This document shows, in pieces, positions 1-59,188 of a stretch of DNA of 59,188 bases. The notes beneath the pieces were generated by a model. It saw nothing but the letters and a program-made list of their open reading frames with translations, was not told where the DNA came from and searched no databases. A program made the position numbers and the translations under genes. Origin of the DNA: Actinomycetota bacterium (GTDB lineage: Bacteria; Actinomycetota; Acidimicrobiia; Actinomarinales; Actinomarinaceae); the NCBI GenBank assembly GCA_014384285.1, contig JACNGE010000015.1, forward strand, positions 1 through 59,188. Direction: 5' to 3'. Position 1 is the stretch's first letter, and each line of letters begins with the position of its first letter.

Positions 1-1017
1 AACTAAAGGTTTAACCTTTTCTCCAATTAATGTATAAGTTTCCATTAAATCTTCATGTGTTAGACCTGCGTTATCAATCTGAAAGGTAAAACGTGATATT
101 CCACCCAATGCTTCACTGTGTCGAACTAGTTTTTCTGCTACTTCCTCTGGACTACCAATAACGTATGCTCCCAAATCATCGATTTGGTGCTCAAATCTCT
201 CCATAGTCACAGGTGGCCAACCACGCTCTTTACCGATTTGATTGAACCAAACTCGATAACCTGGGTAGTATTTTTCAATTGCCTCTTCCTTTGAGTTAGC
301 TACAAAGCCTAAAGAATGTAATCCAACTTTTAAAGATGACTTGTCGTGACCAGCTTTTTCTGCCGCTTCGTAATAAAGATCAACCAGAGGTCTGAATCTG
401 TGTGTCTCTCCTCCAATAACCGCAACCATGAGAGGTAACCCTAATTCACCAGCTCTTACAAAAGATGCGGGCGTTCCTCCGACTCCAACCCATACAGGTA
501 ACTTTTCCTGCAACGGTCTAGGGTATATTGTTTGATTCTCTAATGGTGGCCGGAAATTACCTGACCATGTAACTTCTTCTTCATCTCTAATTCTTAAAAG
601 AAGATTAAGCTTTTCAGCATAGAGGTTGTCATAGTCTGCAAAATCTAAACCAAAAAGTGGGAATGCTTCTGTGAAAGAACCTCTACCAGCTACGATTTCA
701 GCTCTTCCATTTGAAATTAAATCAAGTGTTGCATAATTTTGAAATAATCGAACTGGATCCATAGCACTAATAACAGCTACTGCACTTGTAAGTCTTATGT
801 TTTCAGTTTTAGCAGCGGCGGCTGAGAGGATGTTGTGTGCTGCAGAATCTAAAAACTCTTCTCTGTGGTGTTCTCCGATACCAAATATATCGAGCCCCAC
901 TTTATCAGCATGAACTATTCTTTCAATTAATTCATTCATTGCTCGTGCGTTATCCTCAATACCTCCACCCTCATTGGTTTGAGTCTTTTTAGCAAATGAA
1001 TCTATTCCAATTTCCAT
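1..1017 (-). CDS. LLM-class (luciferase-like) flavin-dependent oxidoreductase, partial
   Basis: The reading frame opens at an ATG at 1017 and stays open to base 1, so the C-terminus lies outside the window; 339 codons are visible. The N-terminus MEIGIDSF, the GIGEHHREEF motif near residue 45 and the later GVGGTPASFVRAGELGLP segment are typical of bacterial luciferase-like monooxygenases of the LLM type (TIM barrel using FMN or F420). The expected family length is about 340 residues, so little is missing. The electron donor (FMNH2 or F420H2) and the substrate cannot be read from the sequence. The M20 peptidase gene follows upstream on the same strand, 31 bases away, and the two may be co-transcribed. 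Confidence 0.85.
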   Translation of the reverse strand, partial: MEIGIDSFAKKTQTNEGGGIEDNARAMNELIERIVHADKVGLDIFGIGEHHREEFLDSAAHNILSAAAAKTENIRLTSAVAVISAMDPVRLFQNYATLDLISNGRAEIVAGRGSFTEAFPLFGLDFADYDNLYAEKLNLLLRIRDEEEVTWSGNFRPPLENQTIYPRPLQEKLPVWVGVGGTPASFVRAGELGLPLMVAVIGGETHRFRPLVDLYYEAAEKAGHDKSSLKVGLHSLGFVANSKEEAIEKYYPGYRVWFNQIGKERGWPPVTMERFEHQIDDLGAYVIGSPEEVAEKLVRHSEALGGISRFTFQIDNAGLTHEDLMETYTLIGEKVKPLV

Positions 1018-1048
1018 AAATATTCTCCGGTTTTTAAAAAGTAACTAG

Positions 1049-2347
1049 TTAAGAAAAGTCTATTAAAGTTTTTATCAAACTTTTAATAAGATTTTCAATA
1101 TCTTGAATTTGAACACTTTCATTCGGAGCATGGGCGTTACCCATTTCTTCATCTCCAGCTCCAACAAGCACCAACTCTGCATTAGGAAACTTCTCTACAA
1201 AGTCATTAGCAAAAGGTATTGATCCGCCTACACCCATATATGCTGCATTGTTATCCCAAACCTCTTCAAAGTTTTTAACTAATATTTTAGTAAATTCTTT
1301 ATTGGGGTCTGCAACAATGCCCGAACCCATTGCTTCAGGTTCAAAACTAACCTTTGCACCCCATGGAATATTTTTCATAATATGTTCTTCAAGCATTTTC
1401 ATTGCATGTTCAGGATTTTCAGTTGGGGGTAATCTCAAACTTACCTTAGCTTTAGCATTTGGAATAAGTAAATTAACAGCTTCATCAGTTGAAGGCGCAT
1501 CAATAGCTAAGATGCTTAAAGCTGGCTCAAGCCACAATCTCTTGGAAATACTATCTAGTTCAAATAAATTAATATCCTTGGAGCCAAAGATTTCCTTTAT
1601 GTCTTTTTCTTCAAGTTCTAATACTTCCATATCGCTTGGAGTTAACCCTTCAATTTGGAGCTCACCTTTTTCATTGTGAAATGAAGCAATTATTTTACTA
1701 AGTACCATAAATGCATCCGGGACAACACCTCCACCAAGGCCAGAGTGAACTGCTCTCATTGGCTGTCCAACAACAATAACTCCGTCTACCAGTCCCCTTA
1801 GAGAGGTAGTCACTGTTGGTGTGCCTATTTTAATGTTTCCTGAATCTGCAATGATGATCACATCTGCTTCTAGATCATCTTGATACTCATCTAGAAACTC
1901 AGCCATACATGGAGATCCTATTTCCTCTTCTCCTTCAATAAATACTTTTATGTTTACCGGGAGATTATCTTTTAAAGCTTTTACTACTTCATAATGTGTT
2001 ACCACGCCAGCTTTATTATCTCCAGAACCTCTGCCATATAGCCTTCCATCAATAATTTGTGGAGTAAATGGTTCTGTCTTCCATTTGTCGATATCACCGA
2101 CTGGTTGAACGTCGTGGTGGGCATACAATAAAACTGTTTTTTTCTGTGGGTCTATTGCTGTTTGAGCTAACACAGCTGGTCTACTATTCCCAGATGTAGC
2201 TATTTTGGTTTCTAGTCCTAATTCTAAAAATAACTGTTCTACATATTGAGCAGATTTCATCACATCTTCCTGATGACTTTGATCAGAACTTATTGATTCA
2301 ATTGCAACAAGTTCACTTAAAATTTCTATAGTATTTTTTTCATGCAT
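1049..2347 (-). CDS. M20-family metallopeptidase (dipeptidase / ArgE-DapE type)
   Basis: This is a 432-residue zinc-dependent exopeptidase or deacylase. The metal-site motifs are in order: HHDVQPVG (His-x-Asp, about residue 77), GRGSGDNKAG (bridging Asp, about 107) and EGEEEIGSP (catalytic Glu pair, about 137), with the dimerisation domain in the middle and a C-terminal His in GNAHAPNE. Length and the 'HDVQP' form fit the M20 dipeptidase branch (CNDP/PepV-like) better than DapE. No signal peptide is seen, so it is probably cytosolic and recycles dipeptides. No pathway gene lies next to it, so the substrate is unknown. Confidence 0.88.
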   Translation of the reverse strand: MHEKNTIEILSELVAIESISSDQSHQEDVMKSAQYVEQLFLELGLETKIATSGNSRPAVLAQTAIDPQKKTVLLYAHHDVQPVGDIDKWKTEPFTPQIIDGRLYGRGSGDNKAGVVTHYEVVKALKDNLPVNIKVFIEGEEEIGSPCMAEFLDEYQDDLEADVIIIADSGNIKIGTPTVTTSLRGLVDGVIVVGQPMRAVHSGLGGGVVPDAFMVLSKIIASFHNEKGELQIEGLTPSDMEVLELEEKDIKEIFGSKDINLFELDSISKRLWLEPALSILAIDAPSTDEAVNLLIPNAKAKVSLRLPPTENPEHAMKMLEEHIMKNIPWGAKVSFEPEAMGSGIVADPNKEFTKILVKNFEEVWDNNAAYMGVGGSIPFANDFVEKFPNAELVLVGAGDEEMGNAHAPNESVQIQDIENLIKSLIKTLIDFS

Positions 2348-2379
2348 GCTATTAATTCTATATGCTTGTGTTTTATTTG

Positions 2380-4989
2380 TTATTCGTAAGAGATTGCTTC
2401 TAATATATTTTGTCTAGAAGCTCTTATCGCAGGAAGTATTGCTGCAATTACTCCAGCTATTATTGAGATCCCAATCCACATAAATGTTTGTGATATTGAA
2501 ACTGCAAAAACTGTAAATCCATCATCGGCTAATGTTTGAATTAAGCTCCAAGCAAAAAATATTCCAAGTCCAGTTCCTAATGCTGCTCCAAATATAGAAA
2601 TTATTGAAGATTCAATAAATATCATTCTTCTTATTTGTTTTCTATATGTTCCAATAGCCCTCATTAATCCAATCTCTCTAGTTCTTTCATAAACGGAAAG
2701 CGAAAGTGTATTAGTTATCCCAAATAGAGCTACAAATATTGAAATTGATAGAAATCCATAAATTACATTAAGTAACAACTGGATCTGGTTATTTGCTTCC
2801 TCAACTAGACCCTCTTCATCTCTAATTTCAACACCGGGATATTCAGCGACAATTGAATTAATTTTTTCCTCAAGAACATCTGATTTTTCATTTACATTGA
2901 AGTAAAGTTCAGTATCTAATGATTCCTCACTAAAGAATGAGCTATTTTCTAATAGAACAAAGAATTCAGCTGGGGGCTGAGTTGTCCAGTCGAAAATATA
3001 AGAAACAGTAAAAGTAAGTTGTCCCTCTTCTGGGATAGTTAATAAAACTTCATCACCAATTTGAAGCTCTTCTCTCTCTGCTGTTTGTTTTAGAATTCCA
3101 AGTGCATTTTGCTTTAGAAAGTCCTTACGAGTACCTGCTATGTCATCTGTTTTAACTAAATCGAAAACAGTTTCATCAACTGCTCCAAGTATTAAAGGAC
3201 GTTCGTTATATCCAACAACTGTAGCTCTTGTTCTTGATAATTTGGTAACCTCATCTAGTTCCATTAACTCATTGGCAAGCCCAGTTGGAATTCCAGGTGA
3301 TGCAAAAACATTCGCTGCTCCAACTTGATAATCAGCGAGAATAACTTCACCAATCAGTGACTCCGCTTGAGCTTTGAACGATGTGGTTATTACATTAGCT
3401 AAAGATATTAATGTAAGACCTATCATTAACGCTGAGGCCGTAGAGGCGGTCCTTCTTGGTGTCCTTTTAGAATTCTCAGTGGCAAGTTTGCCTAATATTC
3501 CAAAAATTAAGATATAAATTCTGTCAAAAAGAAAAACGAATGGTTTTGTTATAGAGGGTGTGATGATTGATATTCCCACAAAAACTATTCCTGCACCAAA
3601 TCCAACTTGTTGTAATCCAGATAGGGTCGGAAGGTCTAAAAAGTCATAGAGAACTCCAAAAAGCATTATAAAACCGATTGAGGAAACAGCTATCCCAATA
3701 ACCAAACGAGTAAATAGTGACTTACGTCTTGGTGTTGAAACACTATCCCTTATAGCTTCCATTGGACTTACTTGAGAGGCTTTTCTTGCAGGTAGTAGGG
3801 ATGATAAAATTGTTACAGTAATTCCAATAATCAATCCTGTAATTGCAGCTTCGGATGTTAATACTAAAGGTCCATCTGGAAGACCTAATTCAAAATACTG
3901 CAAACCTTCTTTTACAGCTACTGCTAAACCTATACCTAGACCTATTCCTAGACCGGACCCAATAATAGACATAAAAAGTGATTCGGAAATAACAAGTCTG
4001 TATATCTGTCTTTTTGAGGTACCTAAAGCTCTAAGTAGAGATAATTCTTTTGTTCTTTGTAGTAATAAAATTCTGAAAGTATTTTGGATAATAAATGCAC
4101 CCACAAATATTGCGATGCCTGCAAAAACATTCAAAATAGTATTAAAAAAGTCTAGACCTTGTTTTATTGAGTCAGCTTGTTCTGCTGCTGCTTCTTGTGC
4201 ATTTATGACATTTAAGTTTTCACTATCTATATCTGTAATTTCATTTTTTACATCAGTAACATCAAAGTTGTCTTCAACAACAACATTGATTAAATTGACT
4301 TCTCCTGTTGAGTCAAGAAGTTGTTGTGCTGTTCTAAATTCAAATAAGGCAAAAGTAGCACCTCCAGCAGCAAAAGCGGAGTCAGCAATACCCACAATTG
4401 TAAATGTTGCAGGTGTAGCTCCCGCCAAAACTGTAACTTTGTCGTCGATATCAAACTCAAAATTCTCTGCAGTAACGGTATCCATCACGACTTCTTTTTT
4501 ATTTAAGGGTGCCCTTCCCTCTAAAAGTGTCCATTGTTTTGCATATTCACTACTATCCCAAGCTGTTCCAAAAGTTGGAGCAAATCCATTTGATAATAAA
4601 ACTGTTTCGCCATCTACAATCTTTATAAACTGTGCGAAACCAATAACCTCTCCCCAAGCCGCTCTAACACCTGGTAAGTCTTGAATTTCTTTAATTTTTT
4701 CGTCAGGAATTTTTTTTACTTCGAAAGATATTGGTCCCTGACCCCCATCTCCGCTGAAACCTTGAGCAAAATCTTCTTGAACAGGTTGAACTACTAGGTC
4801 AATACCTTCATAGATCCCAGAAAATAAGTTATCAAATGCGGATTTGTTGCTTTCAGAGAAGATATTTGATGCAATTATGACTGCAACACCAAGAATTATT
4901 GATGAAGTTGTAAGAAATATCCTAACCGGATAGGTTTTAAGATTCTTCCATGCAATCAGAAAAAGAGGGCGTTTTGTAAATCCAAACAT
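2380..4989 (-). CDS. ABC transporter permease with two FtsX/MacB domains
   Basis: The 869-residue protein has one N-terminal membrane segment (about 20-40), a periplasmic MacB-like domain, a three-helix FtsX domain (about 285-410), a second membrane segment and extracytoplasmic domain, and a C-terminal FtsX domain (about 745-860) ending in PAIRASRQNILEAISYE. This is the fused double-FtsX layout of mechanotransmission-type ABC systems common in Actinobacteria. Its ATG overlaps the TAA of the ATPase gene (TAATG), so the two are translationally coupled and form one exporter. Lipoprotein or peptide traffic in the envelope is likely by family, but the substrate is unknown. Confidence 0.9.
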   Translation of the reverse strand: MFGFTKRPLFLIAWKNLKTYPVRIFLTTSSIILGVAVIIASNIFSESNKSAFDNLFSGIYEGIDLVVQPVQEDFAQGFSGDGGQGPISFEVKKIPDEKIKEIQDLPGVRAAWGEVIGFAQFIKIVDGETVLLSNGFAPTFGTAWDSSEYAKQWTLLEGRAPLNKKEVVMDTVTAENFEFDIDDKVTVLAGATPATFTIVGIADSAFAAGGATFALFEFRTAQQLLDSTGEVNLINVVVEDNFDVTDVKNEITDIDSENLNVINAQEAAAEQADSIKQGLDFFNTILNVFAGIAIFVGAFIIQNTFRILLLQRTKELSLLRALGTSKRQIYRLVISESLFMSIIGSGLGIGLGIGLAVAVKEGLQYFELGLPDGPLVLTSEAAITGLIIGITVTILSSLLPARKASQVSPMEAIRDSVSTPRRKSLFTRLVIGIAVSSIGFIMLFGVLYDFLDLPTLSGLQQVGFGAGIVFVGISIITPSITKPFVFLFDRIYILIFGILGKLATENSKRTPRRTASTASALMIGLTLISLANVITTSFKAQAESLIGEVILADYQVGAANVFASPGIPTGLANELMELDEVTKLSRTRATVVGYNERPLILGAVDETVFDLVKTDDIAGTRKDFLKQNALGILKQTAEREELQIGDEVLLTIPEEGQLTFTVSYIFDWTTQPPAEFFVLLENSSFFSEESLDTELYFNVNEKSDVLEEKINSIVAEYPGVEIRDEEGLVEEANNQIQLLLNVIYGFLSISIFVALFGITNTLSLSVYERTREIGLMRAIGTYRKQIRRMIFIESSIISIFGAALGTGLGIFFAWSLIQTLADDGFTVFAVSISQTFMWIGISIIAGVIAAILPAIRASRQNILEAISYE

Positions 4990-5717
4990 TATGCGTTAGT
5001 TAAAGCTGTAACCTCTGCAACAATTTCTTCTTGTGTTGGTTTTTCTAAATCACTTGCTATTCTTCCATCTTTCAGCATCACAACTCTTCCAGCAAAGGAT
5101 GCCGCATAGGGATCGTGAGTAACCATAACTATTGTTTGATTTAGTTCTTCAACAACAGATTTCATAAACGTTAATAGTTCTCTACTTGATTTTGAATCTA
5201 AGTTTCCAGACGGTTCATCAGCAAAAATGACTTCTGGCTTGGTTGCCATAGCTCGAGCTGCCGCAACTCTTTGTTGCTGTCCTCCCGAAAGTTCATTTGG
5301 TCTATGTGTAAGCCTGTCTGCGATATCTACAGTTTCTACAACTTCTTTTACCCACTCCAGGTCTGGCTGTCTCCCTGCTATTGAAGCAGGTAGCGTAATA
5401 TTTTCTTCTGCAGTAAGCGTGGGAATAAGATTGAATGCCTGAAAAATAAAACCAAAGCTGTCTCTTCTAATCTTTGTTAATTCTTTGTCATTTAGTGTTG
5501 CAATATCATTTCCTTTTAGAAATATTTTTCCTGAAGATGGCCTGTCTAGTCCGGCAAGACAATGGAGAAGTGTAGATTTCCCAGACCCGGATGGTCCCAT
5601 TATTGCCGTAAATTCATTTTCTCTAAATTCGATATTAATATCATCAAGAGCAGTAACACTGGTTTCCTTCTCTCCATAAATTTTAGTAAGGTTATTTGCT
5701 TCAATTATTTTTGACAT
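4989..5717 (-). CDS. ABC transporter ATPase, MacB/LolD type
   Basis: This 242-residue ATPase has Walker A GPSGSGKST at residues 41-49, the Q-loop in FIFQAFNLIPTLTAEEN, the signature LSGGQQQR, Walker B VIFADEPSGNLD and the H-loop MVTHDP. These features place it in the MacB/LolD/FtsE group, which energises FtsX-like permeases. It is the first gene of a two-gene operon with the double-FtsX permease, stop and start overlapping. No dedicated adaptor or substrate-binding protein lies next to it. Confidence 0.93.
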   Translation of the reverse strand: MSKIIEANNLTKIYGEKETSVTALDDINIEFRENEFTAIMGPSGSGKSTLLHCLAGLDRPSSGKIFLKGNDIATLNDKELTKIRRDSFGFIFQAFNLIPTLTAEENITLPASIAGRQPDLEWVKEVVETVDIADRLTHRPNELSGGQQQRVAAARAMATKPEVIFADEPSGNLDSKSSRELLTFMKSVVEELNQTIVMVTHDPYAASFAGRVVMLKDGRIASDLEKPTQEEIVAEVTALTNA

Positions 5718-5815
5718 GAGACAATATTAGGTAAAAGATGGTTATACCTATATTCGTAAAGATTATGTTATTTTTTTCCACCTTAACTTTACTTTTTAAC
5801 TCAATGTTGTTTAAA

Positions 5816-5917
5816 TACTATGTATGTACAAAGTAAACAACTGGCATTGGTGGATCCTACATAGGTAGTGTCTAGTTGGTTGTTCTTTAGTTAAACCGGG
5901 CACCGCCCGGTTTTTTT
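5816..5917 (+). ncRNA. candidate small RNA ending in an intrinsic terminator
   Basis: This gap is flanked by minus-strand genes, yet its strongest terminator points along the plus strand. Upstream of it, 5836-5845 (AACAACTGGC) can pair with 5875-5884 (GTTGGTTGTT) over 10 pairs. Three of these are G-U pairs that only work in a plus-strand RNA. A weak TACTAT -10-like hexamer lies at about 5816. No open frame of note is present. The existence of a transcript is inference. Confidence 0.35.
5893..5917 (+). terminator. intrinsic terminator (plus strand)
   Basis: A perfect 9-bp stem, AAACCGGGC / GCCCGGTTT, encloses a 3-nt loop and runs straight into seven T residues. It is the clearest rho-independent terminator in the window. 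No annotated plus-strand gene precedes it. Confidence 0.85.
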
Positions 5918-5940
5918 ATTGAAGTGTCACTGAAAATAAT

Positions 5941-5959
5941 ATCCGGGCGAAACCCAGAT
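5941..5959 (-). terminator. probable terminator of the zinc operon (minus strand)
   Basis: Read on the minus strand, ATCTGGG-TTTCG-CCCGGAT forms a 7-bp stem with one U-G pair, followed by ATTATTTTC. On the plus strand the same stem has a C-A mismatch, so it fits the minus-strand transcript of the upstream lipoprotein gene. Confidence 0.6.
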
Positions 5960-5997
5960 AAAAGATTTAAGCAGATTGTCTAAGTAATTTTATTAAT

Positions 5998-6441
5998 TTA
6001 TGGTGAAACTATAAGTCTTGCAAATTCAAAGCCACCATCATGATCTTCTATCTCAAACTCTCCAGCAATTTTGAGTTCTAGCTCTAAAACATTTTGCTTA
6101 TCTGGATAAACCATAAAATGAATGTCATACCCATGAATATGAATTTCTTTTTCTACATCAGAAATGAAGTGGATTTCAATTTTTTCACTTAATTTATAAT
6201 TTAAAACTTCTAATGCATTTGGTACATCGTTTGGTACAAAAACTTCAGCTTCTTCATCATGGTGACCTTCTTCTTTATGATCGTCATGTCCTTCATCATC
6301 ATGGTCATTTTCAAATGTTAGTTCTGGAACAGTGGTTGTAACGGTTTCAAAGGATGAATCGTCTACTGTGATCGTAACTTCATTCTGAGTTGTGGAGCAG
6401 GAAATTAGAAAAATAAAACAGCATAAAAAGTATTTTTTCAT
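5998..6441 (-). CDS. His-rich lipoprotein with cupredoxin-like domain
   Basis: This 147-residue exported lipoprotein starts MKKYFLCCFIFLISC, with lipobox LISC. A Thr/Val-rich linker follows, then an acidic His-rich stretch (HDDEGHDDHKEEGHHDE, about residues 47-63) like that of the neighbouring ZnuA. The C-terminal 75 residues have the EIHIHGYDIHF...AGEFEIEDHDGGFEFARLIV pattern of small cupredoxin-like folds. It lies 18 bases downstream of znuB, so it is probably the last gene of the metal-uptake operon and under the same regulator. A periplasmic metal buffer or accessory chaperone is the natural reading; no assay-backed family name is known to me. Confidence 0.75.
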   Translation of the reverse strand: MKKYFLCCFIFLISCSTTQNEVTITVDDSSFETVTTTVPELTFENDHDDEGHDDHKEEGHHDEEAEVFVPNDVPNALEVLNYKLSEKIEIHFISDVEKEIHIHGYDIHFMVYPDKQNVLELELKIAGEFEIEDHDGGFEFARLIVSP

Positions 6442-6459
6442 AAAGCTAAATTGGTTATT

Positions 6460-7296
6460 TTATTCATTTATTAATTTAGGTTTTTGCATAAATTTATTAA
6501 CAGTAAAAGATAAAATAAATATTGATGAAGCAACTAAAGACATAGTTGGCCCTGAGGGAAGATTGAAATAATAAGATAAGTACAGACCTGATACAGATGA
6601 AACTGCTCCAAAAATTGCTCCGACTTTTATGGAACTTAAGAAAGTTTTGGTAACCAATTTTGCAGACGCAGCAGGAATTAATAACAAACTTAAAACTAAT
6701 ACTATTCCGACTGTTTGTAATGAGCCCACAATGGTTAAAGATAAAATTATAAGGAATAGATAATTTAAAAAAGTTACATTCAAATCTCTTACTTGAGCTC
6801 CGATTGGATCAAATGAATAAAATAATATTTGTTTAAAGAATACAAAAAGAATTGCTAGAACGGTTACAAACAGAATAAAAATTACAATAACGTCAAAAGA
6901 GCTTACTGCTAATATTTGACCGAATAACAAGTCTTCTAAATTTATAGAAACTTCAAGCACAGAGATTAAAACAAAACCCAAAGCGAAAAAAGAAGAGAAA
7001 ATAATTCCTATCGAAGTATCTTCTCCAATATTGCTGTTTTTAATTATAAACCCAAGAAATAGGGCTATAACAATGGCTGCAGGGATTCCTAGTTCTGAAA
7101 TGCTGAATCCAAAAAAGACACCTACAGCAATAATAGGAAGTGTTGAGTGTGCAATAGCATCAGCCATAAATCCCATATTTTTATTTATAGTGAATGAACC
7201 AAGAATTGAAAGCATAACTCCAGATAGAAGGGCTGTGATTAAAGCACGTACCATAAAATCATATCTTAAAGGGTCTGTAAGGATTTCAATTCCCAT
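6460..7296 (-). CDS. znuB: ZnuB-type metal ABC transporter permease
   Basis: This is a very hydrophobic 278-residue ABC-3 family permease with about eight membrane helices. It shows typical family segments: FMADAIAHSTLPIIAVGVFFG, the GxxxS(I)GIIFSSFFALGF region, and VGSLQTVGIVLVLSLLLIPAASA. I place the start at ATG 7296 (MGIEILTDPLRYDFM), not at an upstream in-frame ATG 7371. The upstream choice would overlap the ATPase gene by 86 bases, whereas 7296 overlaps by 11 and has GGTGAT just before it. It pairs with ZnuC and ZnuA to import zinc, or possibly manganese. Confidence 0.9.
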   Translation of the reverse strand: MGIEILTDPLRYDFMVRALITALLSGVMLSILGSFTINKNMGFMADAIAHSTLPIIAVGVFFGFSISELGIPAAIVIALFLGFIIKNSNIGEDTSIGIIFSSFFALGFVLISVLEVSINLEDLLFGQILAVSSFDVIVIFILFVTVLAILFVFFKQILFYSFDPIGAQVRDLNVTFLNYLFLIILSLTIVGSLQTVGIVLVLSLLLIPAASAKLVTKTFLSSIKVGAIFGAVSSVSGLYLSYYFNLPSGPTMSLVASSIFILSFTVNKFMQKPKLINE

Positions 7297-8056
7297 TATG
7301 ATCACCATGATTACCAGGGGTATGTTCTTTGAGTATTTGAGTATGGGAACCATACATCTCCTGAATAACATCTTCAGTTAATACCTCTGAAGGATCTCCG
7401 AATGCACAGCAGTGTCTATTCAAACATAGAACTTCATCAAATTTTTTTTCAACATTATTAATGTCATGTGTAGCAATTAAGATAGTCTTTCCATCTTGCT
7501 TTATACCGTTAATTAATTTCATAAGATCGTCTTCTGCGCCTATGTCCACGGCACTAAATGCTTCATCTAATAGTAAAATATCTGCACCTTGAGTTAATGT
7601 TCTCGCTAATAAGACTCTCTGTAACTGTCCCCCGGATAAATTATTAATATTTTCACTGATTTTTTCTATCAAGCCAACTTTGTTAAGTGAGTCTTCTACT
7701 ATCGCATCATTTTTTCGATTTGAAAATGGATTAAAAGTATTCTTCGTAATTAGTCCCATCTCAACTACTTGTTTAACAGAAAGGGGGAAGTTCCAATTTA
7801 TTTGGCTATTTTGTGGTACATAGCCAATAAAACTCTTTGCTTCATTAGGATCCATTCCTTTTATTTTTAGTGAGCCATGTGATAATGGTGTTATTCCGGC
7901 CATAGCATTGAATAACGTAGATTTTCCACCACCATTTGGCCCGACGACTGCAACCAGTTTTCCTTCAGTTATAGAAAAAGAAACATCGTCAAGAGCTAGG
8001 GCGTCACCGTATTGTACGCAACAACCATCTGAGATTATTAGACTTTTATTTGTAAT
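7286..8056 (-). CDS. znuC: ZnuC-type metal ABC transporter ATPase, non-standard start codon
   Basis: The first ATG in this frame (7903) lies after the Walker A motif, so starting there would remove the P-loop. Upstream, in the same frame, the sequence encodes VQYGDALALDDVSFSITEG and then GPNGGGKST (about residues 39-47), a normal ABC N-terminus. No ATG, GTG or TTG occurs between the znuA stop and Walker A. The best start is ATT at 8056, eight bases after AAGGAAG. Later motifs are intact: LSGGQLQR, LLLDEAFSAVD and the H-loop THD. The protein would be about 256 residues. It lies 27 bases after znuA and powers the ZnuB permease. Confidence 0.82.
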   Translation of the reverse strand: MTNKSLIISDGCCVQYGDALALDDVSFSITEGKLVAVVGPNGGGKSTLFNAMAGITPLSHGSLKIKGMDPNEAKSFIGYVPQNSQINWNFPLSVKQVVEMGLITKNTFNPFSNRKNDAIVEDSLNKVGLIEKISENINNLSGGQLQRVLLARTLTQGADILLLDEAFSAVDIGAEDDLMKLINGIKQDGKTILIATHDINNVEKKFDEVLCLNRHCCAFGDPSEVLTEDVIQEMYGSHTQILKEHTPGNHGDHNGN

Positions 8057-8083
8057 TTTTTTGCTTTCTTCCTTGAGCCTATC

Positions 8084-9277
8084 TTAAGGAAGGTCTACTA
8101 AGTTTTCTACAATTAACTCAACATTCTCAGTTAACCAGTCTGAATAAGATTGATTTTCCCTAAGAGTCTCAACCCATAGACCTGTAACAGTTCTTATATT
8201 TGCTTCAGCAGCAATCGTTTCTGCATACACAGATGGTGCTTCAGACTCAATAAAAAGAACTTTTACATCATTGTCTTCAATAACATCAAGAACATCTACT
8301 AACTGAGCCGGTGAAATCTCATCAGCTGAGGTTAAGCTTGGAATAATAGTAGTAAGCACTTCAACACCGTACCTGGCTTCAAGATAACCAAGAGACTCAT
8401 GAGTTGTTATAAGTTTTCTATTTTTAGAAGGCACTGTTTCAATTAATGCAGATACTGTCGAATCTAATTCATTCAACTCGCTGATGTAAGCTTCTCCTGC
8501 AGTTTTATATGCTTCAGAGTTGCTTGGGTCAAGCTCTATAAGTTTATTTATCATTAATTCGGCTGCAATGGCAACTCTTAATGGATCAAACCAAAAGTGA
8601 GGATCTTCGGAACCGTGACCATGTCCTTCATGTCCATCTTCGTCATCATGATCGTCGTGACCTTCTTCATCATCATGTCCATCTTCGTCATCATGATCGT
8701 CGTGACCTTCTTCATCATCATGTCCATCTTCGTCATCATGATCGTCGTGACCTTCTTCATCATCATGTCCATCTTCGTCATCATGATCGTCGTGACCTTC
8801 TTCATCATCATGTCCATCTTCGTCATCATGATCGTCGTGACCTTCTTCATCATCATGTCCATCTTCGTCATCATGATCGTCGTGACCTTTATGTCCTTCT
8901 TCACTGAACTCGATTGGATTTATTTCTTCTCCAACTTCAACCAACACGGCTGCTTCGTTGGAAGTATTTTCAACTAATTTGATTAGTGCTGATGGCTCGT
9001 ATTTAAGTCCAACGTAAAATACTATGTCTGCATCAGCAATTTTTGAAGCATCTTGAGGTGATGGGTCGTAAGTATGTGGGTCTACTTCTGCTGGCATTAA
9101 AATAGTTAGGTTGATATTCTCACCACCTATTTCATTAACAAAATCTCCTAGCATTGGGGTAGTAACTAAAACGTTTATTTTATCTGAGGTAGCTTCATCT
9201 GTTGTGCCGGTACCACAAGCAATTAAAATTACAGATAGGAGCAATGCTCCAATTTTGTAAATAGGTCTTTTTCTCAT
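8084..9277 (-). CDS. znuA: ZnuA/AdcA-type metal-binding lipoprotein with long His-Asp loop
   Basis: This 397-residue cluster A-I substrate-binding protein captures zinc (or Mn) for ZnuBC. The signal peptide ends in lipobox LIAC (Cys21). Metal ligands by position are His68 (in VDPHTYDPS), a His in EDPHFWFDP, a His in TTHESLGYLEARYG and a C-terminal acidic ligand in FIESEAPS. Between the first two sits a charged loop made of five full and one partial copy of a 15-residue unit rich in His, Asp and Glu. Such loops in ZnuA bind extra zinc. It is the first gene of znuA-znuC-znuB-lipoprotein and faces a Fur-family gene across two operator palindromes. Confidence 0.93.
   Translation of the reverse strand: MRKRPIYKIGALLLSVILIACGTGTTDEATSDKINVLVTTPMLGDFVNEIGGENINLTILMPAEVDPHTYDPSPQDASKIADADIVFYVGLKYEPSALIKLVENTSNEAAVLVEVGEEINPIEFSEEGHKGHDDHDDEDGHDDEEGHDDHDDEDGHDDEEGHDDHDDEDGHDDEEGHDDHDDEDGHDDEEGHDDHDDEDGHDDEEGHDDHDDEDGHEGHGHGSEDPHFWFDPLRVAIAAELMINKLIELDPSNSEAYKTAGEAYISELNELDSTVSALIETVPSKNRKLITTHESLGYLEARYGVEVLTTIIPSLTSADEISPAQLVDVLDVIEDNDVKVLFIESEAPSVYAETIAAEANIRTVTGLWVETLRENQSYSDWLTENVELIVENLVDLP
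8630..8887 (-). repeat. 45-bp in-frame tandem repeat inside znuA
   Basis: Five full copies and one partial copy (11 codons) of a 45-bp unit encode GHDDHDDEDGHDDEE. The copies look identical at the DNA level, which suggests recent expansion by slippage or unequal recombination. All changes in copy number keep the frame. Confidence 0.95.
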
Positions 9278-9311
9278 TAAATTTCCTTAATTTTTTTGTT
9301 TAAATAATATC

Positions 9312-9338
9312 AATAAATGAGATTAATTCTCATTTATT
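9312..9338. promoter_or_regulatory. Fur/Zur-family operator 1
   Basis: Two 11-base arms (AATAAATGAGA / TCTCATTTATT) form a perfect inverted repeat around TTAAT. The core TGAGATTAATTCTCA is close to the 7-1-7 form of Fur-family boxes. It lies 35 bases upstream of znuA. Confidence 0.8.
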
Positions 9339-9351
9339 AATTTGTCAACAG

Positions 9352-9374
9352 TAAATGAGAATAATTCTCATTTA
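9352..9374. promoter_or_regulatory. Fur/Zur-family operator 2
   Basis: This is a perfect palindrome with 11-base arms around a single A; the core is TGAGAATAATTCTCA, an exact 7-1-7 box. It shares its arms with operator 1, 38 bp away centre to centre, and ends 31 bases before the start chosen for the regulator. Together the two boxes can shut off both divergent promoters. Confidence 0.85.
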
Positions 9375-9405
9375 TTTATTTAGATTGATTCACTATAATT
9401 CTTCT

Positions 9406-9831
9406 ATGGTGAAAAATTCAGAAAAAATTTTAGCAGACCACAATGTTTCGATTACCAATCCAAGGGTTTTTGTATTAGAGGTTCTACTTGAGAATAAAGG
9501 ACCTATTACTCTCGATGAGCTTCAATCGACCCTTAAAAATAAGGTTGCAAAATCTACCCTCTATAGGGTATTAAATGACTTAAAAAAGATTAATATTTTA
9601 GATGAATTTACCTCACCAGAAAATCAGACAGTTGTTGAACTTTCTCTTAGTGAAAACGATCATCATCATCATGTATTTTGTACTAATTGTGGAGAGGTGG
9701 AAGATATTACCTTAAGTGAAGTATTTGAAAAGCAGCTGAGTGATGAAATTAGTAATATTCACAAGACATCAAAATATTTAATCAAAGAACACACACTTGA
9801 ATTAATTGGTTTATGCTCGAGTTGTAAATAA
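9406..9831 (+). CDS. zur: Fur-family metal regulator, probably Zur
   Basis: This 141-residue regulator starts at ATG 9406 (MVKNSEKILADH). An upstream in-frame ATG at 9355 falls inside the operator and would add a hydrophobic run absent from the family. The N-terminal winged helix contains the ITNPRVFVLEVLLE and KVAKSTLYRVLNDL segments. The metal site includes the HHHHVFC segment, and two CxxC pairs (CTNC, CSSC) bind structural zinc. Divergence from znuACB across two palindromes makes a zinc-sensing repressor that controls itself and the transporter likely. Mn or Fe sensing cannot be excluded. Confidence 0.88.
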   Translation: MVKNSEKILADHNVSITNPRVFVLEVLLENKGPITLDELQSTLKNKVAKSTLYRVLNDLKKINILDEFTSPENQTVVELSLSENDHHHHVFCTNCGEVEDITLSEVFEKQLSDEISNIHKTSKYLIKEHTLELIGLCSSCK

Positions 9832-9835
9832 ACCT

Positions 9836-10015
9836 CTAAAGAAGAAAGCCAACCAATGAGGCTTGAATTAAAAAAGATTCAATAACTTGAAAAGTGTAGC
9901 TCTCAAATAAATTGTTCATTACAGGAATAATCATTGTATCACCTGTATTTGTCTGAGAAGCTAAGTGCATAACTTCAACATTTGTTTGGTCAACTACATT
10001 ACATCCTATACACAT
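9836..10015 (-). CDS. 59-residue protein with N-terminal CxxC motif
   Basis: This is a short ORF preceded by a strong Shine-Dalgarno sequence, AAGGAG, at ideal spacing before ATG 10015. The product begins MCIGCNVVDQTNVEVM and ends in a hydrophobic segment (VIESFLIQASLVGFLL) that could be a membrane helix. The CIGC pair right after the start could bind metal or be redox-active. It is convergent with the zur gene (4-base gap) and divergent from the membrane-protein gene at 10073. I do not recognise the family. The evidence for a real gene is the ribosome-binding site and clean spacing. Confidence 0.5.
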   Translation of the reverse strand: MCIGCNVVDQTNVEVMHLASQTNTGDTMIIPVMNNLFESYTFQVIESFLIQASLVGFLL

Positions 10016-10072
10016 TGTTAATATCTCCTTATTAAGATTTTATTTTAGCAACCATATACTAAAGGGTAAATA

Positions 10073-11314
10073 ATGAAAAAAATAAATTTAGAAAATTTTT
10101 ACCATGGGATTGGGAGCGTTGGCGATTTACCTATTCCTTTCGAAACAGTTCTTAATGTCTCTGCGTTAGTTATTGTTCTTACCTTTGTGTTTTTAAAGGT
10201 TTCTTGGAAGGAATCTATCTTAGCAACAACAGAAAGCCCTACTTCAACTAAACAAACAAATTTTGGCAGGTTTTTTGGACTTATCATTTTTTTACTGATT
10301 GTTTTACCGGGAATATTAAGTAATGAAGAAGCTAAAACCTCTGTTTCACCCCTAATTTTATGGGTATTCTTGTGGATTGGTGTTCCTGTACTTGGGTTAT
10401 TTTTTGGAGATATTTACTCAAAATTTAATCCCTTACGCTTAATAAAAAAAGAAGATTCTAATCCCTCATCTGTTTATATGGCTAGCTTTCTATTTCTAGG
10501 ATTAACTTGGTTTGAATTAGTGTGGAGAAAACCTGGTAATCCTTTTTATATAGCTATTTTATTTATAGCGTTGTTTGTTGTCACTAACATACTTATTTAT
10601 GGTCTTAAAAAAACTTCCTTTGAAGTAGATCCTTTGTTGTTGCTCCATCATCTGTATAGCAAGTTAAAGATTCCTTATTCCAAACCTTTCTTCAGGACGA
10701 TGTTGAATAATTTGGCGAGTTTATCAAAGCTACCTGGTATGGAATATTTCATATTGTTAATGATAGGTACTGTAACCTACGATGGTCTCCGAGGTACCGT
10801 GCTGTGGTATGACCAGTTTGGAACTCAAATTTATGAATTAGGTTTTGCAACAATGGCATTTATTGGAATAAATTTATTAATTATTATTTTCTATAGATTT
10901 GCCTGTTACTTTGCTTTGAAGATTGGTAAGTCTAATTACGGACTCAATGAAACTTCTTTAGCTTTTGGTCATACAATGTTACCTATAGCGTTTGCATACC
11001 ATGTAACTCATTACATAAGTCTATTACTTTTTGAATCGCAGACATTTTTATATAGACTAAACGATCCGATTGGCCTCGGTTGGAATCTCTTTAATGTAGA
11101 TGGGGTAGTAATTAGCTACTTCCTGTCTCCAGTTGCTTTGTGGATTATCCAGGTGATTATAACTCTACTTGGACACATGTTGAGTGTTGTCCTTGCGCAT
11201 GATTTATCGGTAAAAATGTTTGGTCATGAACAAAGTGATAAAACACAGTATGTATTTTTATTCATTACAGTAGCTTTGACTCTACAAGCTTTATTTGTTC
11301 TCAGCGTTCCCTAA
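10073..11314 (+). CDS. multi-pass membrane protein of the family often labelled 'fenitrothion hydrolase'
   Basis: The 413-residue protein has roughly ten hydrophobic segments. The N-terminal YHGIGSVGDLPIP followed by a membrane helix matches my recollection of an actinobacterial integral-membrane family annotated fenitrothion hydrolase (HG-x-GG-DLP-P then TM). That name comes from one pesticide study and probably does not describe the physiological role. Several His residues sit in or near helices (LLHHLYSK, HTMLPIAFAYHVTHY, LLGHMLSVVLAHD), which would suit a metal or haem site. Its 3' end overlaps the convergent Ste24 gene by 24 bases. Confidence 0.6.
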   Translation: MKKINLENFYHGIGSVGDLPIPFETVLNVSALVIVLTFVFLKVSWKESILATTESPTSTKQTNFGRFFGLIIFLLIVLPGILSNEEAKTSVSPLILWVFLWIGVPVLGLFFGDIYSKFNPLRLIKKEDSNPSSVYMASFLFLGLTWFELVWRKPGNPFYIAILFIALFVVTNILIYGLKKTSFEVDPLLLLHHLYSKLKIPYSKPFFRTMLNNLASLSKLPGMEYFILLMIGTVTYDGLRGTVLWYDQFGTQIYELGFATMAFIGINLLIIIFYRFACYFALKIGKSNYGLNETSLAFGHTMLPIAFAYHVTHYISLLLFESQTFLYRLNDPIGLGWNLFNVDGVVISYFLSPVALWIIQVIITLLGHMLSVVLAHDLSVKMFGHEQSDKTQYVFLFITVALTLQALFVLSVP

Positions 11315-12610
11315 ATCTTTTTTGCCTTCTAAACTTTTTACTCTTTCGGCAATTGGTGGATGTGAATAGTAGTATGCGCTGAACAGAGGGTCTGGGGTTA
11401 AGTTTGATGCATTATCTTTACTTAGTTTAAGAAGTCCTGAAATCATGCTTTCTACCTTGGTGTATTGAATTGAGAAGTCATCTGCAGCAAATTCTCTTTG
11501 CCTGGAAATATACGATGCGATTGGTCGTGTAAAGAAAGTATATGAACCTATTACTAAGTAAAATAATAAAAACTTTGAGTAGAGAGTAACTTCATCCAAT
11601 CCATGTTTAAGGAAAAACTGCTCAGCTTTAAAAACTTGGCCCAAAATATAAAATCCAAAAAAACTAAAGAATATAGAGCTAATCATTGTCCTTCGGATAT
11701 GTCCTAATTTATAATGACCTAGTTCGTGACCAAGAATTGACTCCATTTCAGTTGGGGTTATTGTCTCAAGAAGTGTGTCATAAAATACAATTCTTTTATT
11801 GTTTCCAAAACCTGTAAAAAAAGCGTTGCCGTGTGAACTTCTTAAACTTCCATCCATTACAAATAAGCCTTTGGCTTTAAAGTTAATTTTATTAAGAAGC
11901 TTGTCGATAGGCTCCTTAAATTTTTCATCAGTAATAGGTTCTAATTTGTTAAAAAGTGGAAGTATTAATACTGGATAAAGGTAGACAATAACGACTTGGA
12001 GTATAAAAACAGCTGCGAAAGCATAAATCCACCAATTATCTCCTAATTGTTCAAGAATAATTATCACTACAGAATACAAAACTGAACTAATTGAAACTTG
12101 AATAACAAAACCTTTTAACAAATCTTGAATAAATGTTTTTTTGGTTGTTTTATTAAAACCATACTTTTCTTCAAGATAAAAAGTTGAATATATTGAAAGA
12201 GGAATATCTATTAATTCATTTAAGAGAACTAAAAATAACCCAAGTAAAACTATACCTATGACGTTTGATGAGGTAATGCTTGAAACAATTGTTGTCAGCC
12301 AACTTAATAAGCCACCAATAGTGAAAAGCAACAGTACTCCAACACTGATTAAAGCTGTATATATAGAGAAGCGAATTTTTTCGGTGTTGTAATTAATTGA
12401 TTTTTCATACTCTTCCTCTGTAACGACTCCGACAAATCGTGGAGGAATAGCATCTTTGTTTTTTTGCATAGATTGAATGTTTCTCTGTTTGAGATAAGTC
12501 TCAAGTAAAAGTTTTAATAATAAGAATACTGGAAAAAGAACAGTGAAGTTTATTTCGTTGATAAAGCTAACTAGATTCATATCTTTCAAGCTTAACCGCT
12601 TGGGATTCAA
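11291..12610 (-). CDS. Ste24/M48-family membrane zinc metalloprotease
   Basis: The 439-residue protein carries the zinc motif HELGH in ESILGHELGHYKLGH (about residues 289-303) and a downstream EFAADDFS segment supplying the third ligand. Multiple membrane helices flank them, as in Ste24/CAAX prenyl proteases. The N-terminal topology and the LNELIDIPLSIYSTFYLEEKYGF region are typical of Ste24 and not of HtpX, which is shorter. Bacterial members probably degrade or process membrane proteins. It lies 17 bases after the isoprenyl synthase gene in the same direction. Confidence 0.88.
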   Translation of the reverse strand: MNPKRLSLKDMNLVSFINEINFTVLFPVFLLLKLLLETYLKQRNIQSMQKNKDAIPPRFVGVVTEEEYEKSINYNTEKIRFSIYTALISVGVLLLFTIGGLLSWLTTIVSSITSSNVIGIVLLGLFLVLLNELIDIPLSIYSTFYLEEKYGFNKTTKKTFIQDLLKGFVIQVSISSVLYSVVIIILEQLGDNWWIYAFAAVFILQVVIVYLYPVLILPLFNKLEPITDEKFKEPIDKLLNKINFKAKGLFVMDGSLRSSHGNAFFTGFGNNKRIVFYDTLLETITPTEMESILGHELGHYKLGHIRRTMISSIFFSFFGFYILGQVFKAEQFFLKHGLDEVTLYSKFLLFYLVIGSYTFFTRPIASYISRQREFAADDFSIQYTKVESMISGLLKLSKDNASNLTPDPLFSAYYYSHPPIAERVKSLEGKKDLGNAENK

Positions 12611-12627
12611 AAGAAAGAATTTTTGAC

Positions 12628-13392
12628 TTACTTGCCAAATCTTCTCTCACGTTGTACATATTCCCTTAAACAACGTAAAAAATCAATCTTTCTAAACTCT
12701 GGCCAGAAAACATCTTGAAAAATGAATTCAGAATATGCACTTTGCCAAAGCAAAAATCCTGAAAGTCGAGCCTCTCCACTCGTTCTTATCACCAAATCAA
12801 TATCAGGAACCTCTGGAGAGTAGAGATGTTCTCTTAAATCTTCATCAGTCATATTTTCAATTAATTTCTCAATATCTTGTTCTTTATTATCTTTAAGTAA
12901 GCTTTTTATAGCATCTACAATTTCTTGTCTTCCTCCATAACCAAGAGCAATAGTTAGAGTTTTTTCGCCACCACCTCTAACTCTTTGAAGTTTTTGTATA
13001 GTATCCTGTAGGTAGTCAGGTAACTCATCAAAACTACCTATAAATTGGATTTTAAAGTTATCAACAACATCGTCTATTATTAATTCTTCAAAAAGCTCAT
13101 TGACGACTTTATAGTACGGCTCAAGCTCTTCTTGCGGTCTTGATAAATTTTCTTTGGATAGTAACCAACTTGTTATATGTTTAATTCCTAATTCATCACA
13201 CCAAGAAACGCACTCTTTAAATCGAACCATTCCAATTCGATATGAAACTTCATAGCTCAGTAATTTTTCTCTTCGGGCGTATCTTCTGTGGCCATCATGA
13301 ATTAGGCCAATGTGTTGAGGCAGTTGTTTTGTTAAAAGCTCTTTTTTAAGACGTGATTCATAAATGCCATAAACAAACTTTGGAGAAACCAT
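12628..13392 (-). CDS. uppS: cis-isoprenyl diphosphate synthase (UppS family)
   Basis: This 254-residue cis-prenyltransferase makes the polyprenyl diphosphate carrier for cell-wall synthesis. Family segments present are HIGLIHDGHRRYA (the catalytic Asp motif), ITSWLLSKENLSRP, ALGYGGRQEIVDAI and LVIRTSGEARLSGFLLWQSAYSEF. The usual DGN(R/G)RW reads DGHRRY here, so the Asn that normally follows the catalytic Asp-Gly is a His. The rest of the fold looks intact. It sits two bases after pepP. Product chain length cannot be told from sequence. Confidence 0.9.
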   Translation of the reverse strand: MVSPKFVYGIYESRLKKELLTKQLPQHIGLIHDGHRRYARREKLLSYEVSYRIGMVRFKECVSWCDELGIKHITSWLLSKENLSRPQEELEPYYKVVNELFEELIIDDVVDNFKIQFIGSFDELPDYLQDTIQKLQRVRGGGEKTLTIALGYGGRQEIVDAIKSLLKDNKEQDIEKLIENMTDEDLREHLYSPEVPDIDLVIRTSGEARLSGFLLWQSAYSEFIFQDVFWPEFRKIDFLRCLREYVQRERRFGK

Positions 13393-13394
13393 AA

Positions 13395-14816
13395 TTAGCT
13401 ACAAATGTTTTCTATTTCTTCTATATCTCTTGGCAATGCCTCAGTTAAGTTAATGGGATCACCTTCTGTGCAAAGTATATTGTCTTCAATCCTTACACCA
13501 ATACCTAGTAGGCTCTCTGGAATTTTGTGTTCAACTGTTTTTGCTTCTCGCATTTCTTTTTGCTCTAGCTTGGTAGCTTCTTCCATTCCCAATTCTTTTC
13601 TTCTAATTTTAATCTTCTCAGGGTCTCGTTCTAGAAGTGGAAAATTAATAACCGGTTTTGATGGCCTAATATAAATGCCTGGTTCAATAGTAGTAACCAT
13701 TCCCGAAGAGAGCTTTCTAGGTTCGTTGTTAGATTCGTTGCTTCCAGCATCATGCACATCTAAACCTAACCAGTGGCCAGTTCCGTGCATAAAGAATTGA
13801 AAGTAGTGCATCATTGAGATTGTATCCTCAATGCCATGTGGGACTAACTTTAAATTAACTAATGATTCTGAAATAGATTTAATAGTTGCTTTATGAATAT
13901 CCTGCATTGTATTTTCAGTATTCACCATTTCAATTCCTAAATTTTGTGCTTTTAGTACCTCAGAATAAACAGCTTTTTGCTCCGGTGTATATTTTCCATT
14001 TATGGGGAATGTTCTTGTAATGTCTGAAGAGTACATCTCGAATTCTGCTGCGGCATCTATTAATAAAAGCTTTCCTTCTTCGAGTTCTTCTCTGTTCGTG
14101 GCATAGTGGAGAATACATGCGTTGTCTCCACCTGCAACAATTGAGTTATATCCAAGTCTTTCAGCTCCAAGATGAAAAAAGGTTTTTTCCATTTCTGCAG
14201 CTACTTGATATTCATATTTTCCAGGATTAGCAAACTTCATTGCTGCTAAGTGTCCTTCTATGCTTATATCGCAAGCTTTTTGTAAAAGTTCTACTTCTGC
14301 GGCTTGTTTTATAAGTCTTAATTCAGAAAGTATTGGCTGAATAGAATGTAATTTTGCTTTACTAAAGTTTCCTCCTCTTTGATCGTAAGGAACTGCAAGA
14401 TTTAATGCCTGTTGGTCAATTTCTTGAAATACATTAGATGAATAATCACAATAAATATCTGTTTGATCTTTAAGTAGGTTTATTAATTCATTTTTATACT
14501 CAATATTTGAATACGCTTTCTTTGCACCATATATTTCAATTGCACCTTGTTGACCAATTCTTTTGCCGTCCCAAGTTTCCATTTCTTCATTTTTGTCTAA
14601 AACAAACATATGTAATTCAGGTATAGAATCTTTAATAAGTATTACGGCATGCGCGTCTGGTTCAGGCCATTCAGTTAAGTAATGAAAATCTGAAAATTGA
14701 CGAAATTGATAGTTGGCGTCATTATTTCTGTAGATGATTTTATTTCCATGGAGTAATATTGCACCATTTTTAATTACTTTTGCAATTCTTTCTCTATTTA
14801 GTTTAGATAAATTCAT
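13395..14816 (-). CDS. pepP: Xaa-Pro aminopeptidase (M24B)
   Basis: This 473-residue pita-bread metallopeptidase removes N-terminal residues preceding proline. The five metal ligands of M24 are all visible: Asp in LLIDAAAEF, Asp in SSDITRTFP, His in MHGTGHWLGLDVHD, Glu in IEPGIYI and Glu in VRIEDNI. An aminopeptidase-P N-terminal domain covers about residues 1-150. An extra acidic/basic insertion (about 395-435) separates the last two ligands. It is probably cytosolic, in an operon-like run with uppS and the Ste24 gene. Confidence 0.92.
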   Translation of the reverse strand: MNLSKLNRERIAKVIKNGAILLHGNKIIYRNNDANYQFRQFSDFHYLTEWPEPDAHAVILIKDSIPELHMFVLDKNEEMETWDGKRIGQQGAIEIYGAKKAYSNIEYKNELINLLKDQTDIYCDYSSNVFQEIDQQALNLAVPYDQRGGNFSKAKLHSIQPILSELRLIKQAAEVELLQKACDISIEGHLAAMKFANPGKYEYQVAAEMEKTFFHLGAERLGYNSIVAGGDNACILHYATNREELEEGKLLLIDAAAEFEMYSSDITRTFPINGKYTPEQKAVYSEVLKAQNLGIEMVNTENTMQDIHKATIKSISESLVNLKLVPHGIEDTISMMHYFQFFMHGTGHWLGLDVHDAGSNESNNEPRKLSSGMVTTIEPGIYIRPSKPVINFPLLERDPEKIKIRRKELGMEEATKLEQKEMREAKTVEHKIPESLLGIGVRIEDNILCTEGDPINLTEALPRDIEEIENICS

Positions 14817-14871
14817 AACTTCATTAAGGATAATGTATTAGTGGGTTGTTTTACCAATACTATTTACAAAG

Positions 14872-14898
14872 AAAAAGGAGCGACTAGCGCTCCTTTTT
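14872..14898 (-). terminator. terminator of the cold-shock gene
   Basis: An 11-bp perfect stem, AAAAAGGAGCG / CGCTCCTTTTT, encloses a 5-base loop. It ends 22 bases after the csp stop. The symmetric A/T ends would let it work in both directions. Confidence 0.85.
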
Positions 14899-14920
14899 AA
14901 AAACCAGTTTAACTGGAACT

Positions 14921-15118
14921 TTACTTCAGATTTTCAGCTGAAGCTTTACCGTTTTTTTCTACAATCTCAAATTCAACCTCTTGATCTTCTTCAAGATTAT
15001 TCATTCCAGCATTGCGTACTGCGGTGATGTGAACAAACACATCTTTATCACCATCTTCAGGTGCTATGAAACCATAGCCCTTGGTTTGGTTGAACCATTT
15101 TACTTTGCCCTTCGGCAT
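14921..15118 (-). CDS. csp: CspA-family cold-shock protein
   Basis: The 65-residue single OB-fold carries both RNA-binding motifs, KGYGFIA (RNP1) and VFVHITAV (RNP2, FVHxSA type). It binds single-stranded nucleic acid as an RNA chaperone. Length and start [16 protein letters not shown] are standard. A good AAGGAG site precedes the ATG, and a short hairpin (TAGTC 15131-15135 with GACTA 15146-15150) lies in the leader. It is monocistronic, with its own terminator. Confidence 0.97.
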
Positions 15119-15222
15119 ATTTCTCCTTAATAGTCTGTGTCTTTCGACTAGGTAACTTTAGTATTGGTGTTTATTTAAATATAATTTTTATTTTGAGTTT
15201 TTTTCATCAAATTACAAACGTT

Positions 15223-16038
15223 TTAGAGGTTTTTTTGAAGATATCTAGTGAGCTCTTTTCTCCAATAAGTTTCATTGTGCATTCCCTCTTCTTCTGTGAA
15301 GAACTCGTGTGATAAATTGTGTTTAGTTAGTGTTTTTTCAATTAAATTTACTCCTGAAAGATAGAAGTTGTCATTTGTTGAAAAATCTAAGTTCCAATTA
15401 GTTGGGAATATTTTATTTACCTTGTCTCCAAAAATATGTCCTTCTTTCTTGCCTGTATATAGGTGTAAAAAAGTACTTTTCTGAATATTTTTTATATCTT
15501 CTAAAACTCCTGGAAATCCATACCAAAAAGCTGGTGACAAACATATCACATTTTTAAATTCTGGATTAATTATAGAGAACTTTATAGCCATTAAACCTCC
15601 CATTGATGCCCCCAATACGTGTTTTTTTGTATGAGTTATCTCTAAATTAAAATTGTTTACTACTTCTGGAATATATGTTTTATGGATTTCTTTCAAGTGT
15701 TGTATCGATGTTTCTGAATGATCTCGTGGATATGGATTATATTGAATTTTTCTTTGTCTGTTTGAAGTTGTAGCAATAACTAAAACATTGCTTTTTTGTT
15801 TTACTTCAGCACTCTGTATAAGATTTTCTAAATTAAAGATACTTCCGAAATGGCTAGTATTTTCATCAAACAAATTCTGACCATCAAAGCATAGTAGTAA
15901 ATCTGTAATTGGCATTTCAGTATTAGGAATTCGAACAAGAACTTTATTCACATCTTTTAATTCATCATCAACAATTTCATTACTTATATATAAGTTTTTA
16001 AATTTTTTTTTAGCTGAGTAAGGAGTAAAAGTGAGCAC
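15223..16038 (-). CDS. putative esterase, alpha/beta hydrolase (esterase D / enterochelin-esterase-like)
   Basis: The 271-residue protein has a nucleophile elbow at HVLGASMGGLMAIKF (about residues 138-152), a catalytic-His candidate in EEGMHNETYWRKEL near the C-terminus, and the core pattern LLLCFDGQNLFDEN near residue 50. This matches the Pfam esterase family PF00756, whose members include siderophore esterases, esterase D and cell-wall acyltransferases. No signal peptide is visible and no siderophore genes are nearby, so the substrate is unknown. It follows argR on the same strand after 10 bases. Confidence 0.8.
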   Translation of the reverse strand: MLTFTPYSAKKKFKNLYISNEIVDDELKDVNKVLVRIPNTEMPITDLLLCFDGQNLFDENTSHFGSIFNLENLIQSAEVKQKSNVLVIATTSNRQRKIQYNPYPRDHSETSIQHLKEIHKTYIPEVVNNFNLEITHTKKHVLGASMGGLMAIKFSIINPEFKNVICLSPAFWYGFPGVLEDIKNIQKSTFLHLYTGKKEGHIFGDKVNKIFPTNWNLDFSTNDNFYLSGVNLIEKTLTKHNLSHEFFTEEEGMHNETYWRKELTRYLQKNL

Positions 16039-16048
16039 TATTTATTCG

Positions 16049-16510
16049 TCAACCAAGAACTTGTTCAATATTTTCTGAAATTGATTTTGCTTTTTTTTCA
16101 CTGCTAGAAATTATTAAAACTACATTATCTCCTGCGATCGAAGCTACAACATGATCTAAATATAAATTATCTATTGCTTCGGCAACTACTTGAGCCGCAG
16201 CAGTAGTGGTTTTAACAACAACTTGGTTTAAGACTGACTCAACATCTAATACAAAATCATTTAATGCTCTGACAGAAATTTTTTTGTGGGCATCATTTTC
16301 TTGATCTTTTGGGAGTACGTAGACAAGTAATCCATCTTTTTGTCTCTTCTTAATTGCTCCAAGCTCGTTCAAATCTCTGGATAATGTTGCTTGTGTAATC
16401 ATTAGATTGTTTTTTTTTAAAATTCCTTTTAACTGATTCTGAGATGATATATTTCCTTCCTCGATCAAATCAGCAATAATTTTTTGTCTTTGGAGTGTTG
16501 ATTTAGCCAT
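16049..16510 (-). CDS. argR: arginine repressor ArgR
   Basis: The N-terminal winged helix (TQATLSRDLNELGAIKKRQKDG, about residues 40-60) recognises DNA. The C-terminal domain VASIAGDNVVLIISSSEKKAKSI contains the Gly-Asp that binds arginine and forms hexamers. The start MAKSTLQRQKII at 16510 matches family length (153 residues); an in-frame ATG at 16525 lies inside the operator. Two ARG-box-like palindromes overlap and precede the start, so autoregulation is likely. No arginine biosynthesis genes are in the window. Confidence 0.9.
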   Translation of the reverse strand: MAKSTLQRQKIIADLIEEGNISSQNQLKGILKKNNLMITQATLSRDLNELGAIKKRQKDGLLVYVLPKDQENDAHKKISVRALNDFVLDVESVLNQVVVKTTTAAAQVVAEAIDNLYLDHVVASIAGDNVVLIISSSEKKAKSISENIEQVLG

Positions 16511-16545
16511 TGTATAAATATACATTATTATGCATATTTATACAA
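16510..16545. promoter_or_regulatory. paired ARG-box-like operator
   Basis: Two 14-bp near-palindromes, TGTATAAATATACA (16511-16524) and TGCATATTTATACA (16531-16544), lie 20 bp apart centre to centre. The whole block is itself an inverted repeat with 12-base arms. This spacing and AT-rich symmetry fit a pair of ARG boxes bound by one ArgR hexamer. It fills the gap between cca and argR. Confidence 0.7.
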
Positions 16546-17919
16546 TCATAAATTTTTATAAATTTTTTCAGCTAACTTTATAGCCTCTTCTTTCGAAACT
16601 TCGCCTTCATTTAATCTTTGCTCATAGAGGGCTTTCATTATTTTCCCTACTTCCGGTCCCGGTTCAATCTTAAATAACTCCATCACATCATCACCTGAAA
16701 TAGGTGGCCTAAGGTTTGAAAGTTCTTCTTTTTCTTTAACTTCAGCAATTCTTTCTTCCATTTCATCAAGATATTTATTAATTTCATCGTATTTTTTTTG
16801 ATTTTTTGTGGTTATATCTGCTCTTACCAATTCATTTAGCTCATCTAATAAGTCGCCTGAATCAACTATATATCTCCTTACTGCTGAATCTGTCCATCCC
16901 ATTTTAAAAGTGTGGGGTCGAAGATGGTTTTCTACAAGTTGACATATATCTTGAACTTCTTTTTTGCTAAATTTTAATCTTTTCAAAATTTGCTCTGACA
17001 TCCTAGCTCCAACTACTTCGTGGTGTCTAAAATGTACTTTTCCATTCTCAATACCTTTTGTTTTTGGTTTTCCGATATCGTGTAACAATGCAGCAAATCT
17101 GGAGGTTACATTTGGAGAAACTCTTTCAACAACGGTTAATGTGTGTTCATAAACATCTTTATGGTGATGATTTGGGTCTACCTCTATTTTTAACAAATCC
17201 AGCTCTGGCATAATTTTATTACTTAAGCCACTCTCAACAAATGCTCTAATTGCTAATGTTGGATTCTTTCCGGTTAGTAATTTAATTAATTCATCTCTTA
17301 CTCTTTCACTACTAACTATTTCTATTCTTTCAACATTTTCTTTAATAGCTGCAAATGTATCACTATCTGGAGTAAACCCATGTGAACTAATAAATCTACA
17401 TGCTCTAAGCATTCTTAGTGGGTCATCCGAAAATGAAATATCAGCTGAAAGTGGGGTGGATATAGTTCCTTGTGAAAGATCTTTAAGTCCTCCGTATGGG
17501 TCAATCAACTCATTTTGTAAGATATTATAAGCTATAGAGTTAACTGTAAAATCTCTTCTTTTTAAATCTTCTTCAAGGCTGGTTGAGTTTATGATTTCTG
17601 GCTTTCTTGAAGTTTGTTCATAAGAGTCTTCACGAAAAGTTGTAATGTGAAGAGATAGATCTTCGTAGATGGCTTCAATAGTTCCAAAAGCTTTTCCGAT
17701 TTCAGTGGTTTTGTATTTATTTTCTTTTAAAAGTTTTAATGACTGATCTGTTGTTGCATTAGTTGTGAAGTCAAAGTCTGAGGTTGCGATATCAAGTATA
17801 CCGTCTCTGACTGCGCCACCCACTAGGTAAAATTCATAGCCTGCATTCCCGTAAATAGTTGCTACGTCAACTAAAAATGGGTTTTCCTTTAAAACTTTTA
17901 ACAATGTTGTTGGTACCAT
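16546..17919 (-). CDS. cca: CCA tRNA nucleotidyltransferase / poly(A)-polymerase family with HD domain
   Basis: This 457-residue protein adds or repairs the 3' CCA of tRNAs. The nucleotidyltransferase head shows LVGGAVRDG (about residues 31-39) and DFDF (metal Asp pair). The RRDFTVNSIAYN and DDPLRMLRACRF motifs bind nucleotide and template. A C-terminal HD phosphohydrolase domain begins near FAALLHDIGKPKT (about residue 276). The same gene, divergent from a nudix gene, stands at this place in mycobacterial origins. The tRNA-Ile at the window edge has no encoded CCA, consistent with a need for this enzyme. Confidence 0.94.
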   Translation of the reverse strand: MVPTTLLKVLKENPFLVDVATIYGNAGYEFYLVGGAVRDGILDIATSDFDFTTNATTDQSLKLLKENKYKTTEIGKAFGTIEAIYEDLSLHITTFREDSYEQTSRKPEIINSTSLEEDLKRRDFTVNSIAYNILQNELIDPYGGLKDLSQGTISTPLSADISFSDDPLRMLRACRFISSHGFTPDSDTFAAIKENVERIEIVSSERVRDELIKLLTGKNPTLAIRAFVESGLSNKIMPELDLLKIEVDPNHHHKDVYEHTLTVVERVSPNVTSRFAALLHDIGKPKTKGIENGKVHFRHHEVVGARMSEQILKRLKFSKKEVQDICQLVENHLRPHTFKMGWTDSAVRRYIVDSGDLLDELNELVRADITTKNQKKYDEINKYLDEMEERIAEVKEKEELSNLRPPISGDDVMELFKIEPGPEVGKIMKALYEQRLNEGEVSKEEAIKLAEKIYKNL

Positions 17920-17955
17920 ATTGTTAGCTTAGAAGAAGAATGGAAACTATACAGT

Positions 17956-18378
17956 ATGAATTCAAAAGTTGATTTTGCCGCAGGAGGGATTGTTTTTTAT
18001 AACAATTTGATAGTAATTGTAAAAAATAAAAGACATGGTGAAGATAGTGATAACAGTTTTTGGGGGTACCCAAAAGGACACCTTGAAGATGGAGAAAAAC
18101 CATCAGATGCAGCTCTACGTGAAGTGTACGAAGAAACTGGATTCAAAGTAAAACTTGCTAATGATACTCCTATTGCTGAATCAAGATATGAAATAACTTT
18201 AGAAAATGAAGTAATTAATAAAACTGTATGGTTTTATGAAATGGAAGTTATTAAAGCTTTTGATAAAGAACCAGATAATGAGATTGATGAACTTGCCGTT
18301 CTTGGTTATGAAGATGCTTTAAAATTATTAACCTTTGAAGAAGATAAAAAGATTTTAAAATATGTATTCAACAAATGA
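17956..18378 (+). CDS. NUDIX hydrolase (MutT family)
   Basis: The 140-residue protein contains a complete Nudix box, GHLEDGEKPSDAALREVYEE plus TG (about residues 41-62), with all catalytic Glu residues. It hydrolyses a nucleoside diphosphate linked to another group. It occupies the position of mycobacterial mutT4, divergent from cca. The substrate (oxidised nucleotide, Ap4A or other) cannot be decided. The last 17 bases overlap the GNAT gene. Confidence 0.92.
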   Translation: MNSKVDFAAGGIVFYNNLIVIVKNKRHGEDSDNSFWGYPKGHLEDGEKPSDAALREVYEETGFKVKLANDTPIAESRYEITLENEVINKTVWFYEMEVIKAFDKEPDNEIDELAVLGYEDALKLLTFEEDKKILKYVFNK

Positions 18379-19069
18379 AAAAAAAATAAATTACTCAATT
18401 AACGGATCATTCTATACAAGAAAATGGAATGACTATATTCCATATATTTATTTTGAAAAAATTTACGGGGGTCATGGGCTGTTAAAAAAAGCGGTGTATT
18501 TCGCAAAACAAAATGATGTGATGTTTCACTCCTCAATGATAAAAGAAAACCAAGTTGAATCTTGGGAATCAGCTGGTTGGAAAACACATAAAAAATTATA
18601 TGTTTGTGATCAGAATCTAAAATATCTTTCTTTGGACAATTTTGACAATTCAGATAACATATCTCAAAAAAAATTAGAAGTTAGTGATTTTTCTTATTTA
18701 CTAGATTTAGATAAAAATATTTTTGATACGTATTGGAGAAACTCCAATTCATCTTTTCACGAAACTCTTAAAAGTTGTGTAAATAATTATCTTTTTGTTC
18801 AGAAAAATAGAGAGAAGTTAATTGGATATGCGATTTTAGGAGAGACTAGAAATCTTTCATACCTGCAGCGAATAGGTGTTGATAAAAATTTTCAGAGACA
18901 AGGTTTTGGTAAAAAGCTTCTTCAGCAAGTTCTGATTTTTGCAAAAAGAAAGAAATTTTTTACTATGAAACTAAACACTCAAGAAACAAATGAATTAGCT
19001 TTGAGTCTCTATAAAAAGCATGGTTTTATAGTTCAACAAAAGAACTTAGTAATTATGAAAAGTGAATGA
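18362..19069 (+). CDS. GNAT-family N-acetyltransferase
   Basis: The 235-residue protein has a C-terminal GNAT domain. RIGVDKNFQRQGFGKKLL (about residues 169-186) is motif A, the acetyl-CoA pyrophosphate loop (Q/R-x-x-G-x-G/A), and ELALSLYKKHGF is motif B. The N-terminal 130 residues resemble a diverged second GNAT repeat. Many origin-linked Actinobacteria have mviN/murJ and other genes here; this window shows only this acetyltransferase. It overlaps the nudix gene, so they are probably translated together. The substrate is unknown. Confidence 0.82.
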   Translation: MYSTNEKKINYSINGSFYTRKWNDYIPYIYFEKIYGGHGLLKKAVYFAKQNDVMFHSSMIKENQVESWESAGWKTHKKLYVCDQNLKYLSLDNFDNSDNISQKKLEVSDFSYLLDLDKNIFDTYWRNSNSSFHETLKSCVNNYLFVQKNREKLIGYAILGETRNLSYLQRIGVDKNFQRQGFGKKLLQQVLIFAKRKKFFTMKLNTQETNELALSLYKKHGFIVQQKNLVIMKSE

Positions 19070-19129
19070 AAGAATTTCTTAAGGTATAAAGTTGGTAAAG
19101 AATAAATCCAAATAGCTTATTATTAGATA

Positions 19130-19417
19130 ATGGAAGAAGATAAATTTTTAGATACATTTGAAAATCTAATAAAAACCATAAAAGATTTGATAGTAAAGCC
19201 CGTAAAAAGGTTTACTGGGTTTGCAAGCCTTGGGTTGCTATTAATAGTTTTATTATTAACCGCTCTCGTGTTTTTATTTATGGGTGTTCTTAAAATTATG
19301 CAGGGATTGGGTGTACTCATTGGAGTTAATCCAACAGGATTTGCACTATCTGCACTAGGTATAGTTTTTTTAGTTTTATCATTAAACAATTACAGAAAGA
19401 AGAATAAAAATGCATGA
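19130..19417 (+). CDS. small two-helix membrane protein
   Basis: The 95-residue product begins with an acidic/basic amphipathic segment (MEEDKFLDTFENLIKTIKDL). Two hydrophobic helices follow (about 28-55 and 65-83), then a basic tail YRKKNKNA. The layout resembles phage-holin-like or PspC-adjacent small membrane proteins, but I recognise no specific family. Its stop overlaps the trxB start by 8 bases, so it is coupled to trxB. Confidence 0.7.
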   Translation: MEEDKFLDTFENLIKTIKDLIVKPVKRFTGFASLGLLLIVLLLTALVFLFMGVLKIMQGLGVLIGVNPTGFALSALGIVFLVLSLNNYRKKNKNA

Positions 19418-20324
19418 AATAGCGATTATAGGTTCTGGCCCAGCTGGATACACAGCTGGCATTTATGCTGGAAGAGCAAACTTGAGCCCTGTTTTATTTG
19501 AAGGTTTAGAGTCTGGAGGCCAATTAATGCTTACAACAGATGTGGAAAACTATCCCGGATTTGAAGAAGGCATAATGGGTCCTGAATTAATGCAGGTATT
19601 CAAAAAACAAGCTCAAAGATTTGGAACAGAAATTAAAACAGAGATCGTCGACTCAATTGAAAAAATTGATGGTGGCTTCCTTTTGAAAAGTTCAAAAGAT
19701 AATTATGAATTTAAATCTGTTGTTATAAGTACAGGTGCTTCAGCAAAGTGGTTGGGAGTACCTGGAGAGAAAGAACTCCAAGGGTACGGGGTTTCTGCTT
19801 GCGCAACTTGTGATGGGTTTTTCTTCAAAGACCTTGAGGTTATAGTTGTTGGTGGTGGTGATTCAGCAATGGAGGAAGCTCTTTTCTTAACAAAGTTTGC
19901 AAAAAAAGTTCACATCGTTCACAGAAGAGATTCTTTCAGAGCAAGTAAAATAATGCAAGATAGGGTTTTGGCTCACGAAAAAATAAATGTTTTATGGAAT
20001 AAAGAAATTACTGAAATTAATGGAGATAAAAAAGTTTCTTCGGTAACTATTAAGAATATTGAGAGTGGTACCGAGGAAAACGTTGATATCGACGGTGTTT
20101 TTCTAGCGATAGGGCACACACCTAACGTTTCTTTTCTTGATGGAATGATTGAATTAGATGAAAAAGGATATATAAAAACAGGTTTTACAAGCGATACTAG
20201 TACATCTGTACCAGGTATTTTTGCTGCTGGAGATGTGGCAGATTCTGTTTATAGACAAGCAATCACCGCTGCGGGAACTGGTTGTCAAGCAGCAATAGAC
20301 GCTGAAAGATGGCTTGACAATTAG
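19410..20324 (+). CDS. trxB: thioredoxin reductase
   Basis: This 304-residue FAD/NADPH enzyme reduces thioredoxin. GSGPAGYTAGIYAGRA at residues 8-23 is the FAD site, CATC (Cys131/Cys134) in SACATCDGFFF is the redox centre, VVGGGDSAMEEA binds NADPH, and GIFAAGDVAD is the second FAD motif. Position next to a cwlM-like gene and parB matches other Actinobacteria, but the thioredoxin gene usually found between trxB and cwlM is absent here. Confidence 0.97.
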   Translation: MHEIAIIGSGPAGYTAGIYAGRANLSPVLFEGLESGGQLMLTTDVENYPGFEEGIMGPELMQVFKKQAQRFGTEIKTEIVDSIEKIDGGFLLKSSKDNYEFKSVVISTGASAKWLGVPGEKELQGYGVSACATCDGFFFKDLEVIVVGGGDSAMEEALFLTKFAKKVHIVHRRDSFRASKIMQDRVLAHEKINVLWNKEITEINGDKKVSSVTIKNIESGTEENVDIDGVFLAIGHTPNVSFLDGMIELDEKGYIKTGFTSDTSTSVPGIFAAGDVADSVYRQAITAAGTGCQAAIDAERWLDN

Positions 20325-21264
20325 TCTTGATGTTCTGACTCTACTAAAGAGTTTGTCTGATGTAGAGATAAAAGATCTTCGAGACAAATTAATTCATGCT
20401 GGATACTCATCAACAGAAAATTTAAATGAATTAGTATCGATTGTTTTGTTATTCATAGATGACAAAAATTTAAGATCTTTAAATAATAAAGAAGATCTTT
20501 GGGCTGAACTAGTTAACAGTGGCTACAAGCTAGGAGATAGAATATTAAACCTAAGTGAACCAAAACTATATGGTGCTGATATTGAAGAACTTCAGGAGCT
20601 TTTGTCGAGACTTGGATTTTACTCAGAACCAATAAACGGTGTTTTCACCAAAACAGTTGCGGACTCTGTTGTAAAATTTCAAGAAAACAGAGGTCTGTCC
20701 GTTGATGGAAATGTTGGCCTAGGAACAGTACAAGAAATTAGAAAACTAATCCGACCCAACTTAAGTACATCTTTAAATGAAGCAATTAAAACAATATCTC
20801 CTAATTTACATACGACAACAATTGGCTACACGGCATGTTTTAACTTTCCAAATGATGAGGAGTATTCGGAACAGATAGAAACATATGAAGCTACAAAAGA
20901 AATTTGCATAGAAAACAACATTATTGCTTCTTTTGCTTCAGAAGTTGGACAAGAAGTTAAAGAAGAAAATATTATAAAATATGTTAATAAACTTCAACCA
21001 ACACTATTTGTATCCTTCAAAAAATCAGACGAAGAATCAATTTGTTATTTTAAGGGAAGTTTTTCCGAGAGCATAATTGGGAAAAGTTTGGCTGACCAGG
21101 TTGCTAAAGAAGTGGGGTTACAAAGTCAGGGGAAGTCCCATAGTTTATTAAAGAATACAAAATCTGTTTCTTTGGTAATATTTGGTAAATATTACCAAAG
21201 AGAAGAAATCGAACATATATTAAGTCCTTTATTAAATAACTTAAATATCAGGTTTGAAAGCTAA
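20314..21264 (+). CDS. CwlM-like protein: peptidoglycan-binding domain plus degenerate amidase domain
   Basis: The start is TTG at 20314, overlapping the trxB stop. Residues about 1-70 look like a degraded peptidoglycan-binding repeat. Residues about 88-150 (ADIEELQELLSRLGFYSEPI...SVDGNVGLGTVQEI) are a clear PG_binding_1 repeat. The C-terminal half has amidase_3 length and rhythm but lacks the expected zinc His/Glu set: the usual SLHxN strand reads LFVSFKKSDEES. Gene order trxB-cwlM-parB and the YKLG...LYGADIEELQ linker match mycobacterial CwlM, a non-enzymatic activator of MurA. A regulatory cell-wall role is therefore inferred. Confidence 0.75.
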   Translation: MTISLDVLTLLKSLSDVEIKDLRDKLIHAGYSSTENLNELVSIVLLFIDDKNLRSLNNKEDLWAELVNSGYKLGDRILNLSEPKLYGADIEELQELLSRLGFYSEPINGVFTKTVADSVVKFQENRGLSVDGNVGLGTVQEIRKLIRPNLSTSLNEAIKTISPNLHTTTIGYTACFNFPNDEEYSEQIETYEATKEICIENNIIASFASEVGQEVKEENIIKYVNKLQPTLFVSFKKSDEESICYFKGSFSESIIGKSLADQVAKEVGLQSQGKSHSLLKNTKSVSLVIFGKYYQREEIEHILSPLLNNLNIRFES

Positions 21265-22061
21265 TCTATTTTCTCAACAAAATTTTTTAGAGATTCTGTC
21301 GAGTTAAAATTCAAAATAACTTTATACTTGCCTTTTTTTGTTTGCACTTCGGCTTTTGACCCAGTCTTGTCTTCAAAGTAATTTTTGTAAAACAATGTGG
21401 TTTCCTCTGAGCTTGGTTCTGATGAGTTTATTTCTCTGACTTTATTTTCAACTTGTCGACTTGATAAGTTTAAAAGTTTAATCTCTTCTAATATGTTTTC
21501 CTGAATTTCATGGGGAAGGTTAATTAGTGGCCTGACCTGGCCCATGGATACATCATTTATTTTAAGAGAATTTATGACCTTATCTGAAAGTTTAGAAAGC
21601 CTTAGTGAGTTAGAAACATAAGACCGGCTTTTGCCAACTAAGAGACCTATTTCTTTTGGATCAAGTTTATGTGTGTCTGAAAGTTGTTTAAAGCCCAAGG
21701 ACTCATCCATTGCATTTAGTTGAGCTCTTTGTATGTTTTCTACAAGCCCGATAACCGCGGCATCTCTTGTGCTGACGTCTTTTATTAGGCAGGGTATTTT
21801 TTTGAGATTTGCAATTTTTGAAGCTCTAAGGCGTCTTTCTCCAGCAATTAATTCATATTTATTAGTTGATATTTCTTGAACAATCAATGGCTGAAGGATT
21901 CCGTTCTTCCGAATAGAATCAGCAAGCTCGCTTAATTTTGAATCATTAAAATCAGTTCTTGCCTGAGAAGAACTTTCATGTATAAATCCAATCTCAATTT
22001 CAGTAGCTTTGAACTCTCTTACATTAGTGTCTGTTATCAGAGAACTCAGTGATCTCTTCAT
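21261..22061 (-). CDS. parB: chromosome partition protein ParB
   Basis: The product of about 266 residues binds parS and spreads as a CTP-dependent clamp. The start at 22061 (MKRSLSSLITDTN) matches the usual ParB opening M-x-R-GL-x-x-LI better than an in-frame ATG at 22070. Motifs are SIRKNGILQPLIVQ, the CTP-binding region ELIAGERRLRASK (about residues 75-88), and VENIQRAQLNAMDE, followed by the helix-turn-helix IGLLVGKSRSYVSNSLRL. The gene overlaps the end of parA by 38 bases. A parS site lies upstream in rsmG. Confidence 0.95.
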   Translation of the reverse strand: MKRSLSSLITDTNVREFKATEIEIGFIHESSSQARTDFNDSKLSELADSIRKNGILQPLIVQEISTNKYELIAGERRLRASKIANLKKIPCLIKDVSTRDAAVIGLVENIQRAQLNAMDESLGFKQLSDTHKLDPKEIGLLVGKSRSYVSNSLRLSKLSDKVINSLKINDVSMGQVRPLINLPHEIQENILEEIKLLNLSSRQVENKVREINSSEPSSEETTLFYKNYFEDKTGSKAEVQTKKGKYKVILNFNSTESLKNFVEKID

Positions 22062-22815
22062 GTATACCAACTTTCTTTAATATTTCTTTAGCTAATTCTA
22101 TATATTCTATTTTTGACCTACTCTCATCTTTAAAATCAACCACAGTTTTAGCATAAAATGGTCCGTCAGCAATTTCTGCTGTTTGAGAAATTTTTGTCAT
22201 TAGTAATTTATCTGATAGTAAATATTCAAGTTCTGATACAAATTCTGTATAGCTGCTCCTTCTTTTATCAATTTGGTTTAAAAGAACTCCTAAAAATAAT
22301 GGGTTTGCATTATGTATTGTCGCTATTGTTTTTTTAGCAAATTCCATAGCTTGAGCTACCCCTTCTACAGCTAAAAATTCTGGTTTAGCTGGTATTAAAT
22401 AATAATCTGATACTGATAAAGCTTCTTGTACTAGAGAACTCATCGTGGGTGGGGTGTCTATCATTATTACTTCATAATCGTTGAGAGTTTCATTTCGAAA
22501 TGCTTGTTGTAGTTTTGACCCACCAATTATTTTTTCCTCGTTAAATTTAGAAATATTTGTATTTGAGCTAAGTATGTCAAGATTTTCGGTAATTTTTCCT
22601 GGATTTATGACTGTTTTTTTTTCAAGTAAGTCTATAGCATCAGAGTATGTTCCAGAGGTTTTGTCATAATTTAAGTAAGTTGATACATTACCTTGGGGAT
22701 CTAAGTCTATGATGAGTGTCTTTATTCCAAAACTTGAAAAAATAGACGCTAAATTAACCGCAGCAGTTGTCTTACCAACTCCCCCTTTTTGGCAAATTAT
22801 GGATATTGTTTTCAC
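22024..22815 (-). CDS. parA: chromosome partition ATPase ParA (Soj)
   Basis: The 263-residue protein has the deviant Walker A QKGGVGKTTAAVNLA (residues 9-23), Walker A' DLDPQGNVSTYL and Walker B VIMIDTPPTMSSL. ParA-ATP coats DNA and is released by ParB to move the origins. It lacks the long N-terminal extension of some chromosomal ParAs. It starts within 4 bases of the end of rsmG and overlaps parB, so the three genes form one operon. Confidence 0.96.
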   Translation of the reverse strand: MKTISIICQKGGVGKTTAAVNLASIFSSFGIKTLIIDLDPQGNVSTYLNYDKTSGTYSDAIDLLEKKTVINPGKITENLDILSSNTNISKFNEEKIIGGSKLQQAFRNETLNDYEVIMIDTPPTMSSLVQEALSVSDYYLIPAKPEFLAVEGVAQAMEFAKKTIATIHNANPLFLGVLLNQIDKRRSSYTEFVSELEYLLSDKLLMTKISQTAEIADGPFYAKTVVDFKDESRSKIEYIELAKEILKKVGIHEEITEFSDNRH

Positions 22816-23426
22816 TTAACTGTTATAACATCAATAAATCTATATTCATTAGTATTAATAAAAAATTTTTCTTGTTTCACGTGAAACATATCATTTGAAT
22901 TATCAAAAGGCTTCGAGTTTGACGAAATAATAAAAGTATTGTTTTTACTGTTAGATAGGTTTTTTTCAAGAATTTTTATTAAATTACTTCTAGGAATATA
23001 ACACCTCATTAAAAAAGTTGTATTTTTTTTTGTTTTTAAGAGTTGTTCTGCATCTTCTTTTTTAGCATATATATTCAAAAGATTTTGGGATAGAATAAAA
23101 CGCTCTAATTCAAAAATTCTTTTTTGTTTGATGTCAATTAAATTAATATCTTTTTTAGAAACAATCCCTACAGGTACTCCTGGAATACCTCCGCCAGTAC
23201 CGAGGTCATAAATTTCGTGGCTTTCATTCTTTAAATCAAGTATTAGTTTATAGAAATAAAGAGAGTGAATTATGAACTCATCCCAGATAAATTGATCTTC
23301 TTTAGGACTAATTAAACCAGTTTTGATTCCAGTAGTAGATAACCAAGAATGGTATAAAAGTAGCTTATCTATATTTTTTTCTAAGAAATCAAGTCCCCAA
23401 TTAGGTATTTGGGGGGTAAAATTCAT
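22812..23426 (-). CDS. rsmG: 16S rRNA (guanine-N7)-methyltransferase RsmG
   Basis: This 204-residue SAM-dependent enzyme methylates G527 of 16S rRNA. The SAM loop reads YDLGTGGGIPGVPVGI (about residues 70-85), followed by DIKQKRIFELERFI and the E-x-x-xxxKT region. Near the C-terminus the codons for MFHVKQ contain a perfect parS site. The reading frame overlaps khpB by 4 bases upstream and parA by 4 bases downstream. Confidence 0.94.
   Translation of the reverse strand: MNFTPQIPNWGLDFLEKNIDKLLLYHSWLSTTGIKTGLISPKEDQFIWDEFIIHSLYFYKLILDLKNESHEIYDLGTGGGIPGVPVGIVSKKDINLIDIKQKRIFELERFILSQNLLNIYAKKEDAEQLLKTKKNTTFLMRCYIPRSNLIKILEKNLSNSKNNTFIISSNSKPFDNSNDMFHVKQEKFFINTNEYRFIDVITVK
22873..22888. other. 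parS centromere site
   Basis: The sequence TGTTTCACGTGAAACA is a perfect 16-bp palindrome and an exact match to the bacterial parS consensus TGTTnCACGTGnAACA. It lies inside rsmG about 60 bases upstream of parA and about 3 kb from the dnaA promoter region, the usual place for ParB loading. It is the only one I found in the window. Confidence 0.97.
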
Positions 23427-24214
23427 TCTTCTTCTTTTTTACTTTCTTGATCTGCACTGGGTGCAAAAACCACTGATCTATAGGGTTCTCTTCCTTCTGA
23501 GTAAGACTGTATTCCATTAATGTCAGCCACCGCATCGTGTAGTGTCTTTCTATCGACAGAATTCATAGGTTCTAGCATCACTTCTTGATGATCTTCTAAA
23601 ATTTGTTTAGTTAACCTTTCAGCATATATAGTTAATGCCTCTTTTCTTTTGACTGCATAATCTGCAACATCTAGTCTTAATCTGGTTCCTGCCCCAGTTT
23701 TTCTTTGAATAACAGTTCTAGTTAATTCATGAAGTGATCTAATTATGTTACCTTTTTCTCCGACCAAAGCTTCTGTTTGTTCGCCTTTAACAGCTACAAG
23801 TAAATTTTGATCGTCAACTTCTCCAGTAACAGAACCCTCTAATCCAAAAGAGGAAATGAGGCCCTCTAAAAACTTAATTGAAACATCTAATTGTTCTTTT
23901 GGGTCTGCTTCAACTCTTGGTTTTTTTTCATAAGACTTTTTTTTGTCAGTGCTTTTAGAATTTCTTTTATTCGGTGTGTAATTTCGAGAATTACCCTGAT
24001 TACTATTACCATTCCGTGTATTAGATTTAACACCATTTCTTACTGAAATTCTTACTAAAGCTTTAGTTCCACCAACACCAAACACACCACCTTCTGGTTC
24101 TCTTAATATGTTGATATTTGCTTGTGTTGCGTCTTCAAGACTAAGTTCTTTTAATCCAGCTTTTATAGCGTCATCAATGGTTTTTGCTTCAACTTCAACC
24201 CATTTATTAGACAT
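23423..24214 (-). CDS. khpB: RNA-binding protein KhpB (Jag/EloR)
   Basis: The 263-residue protein has a Jag-N domain (KTIDDAIKAGLKELSL, and FGVGGTKALVRI), then a low-complexity Asn/Ser/Lys linker (about 65-110), a KH domain (VKGEQTEALVGEKGNIIRSLHELT) and an R3H domain (DRKTLHDAVADINGIQSYSEGREPYRSVV, containing the R-x3-H signature). It works with KhpA as an RNA chaperone affecting cell elongation and division in Gram-positives. It overlaps yidC by one base and lies in the usual rsmG-khpB-yidC order. Confidence 0.93.
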   Translation of the reverse strand: MSNKWVEVEAKTIDDAIKAGLKELSLEDATQANINILREPEGGVFGVGGTKALVRISVRNGVKSNTRNGNSNQGNSRNYTPNKRNSKSTDKKKSYEKKPRVEADPKEQLDVSIKFLEGLISSFGLEGSVTGEVDDQNLLVAVKGEQTEALVGEKGNIIRSLHELTRTVIQRKTGAGTRLRLDVADYAVKRKEALTIYAERLTKQILEDHQEVMLEPMNSVDRKTLHDAVADINGIQSYSEGREPYRSVVFAPSADQESKKEEE

Positions 24215-25041
24215 TATTTTCTCCTTCGTTTTTTTCTGTTTTTTCGAGGATCATCCTTATCATCTTTAATTGGTGATGTTTCTGAATTATCGTTTTCCTC
24301 TTTTTGATCTTTTTTTTCAGATTTATTTTCTTGGTTTTCTTCGATTTTTACTATCAATGCCTGTTGACCAATTCTAAATATATTACCTGTGAGGAAATAT
24401 ACCACTAAACCAGACGGTAGGGTCCAAGAAATGAAACCAAAAAATAGTGGCATTATTTTACCTATCATCTGCATCTGTTGTGCTTGTGGGTTATTAGAAT
24501 TGCCAGATTTTTTTGTTAATTGACTTTGTTGGTATAAAGCTGTCAAAATAACAAATAATATTAGCACTAAATATGGAATTCTATCGATCCAGGTTTCAAT
24601 TTCTGATGCAGGAATTTGAAGATTCATGGTAAAAAATAAAATGCTTGCTTGATCACCTAGTTTAGTAAAGAGTGAGGCATCTCTGGGAATAAATTCTAGA
24701 GGTTCTCTTAATACTCTAAATAGCGCAAACCATACCGGCATTTGAATAATTAAAGGAAGGACACAACCCAGTGGATTTATGCCTTTAGTTTTATATAGTT
24801 CAGCTATTTCTTTATTTAGCTGCTCTTTGTTGTCTTTATGTTGCTTTTGTAATTTTTTTAATTCCGGTTGAATGTCTTGCATTCTTTTTGTGGATCTTGT
24901 TTGTCTCAGGGTTAGGGGAAAGATGATTATGTTTATAATTACAGTTAGAACAACTATTGAAAAACCATATGAATTAGTAAAATCATAGGAATATGATAAT
25001 AAAAATGCGATAGCGAGCGCGAATGGTTCTAAAATTGCCAA
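24214..25041 (-). CDS. yidC: membrane protein insertase YidC (Oxa1 family)
   Basis: The 275-residue insertase has the Oxa1 core: a first helix, a positively charged cytoplasmic hairpin (TLRQTRSTKRMQDIQPELK), the LPLIIQMPVWFALFRVLREP helix, and later helices including FFGFISWTLPSGLVVYFLTGN. The C-terminal tail (about 240-275) is highly charged and basic, as in Gram-positive YidC proteins that contact ribosomes. It lacks the large periplasmic domain of proteobacterial YidC. It overlaps yidD by 13 bases. Confidence 0.95.
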   Translation of the reverse strand: MAILEPFALAIAFLLSYSYDFTNSYGFSIVVLTVIINIIIFPLTLRQTRSTKRMQDIQPELKKLQKQHKDNKEQLNKEIAELYKTKGINPLGCVLPLIIQMPVWFALFRVLREPLEFIPRDASLFTKLGDQASILFFTMNLQIPASEIETWIDRIPYLVLILFVILTALYQQSQLTKKSGNSNNPQAQQMQMIGKIMPLFFGFISWTLPSGLVVYFLTGNIFRIGQQALIVKIEENQENKSEKKDQKEENDNSETSPIKDDKDDPRKNRKKRRRK

Positions 25042-25244
25042 TTTTTACCAAATTTCAAATATAAAGGATTACAAATAAATATTCTCTTAAATATTGTTGG
25101 TATTGTATATAAAAATCCTTTATTTTGAATAGAATTTTTTATTACATGACCACATGATGGATAGTACAAGCAATTACCTTGTCCAAAACCAAAAAAGTTA
25201 AGTATTGATCTAATTGTTATATAAAAAAATGTTGAAATTTTCAT
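25029..25244 (-). CDS. yidD: membrane protein insertion efficiency factor YidD
   Basis: This 71-residue protein shows the family core LYYPSCGHVIKNSIQNKGFL followed by FKRIFICNPLY, which correspond to the family's P-S-C and R-C-x-P motifs. It ends sooner than most homologues and lacks the C-terminal GG-x-DPVP. An amphipathic N-terminus (FFYITIRSILNFFGFGQ) anchors it to the membrane. It sits between rnpA and yidC, its usual position. Confidence 0.88.
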   Translation of the reverse strand: MKISTFFYITIRSILNFFGFGQGNCLYYPSCGHVIKNSIQNKGFLYTIPTIFKRIFICNPLYLKFGKNWQF

Positions 25245-25565
25245 TTACTTTTTTAGCTCAGGGTGAGAAATTAATGTTTCTGTAATGTCTGTTAAGTTCA
25301 TTTTTGAAGACTGAACTGTTCCTATTACATATATGTCAACATTTTGTTCTGTTTCTAAACCCCTTACAGCCTCTTTTATCCTTCTTTTAAACTTATTTCT
25401 ATTAACAGCATTGGTCTCATTGCTTGAGATACTTATTCCTAGCCTTGAAGTTTCTAAGTTATTTATTTTTAAATAAATTTTTAAACCGTTAGCTTTAATA
25501 GCATTTTCTTCTTTTTTCAGGTTTTTAAAATGTTGACTATTGTTTAGTGCAGTAAAGCTTACCAA
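25245..25565 (-). CDS. rnpA: ribonuclease P protein component
   Basis: This 106-residue basic protein carries the RNR-type signature NAVNRNKFKRRIKEAVRG (about residues 65-82), which contacts the RNase P RNA and pre-tRNA leader. The start is TTG at 25565 (MVSFTAL), five bases from the rpmH stop. The usual N-terminal LKKxxDF segment is only weakly kept. It forms an operon with rpmH and yidD, as in nearly all bacteria. Confidence 0.92.
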   Translation of the reverse strand: MVSFTALNNSQHFKNLKKEENAIKANGLKIYLKINNLETSRLGISISSNETNAVNRNKFKRRIKEAVRGLETEQNVDIYVIGTVQSSKMNLTDITETLISHPELKK

Positions 25566-25569
25566 TTAG

Positions 25570-25704
25570 TTACGCAGAAATTATCTTGCGTCCTTTGCTT
25601 CTTCTCCTCTTTAGGATTTGTCTTCCAGCTCTGGTACGCATTCTTAATCTAAAACCGTGTTTTCTGCTTCTTTTTCTGTTACTAGGTTGATAAGTTCTTT
25701 TCAT
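25570..25704 (-). CDS. rpmH: 50S ribosomal protein L34
   Basis: This short gene encodes 44 residues starting [19 protein letters not shown] and ending GRKIISA, the standard highly basic L34. It is the first gene leftward from the candidate origin, followed after 4 bases by rnpA. The order dnaA-(origin)-rpmH-rnpA is one of the most conserved in bacteria. Confidence 0.98.
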
Positions 25705-25976
25705 TTTTTTCCTGTTAACTCACAATAAATCAATAAATAAATTAAACAAACTAAATATATTGTTTTATTTACCAGTTCGCGAAATGTTAATTATCCTCGC
25801 GAAAACTTAATTAACTAAGATACGTAATCTCTATGAGTAAAATTTTTTTGTTACTAAAAAAATTAAAAAAAGCTATAGAATATAGTCTTTTTCTTAAAAA
25901 AATTTTATAAAGAGATATTAAGTTTGTTTTTAACACTCTTTAAAAATTTTTACTTCTTTATTACTTTTATAAGAAC
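25705..25976. other. candidate replication origin region (oriC)
   Basis: This 272-base gap lies between divergent rpmH and dnaA, where transcription switches from leftward to rightward. It is extremely AT-rich, with long A and T runs at 25840-25965 that would suit DNA unwinding. I found no match to the classic DnaA box TTATCCACA or its actinobacterial variant TTGTCCACA. The only striking sequence is a direct repeat at 25778-25817. It must also hold the dnaA and rpmH promoters. Confidence 0.6.
25778..25817. repeat. two 20-bp direct repeats, CGCGAAA-nn-TTAATTA
   Basis: CGCGAAATGTTAATTA (25778-25793) recurs as CGCGAAAACTTAATTA (25798-25813) with a period of exactly 20 bp, close to two helical turns. 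Each copy includes TCGCGA, itself a palindrome, in an otherwise GC-poor region. The site may bind a protein at the origin or at the rpmH/dnaA promoters. Confidence 0.8.
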
Positions 25977-27284
25977 ATGAATGATACTTTACAGATTTTT
26001 AAGCAAAAAATTTATGAAGAAGAACTTTCTAAGACTGAAACTTATTGGATTGATCAGATTGAATTTAAAGTTGAAGAAAGTGATTTAATTATTTCCGTTA
26101 ACTCGGAATTTGTTAAGTCTTCTATTGAAAAAAAGGTTTTTGATAAAATTCTTGAAGTTGTAAAAAATATAAGTGGTTTAAGTGATTGTATTTTTGAACT
26201 TGATCCTACAAAAAAAACTTCTTCTTTACAATCTCAAGAAACTGTCCCTTCAGAGAATAAAACTTTTCTAATTGCTGATGTTGATGAAGGACCAAATTAT
26301 GATATTTCAGTTTTTGATGATTTATTGATAGGAAGCTCTAACAATCTTGCTGTAACTGCTGCAAAAAATGTTGTACAAAACCCTGGAACTAGGTTTAATC
26401 CTCTTTTTATACATGGTCAACCAGGTGTGGGGAAAACCCATTTGTTAAAAAAAATGGAGGAGTCTTCTGGCTCTTCTTATTATATTGACTCTGAATCTTT
26501 TCTTGAGTCTTACGTTTCTGGAATTAAAAATCAAAGTATCGATTTGTTTAAAAACAAAATTCGATCTGTAGATATTTTATTAATAGATGATATTCAGTTT
26601 TTCATGGGTAAAAAAGGTGTTTCGGAAGAGCTTTTTCATACTATTAACTATTTTTTAAACAACAACAAAGCAGTTGTTTTAGTTTCTGATCAAAAACCAC
26701 AAAACCTACTTGGTTTTCCTGAAAGACTTATTTCGAGAATACTTAATGGTTTAGTTACAGATATTGAACAACCTGATAAAAAAATGTTTAGAGATTTTTT
26801 ATTGAAAGTCAATCATCAAAACGAAAACACTTTGTTAACAGACTCAAACATAGAAGAGTTGATTGGTGTTGAGGTTTCTAGTTTTAGAGATATTAATGGA
26901 ATTGTTAATAGCCTAATTATTAATAAGCAAACAGGTGTTAGTAATTCTGAATACATAAACGGCTTAATTAAATCCTCCTCCAACAACAACCTGATGGCAC
27001 TAACCCCTGAGTATTTGTTTGATTATGTCTCAAACATACATCAGGTTGATAAAAAACTAATAGTTTCAAAAAATAGAAGTTATGAGGTTGGTTTAGCTAG
27101 GCATTTATTGGTTGCTTTGCTGCGTAAACACACAGACCTTTCTTTGTCTCAAATTGGAATATATTTAGGAAATCGCTCTCACTCAACTGTTTTGTCTTAC
27201 CTAAACAAAGCCAAGTCTTCTCCTGTTGTGTTAAAAGAAGTGAACAGTTTCGACAACAAACTTAACATGGTTGAAGCTTCTTAA
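25977..27284 (+). CDS. dnaA: chromosomal replication initiator DnaA
   Basis: The 435-residue protein has a short domain I/II (1-105), an AAA+ domain with Walker A GQPGVGKT (147-154), Walker B LLIDDIQF and sensor/finger segment FPERLISRILNGLVTDI, and domain IV from about 345. The domain IV signature, normally G-x-RDHTTV, reads GNRSHSTV (residues 398-405): the base-contacting Asp is Ser401 and the first Thr is Ser403. The rest of the domain IV helix (LLRKHTDLSLSQIGIYLG) is normal. It is the first gene rightward from the candidate origin. Confidence 0.95.
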   Translation: MNDTLQIFKQKIYEEELSKTETYWIDQIEFKVEESDLIISVNSEFVKSSIEKKVFDKILEVVKNISGLSDCIFELDPTKKTSSLQSQETVPSENKTFLIADVDEGPNYDISVFDDLLIGSSNNLAVTAAKNVVQNPGTRFNPLFIHGQPGVGKTHLLKKMEESSGSSYYIDSESFLESYVSGIKNQSIDLFKNKIRSVDILLIDDIQFFMGKKGVSEELFHTINYFLNNNKAVVLVSDQKPQNLLGFPERLISRILNGLVTDIEQPDKKMFRDFLLKVNHQNENTLLTDSNIEELIGVEVSSFRDINGIVNSLIINKQTGVSNSEYINGLIKSSSNNNLMALTPEYLFDYVSNIHQVDKKLIVSKNRSYEVGLARHLLVALLRKHTDLSLSQIGIYLGNRSHSTVLSYLNKAKSSPVVLKEVNSFDNKLNMVEAS

Positions 27285-27401
27285 TTTTGTTGTCTGTTAT
27301 GTTGATTATATTGAACACAAAAAACGAGCATTTATCAGCTTTTAAGAAGGTTTTAAACATGTCCGACAGCTTTATTATTATTAAATATATATAGGAGTAA
27401 A

Positions 27402-28517
27402 TTGAAGTTCAAAATAAAAACTAGTGACTTAAAAAATATGGTTTCGACAGTATCTAGAATTATAGATCCGAGACCTGCAACTCCTTCTCTGCAAGGTATA
27501 TATATTAGAACCCTTGGGAGTGGTGTAGAGGTTGTTGGTTCAGATCTTGATATTGTAATCAAAGCAAAAAGTTCTGCTGATGTTGAAATAGAAGGTGAAG
27601 CACTCATCAACTCAAGAGTCTTAACTGACATTGTAAGAAAACTTCCAAAAGGAGACGTTGTTTTTTCAGATATAGGAAGTGAGTTAAGGGTTGAACAAAA
27701 CAAACTCAATTTTACACTAAGGAAACTTGATGAAAAAACTTATCCAGAAGCACTTTTGAAAGAAAACTATGAGAACGAAAAAAGTCTTGAAATTGATCCG
27801 ATAGAGTTGTTCGAATCCTTGAAAAAAGTTGGAATAGCCGCATCACCAGAAGGTGGAAGACCCATTTTAACTGGAGTATATTTCAACAACGAAAACGAAA
27901 AAACCGAACTTGCAGCAACAGACAGCTACAGACTGGCAACACACGACATCACAAGTTTTCCAATCAAGGACGCAGGAATCCTCTCTTTTAGGTCTCTTAA
28001 CGAGACAGCAAAAATTTTTGAACAAACCGATGATAAGATATCTATAAACTCTACAGAAAGGGAACTTCATTTCTACGACTCAAAGTTTTCTGCATCAATT
28101 AGAAAATTAGAAGGAAACTTTCCCGAATACAGAAACCTTTTTCCAAAAGAAACCCTTTTTTCTATAGAAGTTAACAAAAATACAATACTTGAAGCTTTGG
28201 ATAGAGCGACAGTTGTTGCCGAAGGCTTTATACCAGTAAAGCTTGAGGTGGTTGATTCAGGAACACTAAAAATAACGACTATAAATAAAGACATTGGTGG
28301 AGGTAACGAAGAAGTTTCTATTAAAACACTCGGGTTAGAAGTTGGGGACGTAAGCGGTTTTACCATGTCGTTTAATCCAAACTATTTAATGCAGGGAATA
28401 GAGGTGTTAGACGGAGATACAGTTTATATGCGTTTTTCAGGAAATGAAAAACCAGTGGTTGTTCAAGGGGAACACGAGACTTTCAAGTATTTATTAATGC
28501 CAGTAAGACCCAGTTAA
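27402..28517 (+). CDS. dnaN: DNA polymerase III beta sliding clamp
   Basis: The 371-residue protein has three clamp repeats. Recognisable segments are EGEALINSRVLTDIVRKLPKG in domain 1, GVYFNNENEKTELAATDSYRLA in domain 2 and the C-terminal YLLMPVRPS that lines the hydrophobic partner-binding cleft. The start is TTG at 27402 after AGGAG at good spacing. It follows dnaA by 117 bases and overlaps the next gene through TAATG. Confidence 0.96.
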   Translation: MKFKIKTSDLKNMVSTVSRIIDPRPATPSLQGIYIRTLGSGVEVVGSDLDIVIKAKSSADVEIEGEALINSRVLTDIVRKLPKGDVVFSDIGSELRVEQNKLNFTLRKLDEKTYPEALLKENYENEKSLEIDPIELFESLKKVGIAASPEGGRPILTGVYFNNENEKTELAATDSYRLATHDITSFPIKDAGILSFRSLNETAKIFEQTDDKISINSTERELHFYDSKFSASIRKLEGNFPEYRNLFPKETLFSIEVNKNTILEALDRATVVAEGFIPVKLEVVDSGTLKITTINKDIGGGNEEVSIKTLGLEVGDVSGFTMSFNPNYLMQGIEVLDGDTVYMRFSGNEKPVVVQGEHETFKYLLMPVRPS

Positions 28518-28804
28518 TGGAATCTAAAGAACCAACTAAAATAAACGCAGAAAGAAATAATCTGGGTATTAGTTTCGACAAATCAAAAAAAATAGAAAAC
28601 TATTTTTCAAAAAACAAATATAACTGGTCTAGAGAAATATCTATAGGCCCAGTTTTAAACAATACGGCAACTATTTATACAGAATCATCAAGAGTAAAAG
28701 ACCTTGTTCAACTTGAGGAACAGAAAATACTTATAGATATTGAAAAAAAATTAAAAATAAAAATACTTTCAATAGATGTTCAAATCTTGAATAACTCACA
28801 ATAA
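28517..28804 (+). CDS. dciA: DciA-like (DUF721) helicase-loading protein
   Basis: The 95-residue protein is in the place of DUF721 genes between dnaN and gyrB. The C-terminal part (GPVLNNTATIYTESSRVKDL...IDIEKKLKIKILSIDVQIL) has the DciA pattern of a small KH-like domain with strands before and after a Leu/Lys helix. DciA is the ancestral loader of the DnaB helicase in bacteria lacking DnaC or DnaI. It is shorter than most homologues. Its ATG overlaps the dnaN stop. The usual recF between dnaN and DUF721 is absent. Confidence 0.72.
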   Translation: MESKEPTKINAERNNLGISFDKSKKIENYFSKNKYNWSREISIGPVLNNTATIYTESSRVKDLVQLEEQKILIDIEKKLKIKILSIDVQILNNSQ

Positions 28805-28881
28805 CTGTCTATTCCTACTAAAATGAGAGTTCAGCAAGGGGCTGTACACAAAAAAATATAGAAACGTTTCTTAGGAGATCT

Positions 28882-30804
28882 GTGCCAAAAAAAGATTCAA
28901 ACACATATGATTCTAAAGATATAAAAATTCTTGAGGGTCTTGAAGCTGTTCGAAAAAGACCAGCTATGTACATCGGTTCAACCGGCCCGACAGGGTTACA
29001 CCACCTGATTTGGGAGGTAGTAGACAACTCCGTTGATGAAGCTATGGCTGGTAGGTGTACAGCTATCGAGATTCAATTGGAAAAAAACGGATCTGTAACC
29101 GTAGCGGATAACGGTAGTGGAATACCGGTCAAACCACATCCAAAAACTAAAGCTTCAGCATTAACCACAGTCCTTACAACCCTACACGCAGGTGGAAAAT
29201 TTGAATCAGGTGCATACACAGTAAGTGGTGGACTACATGGAGTAGGAATATCTGTTGTTAATGCTCTTTCAGTTTTTGTTAAAGTTGAAGTCCAGAGAGA
29301 TGGTCACGTGTGGAATCAAAACTTTGATTACGGAAAGCCAACTTCAAAAATTAAGAAAGGCAAAGTTTCAAAAAAAACAGGAACAAAAGTCAATTTTCTT
29401 CCAGATCCCGATATTTTTACAGAAACCCAAACTTTTGAATACAACATAGTTTCTGAGAGAATGAGGCAAACAGCATTTTTAAACAAAGGACTAAAAATTG
29501 TTCTAAAAGATAATAGAGTTAAACCACCAACAAAGGAAGAGTTCCTTTATAAAGGTGGGTTGGTTGATTTTGTAGACTACTTAAACGACGGACACGAGGT
29601 TTTACACGAAAAAACAATTTCTTTTTCAGACAAAGCAAAAGATTCCGAGATAGAAGTTGCAATGCAGTGGAAGGCAGAAGATGAAGTAACTATTAAAAGT
29701 TTTGCAAACAACATTCATACCCTTGAAGGCGGAACCCATGAAGAGGGTCTCAGAACAGCGGTTACTAAGGCTATTAATGATTTTGCAAAATCAAGGAATT
29801 TACATTCAGACATTTCATTAACAGGTGATGATATAAGAGAAGGTTTAACGGGAGTAATCTCGGTACGCGTTCAAGAACCACAGTTTGAAGGCCAAACAAA
29901 AACTAAGCTAGGAAACACTGAAATGAAATCTAAGGTACAGGTATTAGTAAACCAAGAGTTTCCAAAGTGGCTTTCTAAGAATACGAAAGAAGGAAGAGCG
30001 ATTGTAGAAAGATGTGCACTGGCCGCAAAAGCAAGGATGAGTGCAAAGAAAGCAAGAGAGTTAACTAAAAGAAAAAGCATACTTGAAACAGCTGGCCTAC
30101 CTGGAAAACTTGCTGACTGTTCCTCAAAAGATCCTTCAGAGAGCGAGCTGTTTATAGTAGAGGGAGATTCTGCTGCAGGCCCAGCAAAACAAGCTCGAGA
30201 GTCAAGAACACAGGCAATACTACCAATTCGAGGAAAAATTATAAACGTACAAAAAGTTACCGAAAACAGAGCTCTACAAAATGAAGAGATAAGCTCACTT
30301 ATTAAAGCTATTGGTACAGGAATCAAATCAGAGTACAAAGGAGACGAATCTAGATACGATAAAATTATTTTCTTAACAGATGCAGATGTAGATGGTGCAC
30401 ATATTAGAACTCTTCTCCTTACATTCTTTTTTAAATTCATGCCTGGTCTAATAAAAGAAGGAAAAGTGTGGATTGCAGAACCGCCTCTATATAGAGCAAA
30501 GTCAACAGGTGGAGTCAATTACTTAAAAGATGACGAAGCCCTAGAGCAGTTCAAAAAAGAAAACAAGACTAAAAAATTTGATATATCTAGATTCAAAGGC
30601 TTAGGAGAGATGAATGCTGGAGAGTTGTGGGACACAGCTATGAACCCCGAATCAAGAACACTTATAAAAGTAACTATTGCGGATGGTAAAGCCGCAGAAG
30701 CTAAAGCTGCAGACATGTTTGAAATTTTAATGGGTAGTGACGTATCAAGAAGAAAAACATTTATAGAGCAGAATGCTAAAGATGTAAGGTTTCTGGACGT
30801 CTAA
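28882..30804 (+). CDS. gyrB: DNA gyrase subunit B
   Basis: The 640-residue ATPase subunit has EVVDNSVDEAMAGRC (ATP-site Asn/Glu) and GGLHGVGISVVNALS in the GHKL domain, the TOPRIM motif EGDSAAGPAK with the DADVDGAHIRTLLLTFFF metal Asp triad, and a C-terminal YKGLGEMN-type motif (RFKGLGEMNAGELWDTAMNP). The start is GTG at 28882 after AGGAG. The TOPRIM loop reads SAAGPAK instead of the common SAGGSAK. Its stop overlaps the gyrA start (TAATG). Confidence 0.97.
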   Translation: MPKKDSNTYDSKDIKILEGLEAVRKRPAMYIGSTGPTGLHHLIWEVVDNSVDEAMAGRCTAIEIQLEKNGSVTVADNGSGIPVKPHPKTKASALTTVLTTLHAGGKFESGAYTVSGGLHGVGISVVNALSVFVKVEVQRDGHVWNQNFDYGKPTSKIKKGKVSKKTGTKVNFLPDPDIFTETQTFEYNIVSERMRQTAFLNKGLKIVLKDNRVKPPTKEEFLYKGGLVDFVDYLNDGHEVLHEKTISFSDKAKDSEIEVAMQWKAEDEVTIKSFANNIHTLEGGTHEEGLRTAVTKAINDFAKSRNLHSDISLTGDDIREGLTGVISVRVQEPQFEGQTKTKLGNTEMKSKVQVLVNQEFPKWLSKNTKEGRAIVERCALAAKARMSAKKARELTKRKSILETAGLPGKLADCSSKDPSESELFIVEGDSAAGPAKQARESRTQAILPIRGKIINVQKVTENRALQNEEISSLIKAIGTGIKSEYKGDESRYDKIIFLTDADVDGAHIRTLLLTFFFKFMPGLIKEGKVWIAEPPLYRAKSTGGVNYLKDDEALEQFKKENKTKKFDISRFKGLGEMNAGELWDTAMNPESRTLIKVTIADGKAAEAKAADMFEILMGSDVSRRKTFIEQNAKDVRFLDV

Positions 30805-33371
30805 TGGTAGATAAAAAACCCTCACCAAAAAAACCTGCTGCAAAAAAACCTGCTGCAAAAAAACCTGCTGCAAAAAAACCTGCTGCAAAAAAACCTGCTG
30901 CAAAAAAACCTGCTGCAAAAAAACCTGCTGCAAAAAAACCTGCTGCAAAAAAACAACCTATTGAAAAAGAAAACAAAGACATGTTCATTCAAGTTGAAGA
31001 CGAAATTTCAAAATCCTTCCTAGATTATGCTATGTCCGTCATTGTTTCTAGAGCTTTACCAGACGTTAAAGACGGATTAAAACCTGTTCAAAGACGTATC
31101 CTGTATTCAATGTATGAGACAGGAATTAGACCTACAGGTCCATTTAGAAAATGTTCCAAAGTTGTCGGTGATGTAATGGGTAATTATCACCCACACGGTA
31201 ACGATGCAATATATGGTACCTTAGTACGATTAGGTCAACACTTCAGTACAAGATATCCACTAATTGAACCACAAGGTAACTTTGGAACTCCAGACGACCC
31301 TCCAGCAGCAATGAGGTACACAGAGTCCAGAATGTCACAACTGTCTTCACAGCTTTTAGATGGAATAGATGAAGATACAGTAAACTTTGAACCGAATTAT
31401 TCTGGTGAAAGTTCTGAGCCAAAAGTATTACCTGGAAGGTTTCCAAACTTATTAATTAACGGAGCAGAAGGAATAGCTGTTGCAATGGCTACAAATATGC
31501 CCCCTTATAACTTAAGAGAAATAACTGAGGCTGTTAAATTCACACTAAATACTAAAAACCCAAAACCATCAGATTATTTAAAGATTATTAAAGCGCCAGA
31601 TTTTCCAACTGGAGGACTTGTTGTAGACACTCCAACAATTAAAGATGCAATCTTAAAAGGTAGAGGATCAATAAAACTTAGAGCAGTTGCAGATGTAGAA
31701 GAGCTTGGAAAAGGAAAGTCAGCGATTGTTGTTAAAGAGCTACCGTATCAAGCTTCTATAGATAGGATAATGGAAAAAATTGCCTCACTTGTCCAAGATA
31801 AAAAATTAACTGGTGTATCCGATTTAAGAAATGAAAGCAGTGATAGAAATGGTACAAGACTAGTTATAGAGCTAAAAAGAGACGTTGTTCCACAAGTTAT
31901 TTTAAACAAATTATTTAAACAAACGCAACTCCAAGATACTTTCGCTGTAAACTCTGTTGCATTAGTTGACGGAGTTCCTAAAGTTCTTTCTGTTCCACAA
32001 CTCATAAATTATTACATTGACCATCAAATTGATGTAATACAGAGAAGGACCCAGTACAGACTTAAAAAAGCTGAAGCAAGACTACACATTGTTGAAGGTT
32101 TAATTTTAGCCCTAGACAAAATAGACCAAGTAATAAAAGTAATAAGAGCTTCAAAAGATGCTGAAACAGCAAAAACTTCTTTGATGAAAAAATTTAAACT
32201 TTCAGAGATTCAAGCTGGACATATTCTTGATATGCCTTTACGAAGACTCACAGCTCTGGAAAGAGAAAAACTTGAAGAGGAAAAAAGTGAGCTTAAAAAA
32301 ACAATCAAAGAACTAACCGCAATTCTGAAAAGCAGGAAGAGACAAGACGACATTCTTGTAGAGGAATTAGAAGAGATTACTAAAAAGTTTGGAGATGAAA
32401 GAAGATCTCGAGTAGTTCCAGACGTAGGAGAGGTTTCAATCGAAGACTTAATTGAAGATGAAGAAATAATTGTTTCAGTATCTTCTAAAGGATATGTAAA
32501 ATCTGTTCCTTCTACTGCTTATAAAAAACAAGGAAGAGGAGGGAAAGGTGTAAAAGCTGCATCTTCAGACGAGGATGTTATTGAACACTTGTTATCAACT
32601 TCTGTTCATGCTTATCTTTTATTTTTTACCGACCAAGGGAAAGTTTACAGAGCAAAAGCTCATGAGTTACCAAAAACCACCAGAACAGCGCAGGGTTCTT
32701 TAATTCACAACGTACTTTCTATGTCACAAGATGAAAAAGTCCAAGCTATTATTGACACTCGTGACTATGAAACAGAAAAATTCTTATTAATCATGACAGA
32801 AAAAGGGACAGTTAAAAAATCTGCATTCAAGGATTTTGATTCAAACTATAAATCTCTTCAAGCAATCAAGCTTAAAGATGACGACAGAGTTGTTTCAGTG
32901 AAAACAACCTCCGGTAAAGAAGACGTCATTTTGGTTTCAAAAAAGGGCCAAGCAATTCGATTTGATGAAAATAACTTAACACCTCAAGGAAGAACAGCTA
33001 TGGGAGTTAGGGGAATTAAATTGCGTGAAGGTGACGAAGTCGTTGGTGCTGCAACTTCTAGAGATGAAACCCTCTTGTTTATTACTGCAAAAGGATATGG
33101 TAAAAGAACAAACCTTGACGAGTTTAGAAAAGCAGGAAGAGGTGGAATGGGTGTTAAAGCTCTGAAAGTTACTGATGTAAAAGGAGATTTAATCGGAGCA
33201 CGATCTGTAGATGAAGATACAGAGGTTATGCTTATGAGTACAGGTGGAACGGCAATAAGATGTGCAGTGAAGCAAATAAAAAAAATGAGCAGAGCTGCTC
33301 AAGGAGTTAAGGTTATGAAACTTTCCAAAGAAGAGCAAATTTCTGCCTTTATTCCAATAAAAAGTGATTGA
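30804..33371 (+). CDS. gyrA: DNA gyrase subunit A with N-terminal KKPAA-repeat tail
   Basis: The 855-residue protein begins with an extra tail of about 60 residues holding eight KKPAA repeats. The normal GyrA start (IQVEDEISKSFLDYAMSVIV) follows at about residue 61. The breakage domain has catalytic Tyr172 in AAMRYTESRMS. The helix that forms the quinolone pocket reads HPHGNDAIYGT (residues 129-139), with Asn133 and Gly138 where most GyrAs have Asp. The C-terminal beta-pinwheel carries the GyrA-box variant QGRGGKG, needed for DNA wrapping and negative supercoiling. It is coupled to gyrB. Confidence 0.97.
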   Translation: MVDKKPSPKKPAAKKPAAKKPAAKKPAAKKPAAKKPAAKKPAAKKPAAKKQPIEKENKDMFIQVEDEISKSFLDYAMSVIVSRALPDVKDGLKPVQRRILYSMYETGIRPTGPFRKCSKVVGDVMGNYHPHGNDAIYGTLVRLGQHFSTRYPLIEPQGNFGTPDDPPAAMRYTESRMSQLSSQLLDGIDEDTVNFEPNYSGESSEPKVLPGRFPNLLINGAEGIAVAMATNMPPYNLREITEAVKFTLNTKNPKPSDYLKIIKAPDFPTGGLVVDTPTIKDAILKGRGSIKLRAVADVEELGKGKSAIVVKELPYQASIDRIMEKIASLVQDKKLTGVSDLRNESSDRNGTRLVIELKRDVVPQVILNKLFKQTQLQDTFAVNSVALVDGVPKVLSVPQLINYYIDHQIDVIQRRTQYRLKKAEARLHIVEGLILALDKIDQVIKVIRASKDAETAKTSLMKKFKLSEIQAGHILDMPLRRLTALEREKLEEEKSELKKTIKELTAILKSRKRQDDILVEELEEITKKFGDERRSRVVPDVGEVSIEDLIEDEEIIVSVSSKGYVKSVPSTAYKKQGRGGKGVKAASSDEDVIEHLLSTSVHAYLLFFTDQGKVYRAKAHELPKTTRTAQGSLIHNVLSMSQDEKVQAIIDTRDYETEKFLLIMTEKGTVKKSAFKDFDSNYKSLQAIKLKDDDRVVSVKTTSGKEDVILVSKKGQAIRFDENNLTPQGRTAMGVRGIKLREGDEVVGAATSRDETLLFITAKGYGKRTNLDEFRKAGRGGMGVKALKVTDVKGDLIGARSVDEDTEVMLMSTGGTAIRCAVKQIKKMSRAAQGVKVMKLSKEEQISAFIPIKSD
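30828..30947 (+). repeat. 15-bp tandem repeat (8 copies) encoding KKPAA
   Basis: Eight apparently identical copies of AAAAAACCTGCTGCA encode (KKPAA)8 at residues 9-48 of GyrA. Each unit boundary creates a run of seven A residues, a slippage-prone tract. Loss or gain of whole units keeps the frame. Confidence 0.97.
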
Positions 33372-33373
33372 AA

Positions 33374-33868
33374 ATGGTAAAAGTAAATAGAGTAAGAAGA
33401 ATTATTAGAAAGATTGATCCCTGGACAGTCTTAAAAGTTACATTCGTCTTAAACTTCATAATCGCCCTGACTATTGTTTTAGGTTTCTCCATTCTTTGGG
33501 TACTACTAGTTAATGCAGGTGTGCCACAAGGACTAGAGGATATTGCTAGAAGATTAGCATTATTGGATGCCGACGCATCCCTTGTGGGTAACGTAGAACC
33601 ATTATTCACTTCAGTAGTATTCTTAGCCACCGTTTATTTATTGACACAGACTGCATTAGCAACAATAGGTGCCTTTTTCTACAACCTAGTATCCGACCTA
33701 GTAGGTGGAGTTGAAGTGGTTGTGCTCGAAGAGACATACAACGACCCTCAAGTTCAAAATGCTGAAAATAAAATAGAAACGACTTCTTCAAAGAACAAAG
33801 AAACAATGTTAATGTCTTTCTCTAAAACATTAAAAAACTTACAAAACGAAGAAGACGAAAACGAATAA
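33374..33868 (+). CDS. DUF3566 membrane protein
   Basis: The product is about 164 residues, with N-terminal RRIIRKIDPWTVLKVTFVLNF, two membrane helices (about 20-45 and 75-100) and a conserved VSDLVGGVEVVVLEE segment. That layout is the actinobacterial DUF3566 family, which almost always lies directly after gyrA. A C-terminal charged tail is variable. ATG 33374 follows the gyrA stop by 2 bases; a TTG at 33368 in the same frame is an alternative start. The function is not established. Confidence 0.85.
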   Translation: MVKVNRVRRIIRKIDPWTVLKVTFVLNFIIALTIVLGFSILWVLLVNAGVPQGLEDIARRLALLDADASLVGNVEPLFTSVVFLATVYLLTQTALATIGAFFYNLVSDLVGGVEVVVLEETYNDPQVQNAENKIETTSSKNKETMLMSFSKTLKNLQNEEDENE

Positions 33869-33879
33869 TTTGCTACACT

Positions 33880-34010
33880 CTCTTTAACAAAGAAATTAAA
33901 AAGCGAAGTTAGTGTAAATCTAACACTGTCCCGCAACTGTAATTCGAAAGATAAGTCAGGTCGCCTTTTTAGTTTTATTAAAACACAATCCTCGAGAGAA
34001 GGAATGGAGT
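33880..34010 (+). promoter_or_regulatory. cobalamin (B12) riboswitch
   Basis: The conserved core is visible: AGTGTAAATCTAACACTG, then CCCGCAACTGTAA (B12 box region), then AAGTCAGGTCGCC. A short hairpin TCCTCGAGAGAAGGA (about 33989-34003) lies just ahead of the coding region, so control is probably at translation or RNA folding near the start. It precedes the BtuF-like gene, which supports cobalamin sensing. Confidence 0.9.
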
Positions 34011-34042
34011 ATCAATCTTTCCTCGTGGTAAGAAAGGAAATT

Positions 34043-35005
34043 ATGAAATATAAGATACTAATTCTTGCCGCGTTGATAACTATGTGCGCAGGCTCAGAAG
34101 AGTCAAGCCTAGAACAAAGAGTTATTTCGTTATCAACTACCCACACAGAAGTCATCCAAGTTCTAGGAGGTGAAAATCTTCTAGTCGGTGTTGATTCATT
34201 CTCAGAAACAGAAATGCCCATTGAAAAAATAGATGCTTTTACTGTTACTGCTGAAGATTTACTTGAATTAAAGCCGGACCTCGTTGTATTAGCATTTGAC
34301 TTCAATGGAATTATTGAAGGGTTAGAAAGTTTAGAAATAAATTACGCCCTACTCCCACCAGCAAAAAATTTTGAAGATGTTTATAGTCAAATTGAAGAAA
34401 TTGGAAATTTAGTCAATAAATCTGAAGAGTCTTTAGAGCTTGTCTCTGTAATGCAAGAAGACGTTGAAGAAATTATTCAAAACTTTTCATCGGATAACAT
34501 AACTGTTTTTCATGAAATTGGATTTACATACGGAATATATACAATAAATGAGAATTCATTTATCGGTGAAATATACAACCTCTTAGGAATTAACAATGTG
34601 GCTAATTTAAAAGAAGATCCGTTTGGTAGTGGTTATCCAGAGTTTTCAGAACAAGAGGTATTAGACTCCAATCCAAACTTGATTGTTGTAGGTCATTCTG
34701 ATTATTTAAATAAGGACCTCTCAACAAGAGTTGGCTGGGATGAAATTACTGCAGTTCAAACTGGAAATGTTTTTTTTCTAGATGAAAATCTCGCAAACAA
34801 CTGGGGAGCAAGTACAGTCGACTTGTTAAATACATTGTCTGCAATTGGACAGTTTCAAGAAAATCCAGGAGTTGTGTATTCAAATCTGTACTCTGAAGAG
34901 ATACAAAATTCTTCAGTCTTTCAAAATAATATACTTTATCTAGTACTGTTTATCTTGATAGGTTTAGTTACTTTTTCAAGAACTAGACAAAAAGAAACGG
35001 TTTAA
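34043..35005 (+). CDS. BtuF-like cobalamin-binding protein with C-terminal membrane anchor
   Basis: I choose ATG 34043 (MKYKILILAALITMC) because AAGGAAAT precedes it and it begins a signal sequence; an in-frame ATG at 34004 would sit in the riboswitch. The 320-residue product has the two-lobed TroA/BtuF fold: VISLSTTHTEVIQVLGG at the start, LLELKPDLVVLAFDFNG in lobe 1 and a VFFLDENLANNWGAST region in lobe 2. A predicted membrane helix near the C-terminus (NNILYLVLFILIGLVTF) is unusual for a solute-binding protein. No BtuC or BtuD genes lie nearby. The preceding B12 riboswitch supports a cobalamin or corrinoid ligand. Confidence 0.78.
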   Translation: MKYKILILAALITMCAGSEESSLEQRVISLSTTHTEVIQVLGGENLLVGVDSFSETEMPIEKIDAFTVTAEDLLELKPDLVVLAFDFNGIIEGLESLEINYALLPPAKNFEDVYSQIEEIGNLVNKSEESLELVSVMQEDVEEIIQNFSSDNITVFHEIGFTYGIYTINENSFIGEIYNLLGINNVANLKEDPFGSGYPEFSEQEVLDSNPNLIVVGHSDYLNKDLSTRVGWDEITAVQTGNVFFLDENLANNWGASTVDLLNTLSAIGQFQENPGVVYSNLYSEEIQNSSVFQNNILYLVLFILIGLVTFSRTRQKETV

Positions 35006-35013
35006 GGAGAAAA

Positions 35014-35922
35014 ATGAAAGGTTATTCACAAGATTTATACATACTAGCTTTTGATCACAGGGGAACTATAACGAAAGGCCTTCTTGGAGTTGAAGGGCGA
35101 GAGCCAACTGAAGAAGAGTCAAAAAAAGTTAATGAAATGAAAAACATTATCTTTGATGGATTTATAAAAGCTAAAGAATCTGGAATAACCGGAGGTGTCC
35201 CTGCAATACTTGTTGATGAAACTTTTGGATTAGATGTCCAACAAAAAGCAAAAGAAATGGGGATTAAATTTGCAGCACCAGTGGAAAAATCTGGGCAAAA
35301 AGTATTTGATTTTGAGTATGGTGACCAGTTTGGAGAAAAAATTAATGAAATTGGTGCAGATTTTGTAAAAATATTGGTTCGATGGAATCCAGACGACGAT
35401 GAAGAAACTAGGGTAGTACAGGGAAGCAGAATTAAGCAATTGTCAGAATGGCTTACAGAAAACGATAAAAAGTTCCTTCTAGAGTTCCTTGTTCCTGCAA
35501 CAGAAAAGCAACTTGCATCTGTGGGCAACGACCAAGCACGTTATGATTCCGAGATTAGACCAAGGCTTGCTGTCAAAGTAGTTGAAGAAATGAGAGAAAG
35601 AGGAGCTGATCCTGACATTTGGAAAATAGAGGGCTTAGACACAGCTGAGGACTGTGAAAAAGTAGCTGCTGCAATAAAAACGGGTGATAGGGAAAATGTT
35701 ATTGCTGTTGTTCTTGGCAGAGGTGCCACAGATGAGAAAGTTAATGAATGGTTAAGAGCTGGATCATCCGTAGAAGGTTATAAAGGATTTGCAATCGGAA
35801 GATCAATTTTTTGGGATGCCCTCAAAGGATTTCATGAAGGTGAAAAATCTAGAGAAGAAGCAGTTGAAGAAATTTCGGAATCATATTTAGGATTTCTTTC
35901 TGTGTATCAAAATAGGAGTTAA
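35014..35922 (+). CDS. DUF2090 (IolC C-terminal-like) TIM-barrel protein
   Basis: The 302-residue protein begins LYILAFDHRGTITKGLLG and includes AILVDETFGLDV, FVKILVRWNPDDDEE, FLLEFLVPAT and IWKIEGLDTAEDC. These match the DUF2090 domain found at the C-terminus of IolC-type proteins and alone in many Actinobacteria. The active-site-like Lys in FVKILVRW and the barrel strands resemble LacD/class I aldolases. It is 8 bases after the BtuF-like gene and 4 bases before a phosphofructokinase gene. A sugar-phosphate aldolase role is inference. Confidence 0.78.
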   Translation: MKGYSQDLYILAFDHRGTITKGLLGVEGREPTEEESKKVNEMKNIIFDGFIKAKESGITGGVPAILVDETFGLDVQQKAKEMGIKFAAPVEKSGQKVFDFEYGDQFGEKINEIGADFVKILVRWNPDDDEETRVVQGSRIKQLSEWLTENDKKFLLEFLVPATEKQLASVGNDQARYDSEIRPRLAVKVVEEMRERGADPDIWKIEGLDTAEDCEKVAAAIKTGDRENVIAVVLGRGATDEKVNEWLRAGSSVEGYKGFAIGRSIFWDALKGFHEGEKSREEAVEEISESYLGFLSVYQNRS

Positions 35923-35926
35923 TTAA

Positions 35927-37129
35927 GTGTCGGCAGGCAAAGCTGTAATTGGACAATCAGGAGGTCCTACTGCTGTAATTAATAAATCGCTTGTTGGCTT
36001 CATCAAAGAAGCTATAAATTCAGACTTTGATGAAGTACTAGGTGCCAAACACGGGTTAGCTGGAATGTTAAGTCAAGACTTTGTGGACCTCTCAAACCTT
36101 TCAGAGTCACAACTATATGGGATAGGAAAAACTCCAGCCGCAGCCTTAGGCTCAGTTAGAAAAAAGCCTACTGACCATGACATAGAAAAACTAGTTTCTA
36201 TTTTTGAAAAACAAAATATAAGAAATTTTTTCTATATAGGGGGAAACGATTCTGCTGAAACTGCAAACTTGGTGGCTGAAGGAGCAAAAAGTATAGGTTA
36301 TGAGATGAAAGCATTCCATATTCCAAAGACTATTGACAACGATCTATTAGAAACAGATCACTGTCCAGGATATGGATCGGCAGCCAGATTTGTAGCACAC
36401 GCCTTTCAGGGGGACGATGCAGATAACAGAAGTTTAAATGGAATTAAAATCAATGTTTTAATGGGAAGACATGCAGGGTGGTTAACAGCAGCTAGCACAT
36501 TAGGTAAATCATCAGAAGAGGATGGACCACACTTGGTTTATGTTCCAGAAAAAACTTTTAATATTGAAAACTTTTTGAAAGAAGTTAAAGAAGTTTACGA
36601 TGCACTTGGCAGATGTGTTGTTGCCGTTTCGGAGGGTGTCCATAATGAAAAGGGTGAATACTTTCTTCAAACATACGCGGATCAATCTGGTTCAGGTTTG
36701 GCTGGGAAGACAGATAGCCACGGCAATATACAACTGTCAGGATCAGGAGCACTAGGTGACACTCTAACAAACATAGTCTCAGAATATATTGATGGAGCCA
36801 GAGTCAGAGCAGATACTTTTGGATACCTCCAAAGATCTTTTATTGCTGATGTTTCTAGTGTAGATGCCGAAGAGGCAGAGAGAGTAGGACAACACGCTGT
36901 TGTTGCATCAAGAGAAAGTCAAAGCGGTTCAGTTATTCTTAAAAGGCAATTTTCAGAAAAATATTACTGCGAAGTTGGCACCACAGAACTTCGTAAGGTA
37001 GCAAAACACACTAAAGAAATGCCATCAGAATTTATAGATTCTACAAAACCCTATGTTACAAATGAGTTTTTTGAGTATGCGATGCCACTTACTGGCGGGA
37101 TAGAACCCAAAACTCAAATTTTTGTCTAG
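35927..37129 (+). CDS. 6-phosphofructokinase, probably PPi-dependent
   Basis: The 400-residue protein starts at GTG 35927 with VIGQSGGPTAVINKSLVG. Family motifs are FFYIGGNDSAETA, where the ATP-type GGDGS is replaced by GGNDS as in PPi-using enzymes; KTIDNDLLETDHCPGYGSA (catalytic T-x-D-N-D); NVLMGRHAGWLTAAS; and VRADTFGYLQRS. It phosphorylates fructose 6-phosphate reversibly with pyrophosphate if the donor reading is right. It is tightly linked to the DUF2090 gene upstream. Confidence 0.87.
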   Translation: MSAGKAVIGQSGGPTAVINKSLVGFIKEAINSDFDEVLGAKHGLAGMLSQDFVDLSNLSESQLYGIGKTPAAALGSVRKKPTDHDIEKLVSIFEKQNIRNFFYIGGNDSAETANLVAEGAKSIGYEMKAFHIPKTIDNDLLETDHCPGYGSAARFVAHAFQGDDADNRSLNGIKINVLMGRHAGWLTAASTLGKSSEEDGPHLVYVPEKTFNIENFLKEVKEVYDALGRCVVAVSEGVHNEKGEYFLQTYADQSGSGLAGKTDSHGNIQLSGSGALGDTLTNIVSEYIDGARVRADTFGYLQRSFIADVSSVDAEEAERVGQHAVVASRESQSGSVILKRQFSEKYYCEVGTTELRKVAKHTKEMPSEFIDSTKPYVTNEFFEYAMPLTGGIEPKTQIFV

Positions 37130-37172
37130 ATTTCGAAAAAGTTAAAATTTGCTATTCTTAACTTAAATGCAT

Positions 37173-37664
37173 ATGAATAAAAAAAATGTAGTAATTTTTT
37201 GTTTATTTTTTTGTTTGTGTTCCCCCCCTCCTGAAGATGGAATTGTTTCTTTGTCAGGTGATACAACTTCAACTACAACCATAAACATAGAAGACTATCC
37301 AATTGTTTTAACTCAGTGCTTAAATGAAGAAAAAGGGTATGACATAGTAACTCCTTTTGATATACAAGATTTAAAAACAACTATTAGTCAGTTAAGCACA
37401 AGCAAAGATGAAGAATTACAGCTGGGAGAAGATGTTAATTACTGTATTAACAAATACAATCTTTGGTCAGATTCATCTTCACAAAACCCAGAAGAGTTTG
37501 CAAAATTATATGATGAAAATCTTGAATTAGCCAAATGCTTAAGAGAAAAAGGGATAAACGTGGAAGACCCAACCCAACAAGAGCCTAAGCTTGATTTAAG
37601 TGGATTAAAAAGTTCAAAAGACAGTATTACCCTATTGTTACAAGAGTGTGGTTGGGAGAAATAA
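37173..37664 (+). CDS. Cys-repeat exported protein 1 (CxRE-G...DP family)
   Basis: This exported protein of about 163 residues starts MNKKNVVIFCLFFCLCS; an in-frame ATG two codons earlier is the alternative. The lipobox is weak (LFFCLC). After a Thr-rich linker there are two tandem modules: QCLNEEKGYDIVTP...NYCINKYNLW and KCLREKGINVEDP...QECGWEK. Each has one Cys in a C-x-(R/N)-E helix and a second 35-55 residues later, suggesting one disulfide per module. It is a paralogue of the products at 40731, 41473 and 45580. It is convergent with the histidine kinase gene. The function is unknown. Confidence 0.72.
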   Translation: MNKKNVVIFCLFFCLCSPPPEDGIVSLSGDTTSTTTINIEDYPIVLTQCLNEEKGYDIVTPFDIQDLKTTISQLSTSKDEELQLGEDVNYCINKYNLWSDSSSQNPEEFAKLYDENLELAKCLREKGINVEDPTQQEPKLDLSGLKSSKDSITLLLQECGWEK

Positions 37665-37668
37665 GTAT

Positions 37669-38937
37669 TTAAAAACTAACTATAAACTTAGCTCCACCAA
37701 GGTCAGACTTACCTACGGTAATCTTCCAACCATATTTTGAAACAATATTTTTTACAATACTCAAACCAAGACCTTTACCACCAACATTTCTTGTTCTTGA
37801 TTCATCTTCTTGCCAAAAGGGAGTAAATATTAAGTCATAATTTTCTGGATGAATTCCAACTCCATCATCCTCAATGATTACTGAGGGAGCTTTATCAACT
37901 ATCTCGGTACTAATTATTACTTTGTTCGACTTAAATTTTTCTGCATTCCCAATTAAATTGTTAAGCATCAATTTAAGAATTTCTTGGTTTGAATCAACCA
38001 TTATTTCTAGGTTATTTTTGAAATCAACATCGGTATCTTTAATAGTCTTCTTAATTAACTCATTCAAGAGAATTTTCCCATCAGTACCACCACTTTTCGT
38101 AGAAGTCTCAAGGATTAATAAAGCTTCTATTATTGATTGGATTTCAATCACATCTTCTTCGATCCCAATGAGAGTTTTCTCGTCTGTATTGTTTTGTTTT
38201 TTCAACTTTTCGATTTGTAATTTTAAACTTGTTAAAGGTGTTTTTAGTTCATGGGAGGCATTTGAAATAAATTGTTTCTGACTTACTGAACTTATGTGAA
38301 CTTTTTCAAGAAGAGAATTAAATGTCGAAATCAACTTCCCAATTTCATCATTGCTTTTCACATCATCAAGTTTTTCCATTTTGTTTAACGGTTCAAATTT
38401 AGATATTTTTTTGATAGATCGGCTTACAGGTCTTAATGCTATTTCTGTAGAAATTAAAATACCTAAAACGACAAATATTGAAGCAAAAAGATAACTCAGT
38501 ACAAAAAATCTATCCAGGCCGTCAATTGCATTCCTCGAGGTTGACTCATTAAAGCCAACAATAATACTTACTTTTTTGTCTATACTTTCAGTTTTTATAA
38601 AATCTAAATCATTTTCATTTTTTGCAAATTGATTCTTTGCTAAATTGTAATCATCAATGAGACGTGGGGGGAAAAAGCTATATTCCCTTATGAGTTTTCC
38701 ACTTTTCTTATCATAGATAAATACAAAATAATCTCCCAAACGTGGGATATTTCTAAGGTTTAACTTTTTATAATCTTTTTCTAATTGTTCTGCTAAATTA
38801 GCTCTACCATCTTCTAATGTTCTTCTATATCTAACCTCTGCTACTTCTTCTAAAATTTCTGGAGCAACAAAAAAACCACCACCAAGGATCAGAAGAGTTA
38901 ACAATATGATTTTTGACCGTATCCCAATCCTCTTCAT
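37669..38937 (-). CDS. sensor histidine kinase
   Basis: The 422-residue membrane kinase has an N-terminal helix (8-25), an extracytoplasmic sensor region (about 26-142), a second helix (about 143-165), a HAMP linker, and a dimerisation/phosphorylation domain with His229 in SNASHELKTPLTSLK. The HATPase domain follows with N-box LIGNAEKFK, G1 IEDDGVGIHPEN and G2 GGKGLGLSIVK. It shares an operon with the OmpR-type regulator upstream (adjacent, no gap). Neighbouring exported and efflux genes suggest an envelope signal. Confidence 0.95.
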   Translation of the reverse strand: MKRIGIRSKIILLTLLILGGGFFVAPEILEEVAEVRYRRTLEDGRANLAEQLEKDYKKLNLRNIPRLGDYFVFIYDKKSGKLIREYSFFPPRLIDDYNLAKNQFAKNENDLDFIKTESIDKKVSIIVGFNESTSRNAIDGLDRFFVLSYLFASIFVVLGILISTEIALRPVSRSIKKISKFEPLNKMEKLDDVKSNDEIGKLISTFNSLLEKVHISSVSQKQFISNASHELKTPLTSLKLQIEKLKKQNNTDEKTLIGIEEDVIEIQSIIEALLILETSTKSGGTDGKILLNELIKKTIKDTDVDFKNNLEIMVDSNQEILKLMLNNLIGNAEKFKSNKVIISTEIVDKAPSVIIEDDGVGIHPENYDLIFTPFWQEDESRTRNVGGKGLGLSIVKNIVSKYGWKITVGKSDLGGAKFIVSF

Positions 38938-39612
38938 TTAATTCCACCTATACCCAAAACCACGAACAGTTTTAATGTGGTCATCTAAGTTAAAAGGTTT
39001 AAGTTTTTTTCTCAGATATCCTATGTAAACTTCAACTTTATTAACATCTTCTTCGACTGGATATAAAATTTCCCAGATTTCCTCCAATAGTTCATTTTTT
39101 GTCACAATATTTCCATTATTCATTACTAAGAAAGCAAGTAGGTCTAGTTCTTGCTTTGTTAGCTCAATTTCAAGATCCTTACTTGTAACTTTTCTTGCAT
39201 TTAAATCAATCTTTAAATCTTGAAACTCTAACAACGCTTTCTCGTGTCCACCTGTCTTTAAAAGTTTGCGAATTCTTGCCAGCAGTTCAACTGTAGAAAA
39301 AGGCTTTCTCAAATAATCATTTGCACCAGTATCCAACCCTTCTTCGACATCGTATTCACCACCCTTTGCTGTTAACATTATTATCGGAGTTTTCACTCCA
39401 ATCTCTCTAACCTTTGCACAGACTTTATAACCATTCATTTTTGGCATCATGATATCTAAAATTACAAGATCGGGTTGGTCTTCAATGATTTTGTAATATC
39501 CAGATTCCCCATCAAAAGATTGATCAACAAAATACCCCTCATTGACTAAGGACTGTTTTACTAATTCTGATATTTTCTTATCATCTTCAACTAAAAGTAT
39601 TTTTTTAACCAC
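38938..39612 (-). CDS. OmpR-family response regulator
   Basis: The 224-residue protein has a receiver domain with acidic pocket LLVEDDKK, phospho-acceptor Asp53 in LVILDIMMPKMNG, conserved Thr in IIMLTAKGG and Lys in NDYLRKPF. A winged-helix DNA-binding domain occupies residues 125-224 (TKQELDLLAFLV...VEVYIGYLRKKL...VRGFGYRW). It is the first gene of the regulator-kinase operon and divergent from the exported helical protein at 39743. Repeated AACCT/AGGTT elements in the shared promoter gap are candidate binding sites. Confidence 0.96.
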   Translation of the reverse strand: MVKKILLVEDDKKISELVKQSLVNEGYFVDQSFDGESGYYKIIEDQPDLVILDIMMPKMNGYKVCAKVREIGVKTPIIMLTAKGGEYDVEEGLDTGANDYLRKPFSTVELLARIRKLLKTGGHEKALLEFQDLKIDLNARKVTSKDLEIELTKQELDLLAFLVMNNGNIVTKNELLEEIWEILYPVEEDVNKVEVYIGYLRKKLKPFNLDDHIKTVRGFGYRWN

Positions 39613-39661
39613 AACTTAATAATGACAATATAAATTTATTTATCAAGTGATTGGATTTATT

Positions 39662-39704
39662 AACCTCAGGAACCTCACAGGTTTTTAAGGATACCATAAG
39701 GTTT
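39662..39704. promoter_or_regulatory. candidate response-regulator binding repeats
   Basis: The pentamer AACCT or its complement occurs four times: 39662, 39671, 39679 (as AGGTT) and 39699 (as AGGTT). The middle pair forms AACCTCACAGGTT, an inverted repeat. The cluster lies between the divergent regulator gene and the exported-protein gene, where an OmpR-type regulator would bind. The assignment is inference. Confidence 0.4.
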
Positions 39705-39742
39705 CATCCGCTATAAAAGAGTATGAAAAAGAAAGGACGAAT

Positions 39743-40222
39743 ATGAAAAAATCATTATTAGGAATAGGTGTTTTTGGTCTTGCTCTCGGTGCAGGTATTG
39801 TTGGCATTTCTTATGCGTCGGAAATTCCTATGGCTAAAGAGGTATTTATTCAAGATGAGGTTTCTCCGAATGAAGGTGGCAAACACAATCTGTTAGAAGA
39901 TGTTCTAGAAGGACTAGTTGAAGAAGAGGCTTTATCGGTAGAGCAGGCTGACACCATATTGAACACAATGGCGGCAAGAAAGCTTGAGATGAAAGCGGAA
40001 AGAGAAGAAATCAAAAATCTAATTAAAGAAATGTTTGAAGATGGAGAAATTACAGTAGTAGAACTAGATTCTGTAACAACTATAGATCAAGAAAAAATAG
40101 ATCGATTTAAAGATCACTTTTCAGAGGAGCTTGAAGATGGTGTGATTTCAGAGGAAGAGTTTAAAGATAATATTAAAAGTCACCACAGAAAAGGACACCA
40201 TAAGTCGAAAGGCAATAAGTAA
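39743..40222 (+). CDS. exported acidic helical protein with EF-hand-like segments
   Basis: The 159-residue product has a signal peptide (MKKSLLGIGVFGLALGAGIV, cleavage near SYAS). The mature part is acidic and strongly helical. It contains several 'DG-x-I/L-(S/T)-x-E-E/Q' steps (EDGEITVVELD, EDGVISEEEFKD, EEEALSVEQAD), which resemble EF-hand-like or SHOCT-like short helix pairs. It ends in a basic His/Lys tail (HHRKGHHKSKGNK). GAAAGGA precedes the start. Being divergent from the response regulator, it may be its main target, for example a periplasmic stress or metal-sensing protein. I do not recognise a named family. Confidence 0.7.
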   Translation: MKKSLLGIGVFGLALGAGIVGISYASEIPMAKEVFIQDEVSPNEGGKHNLLEDVLEGLVEEEALSVEQADTILNTMAARKLEMKAEREEIKNLIKEMFEDGEITVVELDSVTTIDQEKIDRFKDHFSEELEDGVISEEEFKDNIKSHHRKGHHKSKGNK

Positions 40223-40235
40223 GTAGTTGAGTATT

Positions 40236-40268
40236 TGTGTATTGGTTTTCTCCCTTGTCCAATACACA
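40236..40268 (+). terminator. hairpin after the exported helical-protein gene
   Basis: A perfect 10-bp stem, TGTGTATTGG / CCAATACACA, encloses a 13-base pyrimidine-rich loop and is followed by only three T residues. It ends 17 bases before the next start codon. It could be a weak terminator or an RNA stabiliser separating the two genes. Confidence 0.5.
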
Positions 40269-40285
40269 TTTACTAAAATGTAACC

Positions 40286-40726
40286 ATGAAAAAATTAATA
40301 CCTGAAACAATCGTAAATAAAATTCCAAGTAATAAATTTGTCTACTATTTTTGTTTGTTATTAGTTACATTCAATTTATTTAGAAGCCTTGAACATATAT
40401 TTGCTGAAGATGGTGGAGCTGAATCTATTGCAGGCATTCCATTAAATAGCTACTCAGAGGAAGCTGCAAACAACATTGTTTCAATATTTGCTCAGTGGGG
40501 TTTTTCACAGCTAGTTTTAGCTTGCATGTTATTACTTGTTGTTTTAAAAATGAGGGAATTAATACCTCTTATGTTGCTTATTATTGCTTTAGAAAATATT
40601 TTAAGAGGAGCAGTGGGGTTATATAAGCCTTTAATTTTAGGAGATGCTCCTCCAGGGGCAGTTTCTCCAATTATTGGTTTAGTAACTTTAGTTGTTTTAT
40701 TTATTTCGATAAGAGAAAACAATTAA
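40286..40726 (+). CDS. four-helix membrane protein, unknown function
   Basis: The 146-residue product has hydrophobic segments at about 20-38, 70-88, 92-112 and 124-142. Between the first two is an extracytoplasmic loop with EHIFAEDGGAESIAGIPLNSYSEEAAN. I do not recognise the family. It precedes the Cys-repeat lipoprotein gene by 4 bases, so the two are very likely co-translated and may act together. Confidence 0.72.
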   Translation: MKKLIPETIVNKIPSNKFVYYFCLLLVTFNLFRSLEHIFAEDGGAESIAGIPLNSYSEEAANNIVSIFAQWGFSQLVLACMLLLVVLKMRELIPLMLLIIALENILRGAVGLYKPLILGDAPPGAVSPIIGLVTLVVLFISIRENN

Positions 40727-40730
40727 AATT

Positions 40731-41321
40731 ATGAAAAAAAATTTAAACACCTTCTTATTACTTCTATTTGTTCTTTTCTCGGCGTGCTCATCATCGGATG
40801 AATCGCAAGGAGTTGTTTCTACAAATAATTTATCAGGTGATACAACAGTTACAACAATTGCAGAGGAAGTCGTTGAAGATGTAGTTTCCGTTGAAGATGC
40901 ACAGCTTTTACTAGCTAGGTGCTTAAGAGAAAATGGATATGATATTACAGATCCTAAAAATGGTGAGAGTTTACGAAGTGTTTTGCAGCCGGTATTTTTA
41001 GCTGTTGATCAAAAAGGTAGAGACGAACTTTTTGAGACTATAGAGACTTGTTCTGAAGATAACAACATTCCACTAGGTGGGAGAGCAGATTTTGAGAATC
41101 CAGAAGAAGTTGCAGAACAGTTAGATTCCGAGCTTGAAATTGCGCAATGTTTTAGAGAAAAAGGGATAGAGGTTGAAGACCCTAACGCAGAAAGATCACT
41201 TAGAAGTATAATTTCTGGGCTTGTTCAGTCAGGACAATACTTACAAGAACAAATCAGAGAAGTACGGGCAGCGTGTTTTGATGATCTTGGACGCGAACCT
41301 CCACAACAAGGAGGGCGTTAG
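40731..41321 (+). CDS. Cys-repeat lipoprotein 2 (CxRE-G...DP family)
   Basis: The 196-residue lipoprotein has lipobox LFSAC near residue 19 and a Ser/Thr-rich linker. Two modules follow: RCLRENGYDITDP...ETCSEDN and QCFREKGIEVEDP...AACFDDLG. It is the most regular copy, with both modules sharing SLRS(V/I)(L/I) after the DP. It ends in a Gly/Gln/Arg tail. Linked to the four-helix membrane protein. Related 'CMR-x-x-G...PDP' proteins are widespread in Actinobacteria near MacB-type ABC systems, from my general knowledge; their function is not established. Confidence 0.75.
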   Translation: MKKNLNTFLLLLFVLFSACSSSDESQGVVSTNNLSGDTTVTTIAEEVVEDVVSVEDAQLLLARCLRENGYDITDPKNGESLRSVLQPVFLAVDQKGRDELFETIETCSEDNNIPLGGRADFENPEEVAEQLDSELEIAQCFREKGIEVEDPNAERSLRSIISGLVQSGQYLQEQIREVRAACFDDLGREPPQQGGR

Positions 41322-41472
41322 GTATACCGCTCTTGGACCGGCAGATCTGGAGCCTGTCATAAATGCACTAGATAATCCGATTCGAGTTAGTCGCGAAGCC
41401 AAGAATTAGACTGTTTCTAACCTCTACCGCTTCAAGGCGGAGGTTAAAACAACACATAATTTATAATCTTAT

Positions 41473-42072
41473 ATGTACAGAAAAGCCTCAATAATATTAG
41501 CTTTGTTTACTGCTTGTTCGCTATTCCAACAAGAAGAACAAGCTATTGTTTCAGTTGCAGAAACCGATAAAGGAAAAGAGGCGATTGCTCTTGGCGTTGA
41601 ACTTACAGATAAACGGGAAGAAATTTCAGATGAAGATGCCCCACTAGTCCTTGTTCAGTGTGTAAATGAGTATGGTTATAAATTTAAAGAGCCAAAAAAC
41701 TTTTTAGATTTATATACAACCGTCGCTTCCTACTTTGAAACTTTAACCACTCAAGAACAAGATGAATTATGGAGCAAAATAGAAGACTGTGCTCTAGAGT
41801 ACAACTTATGGGGAGTTGCAGACGAGAATCAATTCGAGGACCCAGTTCAAACTGCAAAAGAGTTAGATAGGGCACTATTTATTGCAAGTTGCTTTAGAGA
41901 GAGTGGATACTCCAAAGTTCCAGACCCGAATTACTTTAATAGAGATGTAAATCTTGACGCATACACAACTGAAGAATGGGATTTTAGTGAAGATGATCCA
42001 ATTGTTAAGACATGGCAGGCATGTGAAGACAAACTACCAGAGGAGTTAAAAAATGATGAATGGGATGTTTAA
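41473..42072 (+). CDS. Cys-repeat lipoprotein 3 (CxRE-G...DP family)
   Basis: This 199-residue lipoprotein starts MYRKASIILALFTAC, so the modified Cys is residue 15. Module 1 reads QCVNEYGYKFKEP...EDCALEYNLW; the ending is like that of copy 1 (CINKYNLW), which suggests these two are closest relatives. Module 2 reads SCFRESGYSKVPDP...QACEDKLP. It lies 63 bases upstream of the efflux adaptor gene and may be in the same transcript. Confidence 0.74.
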   Translation: MYRKASIILALFTACSLFQQEEQAIVSVAETDKGKEAIALGVELTDKREEISDEDAPLVLVQCVNEYGYKFKEPKNFLDLYTTVASYFETLTTQEQDELWSKIEDCALEYNLWGVADENQFEDPVQTAKELDRALFIASCFRESGYSKVPDPNYFNRDVNLDAYTTEEWDFSEDDPIVKTWQACEDKLPEELKNDEWDV

Positions 42073-42135
42073 AAAACGCAATAAATTAATTTCTCAGAAA
42101 ACTCAAAGGTTTAATAAACTAATCTAGTTAGAACA

Positions 42136-43722
42136 ATGGTGAAAAATATATTTAAATTAAAAAACTTATACTTGTTAATTGCTGTAGTTGCCTTAGCTTA
42201 CGTAGGTTATTATTTTGGTACTCAAAATACTGAAAATACAACCTCTAATAAAACCTTAGAACTGACTACAGTTTCAATTCAAAAAGGTGACTTAGAAAAA
42301 AAAGAAGAATACAACGGAACCCTAAGACAAACTGACAGCAAGGTGTTGAATTCACCAATGTCAGGTGTCATAACATATATTCCAAAAGAGGGAACAGTAA
42401 TTAGTTTTGGAGAAGTACTTTTTGCCGTTGACAATAAACCTGTAATTTTACTTGAAGGCACGACCCCTTTTTACAGAACCCTTGACTTGAACTCTAATCC
42501 TGGACCAGATGTTTTACAGTTAGAGGAAGCACTAATTTATTTAGGATACGCCGCAGAAGATTTTGTTTCTGATGAAACTTTTGATGAGACAACATCAAAT
42601 ATGTTAAACAAACTGTACCTTGACTATAAAATTGATACAAAATCTGAAATTACCCCTGCAGAGCAAGTTGCAATTAATCTGAAAAAGACAGAAGTAGAAA
42701 ATATTGAAGAAACAATTTCAGATGGTGGAATTTCTTTAGCGCAAGTTAATGATAAGAAAAAGAAACTAGACGATGCAAGAGAAGCAGCTACTGAAGAGAG
42801 CACAGCTTGGAAAGCAGCAGATACTGCCATCAAAAACGCAGAAGAAAGCTTAACTCTATACAGAGATGAAACGAATCCTAAAACAAAAGAAAAGAAAGCA
42901 AATGGAACATTATATTCTGCTATAGAAGATTTAGAGCAAACAATTGAGGAGCAAAAAAGAATCAAAGCTCTAGAAAAAGGTAAAGATTCAGTCATTGATG
43001 CCACAGAGGCTTTAGCTATTGAGACAGCTCAAAAAGCATATGACAATGCTTTGGAAGAATACAATAAAGGAGTCGACCAAGCAGCAGAATTAGCAAAAGC
43101 AAAAGAAGAGTTAAAAGAACTAGAATTAGCTTCAAGATCAGAAACATTTAGCCCAACAAATGCTTATGCTTCCGGAACCTCAATAATTGTCGGTTCTTAT
43201 GTTAACGATGTAGGCTCAGCTGTGGTATTAAATTCACCACTTTATAATATTTCATCTATTGGAATCGAAGTAGTTTTCCAAGTTGATGCATCAGATCAAG
43301 AGACAGTTTCTCTCGGCGATAGTGTTGAGATTGAACTACCAACTGATGAGAGAGTCCTGACGGTAATTAGTTTTATAGACCAGGTCGTTACACAAACCCA
43401 GGCTGGAGAATTTATAGAGGTAACTCTAGAAGTACTAAATCCTGAAGAAATCGAAGCATATGATCAGGCTCCAGTGAAGGTATTTGTAACAACAGAAATC
43501 TCTGCGGGCGTACTTTATGTCCCTGTAAATGCTCTACTTGCTCTAGCAGAAGGTGGTTATGCGTTAGAGGTATATGAAGGAGAAGTTGAAACGGGAACCT
43601 TTAATGGTGAATCTGGCGTCGACACAAGTTATATCGCAGTTGAAATAGGCGTATTCACAGACGGATTTGTGGAAGTAAAAGGAAATATTTCAGAAGGACA
43701 AGTAGTAGTCGTACCAAGATGA
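42136..43722 (+). CDS. MacA/HlyD-like adaptor with peptidoglycan-binding domain
   Basis: The 528-residue protein has an N-terminal membrane anchor (about 10-26), a barrel-sandwich start (GTLRQTDSKVLNSPMSGVITYIP), and a peptidoglycan-binding-like insertion (NPGPDVLQLEEALIYLGY, about 116-160). A long Lys/Glu/Ala coiled-coil hairpin (about 175-335), a second lipoyl half, a beta-barrel and a C-terminal VEVKGNISEGQVVVVPR complete it. This layout is typical of Gram-positive adaptors paired with MacB. It overlaps the ATPase gene by 4 bases. It probably links the ABC permease to the cell wall. Confidence 0.9.
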   Translation: MVKNIFKLKNLYLLIAVVALAYVGYYFGTQNTENTTSNKTLELTTVSIQKGDLEKKEEYNGTLRQTDSKVLNSPMSGVITYIPKEGTVISFGEVLFAVDNKPVILLEGTTPFYRTLDLNSNPGPDVLQLEEALIYLGYAAEDFVSDETFDETTSNMLNKLYLDYKIDTKSEITPAEQVAINLKKTEVENIEETISDGGISLAQVNDKKKKLDDAREAATEESTAWKAADTAIKNAEESLTLYRDETNPKTKEKKANGTLYSAIEDLEQTIEEQKRIKALEKGKDSVIDATEALAIETAQKAYDNALEEYNKGVDQAAELAKAKEELKELELASRSETFSPTNAYASGTSIIVGSYVNDVGSAVVLNSPLYNISSIGIEVVFQVDASDQETVSLGDSVEIELPTDERVLTVISFIDQVVTQTQAGEFIEVTLEVLNPEEIEAYDQAPVKVFVTTEISAGVLYVPVNALLALAEGGYALEVYEGEVETGTFNGESGVDTSYIAVEIGVFTDGFVEVKGNISEGQVVVVPR

Positions 43723-44402
43723 AAGCCAGTACAAAAACTGTAATTTCTATAAATAACATTTCAAAAGTTTATGAAGGACCTCCACCTGTAAAAGCTCTAG
43801 ATGGTGTTTCTCTCGAAATTAAAGAGGGTGATTTGGTTTCTATAGTTGGTCAATCAGGAAGTGGAAAATCAACATTCTTAAACATGATTGGCTTATTAGA
43901 CAGTATTACAGATGGATCGATTGAGATTGAGGGAAGAGACGTATCAGAACTCTCAGATAACCAACTATCAAAATTTAGAGGAGAAAAAATTGGCTTTATT
44001 TTTCAAAGCTTTTTTCTCTTACCTGGTCTTACAGCTCAGGAAAATGTAGCAGAAGGACTTTTATACCAAGGCATTTCTAGATCGGATAGATTAGAAAAGG
44101 CTAAAAAAGTATTAAAGCAAGTAGGCCTAGGAGATAGATTGACTCATGAACCTAAGGAGCTATCTGGTGGACAGCAGCAAAGGGTTGCAATTGCCAGAGC
44201 ACTTGTTCAAGATCCTGCATTTATATTAGCTGACGAGCCAACAGGAAACTTAGACAAGGAGTCTGGAATAAATATTTTGAACATCTTAAAAGACTTAAAC
44301 AATCAAGGTAAAACTGTAATAATGATTACCCATAATCAAGAACATGCAAATACGTTCAATAAAGTAATTGAATTGGTTGATGGAAGAATAGTAAATTCAT
44401 GA
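43719..44402 (+). CDS. MacB-type ABC transporter ATPase
   Basis: The 227-residue protein has Walker A GQSGSGKST (about 43-51), Q-loop FIFQSFFLLPGLTAQEN, signature LSGGQQQR and Walker B FILADEPTGNLD with H-loop MITHNQ. It is the separate ATPase half of a MacAB-like exporter. ATG overlaps link it to the adaptor upstream and the permease downstream (4 bases each), so all three are made together. Confidence 0.95.
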   Translation: MKASTKTVISINNISKVYEGPPPVKALDGVSLEIKEGDLVSIVGQSGSGKSTFLNMIGLLDSITDGSIEIEGRDVSELSDNQLSKFRGEKIGFIFQSFFLLPGLTAQENVAEGLLYQGISRSDRLEKAKKVLKQVGLGDRLTHEPKELSGGQQQRVAIARALVQDPAFILADEPTGNLDKESGINILNILKDLNNQGKTVIMITHNQEHANTFNKVIELVDGRIVNS

Positions 44403-45583
44403 AGAGAAAAAAACTAAAAATCAGAGATCTTTTTTTTGTAGCTTTATATGGAGTGAGAGCAAGAAAAGGAAGAGCAACACTCACTTCTATAGGTATAGGT
44501 ATTGGAATAGCTGCAATAGTTGCTGTATCTGGTATTTCTGCTTCTGGAAGAGCAGATCTTCTTTCAACTCTAGAGTCTTTAGGTACAAATCTCATAAAAG
44601 CATCTCCTCAAGCAGGTTTTTTCGGGACACAAGAAGATCTTCCAAAAGGTGTTTTAGGAATGGTTGAAAGAATTGGTCCAGTTCAAGAAGTTACCTCTAC
44701 AACACAGACCGATCTTCTAGTAAGGCGAAGTAATTTTATTTCAGAGTTTGAAGGTGGTGGAATTTCAACAATTGTTACAAATGCAGAACTATTAGATGTT
44801 ATCGGAGGAAAGTTAGTTGATGGAAGGTTTATTCAGAGCGGATTATCAGATATTCCAGTAACAGTGCTAGGTAGCGTTACAGCTGAGAGACTTGGAATTA
44901 ACAATTTAACTAAACCAACAAAAATTTTAATAGAAAATGAATGGTTTGGAGTTATTGGCATACTAGAAGAATTAAAAATTCATCCAGATTTAGATCGATC
45001 AGTGTTCATTGGCTATGGTGTAGCAGAGACACTATTTGGCATAGAGGAAGAGCCTACAACTATTTATGTAAGGGCAAATCCAACATACATTGAAGACGTT
45101 GTAGAAGTACTTGCCCCATCAATGAATCCAGAAAACCCTGATCAAGTTGAAGTCACCCGTCCATCAGATGCACTCGAAGCACAACAAGCAGCAGAAGAGG
45201 CTTTTACCAACCTATTACTAGGTTTGGGATCAGTTGCCTTACTTGTTGGAGGAGTTGCAATAGCAAATGTTATGGTCATGTCTGTTCTTGAACGAAGGAT
45301 GGAAATTGGCGTAAGAAGGTCAATCGGCGCGACTAGAAGAGAAATACGATACCAGTTTCTATTGGAAAGTATTGTTTTATCGGGCATAGGAGGTCTTGTT
45401 GGAGTAGTTCTGGGTGCGGTGATAACCCTGGGTTATACTAATTACACAAATATTGTATTCTCTATACCTGTATGGCAAATATTTGGAGCAGTACTCGTAG
45501 CTTTACTAATCGGAGCAATATCTGGTGTGTATCCAGCTATAAAAGCATCAAAGATACAGCCGGCAGAAGCAGTGAGAAAGTAA
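44399..45583 (+). CDS. MacB-type ABC transporter permease
   Basis: The 394-residue permease has an N-terminal helix (about 28-48), a large extracytoplasmic MacB core domain (about 50-275), then three helices of an FtsX domain with VLERRMEIGVRRSIGATRRE between the first two, and ends PAIKASKIQPAEAVRK. It forms a tripartite system with the adaptor and ATPase. Unlike proteobacterial MacB, no TolC partner is expected in this lineage. The last Cys-repeat lipoprotein starts at or inside its 3' end. Confidence 0.94.
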   Translation: MKRKKLKIRDLFFVALYGVRARKGRATLTSIGIGIGIAAIVAVSGISASGRADLLSTLESLGTNLIKASPQAGFFGTQEDLPKGVLGMVERIGPVQEVTSTTQTDLLVRRSNFISEFEGGGISTIVTNAELLDVIGGKLVDGRFIQSGLSDIPVTVLGSVTAERLGINNLTKPTKILIENEWFGVIGILEELKIHPDLDRSVFIGYGVAETLFGIEEEPTTIYVRANPTYIEDVVEVLAPSMNPENPDQVEVTRPSDALEAQQAAEEAFTNLLLGLGSVALLVGGVAIANVMVMSVLERRMEIGVRRSIGATRREIRYQFLLESIVLSGIGGLVGVVLGAVITLGYTNYTNIVFSIPVWQIFGAVLVALLIGAISGVYPAIKASKIQPAEAVRK

Positions 45584-46101
45584 AACTCTTCTGCCTAGTA
45601 GTCGTTCTTTCAGCATGCACAATAGGCGAAGAACAATCTGAAGGTGTTGTAACAATAGATTCTACAACTGCAATTACAACCGTAGCCGAAGAGATAACTT
45701 TTGAAGAAGGGGTACTAAATTTTGCACAATGTATGAGAGAAGAAGGAATCGACTTCCCTGATCCAAGTTTTGATATTGATGGAAATCCTGAGTTTGATAA
45801 CGTAAATATTGAAAATGATACTGAATTTGAAGCAGCTTTTGATAATTGTGAAAATATCTTAAGAGAAGCTTTGCCGGAACAATTTGACCTTGATCCAGAG
45901 GTTGAGGCAGCCTTGGTTGATGCATCTTTAGAGTTTTCTCAATGCATGAGAGAACAGGGAATTGATTTTCCTGACCCTAAACCTGGTGAATTTGGCTTTT
46001 TTGCGTTTAGAGATGCCGATATTGATTTTCAGTCAGAAGAGGTCCAAGAAGCTTTTGAAATATGCCAACCTGAAAACCCTCTCGATAACCTTGACGATTA
46101 G
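45580..46101 (+). CDS. Cys-repeat lipoprotein 4 (CxRE-G...DP family), start codon unclear
   Basis: The frame encodes a good lipoprotein signal, VKLFCLVVVLSAC, followed by a Thr-rich linker and two modules: QCMREEGIDFPDP...DNCENIL and QCMREQGIDFPDP...EICQPENP. These are the closest of the four to the actinobacterial 'CMR-x-x-G...PDP' form. No ATG, GTG or TTG lies in frame just before the signal. The nearest ATG (45472) is inside the permease gene and would add 36 non-signal residues. I place a tentative GTA start at 45580, overlapping the permease TAA. Confidence 0.65.
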   Translation, partial: VKLFCLVVVLSACTIGEEQSEGVVTIDSTTAITTVAEEITFEEGVLNFAQCMREEGIDFPDPSFDIDGNPEFDNVNIENDTEFEAAFDNCENILREALPEQFDLDPEVEAALVDASLEFSQCMREQGIDFPDPKPGEFGFFAFRDADIDFQSEEVQEAFEICQPENPLDNLDD

Positions 46102-46138
46102 CTAAGTATCCATAAAAAACTAACTGAAGGTATATCAG

Positions 46139-47275
46139 CTACTTTTGTGGGTTCACAAGAAATTTACTTCCTGTTTTTTGTTTTACATAAGAATTTATAA
46201 TTTCCGGTTGAAGCATTTCTTCAAAAGATATTTCTTGAGAGTATTCACTGGCAAAAGTAGTTTTTATCTCTTTAGAAATCCTTGCTCTCATTTCTTGAAA
46301 TTTTTCCATACCTATTTTTCCAAGCATTGGGGTCAGCAACCATCCACCTAGCCCCCACGACATACCATAAGATCTTTTAAGGATTGTTGGAGAGGGATCT
46401 AATCCACCGTAAATGTAAACCTGTTTATATGTTTCAGATCCGTATCTTGAATATTCTCCAGAAGCGTTATTTGCTGCAACCTCCATTGCAGCGAGAATCT
46501 GTCCTGCTAGTTCTCCATTATTTCCTCCTCCAGTTGCATCGAAACCTAGTGTTGCTCCAGTTTCAGTTAAAGCACCAACTAAACTTTCCATAAAATCAGA
46601 TTCATTAGTATTACAAATATACTTTGCACCAATATTTTTTAATATATCAACTTGTTCTTCTTTTCTGACTATGTTGACAAGTGGGATGTTTTCACTTTTA
46701 CATACCTTTACAAGCATTTGACCCAAATTAGATGCAGCTGCAGTATGAACAATTGCAGAATGGTTTTCCATTTTCATAGTTTCAACAAAAGATAATGCAG
46801 TCATAGGGTTTACAAAAGAAGAAGCAGCTTCAGAAGGAGCAATGCCATCGTCCATCACTAAACAGTTAACAGCAGGAGCACACTTGTACTGTGAATACAT
46901 TGCCCCCCCAGCAAGCCCAACAGTTTTACCTATTAGACTTTTTGCATTAATTCCAGCATCAACCACTACACCAGCACCTTCATTTCCAACAGGCATTGAT
47001 TGACCTACTCGAGATTTCATTGACCTCATTACTGCAGGATGGACACTCATCGATGCAATCGTATTATCTCCTGATCCAGAAACTTTGATGTTTGAGACAT
47101 CTCCCCCAAAAGTTGTAAGTAAAGCTAAATCAGATGGGTTAATTGGTGCTGCATAAATCTCAATCAGCACTTCATCATCAGCAGGTGTTGGAATATCAAC
47201 CTTAGCAATTGAAATTTCAACGTTACCATCACCTGTGACCGTTGATCGTATTTCTTTTGAATGTTTATTTTGCAT
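46139..47275 (-). CDS. zinc-type alcohol dehydrogenase-like / NADPH:quinone reductase
   Basis: The 378-residue protein has a GroES-like N-terminal domain (EVLIEIYAAPINPSDLALL, and VGNEGAGVVVDAG) and a Rossmann domain (AIVHTAAASNLGQMLVKVCKSENIPLVNIVR, about residues 170-200). It lacks the Cys/His zinc ligands of true zinc alcohol dehydrogenases, so it fits the quinone/enoyl reductase branch of the MDR superfamily. An insertion with GELAGQILAAMEVAANNASGEY is unusual. The substrate is unknown. It is convergent with the Cys-repeat cluster. Confidence 0.83.
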   Translation of the reverse strand: MQNKHSKEIRSTVTGDGNVEISIAKVDIPTPADDEVLIEIYAAPINPSDLALLTTFGGDVSNIKVSGSGDNTIASMSVHPAVMRSMKSRVGQSMPVGNEGAGVVVDAGINAKSLIGKTVGLAGGAMYSQYKCAPAVNCLVMDDGIAPSEAASSFVNPMTALSFVETMKMENHSAIVHTAAASNLGQMLVKVCKSENIPLVNIVRKEEQVDILKNIGAKYICNTNESDFMESLVGALTETGATLGFDATGGGNNGELAGQILAAMEVAANNASGEYSRYGSETYKQVYIYGGLDPSPTILKRSYGMSWGLGGWLLTPMLGKIGMEKFQEMRARISKEIKTTFASEYSQEISFEEMLQPEIINSYVKQKTGSKFLVNPQK

Positions 47276-47360
47276 TACTTACTTTCTAATCTTTTTTTAA
47301 AAACAGTTGAAGTCTAGTAGATTTTTAACTACTTCTAGATCATAAATGTTTTAAGATTTA

Positions 47361-47834
47361 TCACACACCTGATTCATAATACGAGGGTGCGGTTACAGCT
47401 ATTGTTAACCAGCATTGATTTTTAGAGCCTACCGAACAATCGTCATATTGAAACACCCAAGTGACCTCAAAGTAGGAATTATTTTTAGCTAATATTTTTA
47501 TTTCGTAATGTTCATTATTTTCTGTTGCTACAGTTTTAGTAAAACTGTATTCTTTTAAATCAAGAATTGCATTGTAAGGTTCAGACAGAAGCATTTTTTC
47601 AAAGTTTTCTTTCGGGCCTGTTATTTCTTTATTATCTGGGTGCGCAAAATCCCAAATAATGTCTAAGGCTTGTTCAGGATTACTTGAATAATTTTTATAG
47701 ATATCAAGAATTTGTACCAGCACATCTTCGGAACCCTTTAAATCAGTACTAATCTCGTAACTGTCTAAAGTTGAAGTGCCTCCGTTACAAAAAGCACAAA
47801 CTAGAAATAAAGCTAGATACTTTTTAACCAACAA
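47361..47834 (-). CDS. exported DUF4864-like protein
   Basis: The product of about 157 residues has an N-terminal hydrophobic signal (YLALFLVCAFC) with a possible lipobox. The segment WDFAHPDNKEITGPKENFEKML followed by YNAILDLKEYSF resembles DUF4864, a small NTF2-like-sized domain of unknown function. The start must be TTG (47834 or the next codon), and it overlaps the stop of a 30-residue membrane ORF upstream, suggesting coupling. Confidence 0.6.
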   Translation of the reverse strand: MLVKKYLALFLVCAFCNGGTSTLDSYEISTDLKGSEDVLVQILDIYKNYSSNPEQALDIIWDFAHPDNKEITGPKENFEKMLLSEPYNAILDLKEYSFTKTVATENNEHYEIKILAKNNSYFEVTWVFQYDDCSVGSKNQCWLTIAVTAPSYYESGV

Positions 47835-47916
47835 TAGTTGAAACTACTAGATACAGATGTAAAACAAAAGCCACAGCTAAAAAGCCCCAAAAAGTCTTTT
47901 TTTCAGTTTTACTCAT
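47824..47916 (-). CDS. 30-residue single-helix membrane protein
   Basis: This short ORF encodes MSKTEKKTFWGFLAVAFVLH and then LYLVVSTIVG, a charged N-terminus plus one membrane helix. Its stop overlaps the TTG start of the DUF4864-like gene in another frame, so it may serve as a leader for it. The ribosome site is weak (GAGTGC region). Evidence is moderate only. Confidence 0.4.
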   Translation of the reverse strand: MSKTEKKTFWGFLAVAFVLHLYLVVSTIVG

Positions 47917-47958
47917 AATCGCACTCTAGTGTCTTTTGTAAACTTACCTAAATCGAGG

Positions 47959-48117
47959 CTATTCGTTATTTGCTTTTTCGTACGCTTGACTATAAAGAAT
48001 TATAGTCGGTGCCCATAAACCCACATAAATTGCTAATTGTGGATCTTCTAAAAAGACGTAAATCACTACAGATGCAATTACTGATACAATACTTGCATAT
48101 AAACCTAGTTTTATCAT
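47959..48117 (-). CDS. 52-residue two-helix membrane protein
   Basis: ATG 48117 is preceded by AAAGG. The product MIKLGLYASIVSVIASVVIY... has two helices joined by FLEDPQLAIYVGLWAPTIIL, and a charged tail EKANNE. The DP...VGLWAPTIL pattern is one I recall from small conserved bacterial membrane proteins of unknown function. It is divergent from the 44-residue ORF at 48170. Confidence 0.6.
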   Translation of the reverse strand: MIKLGLYASIVSVIASVVIYVFLEDPQLAIYVGLWAPTIILYSQAYEKANNE

Positions 48118-48169
48118 AACTTAACCTTTCTGAGCTTAGTATACCTGCTAGTTTTGTTAACATTGAATT

Positions 48170-48304
48170 ATGATTGAGACAATAACTTCAAATCCATTCT
48201 TAATAATTCTAATATTTCCAGTTGTAACCTTAACAATCTTCGTTGTTGGGATTATTAGAATAGATGTTCAAAATTTCAGCAGTAGAGATACCGAAGAAGA
48301 ATAA
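48170..48304 (+). CDS. 44-residue single-helix membrane protein
   Basis: ATG 48170 opens MIETITSNPFLIILIFPVVT with one long hydrophobic helix (about 9-29), then a polar tail IRIDVQNFSSRDTEEE. No strong ribosome-binding site is seen. It lies upstream of the 48336 gene on the same strand. Real coding status is plausible from the clean membrane/tail layout but unproven. Confidence 0.45.
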   Translation: MIETITSNPFLIILIFPVVTLTIFVVGIIRIDVQNFSSRDTEEE

Positions 48305-48335
48305 AGTGTCTCACAGGCCTGCTTAAATTTAGTAT

Positions 48336-48836
48336 ATGGATCAGGCAAAGCTAGAAAAATTCTCTGAAAAAGAGCTTTTTGATCTACAAAATAATATCTC
48401 TGAAATAATCAAGAAACGAAACCTAGAAAAAGGAGATGTCGAGGCAATCATTGATCAAGCGTTTAACACGGGTTTTCCTAAGTTTGATAGCGTTGGATTA
48501 AACCCCTGGGTAGAAGGAAGTCTTTTAGTTTGTCCAGGCGCAAGAATTGATAAAACTCAGACTAAGCATATATGCAAGTTTGTTGTTGTAGATGATGAAT
48601 GGTCTTGGGAGTCCCAACACATGGTCAGCGATGTGATTAGAAGAGATCAGTCTTCAAAGCATTTTAAGCAACATTCAATAACATTAATATCTCCTTTTGA
48701 GGGACTGGTAGTACAAGTAATCTCACAAAAATCTCAACAAGGAAAACATTTAGTTGATGGAATAGAGTCTTTTATTTTTGAAAACGGAAAACTGACAAAA
48801 ACTATGACTAAAACGTCAAGATCTAGAGATCATTAA
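48336..48836 (+). CDS. hypothetical protein, 166 residues
   Basis: I do not recognise this protein. The N-terminal 50 residues form Lys/Glu-rich helices (KLEKFSEKELFDLQNNISEIIKK). The middle is a beta-rich domain with NPWVEGSLLVCPGARIDKTQ, FVVVDDEWSWESQHMVSD and LISPFEGLVVQVISQK. No signal peptide or membrane helix is present, so it is probably cytosolic. Its stop overlaps the stop of the convergent mgtE gene by 4 bases. Confidence 0.7.
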   Translation: MDQAKLEKFSEKELFDLQNNISEIIKKRNLEKGDVEAIIDQAFNTGFPKFDSVGLNPWVEGSLLVCPGARIDKTQTKHICKFVVVDDEWSWESQHMVSDVIRRDQSSKHFKQHSITLISPFEGLVVQVISQKSQQGKHLVDGIESFIFENGKLTKTMTKTSRSRDH

Positions 48837-50203
48837 ATTAAGAGTAGAGCAATTCCTAAAAACCCTGCAAACCCAACAATGTCTGTAATAAGTGTAAGAA
48901 AAATATTTGATGCAAGTGCAGGGTCGAAACCCAGTTTTTTTAAAATTAAAGGTATAGAAGAACCAAAAAGGTTTCCTATAAAAATATTTCCAAAAACAGA
49001 AATGCTTAGTGCAAGTGAGTAGCTGTTTAATCCAGAAACAGTCAATAAAATAAATGAGAATAGCCCAATAAAAATACCATTAATTATGCCAATGAGAGAT
49101 TGTTTTCCTATCACCTCCATAACCCTCGCATCTGAAATATCATTTCTAGCTAGTGCCCTAATCACTATTGCTAAAGACTGTGCACCTGAGTTACCTCCCA
49201 CTAAAGCCACAACAGGCATCAATGCTGCCAGGAGGGCATCATTAGCTATAGTTTCATCGAACTGTGCAATAAGCCAGGAAACTATAAACGCAAGTCCCAT
49301 ATTTACAGCAATCCAAGGCAGCCTAAGTTTTATTGATTTTTGCAAAGGGGTAAAAATTGTTTCTTCTGCACCAGCGCCAAAAGACTGTGAAAAGTCTTCA
49401 GCTATTTCTGTCTGAATGACATCCAAAGCTGTACTAATTGTTGCTTGTCCTATCAGCTTATTATTTTTATCTACTACCGGCAATGCAAGAAGTTCGTACT
49501 GTTTTATTAATCTTGCTGCCTCCTCTTGATCAGATGAAGGGTTTATATATATTGGATTACAGATCATAACATTTTCAATGAGCTCACTTTCATTAGCAAA
49601 AACGATCTCTCTAAAAGAAACAACACCAGAAAGAATATTGTTCTTATCAACCGAGTAAACATAAACAATATCTTCGACACTTGTATGTAAACTTTTTAAC
49701 TCCTCTAATGCTTCTTTAACTGTTAGACCGGTAGAAATTTTAGCTACTTCCTCAGACATCAATCTTCCCACCGAGTTTCTTGGGTAAGCAAGTCTTTTAT
49801 TAATAACTAACTTTGTAGACTTATTTAGAATTTCCAATAAATCTTCGGCTTCATCAACGGTACTTCTTTCAAATACGTCAACAACATCTTCTGTGTCCAT
49901 CTCACTAAAAATTTGCTCAACAATATCACTACTTAAATTTTGAACAATTTCTATTATTGCTCTTGGCCTTAAAGATTCAAAAATTTTAATGGATATATCT
50001 ACAGGTAGAGATAAAAGAAGACCTCCTGCTTCTTCAGGTTCGAACTCTTCTAATGTATCTGCTGAGTCAAATGGATCATTTTTAGCTATCTCATTCCAAG
50101 CGTCGTTATTATTAGAAAGAAATTTAAAAGCAAGAGAAGGGTTTTTTCTTGAAAGCTTCCTTAATTCTTCCCCATTCTTCGGTGTCTTCATTTCATTTTC
50201 CAT
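48833..50203 (-). CDS. mgtE: MgtE magnesium channel/transporter
   Basis: The 456-residue protein has an N-terminal superhelical domain with the FEPEEAGGLLLSLPVD and MDTEDVVDVFERSTVDEAEDLL repeats, two CBS domains (SEEVAKISTGLTVKEALEEL, MICNPIYINPSSDQEEA) and five C-terminal helices including MPVVALVGGNSGAQSLAIVIR, the ion-path segment. The cytosolic domains close the channel at high Mg2+. Length and order are normal. Confidence 0.95.
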   Translation of the reverse strand: MENEMKTPKNGEELRKLSRKNPSLAFKFLSNNNDAWNEIAKNDPFDSADTLEEFEPEEAGGLLLSLPVDISIKIFESLRPRAIIEIVQNLSSDIVEQIFSEMDTEDVVDVFERSTVDEAEDLLEILNKSTKLVINKRLAYPRNSVGRLMSEEVAKISTGLTVKEALEELKSLHTSVEDIVYVYSVDKNNILSGVVSFREIVFANESELIENVMICNPIYINPSSDQEEAARLIKQYELLALPVVDKNNKLIGQATISTALDVIQTEIAEDFSQSFGAGAEETIFTPLQKSIKLRLPWIAVNMGLAFIVSWLIAQFDETIANDALLAALMPVVALVGGNSGAQSLAIVIRALARNDISDARVMEVIGKQSLIGIINGIFIGLFSFILLTVSGLNSYSLALSISVFGNIFIGNLFGSSIPLILKKLGFDPALASNIFLTLITDIVGFAGFLGIALLLI

Positions 50204-50246
50204 GAATCCTCATTACTTTTTCATTTACACAAGAGAGACTAAAAAA

Positions 50247-52103
50247 TTAAGATAAATATTTTTTATGCCAATCAATTATAAAATCAAATCTTTGTTTTCT
50301 ATGCACAGGCTTTCCTGACCTGCTGAGTTCATGGCCTTCATTAGGAAAACGAACCATAGCTGACTCAACTTTGTTTCGCTTCAAAGCTGAAAACAACTGT
50401 TCTCCTTGCTCTATCGGGCAACGATAATCATTTTCTGAATGAAGGACAAGTGTTGGAGTTTTTATATTTTTTGCATAGGTTATAGGACTCTTTTTTCTAT
50501 AAAGATTAAGGTTATTATCCATTTCATCAAGAAGATACATCTCTGGAAATCCAATTCCAATATCTGAAGTTCCAACCATTGTTTCCCAGTTAATTAAAGC
50601 TCTTTCCACTACGGCTGATTTGAACATTTTTGGATAATTACCAATAATCCAAGAAGTCATAAACCCACCATATGAACCACCCATTATTCCATAATTTTTA
50701 CTTGTGATATTAAGCTCATTTACCATTTGTTTAAATACTGACAAAACATCGTGAACATCATTCACACCCCACTTATTGCCACACACATCTCTTAAATATT
50801 TATGGCCTCTGCCTGTAGATCCTCTTGGGTTACAAGCTATGACGTTGAAGCCAGCTTCGGCGTAAACCTGAAATTCATCAAAAAAAGTAAAACCATACTG
50901 ACTGGCAGGTCCACCATGAATATTTAGTAATGTTGGTTTGTCTTTGCCTACAAAAATACCCCAGGTATCAACTTTTGATTTTCCAGTATCAAATCTTTTA
51001 TATGTGAAATCATATGAAGCTACTCTTTTGTGAAAAGATTCATTTGCTTTTGAGATTTTTTCTATTCCCGCTTCAGAGTATTTAAAGACTTCATCATTTT
51101 GAGTGAAGTTATTTGATATAAAAAATAAATCACGCCCTTGTATTACAAAATCAGTTATTGTAATTTCTTCCGAGAATAAATTTTTAATGCCATCCTTTGT
51201 AACTTCTCCTAGTAATTGTTTCCCCGAATCTTGGTAAAGAACGTACATCGACGTATCTGAAGTTTTAACATCAACAACTGTCCTGTCAAAGTTTTTATCT
51301 ACTAGTTTAGTTTTTCCGGAATCACTTATCTCGTGGATGGTCGTTATTGTTGGCCATTCAAATCTATTTTTTAATCCTACACCATAAAGTTTTCCATTAA
51401 ATGAAAATAATTTTGACCACATACCCTTTGAATGAATTGTTTCGAGTCCTCTAGATGTTTTTTTAATAATTTTTTCTTCAAGCATTGTTCCTTTGTCGTT
51501 ATATACGTTCGTTGTAAAATACAGATTTCCATCATGTTCTAGTACTGAGTTCACAGAGATTAGATTTTCTTTATCGCCACTTACTATTTTAGAGGCTTTA
51601 CCTGTATCTATATTCACCTTGTATATATGAGATCTCCTGTTGAAAATAACACCCCTTGTATCAAACTTATGAGGAATATTTTCTAAGTAGTATGGTTCAT
51701 CGCGTTTATCATCAATTTTCTTGAAATCTTCGGCCCAGTCATTGATGGTTATAAATATAAACTTATTTGACTTACTCCACATGTAGTCTTGGATGTTTCC
51801 TTCAGTTTCGAAAATTCTATTTAGGGTATTTCCCTTTTTAACTATGACTGTCTGTTTACTTATCTTATCTTTATTGATTTCTACAAATGATAAATAATTT
51901 TTGTCTTCAGAGTATTTAGGATTGAGATAATTCTTTGATTCAGAGCCTTTAAACTTCTTCCAATTATTATTTGAATATTTCCAGAGTTCTTGGCTATATA
52001 TATTTTTTTCAAAATTCATTTTTGTTGCTGTTAACACAAGTTCAGAGCTATTGAGACTAATATTGCTTAAGCTTGTTAACTTGTTTAAATCTTTAGCTTT
52101 CAT
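50247..52103 (-). CDS. S9-family serine peptidase (acylaminoacyl-peptidase/POP-like)
   Basis: The 618-residue protein has an N-terminal beta-propeller (about 1-360) with repeated blade strands and a C-terminal alpha/beta hydrolase domain. The catalytic Ser is in GIMGGSYGGFMTSWIIG (about residue 473), the Asp in LVLHSENDYRCPIEQGEQLF, and the His in FPNEGHELSRSGKP. The oxyanion-hole strand NIHGGPASQYG fits S9C peptidases. No signal peptide is seen. It probably cleaves short peptides in the cytosol. Confidence 0.92.
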   Translation of the reverse strand: MKAKDLNKLTSLSNISLNSSELVLTATKMNFEKNIYSQELWKYSNNNWKKFKGSESKNYLNPKYSEDKNYLSFVEINKDKISKQTVIVKKGNTLNRIFETEGNIQDYMWSKSNKFIFITINDWAEDFKKIDDKRDEPYYLENIPHKFDTRGVIFNRRSHIYKVNIDTGKASKIVSGDKENLISVNSVLEHDGNLYFTTNVYNDKGTMLEEKIIKKTSRGLETIHSKGMWSKLFSFNGKLYGVGLKNRFEWPTITTIHEISDSGKTKLVDKNFDRTVVDVKTSDTSMYVLYQDSGKQLLGEVTKDGIKNLFSEEITITDFVIQGRDLFFISNNFTQNDEVFKYSEAGIEKISKANESFHKRVASYDFTYKRFDTGKSKVDTWGIFVGKDKPTLLNIHGGPASQYGFTFFDEFQVYAEAGFNVIACNPRGSTGRGHKYLRDVCGNKWGVNDVHDVLSVFKQMVNELNITSKNYGIMGGSYGGFMTSWIIGNYPKMFKSAVVERALINWETMVGTSDIGIGFPEMYLLDEMDNNLNLYRKKSPITYAKNIKTPTLVLHSENDYRCPIEQGEQLFSALKRNKVESAMVRFPNEGHELSRSGKPVHRKQRFDFIIDWHKKYLS

Positions 52104-52128
52104 GACTTCTCCTAAGTTTTTTACAAGT

Positions 52129-53493
52129 CTATTTAGCTATTTTATTATATGCAATGGTTATAAAAATTGAAGAAATTAGACCAACCAAAAAGGTATTTAA
52201 GTCAGCTAAGCCGTATAAATCTGTTGGAATAAAAATTCCACCAGGATTCACGGATAAATCAATAAAAACATATCTGTAAAAATAGCTCATAAACAAAGAA
52301 ACAAAGAACGGGATAAATATGTAAAGGCTTGAAGATTTATTTTTCAATTTATAAAAAACTGGAAAGACCATGCAAACTGCAAATAAATCTGCAACCAAAA
52401 AAACATTAAATATGCTAGTTACATATATTGAGCAAATTATGGAGGCAACAATTAATGCAGCTGTTATATACCTTGCTTCATTAGAACCTTTACGTACTAA
52501 ATCTAATGAAATTGTAGAGGAAATTGCGTTTTCTAATGTATCAACACTAGAGGTTACCAAAAGGGTACAAAGACAGATTAGTATAAAAGACATTGGTAGA
52601 TTAAGATCTAGTTGGTCAATAAAGCTTAAGCTTGGATTTTCTAAACCTTTTCCAGCACCAACTGATCCTGCAAATCCCAGAACTAAAATTGTAATAAAAC
52701 ACCCTAGTCCTGCAAAAATTGAGGCTTTTTGTAGGCTTTTTGTGCTCTCTGAAGAAAAAGTACGTTGCCAGTAACCTTGTGAAAAAATTTCAGCTGCGGT
52801 AACGGCCACAACAACCGCTAAAGCAGATTTAAAACTAAAGAATTCAAAGGTGTTTGCACCTCCAATTTTAGAAAAAGAAACTAATTCACCAAAAGTGTTT
52901 TGGCTAAGCCAAATTGAAAATAACGAAACTAAGAGAATAATTAATCCAACCCCCTGAAGTTTGTCAGTAACATAGGATGCCTTAAAGCCTGACTTACTTA
53001 AATATAAAAATGTAGTCAATCCAATAAAGATACTGACAATTAAACCTGATACATTAGAAATGGCTGGGAATAAAAAATTAATCGAAGCAAATTCTGCAAT
53101 CAAGAAAGCGCTCATATATAAAACAGCAATGCACGATACTAGTTTTTGTGCAGACTGACCATATCTTTTTTCTATAAATTGCGGCAGTGTTGCTCCATCG
53201 GGAGTAAGGGTCGCAATTTTAGGGCCTAGAAAATATATTAATAAAAAGGGTGTTGCTGCTGATAAAGCGTATCCGTAAATATCATAACCCAGTCCATACC
53301 AAGCCACTTCGGCGGGAGAAGTCAGAATCCAAAGCCCCATTCCACTTGCATAAAAGCTTAGAGTAAGACTCATGACACCTTCTGTTTTATTAAGAACAAA
53401 ATATTCTTGTTCAGTTGAATGAATTTTTGTTGTTCTTAAATATATAACAAAAAGCAAACCAAATATTAAAAGATAGGTAAATAATGTATTCAT
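52129..53493 (-). CDS. thiV: SSS-family transporter, ThiV-like thiamine/HMP uptake
   Basis: The 454-residue sodium:solute symporter has about twelve to thirteen helices. Family features include GMGLWILTSPAEVAWYG, FLLIYFLGPKIATLTPDGATLPQFIEKRYG (a typical SSS linker) and AAEIFSQGYWQRTFSSES. A complete TPP riboswitch with its own terminator stands directly upstream. This pairing is that of SAR11 ThiV, the transporter for the thiamine pyrimidine HMP. The ligand here could be HMP, a related precursor or thiamine itself; the assignment rests on context. Confidence 0.82.
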   Translation of the reverse strand: MNTLFTYLLIFGLLFVIYLRTTKIHSTEQEYFVLNKTEGVMSLTLSFYASGMGLWILTSPAEVAWYGLGYDIYGYALSAATPFLLIYFLGPKIATLTPDGATLPQFIEKRYGQSAQKLVSCIAVLYMSAFLIAEFASINFLFPAISNVSGLIVSIFIGLTTFLYLSKSGFKASYVTDKLQGVGLIILLVSLFSIWLSQNTFGELVSFSKIGGANTFEFFSFKSALAVVVAVTAAEIFSQGYWQRTFSSESTKSLQKASIFAGLGCFITILVLGFAGSVGAGKGLENPSLSFIDQLDLNLPMSFILICLCTLLVTSSVDTLENAISSTISLDLVRKGSNEARYITAALIVASIICSIYVTSIFNVFLVADLFAVCMVFPVFYKLKNKSSSLYIFIPFFVSLFMSYFYRYVFIDLSVNPGGIFIPTDLYGLADLNTFLVGLISSIFITIAYNKIAK

Positions 53494-53504
53494 ATACTCC
53501 TCAG

Positions 53505-53602
53505 CAAAAAACGGGTAAAGAGGACATTCCCTTCGTTGGAATTACCCAACAGGTTCAAACGGTCGGCTTGTAAGCCCTCTCAGCAATTTGCTCCCGATAA
53601 AA
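53505..53602 (-). promoter_or_regulatory. TPP riboswitch with attenuator
   Basis: Read on the minus strand it contains GCTGAGAGGGC (53574-53584), CCGTTTGAACCTG, the variable GGGTAATTCCAAC and CGAAGGGA, the conserved core of the THI element. Just downstream, GGGTAA (53542-53547) can pair with TTTACCC (53513-53519) ahead of GTTTTTT, a terminator that would compete with the ligand-binding fold. A GAGGAG ribosome site precedes the transporter gene. Confidence 0.95.
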
Positions 53603-53659
53603 CAATACTAACAAAGTTGAGCAAGATTGTTAATATTTTCCTCTATTAAGCTCACAAAG

Positions 53660-54568
53660 GTGGATAACAACGAATCAACAAAAAAAACACCAGTATTTAA
53701 AATTATCGGAGCAATATTTACAGCAGCTTTTATGTGGGGTACAGGAAATGTTATCTCCAGAAGTCTTTTAATAGAAGGCATAGATGAGATATTTTTGATT
53801 ACATTGAGAGTTACAACGATTGGAACTTTGCTTTTAATCTATTATTCAATTTTTAATCGAGATAAATTTGACATAATTTTACTGAAAGAAGCTTCAATAA
53901 CTGCAATGGCATCAATATTTTTTGTAGGGTGGTTTTTTATATTTTCACTTCAATACATCTCTTCAGGCCTAGTCACTTTGTTAATTAGCTCAGCTCCTGT
54001 TTTTACTATTGTTTGGCTAAAGATCCTTTTAAAAGAAGAAAAAATATCAAGACAGAAATATATATCAATTTTTATCGGCTTGTTGGGAGTTGTATATCTT
54101 TTTGTTTCAAAAGAAACAGGGCTACAGGACCAGGGAAATATTTTTCTAGGAGGTACGTTAGCATTTATGGGAGTTCAGTGCATTGCTCTGGCTACGGTAC
54201 TAAACAGAAAGTATGCAAGAAAATATAAGGTTAGTAGCTGGTTAACTTTCCAATACCCCATTGTCATACTACTGTCTGTTGCAGCATTTCTCATTACTGA
54301 AACAGAACTACAGTTTCTAAACACCTCACAGATATTAAGAGTTGTAACGTTGGTTATTTTTAATTTAGGTGCATTTACTTCTTTTACATGGTTGATACAG
54401 AGGGTTAGCGCTCTTCAGGTCGCATCAGTAGATTATCTGGTTCCAGTTGTTGGTGTCACTGCCGGAGTAATATTTTTAGATGAAACTTTTAACTCAAACC
54501 TTATTATCGCTGGAATATTCATATTTATTTCTTTATTAATGAACACTAAAGAAGAATTTTCATCCTAG
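53660..54568 (+). CDS. EamA/DMT-family transporter
   Basis: The product of about 302 residues has ten membrane helices in two EamA halves; typical segments are GAIFTAAFMWGTGNVISRSLL, FSLQYISSGLVTLLISSAPVFTIVWLKILLKEEKIS and ALQVASVDYLVPVVGVTAGVIFLDE. I prefer GTG 53660 (VDNNESTKK) over the upstream TTG 53627, which would add an unusual hydrophobic stretch. It is probably an exporter or importer of small metabolites. It is divergent from the TPP-controlled transporter but not itself linked to the riboswitch. Confidence 0.85.
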   Translation: MDNNESTKKTPVFKIIGAIFTAAFMWGTGNVISRSLLIEGIDEIFLITLRVTTIGTLLLIYYSIFNRDKFDIILLKEASITAMASIFFVGWFFIFSLQYISSGLVTLLISSAPVFTIVWLKILLKEEKISRQKYISIFIGLLGVVYLFVSKETGLQDQGNIFLGGTLAFMGVQCIALATVLNRKYARKYKVSSWLTFQYPIVILLSVAAFLITETELQFLNTSQILRVVTLVIFNLGAFTSFTWLIQRVSALQVASVDYLVPVVGVTAGVIFLDETFNSNLIIAGIFIFISLLMNTKEEFSS

Positions 54569-55143
54569 ATTGAATCCAGCTCTTTTTTAACTTTTTTCAA
54601 ATCTTGCCAAGTCAACCATTTTGGTTTCCCTTTTTCTTTTGAGGGATTTCTTAATAGGTAGGCTGGATGAAAGATGGGCATAAATTTTACTCCATTTTTT
54701 ACAACCCATGAACCTCTGATTTTTGTAATGGGTTCTTTTATTCCCAAGTAGCCTTCAACAGCAGTAGAACCTGCAAGAATAACAATCGCTGGTTTCAGGT
54801 ATTCAATTTGAGTATCTAGCCAAGAGATACAACTTTTAATTTCTGAGCTACTAGGTCTTCTATTTTCTGGAGGCCTGCATTTCACAATATTTGTTATATA
54901 GCAATCATTTAAAGGGTCAATGTCAACAGACTCTAATACAGCATCCAGCATTTTTCCGGCTCGACCCACAAATGGAAAGCCAGTAATATCCTCTTTTTCC
55001 CCAGGAGCCTCACCTATAATAAACATTTTTGCTTCAGGATTACCTTTAGCAACTACAACATTATTTCTGCTTGTTGAAAGATTACAAGATTTACAATTTC
55101 TACAGGCAGAATGAATTTCTTTGATGTTTCGAAAATTTTTCAT
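54565..55143 (-). CDS. udg: family-4 uracil-DNA glycosylase (4Fe-4S)
   Basis: The 192-residue protein has the iron-sulfur Cys set (CRNCKSC near residues 15-21 region; later Cys in NDCYITNIVKCRPPENRRP and IKSCISWL), motif A GEAPGEKEDITGFPFVGRAG and motif C HPAYLLRNPS. It removes uracil from DNA. It overlaps the convergent DMT gene by 4 bases. A 324-base region with unusual structure precedes it. Confidence 0.93.
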   Translation of the reverse strand: MKNFRNIKEIHSACRNCKSCNLSTSRNNVVVAKGNPEAKMFIIGEAPGEKEDITGFPFVGRAGKMLDAVLESVDIDPLNDCYITNIVKCRPPENRRPSSSEIKSCISWLDTQIEYLKPAIVILAGSTAVEGYLGIKEPITKIRGSWVVKNGVKFMPIFHPAYLLRNPSKEKGKPKWLTWQDLKKVKKELDSI

Positions 55144-55467
55144 AAATTAATTCTAATCAGAGTTAATTTTGATACCCCTCAGAAGCTAGAGCCTTGAGGA
55201 GGGAGTATACGTACCAACAAAGGGAGTTTCATTGAGTAACACTAACTATAAAAATGCTGCGTAAAAAGTATGTAAGAGTAAGGTAACTAAAAATTAAACG
55301 CCAGAAATGAGAAAACCCTTGAATACTCCGCTTAATCTGTTTCCAGACTTAACTTGCTTCAAGGGTTATCTCTAACCCTTCTTGTAATGATCTTCTATAA
55401 AGATTTTCTTCACAAAAAGTTAATATAAATATATAAAAAAATTGAATAAAAATCAAAAAAAAATTAG
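55144..55467 (-). other. non-coding region with alternative hairpins upstream of udg
   Basis: No supported gene is present. On the minus strand, 55361-55380 folds as AAGGGTTA-GAGA-TAACCCTT. The same AACCCTT tract (55361-55367) can instead join a longer stem, AACCCTTGAA with TTCAAGGGTT (55314-55323 with 55358-55367), enclosing an inner stem capped by GAAA. Both loops are GNRA only on the minus strand. A further possible stem (CCTCA...TGAGG) lies at about 55181-55204. The identity is unknown. Confidence 0.45.
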
Positions 55468-56397
55468 TTAATTTTTCCCACTTTTTTTTCTCAAAAATAA
55501 GGTACTCGCCCCTGTTATTACTAAAACTCCAAAAAGTGCACTTACAATTGTTGATAAGAAGGTATTGTTTATACTTGATATGCCATAATCTTCTAAAAGT
55601 AAGACTATGCCATCAGTTTCTTGAAATCCAAAATCACTTGCTACAGACTCTAAACCATCAGGTGATGAAGAGGCATAGGGTGTAATCAAGGTTAGTGACA
55701 AAATTAGTATTATGAATATCCCATATGATGTTGAAATATTATTAGAGCTACTTTTTTTTGTGTTAACATAAACCAAATCAGATCTAACCCTTAAAAGAAG
55801 AGAAATTATGAGGGCAGTTATTATTCCTTCTCCCAAACCTATAAATAAATGAGTAGAAATCATAGCTACTAAGACACTTCCTAGAGGAACAGAGACGGTT
55901 CCACCAATTGCATACTCTAGTACAAATGCGATTGAGGAGAAAACAACTGAAAAGAGTCCTGCAACTACAGAGCCACTTATTAAAGAAACTCGAGAGTCTC
56001 CAAAAACTTTCTTCCAAAAAGTAATACTCAACCAACCAGTTAAAGAAGTAACAATGGCCATGTTGAGTACGTTAACTCCTAAAGCACTGAGCCCACCATC
56101 AGCAAATAAAAGAGACTGGATAATTACTACAATTGAAATACATATAACTCCAAGACTTGGCCCAAGTACAATTACTGCAAGTGCACCGCCTAGCAAATGT
56201 CCACTGGTTCCAGCAGCTATAGGAAAATTTATCATCTGTAGTACGAAAATAAGAGCAGACATCATACCTGTAAGAGCTATTAATTTATCCGCGACTAAAT
56301 TTTTAGCACTTTTTATATAAGCCCACAACGTTGCGAAACTAATAAGTCCAGTAGCTGCAGAAACTTGGGCGTTTATAAATCCATCAGGTACATGCAT
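55468..56397 (-). CDS. cbiM: CbiM-like cobalt/nickel ECF transporter with fused PDGLE domain
   Basis: The 309-residue protein begins MHVPDGFINAQ; the N-terminal Met-His is the metal ligand of CbiM/NikM. Membrane segments with GTSGHLLGGALAVIVLGP follow. After about residue 220 comes a CbiN/PDGLE-type domain (SSPDGLESVASDFGF then a final helix at 283-303). Fusion of M and N parts is known in this family. The T and A components (CbiQ, CbiO) are not in the window. A perfect Fur-family palindrome lies 26 bases upstream. Confidence 0.9.
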   Translation of the reverse strand: MHVPDGFINAQVSAATGLISFATLWAYIKSAKNLVADKLIALTGMMSALIFVLQMINFPIAAGTSGHLLGGALAVIVLGPSLGVICISIVVIIQSLLFADGGLSALGVNVLNMAIVTSLTGWLSITFWKKVFGDSRVSLISGSVVAGLFSVVFSSIAFVLEYAIGGTVSVPLGSVLVAMISTHLFIGLGEGIITALIISLLLRVRSDLVYVNTKKSSSNNISTSYGIFIILILSLTLITPYASSSPDGLESVASDFGFQETDGIVLLLEDYGISSINNTFLSTIVSALFGVLVITGASTLFLRKKSGKN

Positions 56398-56422
56398 GAT
56401 AATATTCTAGACAAAGGTTTCC

Positions 56423-56445
56423 TTATTGCAAATTATTTGCAATAA
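56423..56445. promoter_or_regulatory. Fur-family operator upstream of cbiM (Nur/NikR-like control)
   Basis: This is a perfect palindrome with 11-base arms around one T; the core TGCAAATTATTTGCA is a 7-1-7 Fur-family box. The half-site differs from the TGAGAAT half-site at znuA, so a different regulator is likely. It fills the short gap between cbiM and the hydrolase gene. Confidence 0.8.
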
Positions 56446-56456
56446 ACGACAGCTGC

Positions 56457-57197
56457 CTAAACCAGGTTGTTTTCCTTTAGCCATTCAAATATTTCACTAA
56501 GAACAAATGGTCTTGTATCCTGATTTAGAATCTCATGTTTAGAATTATTAACTTCAACAAATTTAACATTATCAAGTTTTGAAATAGCTCTGCATCCAGA
56601 AATAGGAACAATTTTGTCATCTTTTCCGTGTAATACAATGGTTGGTATATTTAATTTATCGATATTTGCGTTAACATATTTTTGAGCTTCTGTAATTAAA
56701 TATCCAAACCTAAATGATAAGCTTCTGTACACCAGTGGGTCGTTGAAGTAATCTTCTACAACACTTGAATCAGTTGATAAATTTCTTTTACTAACTGGTG
56801 ATGGAGCTCGTAGTTTTGGTGCTATAGAAGCCAATGGTTTCGATAAGCTTCTAATCACTTTGGGATAGTTGTCTTCAAACAATGGTGCAGAAAGTATTAA
56901 GTAATCCGGAGAGACAATTTTTTTTAATACTGAGTATGTAGCCACTAAACCCCCATAAGAGTGACCAATCAATATTCTTTTATCAAAATTACTAATACCA
57001 TTAAAGGCTTCTAAGATTGCTGAATCATTTTTTTCCCACGACTCAATATCACCTTTATTTACTTCTTCAGCACCATGTCCAGGTAAATCAATTAAAGTAG
57101 TTTCAATTTTTAAATTATTAAACCAGTCAGCATTAATTTGATGTCGATCTTTATGCTCAAATAAACCATGTAGCATTAAAGCTGCAGTATTTCCCAA
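56457..57197 (-). CDS. alpha/beta hydrolase (monoacylglycerol-lipase-like)
   Basis: The 246-residue protein has oxyanion region LMLHGLFEHKDRHQ, nucleophile elbow ILIGHSYGGLVATYS (about residues 76-90), Asp in VLHGKDDKIVPISGC and His in VNNSKHEILNQD. This order and the lid region match serine aminopeptidase/monoacylglycerol-lipase-like hydrolases (Hydrolase_4). It probably acts on lipid or small-ester substrates in the cytosol. It is 59 bases upstream of cbiM in the same direction, with the cbiM operator between. Confidence 0.87.
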   Translation of the reverse strand: MGNTAALMLHGLFEHKDRHQINADWFNNLKIETTLIDLPGHGAEEVNKGDIESWEKNDSAILEAFNGISNFDKRILIGHSYGGLVATYSVLKKIVSPDYLILSAPLFEDNYPKVIRSLSKPLASIAPKLRAPSPVSKRNLSTDSSVVEDYFNDPLVYRSLSFRFGYLITEAQKYVNANIDKLNIPTIVLHGKDDKIVPISGCRAISKLDNVKFVEVNNSKHEILNQDTRPFVLSEIFEWLKENNLV

Positions 57198-57227
57198 TTA
57201 AGTCCTTTCTCTATAAAATTAATACTA

Positions 57228-57947
57228 ATGAATTTAGATTTTGTTAAGGTCCCGTTTACAAATAACCCCTCCATGACACGACTAGAAGGAGGAGCTTACA
57301 ACAAGAATCCCAATCAAGAATATTTGTTAACTAAAAAGAAGGAATTAGATTTAAAGAAAGAGCATTTATGTGGTGAGTCTGAGTTGTCAACAAAATTAGA
57401 CCTTCGAAAAAAAATAACAGAATATTTAGAAATAGAAGACAACAAAAGCCTATTAGATCTAACTATGTCAGTAGAGGAAGACTTTGCTCTCATGTATGAG
57501 GGAAAAATGGAAATTGTTTCTGTTTGTTTTCCTAGCGGGTGGATTCCTATAAAAAAATTAGGTGAAAATTTGTTAGGAATACACAAACCAGTTGCTGACA
57601 ATAGCCAGCTTCTTAAATCTAGTGAAAAATTAACTGAATATATGTGCAAGCAAAGCATCAAGAGATGGGTTTGGACATTAACAACATATTCAGAACTAAG
57701 TAATTTTCCTGGATATAAAAAACCTAAAGTAGATAAGTTTGAAAATCTTTTTTTTAGACTAGAAACGCAGACTTCAGTACCACTCGACGGAAAGACTAGT
57801 TTATTTTTTATAAAAGTCGAGGTTTTGCCTTTAACTGAAATATGGACCATAAAAATTCTAGAAAGCATCAACTCCATGTCAGAAAATATTTTAAACTATA
57901 AAGATCTTCAACAAATTAAAAAACTATTAAATACAATAAAGCTATGA
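57228..57947 (+). CDS. DUF3445 protein (haem-dependent oxidative N-demethylase-like)
   Basis: The 239-residue protein matches the DUF3445 pattern: TMSVEEDFALMYEG, VCFPSGWIPIKKLGENLLGIHKPV, RWVWTLTTYSEL, and LFFRLETQTSVPLDGKTSLFFIKVEVLPL. Characterised members form the haem subunit of a dimethylamine monooxygenase-type system (HODM). Its His/Arg residues in IHKPV and RLETQT may bind haem or substrate. No partner genes for amine oxidation lie here. Its TGA overlaps the ATG of the next gene. Confidence 0.8.
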   Translation: MNLDFVKVPFTNNPSMTRLEGGAYNKNPNQEYLLTKKKELDLKKEHLCGESELSTKLDLRKKITEYLEIEDNKSLLDLTMSVEEDFALMYEGKMEIVSVCFPSGWIPIKKLGENLLGIHKPVADNSQLLKSSEKLTEYMCKQSIKRWVWTLTTYSELSNFPGYKKPKVDKFENLFFRLETQTSVPLDGKTSLFFIKVEVLPLTEIWTIKILESINSMSENILNYKDLQQIKKLLNTIKL

Positions 57948-58357
57948 ATAAAGTTTATATTGCAGGCCCCTTATTTGACGATCATGAAAGAAGCTACTTA
58001 GAAAATATTTCAGCTATTTTAGAAAAATATTCCTACGAAACATTTTTACCTCATCGTGATGCTGGACTTGTAAAGGGTGAATTTACCCAAGAAAAGAAAA
58101 GTAATATTTTCAACTCTGACATGGAGTTCTTACAATCAGCCGATATCGTCGTAGCTTTATTAACAGGAAGAGACGTTGACTCTGGAACATCTGCAGAAAT
58201 TGGTTTTGCATTCGCTACCGGTAAAGTTTTGATTGGAATTAACGCAAACAATATTAAAGAACTCAATAACTTTATATGGGGTCTTTTCGATTACGGGAAT
58301 AATATATTTAATAGCTTGGAAGACCTTGAAGAGCATATCAGCAATTTGAAGGCTTAA
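57944..58357 (+). CDS. nucleoside 2-deoxyribosyltransferase family protein
   Basis: The 137-residue protein has KVYIAGPLFDDHERSYLENI at the start, FLPHRDAGL, and DIVVALLTGRDVDSGTSAEIGFAFATGKVLIGI, with the catalytic-Glu context SAEIGFA. These are hallmarks of the small nucleoside 2-deoxyribosyltransferase / DNA-hypoxanthine N-hydrolase-like family. It exchanges or removes bases from deoxynucleosides or nucleotides (salvage or cleaning). It is coupled to the DUF3445 gene and overlaps the convergent lipoprotein gene by 4 bases. Confidence 0.88.
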   Translation: MNKVYIAGPLFDDHERSYLENISAILEKYSYETFLPHRDAGLVKGEFTQEKKSNIFNSDMEFLQSADIVVALLTGRDVDSGTSAEIGFAFATGKVLIGINANNIKELNNFIWGLFDYGNNIFNSLEDLEEHISNLKA

Positions 58358-58785
58358 TACTTGCTAAGGAAATCCGATAACTCTTTTTTAGATTCTAAAA
58401 CTTTTTCATCACTGATTTCTTGATCACCAGCTATCGGACAACCATTATTTTGTTTATATAGAGAGTTTATTTGTTGATAAACAGAGGCTCTTGTCTCGAG
58501 ATATTTTTTATAAATATTTTGATGATCAAAATTTTCATTCATTTCTTCAAAAAATACAGCTCTATCGTCTTCAACAAGAGCATCAGAAAGATTATTAATA
58601 TAATCATTTAGTTCAAAGCTTGTCTCAAAAAGTTGATTAGATAAAGAAATATATTCTTTTTCAACTTTTTCGCAAACAGAGAGCTCCACTTCCACAGTAG
58701 TTGTCGTAGTTTCAGAGGTACTTTCACTGGAGCTGGAAGTACACGATGTAATAAAAATAACTAAAAGCAATCTTTTCATATGCAT
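58354..58785 (-). CDS. small helical lipoprotein, unknown function
   Basis: The product of about 143 residues starts MHMKRLLLVIFITSC (ATG two codons later may be the real start), with lipobox ITSC and a Ser/Thr-rich linker. Helical segments follow (VEKEYISLSNQLFETSFELNDYI, and KYLETRASVYQQINSLYK). Two Cys (LSVCEKVEK and NNGCPIAG) could form a disulfide. It lacks the C-x-RE modules of the 37-46 kb family. It lies 3 bases after the SemiSWEET gene on the same strand. Confidence 0.65.
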   Translation of the reverse strand: MHMKRLLLVIFITSCTSSSSESTSETTTTTVEVELSVCEKVEKEYISLSNQLFETSFELNDYINNLSDALVEDDRAVFFEEMNENFDHQNIYKKYLETRASVYQQINSLYKQNNGCPIAGDQEISDEKVLESKKELSDFLSKY

Positions 58786-58788
58786 TTT

Positions 58789-59055
58789 CTAATTATATTT
58801 ATTGTTTCTTTCTGAGAAAATTAAATAAAGGATTATTCCTGTAAAAATTGTTGTTAAAGAATTTGTTACCATCAAAGGGTAATCGTTTAAATGTAATCCA
58901 TAAATAAACCAAGACAAAGATCCTAAAAATAAGAATAAGTAAGTTAAAAGAGACAGTCCTGCCGTTTCTCTTGTTCTAACAGTTTTAATTGCCTGTGGTA
59001 AGAATGAAACTGCAGTAAAAAAAGCTGCAAAATAGCCGAAAATTATTAAATTCAT
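58789..59055 (-). CDS. SemiSWEET sugar transporter (PQ-loop)
   Basis: The 88-residue three-helix protein has the PQ motif in FLPQAIKTVRTRETAGLSLLTY and a Trp/Asn pair in SLSWFIYGLH and MVTNSLTTI that line the sugar path in SemiSWEETs. It works as a homodimer moving sugars down their gradient. It is first in a two-gene run with the small lipoprotein. Confidence 0.92.
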   Translation of the reverse strand: MNLIIFGYFAAFFTAVSFLPQAIKTVRTRETAGLSLLTYLFLFLGSLSWFIYGLHLNDYPLMVTNSLTTIFTGIILYLIFSERNNKYN

Positions 59056-59135
59056 TATGGAAGTGTAGCTCGTTTATGGGTTTTAGAATTAATATATATT
59101 TAAAAGCTTTTAATTTTAGATTAAAAAAAATATAG

Positions 59136-59188
59136 TGGGCCTAGCTAGATTTGAACTAGCGACCTCATCCTTATCAGGGATGCGCTCT
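59136..59188 (-). tRNA. tRNA-Ile (GAT anticodon), partial
   Basis: On the minus strand the visible part gives anticodon arm CATCC-CTGATAA-GGATG (anticodon GAT), T arm GCTAG-TTCAAAT-CTAGC, and acceptor end TAGGCCC plus discriminator A. The D arm and 5' end lie beyond the window edge. CCA is not encoded. A run of T residues follows within 10 bases, which would terminate the transcript. Confidence 0.95.

Follow-up and report, generated by a model that had tools for sequence, protein, structure and literature searches.

The window, that is the whole stretch of 59,188 nucleotides that was analysed, belongs to a genome of 1.10 Mb whose genus is probably Ca. Actinomarina; heliorhodopsin genes are found in 34 of 39 genomes of this genus, which agrees, like the genome size, with Candidatus Actinomarina (PMC7771536). 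In the locus described here, the gene lip1 is followed by a histidine kinase gene and a response regulator gene on the opposite strand and then, again on the strand of lip1, by genes for an acidic protein, a four-helix protein, lip2, lip3, an adaptor, an ATPase, a permease and lip4:

37173..37664, + strand: lip1, probable two-module Cys lipoprotein (module Cys 49/91 and 122/159; weak lipobox, lipid Cys16)
37239..37253, + strand: GIVSL, the juxtamembrane motif of lip1, located 8 residues after the lipid Cys
37669..38937, - strand: sensor histidine kinase (HisKA, HATPase_c), inserted in some members of the genus only (4-5 of 39 genomes have an ortholog)
38938..39612, - strand: OmpR/PhoB-type response regulator, same optional block as the kinase
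39743..40222, + strand: exported acidic protein whose gene diverges from that of the regulator, in 3 sampled genomes only
40286..40726, + strand: four-helix membrane protein, optional, in 9 sampled genomes
40731..41321, + strand: lip2, probable two-module Cys lipoprotein (lipid Cys19; module Cys 64/107 and 140/182)
40809..40823, + strand: GVVST, the juxtamembrane motif of lip2, located 9 residues after the lipid Cys
41473..42072, + strand: lip3, probable two-module Cys lipoprotein (lipid Cys15)
41542..41556, + strand: AIVSV, the juxtamembrane motif of lip3, located 10 residues after the lipid Cys
42136..43722, + strand: MacA-like adaptor with a peptidoglycan-binding domain and an insert of ~150 residues, likely a coiled coil
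43719..44402, + strand: MacB/LolD-type ABC ATPase
44399..45583, + strand: MacB-type permease (MacB_PCD, FtsX)
45580..46101, + strand: lip4, probable two-module Cys lipoprotein (lipid Cys13; module Cys 51/90 and 122/162), codon GTA at the start position
45643..45657, + strand: GVVTI, the juxtamembrane motif of lip4, located 10 residues after the lipid Cys

Lipoprotein family and its two modules

The first-pass annotation had described four proteins with two cysteine modules each, and all four are present and belong to one family. Their alignment contains 20 invariant columns, among them the four module cysteines, and a single profile detects all four in their own genome (E values of 1.9e-53, 6.0e-53, 2.1e-48 and 1.3e-43, among the 11 rows of that search). 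Comparison of the profiles of module 1 and module 2 by hhalign yielded a probability of 99.9% and a score of 137, while 60 column shuffles used as controls reached maxima of 8.4% and 16.3. Judged by these profiles, both modules descend from a single one that was duplicated within the protein long ago. A lipoprotein signal had been assigned to only three of the proteins, which has to be corrected: the lipobox of lip1 is weak in the window's genome but canonical in several of its orthologs, and lip1 to lip4 are probably all lipoproteins.

The cysteine pair ascribed to all eight modules is invariant in the window and in 74 family members from many genera, and within the genus it is equally invariant among the orthologs of each of the four paralogs (about 20 genomes). 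In the 74 members, the Gly of each module and, in module 2, the Arg and the D-P are invariant too. Both lip4 and lip2 were modelled with AlphaFold2 on 74-row alignments. Most of the module regions are predicted with confidence (block pLDDT mostly 80-97), and the two models give the same plan for each module, namely a helix with the first Cys near its end, a P-D-P loop and a later helix with the second Cys. Rather than falling into unrelated folds, the two of the four proteins that were modelled (those encoded at 40731 and 45580) thus share one helix plan. Since the invariant cysteines sit on both helices of each module, one disulfide per module is predicted, in lip4 between Cys 51 and 90 and between Cys 122 and 162.

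The family is absent from every curated library searched. Neither Pfam nor NCBIfam nor the PDB contained a matching curated family or solved fold, and Foldseek searches with the lip4 and lip2 models found no solved relative (best E values of 3.2 and 2.2). Matches to CX9C/CHCH and PBP_GOBP were weak and below the cut-offs, and both assignments were rejected. PADLOC, which covers anti-phage defence proteins, gave no match for lip2, lip4, the adaptor, the acidic or the four-helix protein. Sequence change within the genus is fastest in lip1 and lip2, with mean identities of 66% and 63% compared to 76% for the adaptor, 87% for the ATPase and 91% for the permease.

Exporter, core unit and optional genes

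The operon of adaptor, ATPase and permease was proposed earlier, and its ATPase and MacB permease were confirmed. The permease contains MacB_PCD (7e-16) and FtsX (8e-21) above cut-off and matches in the PDB MacB (4e-27), Spr0695 (5xu1; 1.4e-20) and, weakly, LolC/LolF (LolC 4e-7), while the best PDB matches of the ATPase are MacB (7e-65), Spr0694 (5xu1; 2e-61) and LolD (1e-57). By these similarities, permease and ATPase can be assigned to the MacB-type (type VII) ABC exporters. The adaptor of the window is more distant: it reaches 1.2e-7 against TIGR01730 (RND_mfp), which is below the curated cut-off, MacA is absent among its PDB matches, and HlyD_3 is found above cut-off in one of its relatives. 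The predicted wall-binding domain of the adaptor is backed by its relatives, all six of which carry a clear Pfam PG_binding_1 domain (~1e-10); the window protein aligns with them but is not itself called by Pfam. It is also longer, with 528 residues compared to about 330 in the relatives, and contains behind the peptidoglycan-binding domain about 150 charged, Ala/Leu-rich extra residues that are absent from the relatives and likely form a coiled coil.

In the genus, the cluster separates into a core and an optional part. Constant in the genus is the series lip1-lip2-lip3-adaptor-ATPase-permease-lip4, with three lip copies in some genomes, while the kinase and regulator genes, the acidic gene and the four-helix gene are optional insertions, present or absent between lip1 and lip2 depending on the genome. 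The four-helix protein was unmatched in family searches. The kinase/regulator pair itself was correctly recognised, comprising a histidine kinase and an OmpR/PhoB-type regulator, but the suggested control of the lipoproteins by this regulator finds its only backing in the phylum-wide neighbourhood described below, while the kinase is wanting in 34-35 of the 39 genomes of the genus. Being optional there, the regulator cannot be the main partner of the lipoproteins in this genus. As to the regulator as a putative ancestral partner, the best match of the window's regulator lies at the lipoprotein locus in only two of the ten genomes searched (G040 and G045). Repeats of the sequences AACCTCA and AGGTT between the regulator gene and the acidic gene are partly conserved and are at most suggestive of putative regulator sites, and scans of promoters and terminators gave results at chance level.

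The lip4 gene is present as described, but lacks an ATG, GTG or TTG at its natural start; a GTA stands there in the window, in a 4-nt overlap with the permease stop. In 19 of 22 genomes GTA or ATA lies over the permease stop at this position. As the way in which lip4 would be translated, re-initiation is preferred over a -1 frameshift, whose slip site is unconserved in one genome (L200).

Linkage of lipoprotein and exporter across Actinobacteria

A search of named genomes with the profile of the family alone revealed 531 relatives, of which the best 80 were retained. These top scorers of one profile come from Amycolatopsis, Actinomadura, Nonomuraea, Micromonospora, Nocardioides, Streptomyces and others as well as from Acidimicrobiia, and they are skewed to Amycolatopsis, Actinomadura and Streptosporangiaceae; one record, a Bifidobacterium breve MAG, may be mislabelled. 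Among these best 80 of 531, an adaptor gene lies within 4 kb of the lipoprotein gene at 78 loci and directly downstream on the same strand at 76, the full set of adaptor, ATPase and permease is present at 74, and a histidine kinase and response regulator are found within 4 kb at 65, some loci missing genes owing to short contigs. The same gene order was found in an independent sample of genomes across the phylum, and an all-versus-all comparison of 34 diverse loci returned lipoprotein, adaptor, ATPase, permease, histidine kinase and response regulator as the only recurring genes. A single adaptor sequence as query was too insensitive for a census. The reverse search, run with a profile built from adaptors, showed a lipoprotein gene in front of 10 of 11 operons with an adaptor of this subfamily, the eleventh being apparently cut by a contig end, while remote adaptors mostly have none in front.

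The expected enrichment beside such ABC operons is thus strong (76-78 of 80 loci), and the reverse search agrees with it; together they lend firm support to the earlier proposal that the lipoproteins are tied to the exporter as parts of it. Because it is almost always encoded directly before the same wall-binding exporter, the lipoprotein very probably belongs to this exporter as a component that has been overlooked so far. That the genes are neighbours by chance or by hitch-hiking with no functional tie would agree with the block of kinase, regulator, acidic and four-helix genes, which does come and go, but direct adjacency at 76 of the best 80 of 531 loci from many genera, the reverse test and the comparison of the 34 loci contradict it and make it highly improbable.

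Another explanation is that the lipoprotein serves the histidine kinase next to it, as a sensor or as an accessory that presents ligands, and reports on a substrate or on the redox state of the envelope. The proximity of kinase and regulator at 65 of these 80 loci, with both often divergent from the lipoprotein gene, would be expected from such a role. We nevertheless consider it improbable, as most genomes of the genus lack the kinase and the sampled loci without it retain three or four lipoproteins and the exporter. Moreover, the distances between lipoproteins at the named loci track those of the adaptor (r 0.86) rather than those of the response regulator (0.66), with the kinase at 0.74, all three correlations being inflated by shared ancestry.

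A docking motif candidate and the role of the lipoproteins

A feature that the first-pass annotation did not contain, and that is new here, is the motif G-[VI]-[AV]-[ST] behind the lipid cysteine. When a single signal-peptide rule was applied to all open frames of the 80 loci, the motif was found within 20 residues of the lipid Cys in 42 of 45 family members and in 1 of 41 other lipoprotein-like frames. Its distance from the lipid Cys is 7-12 residues, mostly 8-10. All four window proteins contain it, as do nearly all of their orthologs; it is wanting in a divergent subfamily away from ABC operons (L039, L040, L069 and L074) and in a few members with adjacent ABC genes (L054 and L059). In the models of lip4 and lip2 the motif sits in a disordered linker of low conservation; its own conservation within that linker, together with the fixed distance from the membrane, suggests a docking motif for the permease or the adaptor.

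A tag at a fixed distance from the lipid is also what a transporter of lipoproteins would need, and the proteins could be cargo: a MacB/LolCDE-like permease would lift them from the membrane, the wall-bound adaptor would carry them outward, into the wall or across it, and G-V-A-S would be the recognition tag. In line with this, LolC/LolF are among the PDB matches of the permease, LolCDE contacts residues just behind the acylated Cys (PMC8333309) and the Aat system secretes an acylated protein that is encoded nearby (PMC7943197). The permease fits MacB far better than LolC (4e-27 compared to 4e-7), however, and most hosts are expected to lack an outer membrane or another receiving lipid surface, so that cargo is a rather unlikely role. 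A fit of the lipoprotein to adaptor and permease would be equally expected of a subunit and is indecisive both ways.

The motif would likewise suit a clamp. As a purely structural part, comparable to the helper YknW, the lipoprotein would anchor or gate the adaptor ring or link the pump to the wall with no contact to the substrate; the tightest linkage is indeed with the wall-binding adaptor, and the modules retain their Cys/Gly/Pro scaffold and little besides. Against this stand the faster divergence of lip1 and lip2 compared to adaptor and permease and the presence of four differing copies, which resemble more parts that meet variable substrates. We regard a structural role as unlikely.

Starting from the family, its duplication, the motif and the near-obligate linkage, which are established, we propose that a MacAB-like exporter of actinobacteria has a dedicated fourth component, of which the four proteins are duplicated copies acting in substrate capture. 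To this proposal we give an even chance. Each lipoprotein, judged by its lipobox, would be exported and anchored by its lipid in the outer leaflet of the cytoplasmic membrane, where the motif 8-10 residues past the anchor may dock it on a membrane-near part of permease or adaptor. The two helical modules, each pinned by its predicted disulfide, could then reach into the space beneath the wall-bound adaptor and most likely pick up from the membrane face an amphiphilic substrate, be it a peptide, a lipid or an antibiotic. This would pass into the channel of the adaptor, driven by the ATP-powered movement of the MacB-type permease in the presumed outward direction, and in many actinobacteria the neighbouring two-component system probably sets expression. 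Capture of substrate by the lipoproteins is a reasonable inference. Capture by electrostatics is unlikely since net charge is unconserved in the lipoproteins, with relatives near neutral on average.

The exporter is of a known kind, while the lipoprotein component, its motif and the near-obligate linkage are undescribed as far as the open-access literature shows, in which no paper on this operon type was found. Spr0693-0694-0695, a MacAB-like system of Streptococcus pneumoniae, likewise has separate genes for adaptor, ATPase and MacB permease in a Gram-positive species; the adaptors described here add a peptidoglycan-binding domain, and we know of no Cys lipoprotein partner of the streptococcal system. 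Similarly MacAB-like is YknWXYZ of Bacillus subtilis, in which the pump is assisted by the product of a fourth gene, YknW. This product is a multi-pass membrane protein, whereas the constant fourth gene here encodes a lipoprotein with predicted disulfide modules and the four-helix protein is optional. NisI, SpaI and MlbQ-type lantibiotic immunity lipoproteins are small and encoded beside an ABC exporter in Gram-positives; the lipoprotein family described here gave no sequence match to them in the search of PDB profiles, and the exporter here differs in being MacAB-like with an adaptor. MacAB-TolC shares the MacB_PCD/FtsX permease, and its adaptor shows a distant similarity, but the locus has no outer-membrane channel gene, encodes ATPase and permease separately and adds the lipoprotein. 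LolCDE and Aat combine type VII ABC machinery with an acylated protein handled at its N-terminal residues, AatPC being homologous to LolCDE and MacB (PMC7943197). There the acylated protein is cargo and a peptidoglycan-binding adaptor is wanting, while the permease here is MacB-like by score.

The adaptors of Gram-positive MacAB-like pumps, of which YknX was reported to bind peptidoglycan, have no outer membrane to reach, and their role is an open question (PMC5985334). A near-obligate lipoprotein partner with a docking motif candidate offers a direct handle on this role. More tentatively, and as a possibility that we would not favour at present, actinobacterial MacAB-like pumps in general may be four-part machines in which the lipoprotein docks via the membrane-near G-V-A-S on permease or adaptor like a Lol substrate but stays as a permanent subunit and brings the substrate from the membrane face to the wall-bound adaptor; if so, the four copies in the genus would provide one pump with several substrate receptors. 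The lipoprotein gene is spread over many genera including antibiotic producers and is annotated just as 'hypothetical protein'; in Streptomyces clavuligerus it stands under this name in a series of histidine kinase, response regulator, 'hypothetical protein', 'peptidoglycan-binding domain-containing protein', ABC ATPase and ABC permease.

Two-component genes and the regulator promoter

While a study of the Actinomarinales found no identifiable two-component systems (PMC7771536), a HisKA kinase scored above the cut-off in 22 of the 39 genomes of the genus compared here. The regions considered are:
37669-39612 (-), two-component genes of the window (kinase and OmpR/PhoB-type response regulator)
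G018:C12 and G012:C6 (L194, L195), two-component genes of two sampled genomes
39613-39742, divergent promoter between the regulator gene and the acidic gene

Judged by sequence alone, the commoner HisKA kinase of the genus is short, apparently membrane-free, and is encoded next to a PhoB-like regulator, and the genes beside this pair look like those for PhoU and polyphosphate kinase. In the divergent promoter of the window, AACCTCA and AGGTT each occur twice, the latter copies approximately 21-22 bp apart; these repeats, which are partly kept in two relatives, are possible sites for the regulator.

Adaptor variants and the start of lip4

The window adaptor carries about 150 inserted residues (42630-43170), probably a helical hairpin, behind its wall-binding domain, and relatives of about 330 residues are without this insert. 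In L037 and L041 (G036, G057) a second adaptor gene lies downstream of the permease gene, so that the exporter may use two adaptors there. The end of the permease gene was compared across genomes:
45571-45600, permease/lip4 junction, compared with L197-L216

The permease stop codon overlaps the lipoprotein gene lip4 by 4 nt, and the lip4 start position is occupied by ATG in three of 22 genomes and by GTA or ATA in the remaining 19. In L205 an in-frame stop immediately precedes this position; if expressed, lip4 must therefore be translated there by coupled re-initiation with a non-standard start or through a frameshift.

Divergent lipoproteins and further features

A divergent subfamily of the Cys lipoproteins comprises L039, L040, L069 and L074 (G040), with some members in tandem; these four have neither ABC neighbours nor the putative docking motif behind the lipid-bearing Cys. 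Elsewhere in the window, the GyrA N-terminus (30804-30960) contains a run of P-A-A-K-K repeats resembling a histone H1 tail, and similar Lys-rich tails occur in the genus relatives L044 and L045. The gene at 34004, for a BtuF-like binding protein, is preceded by a cobalamin riboswitch (33881-34015; 65.4 bits).
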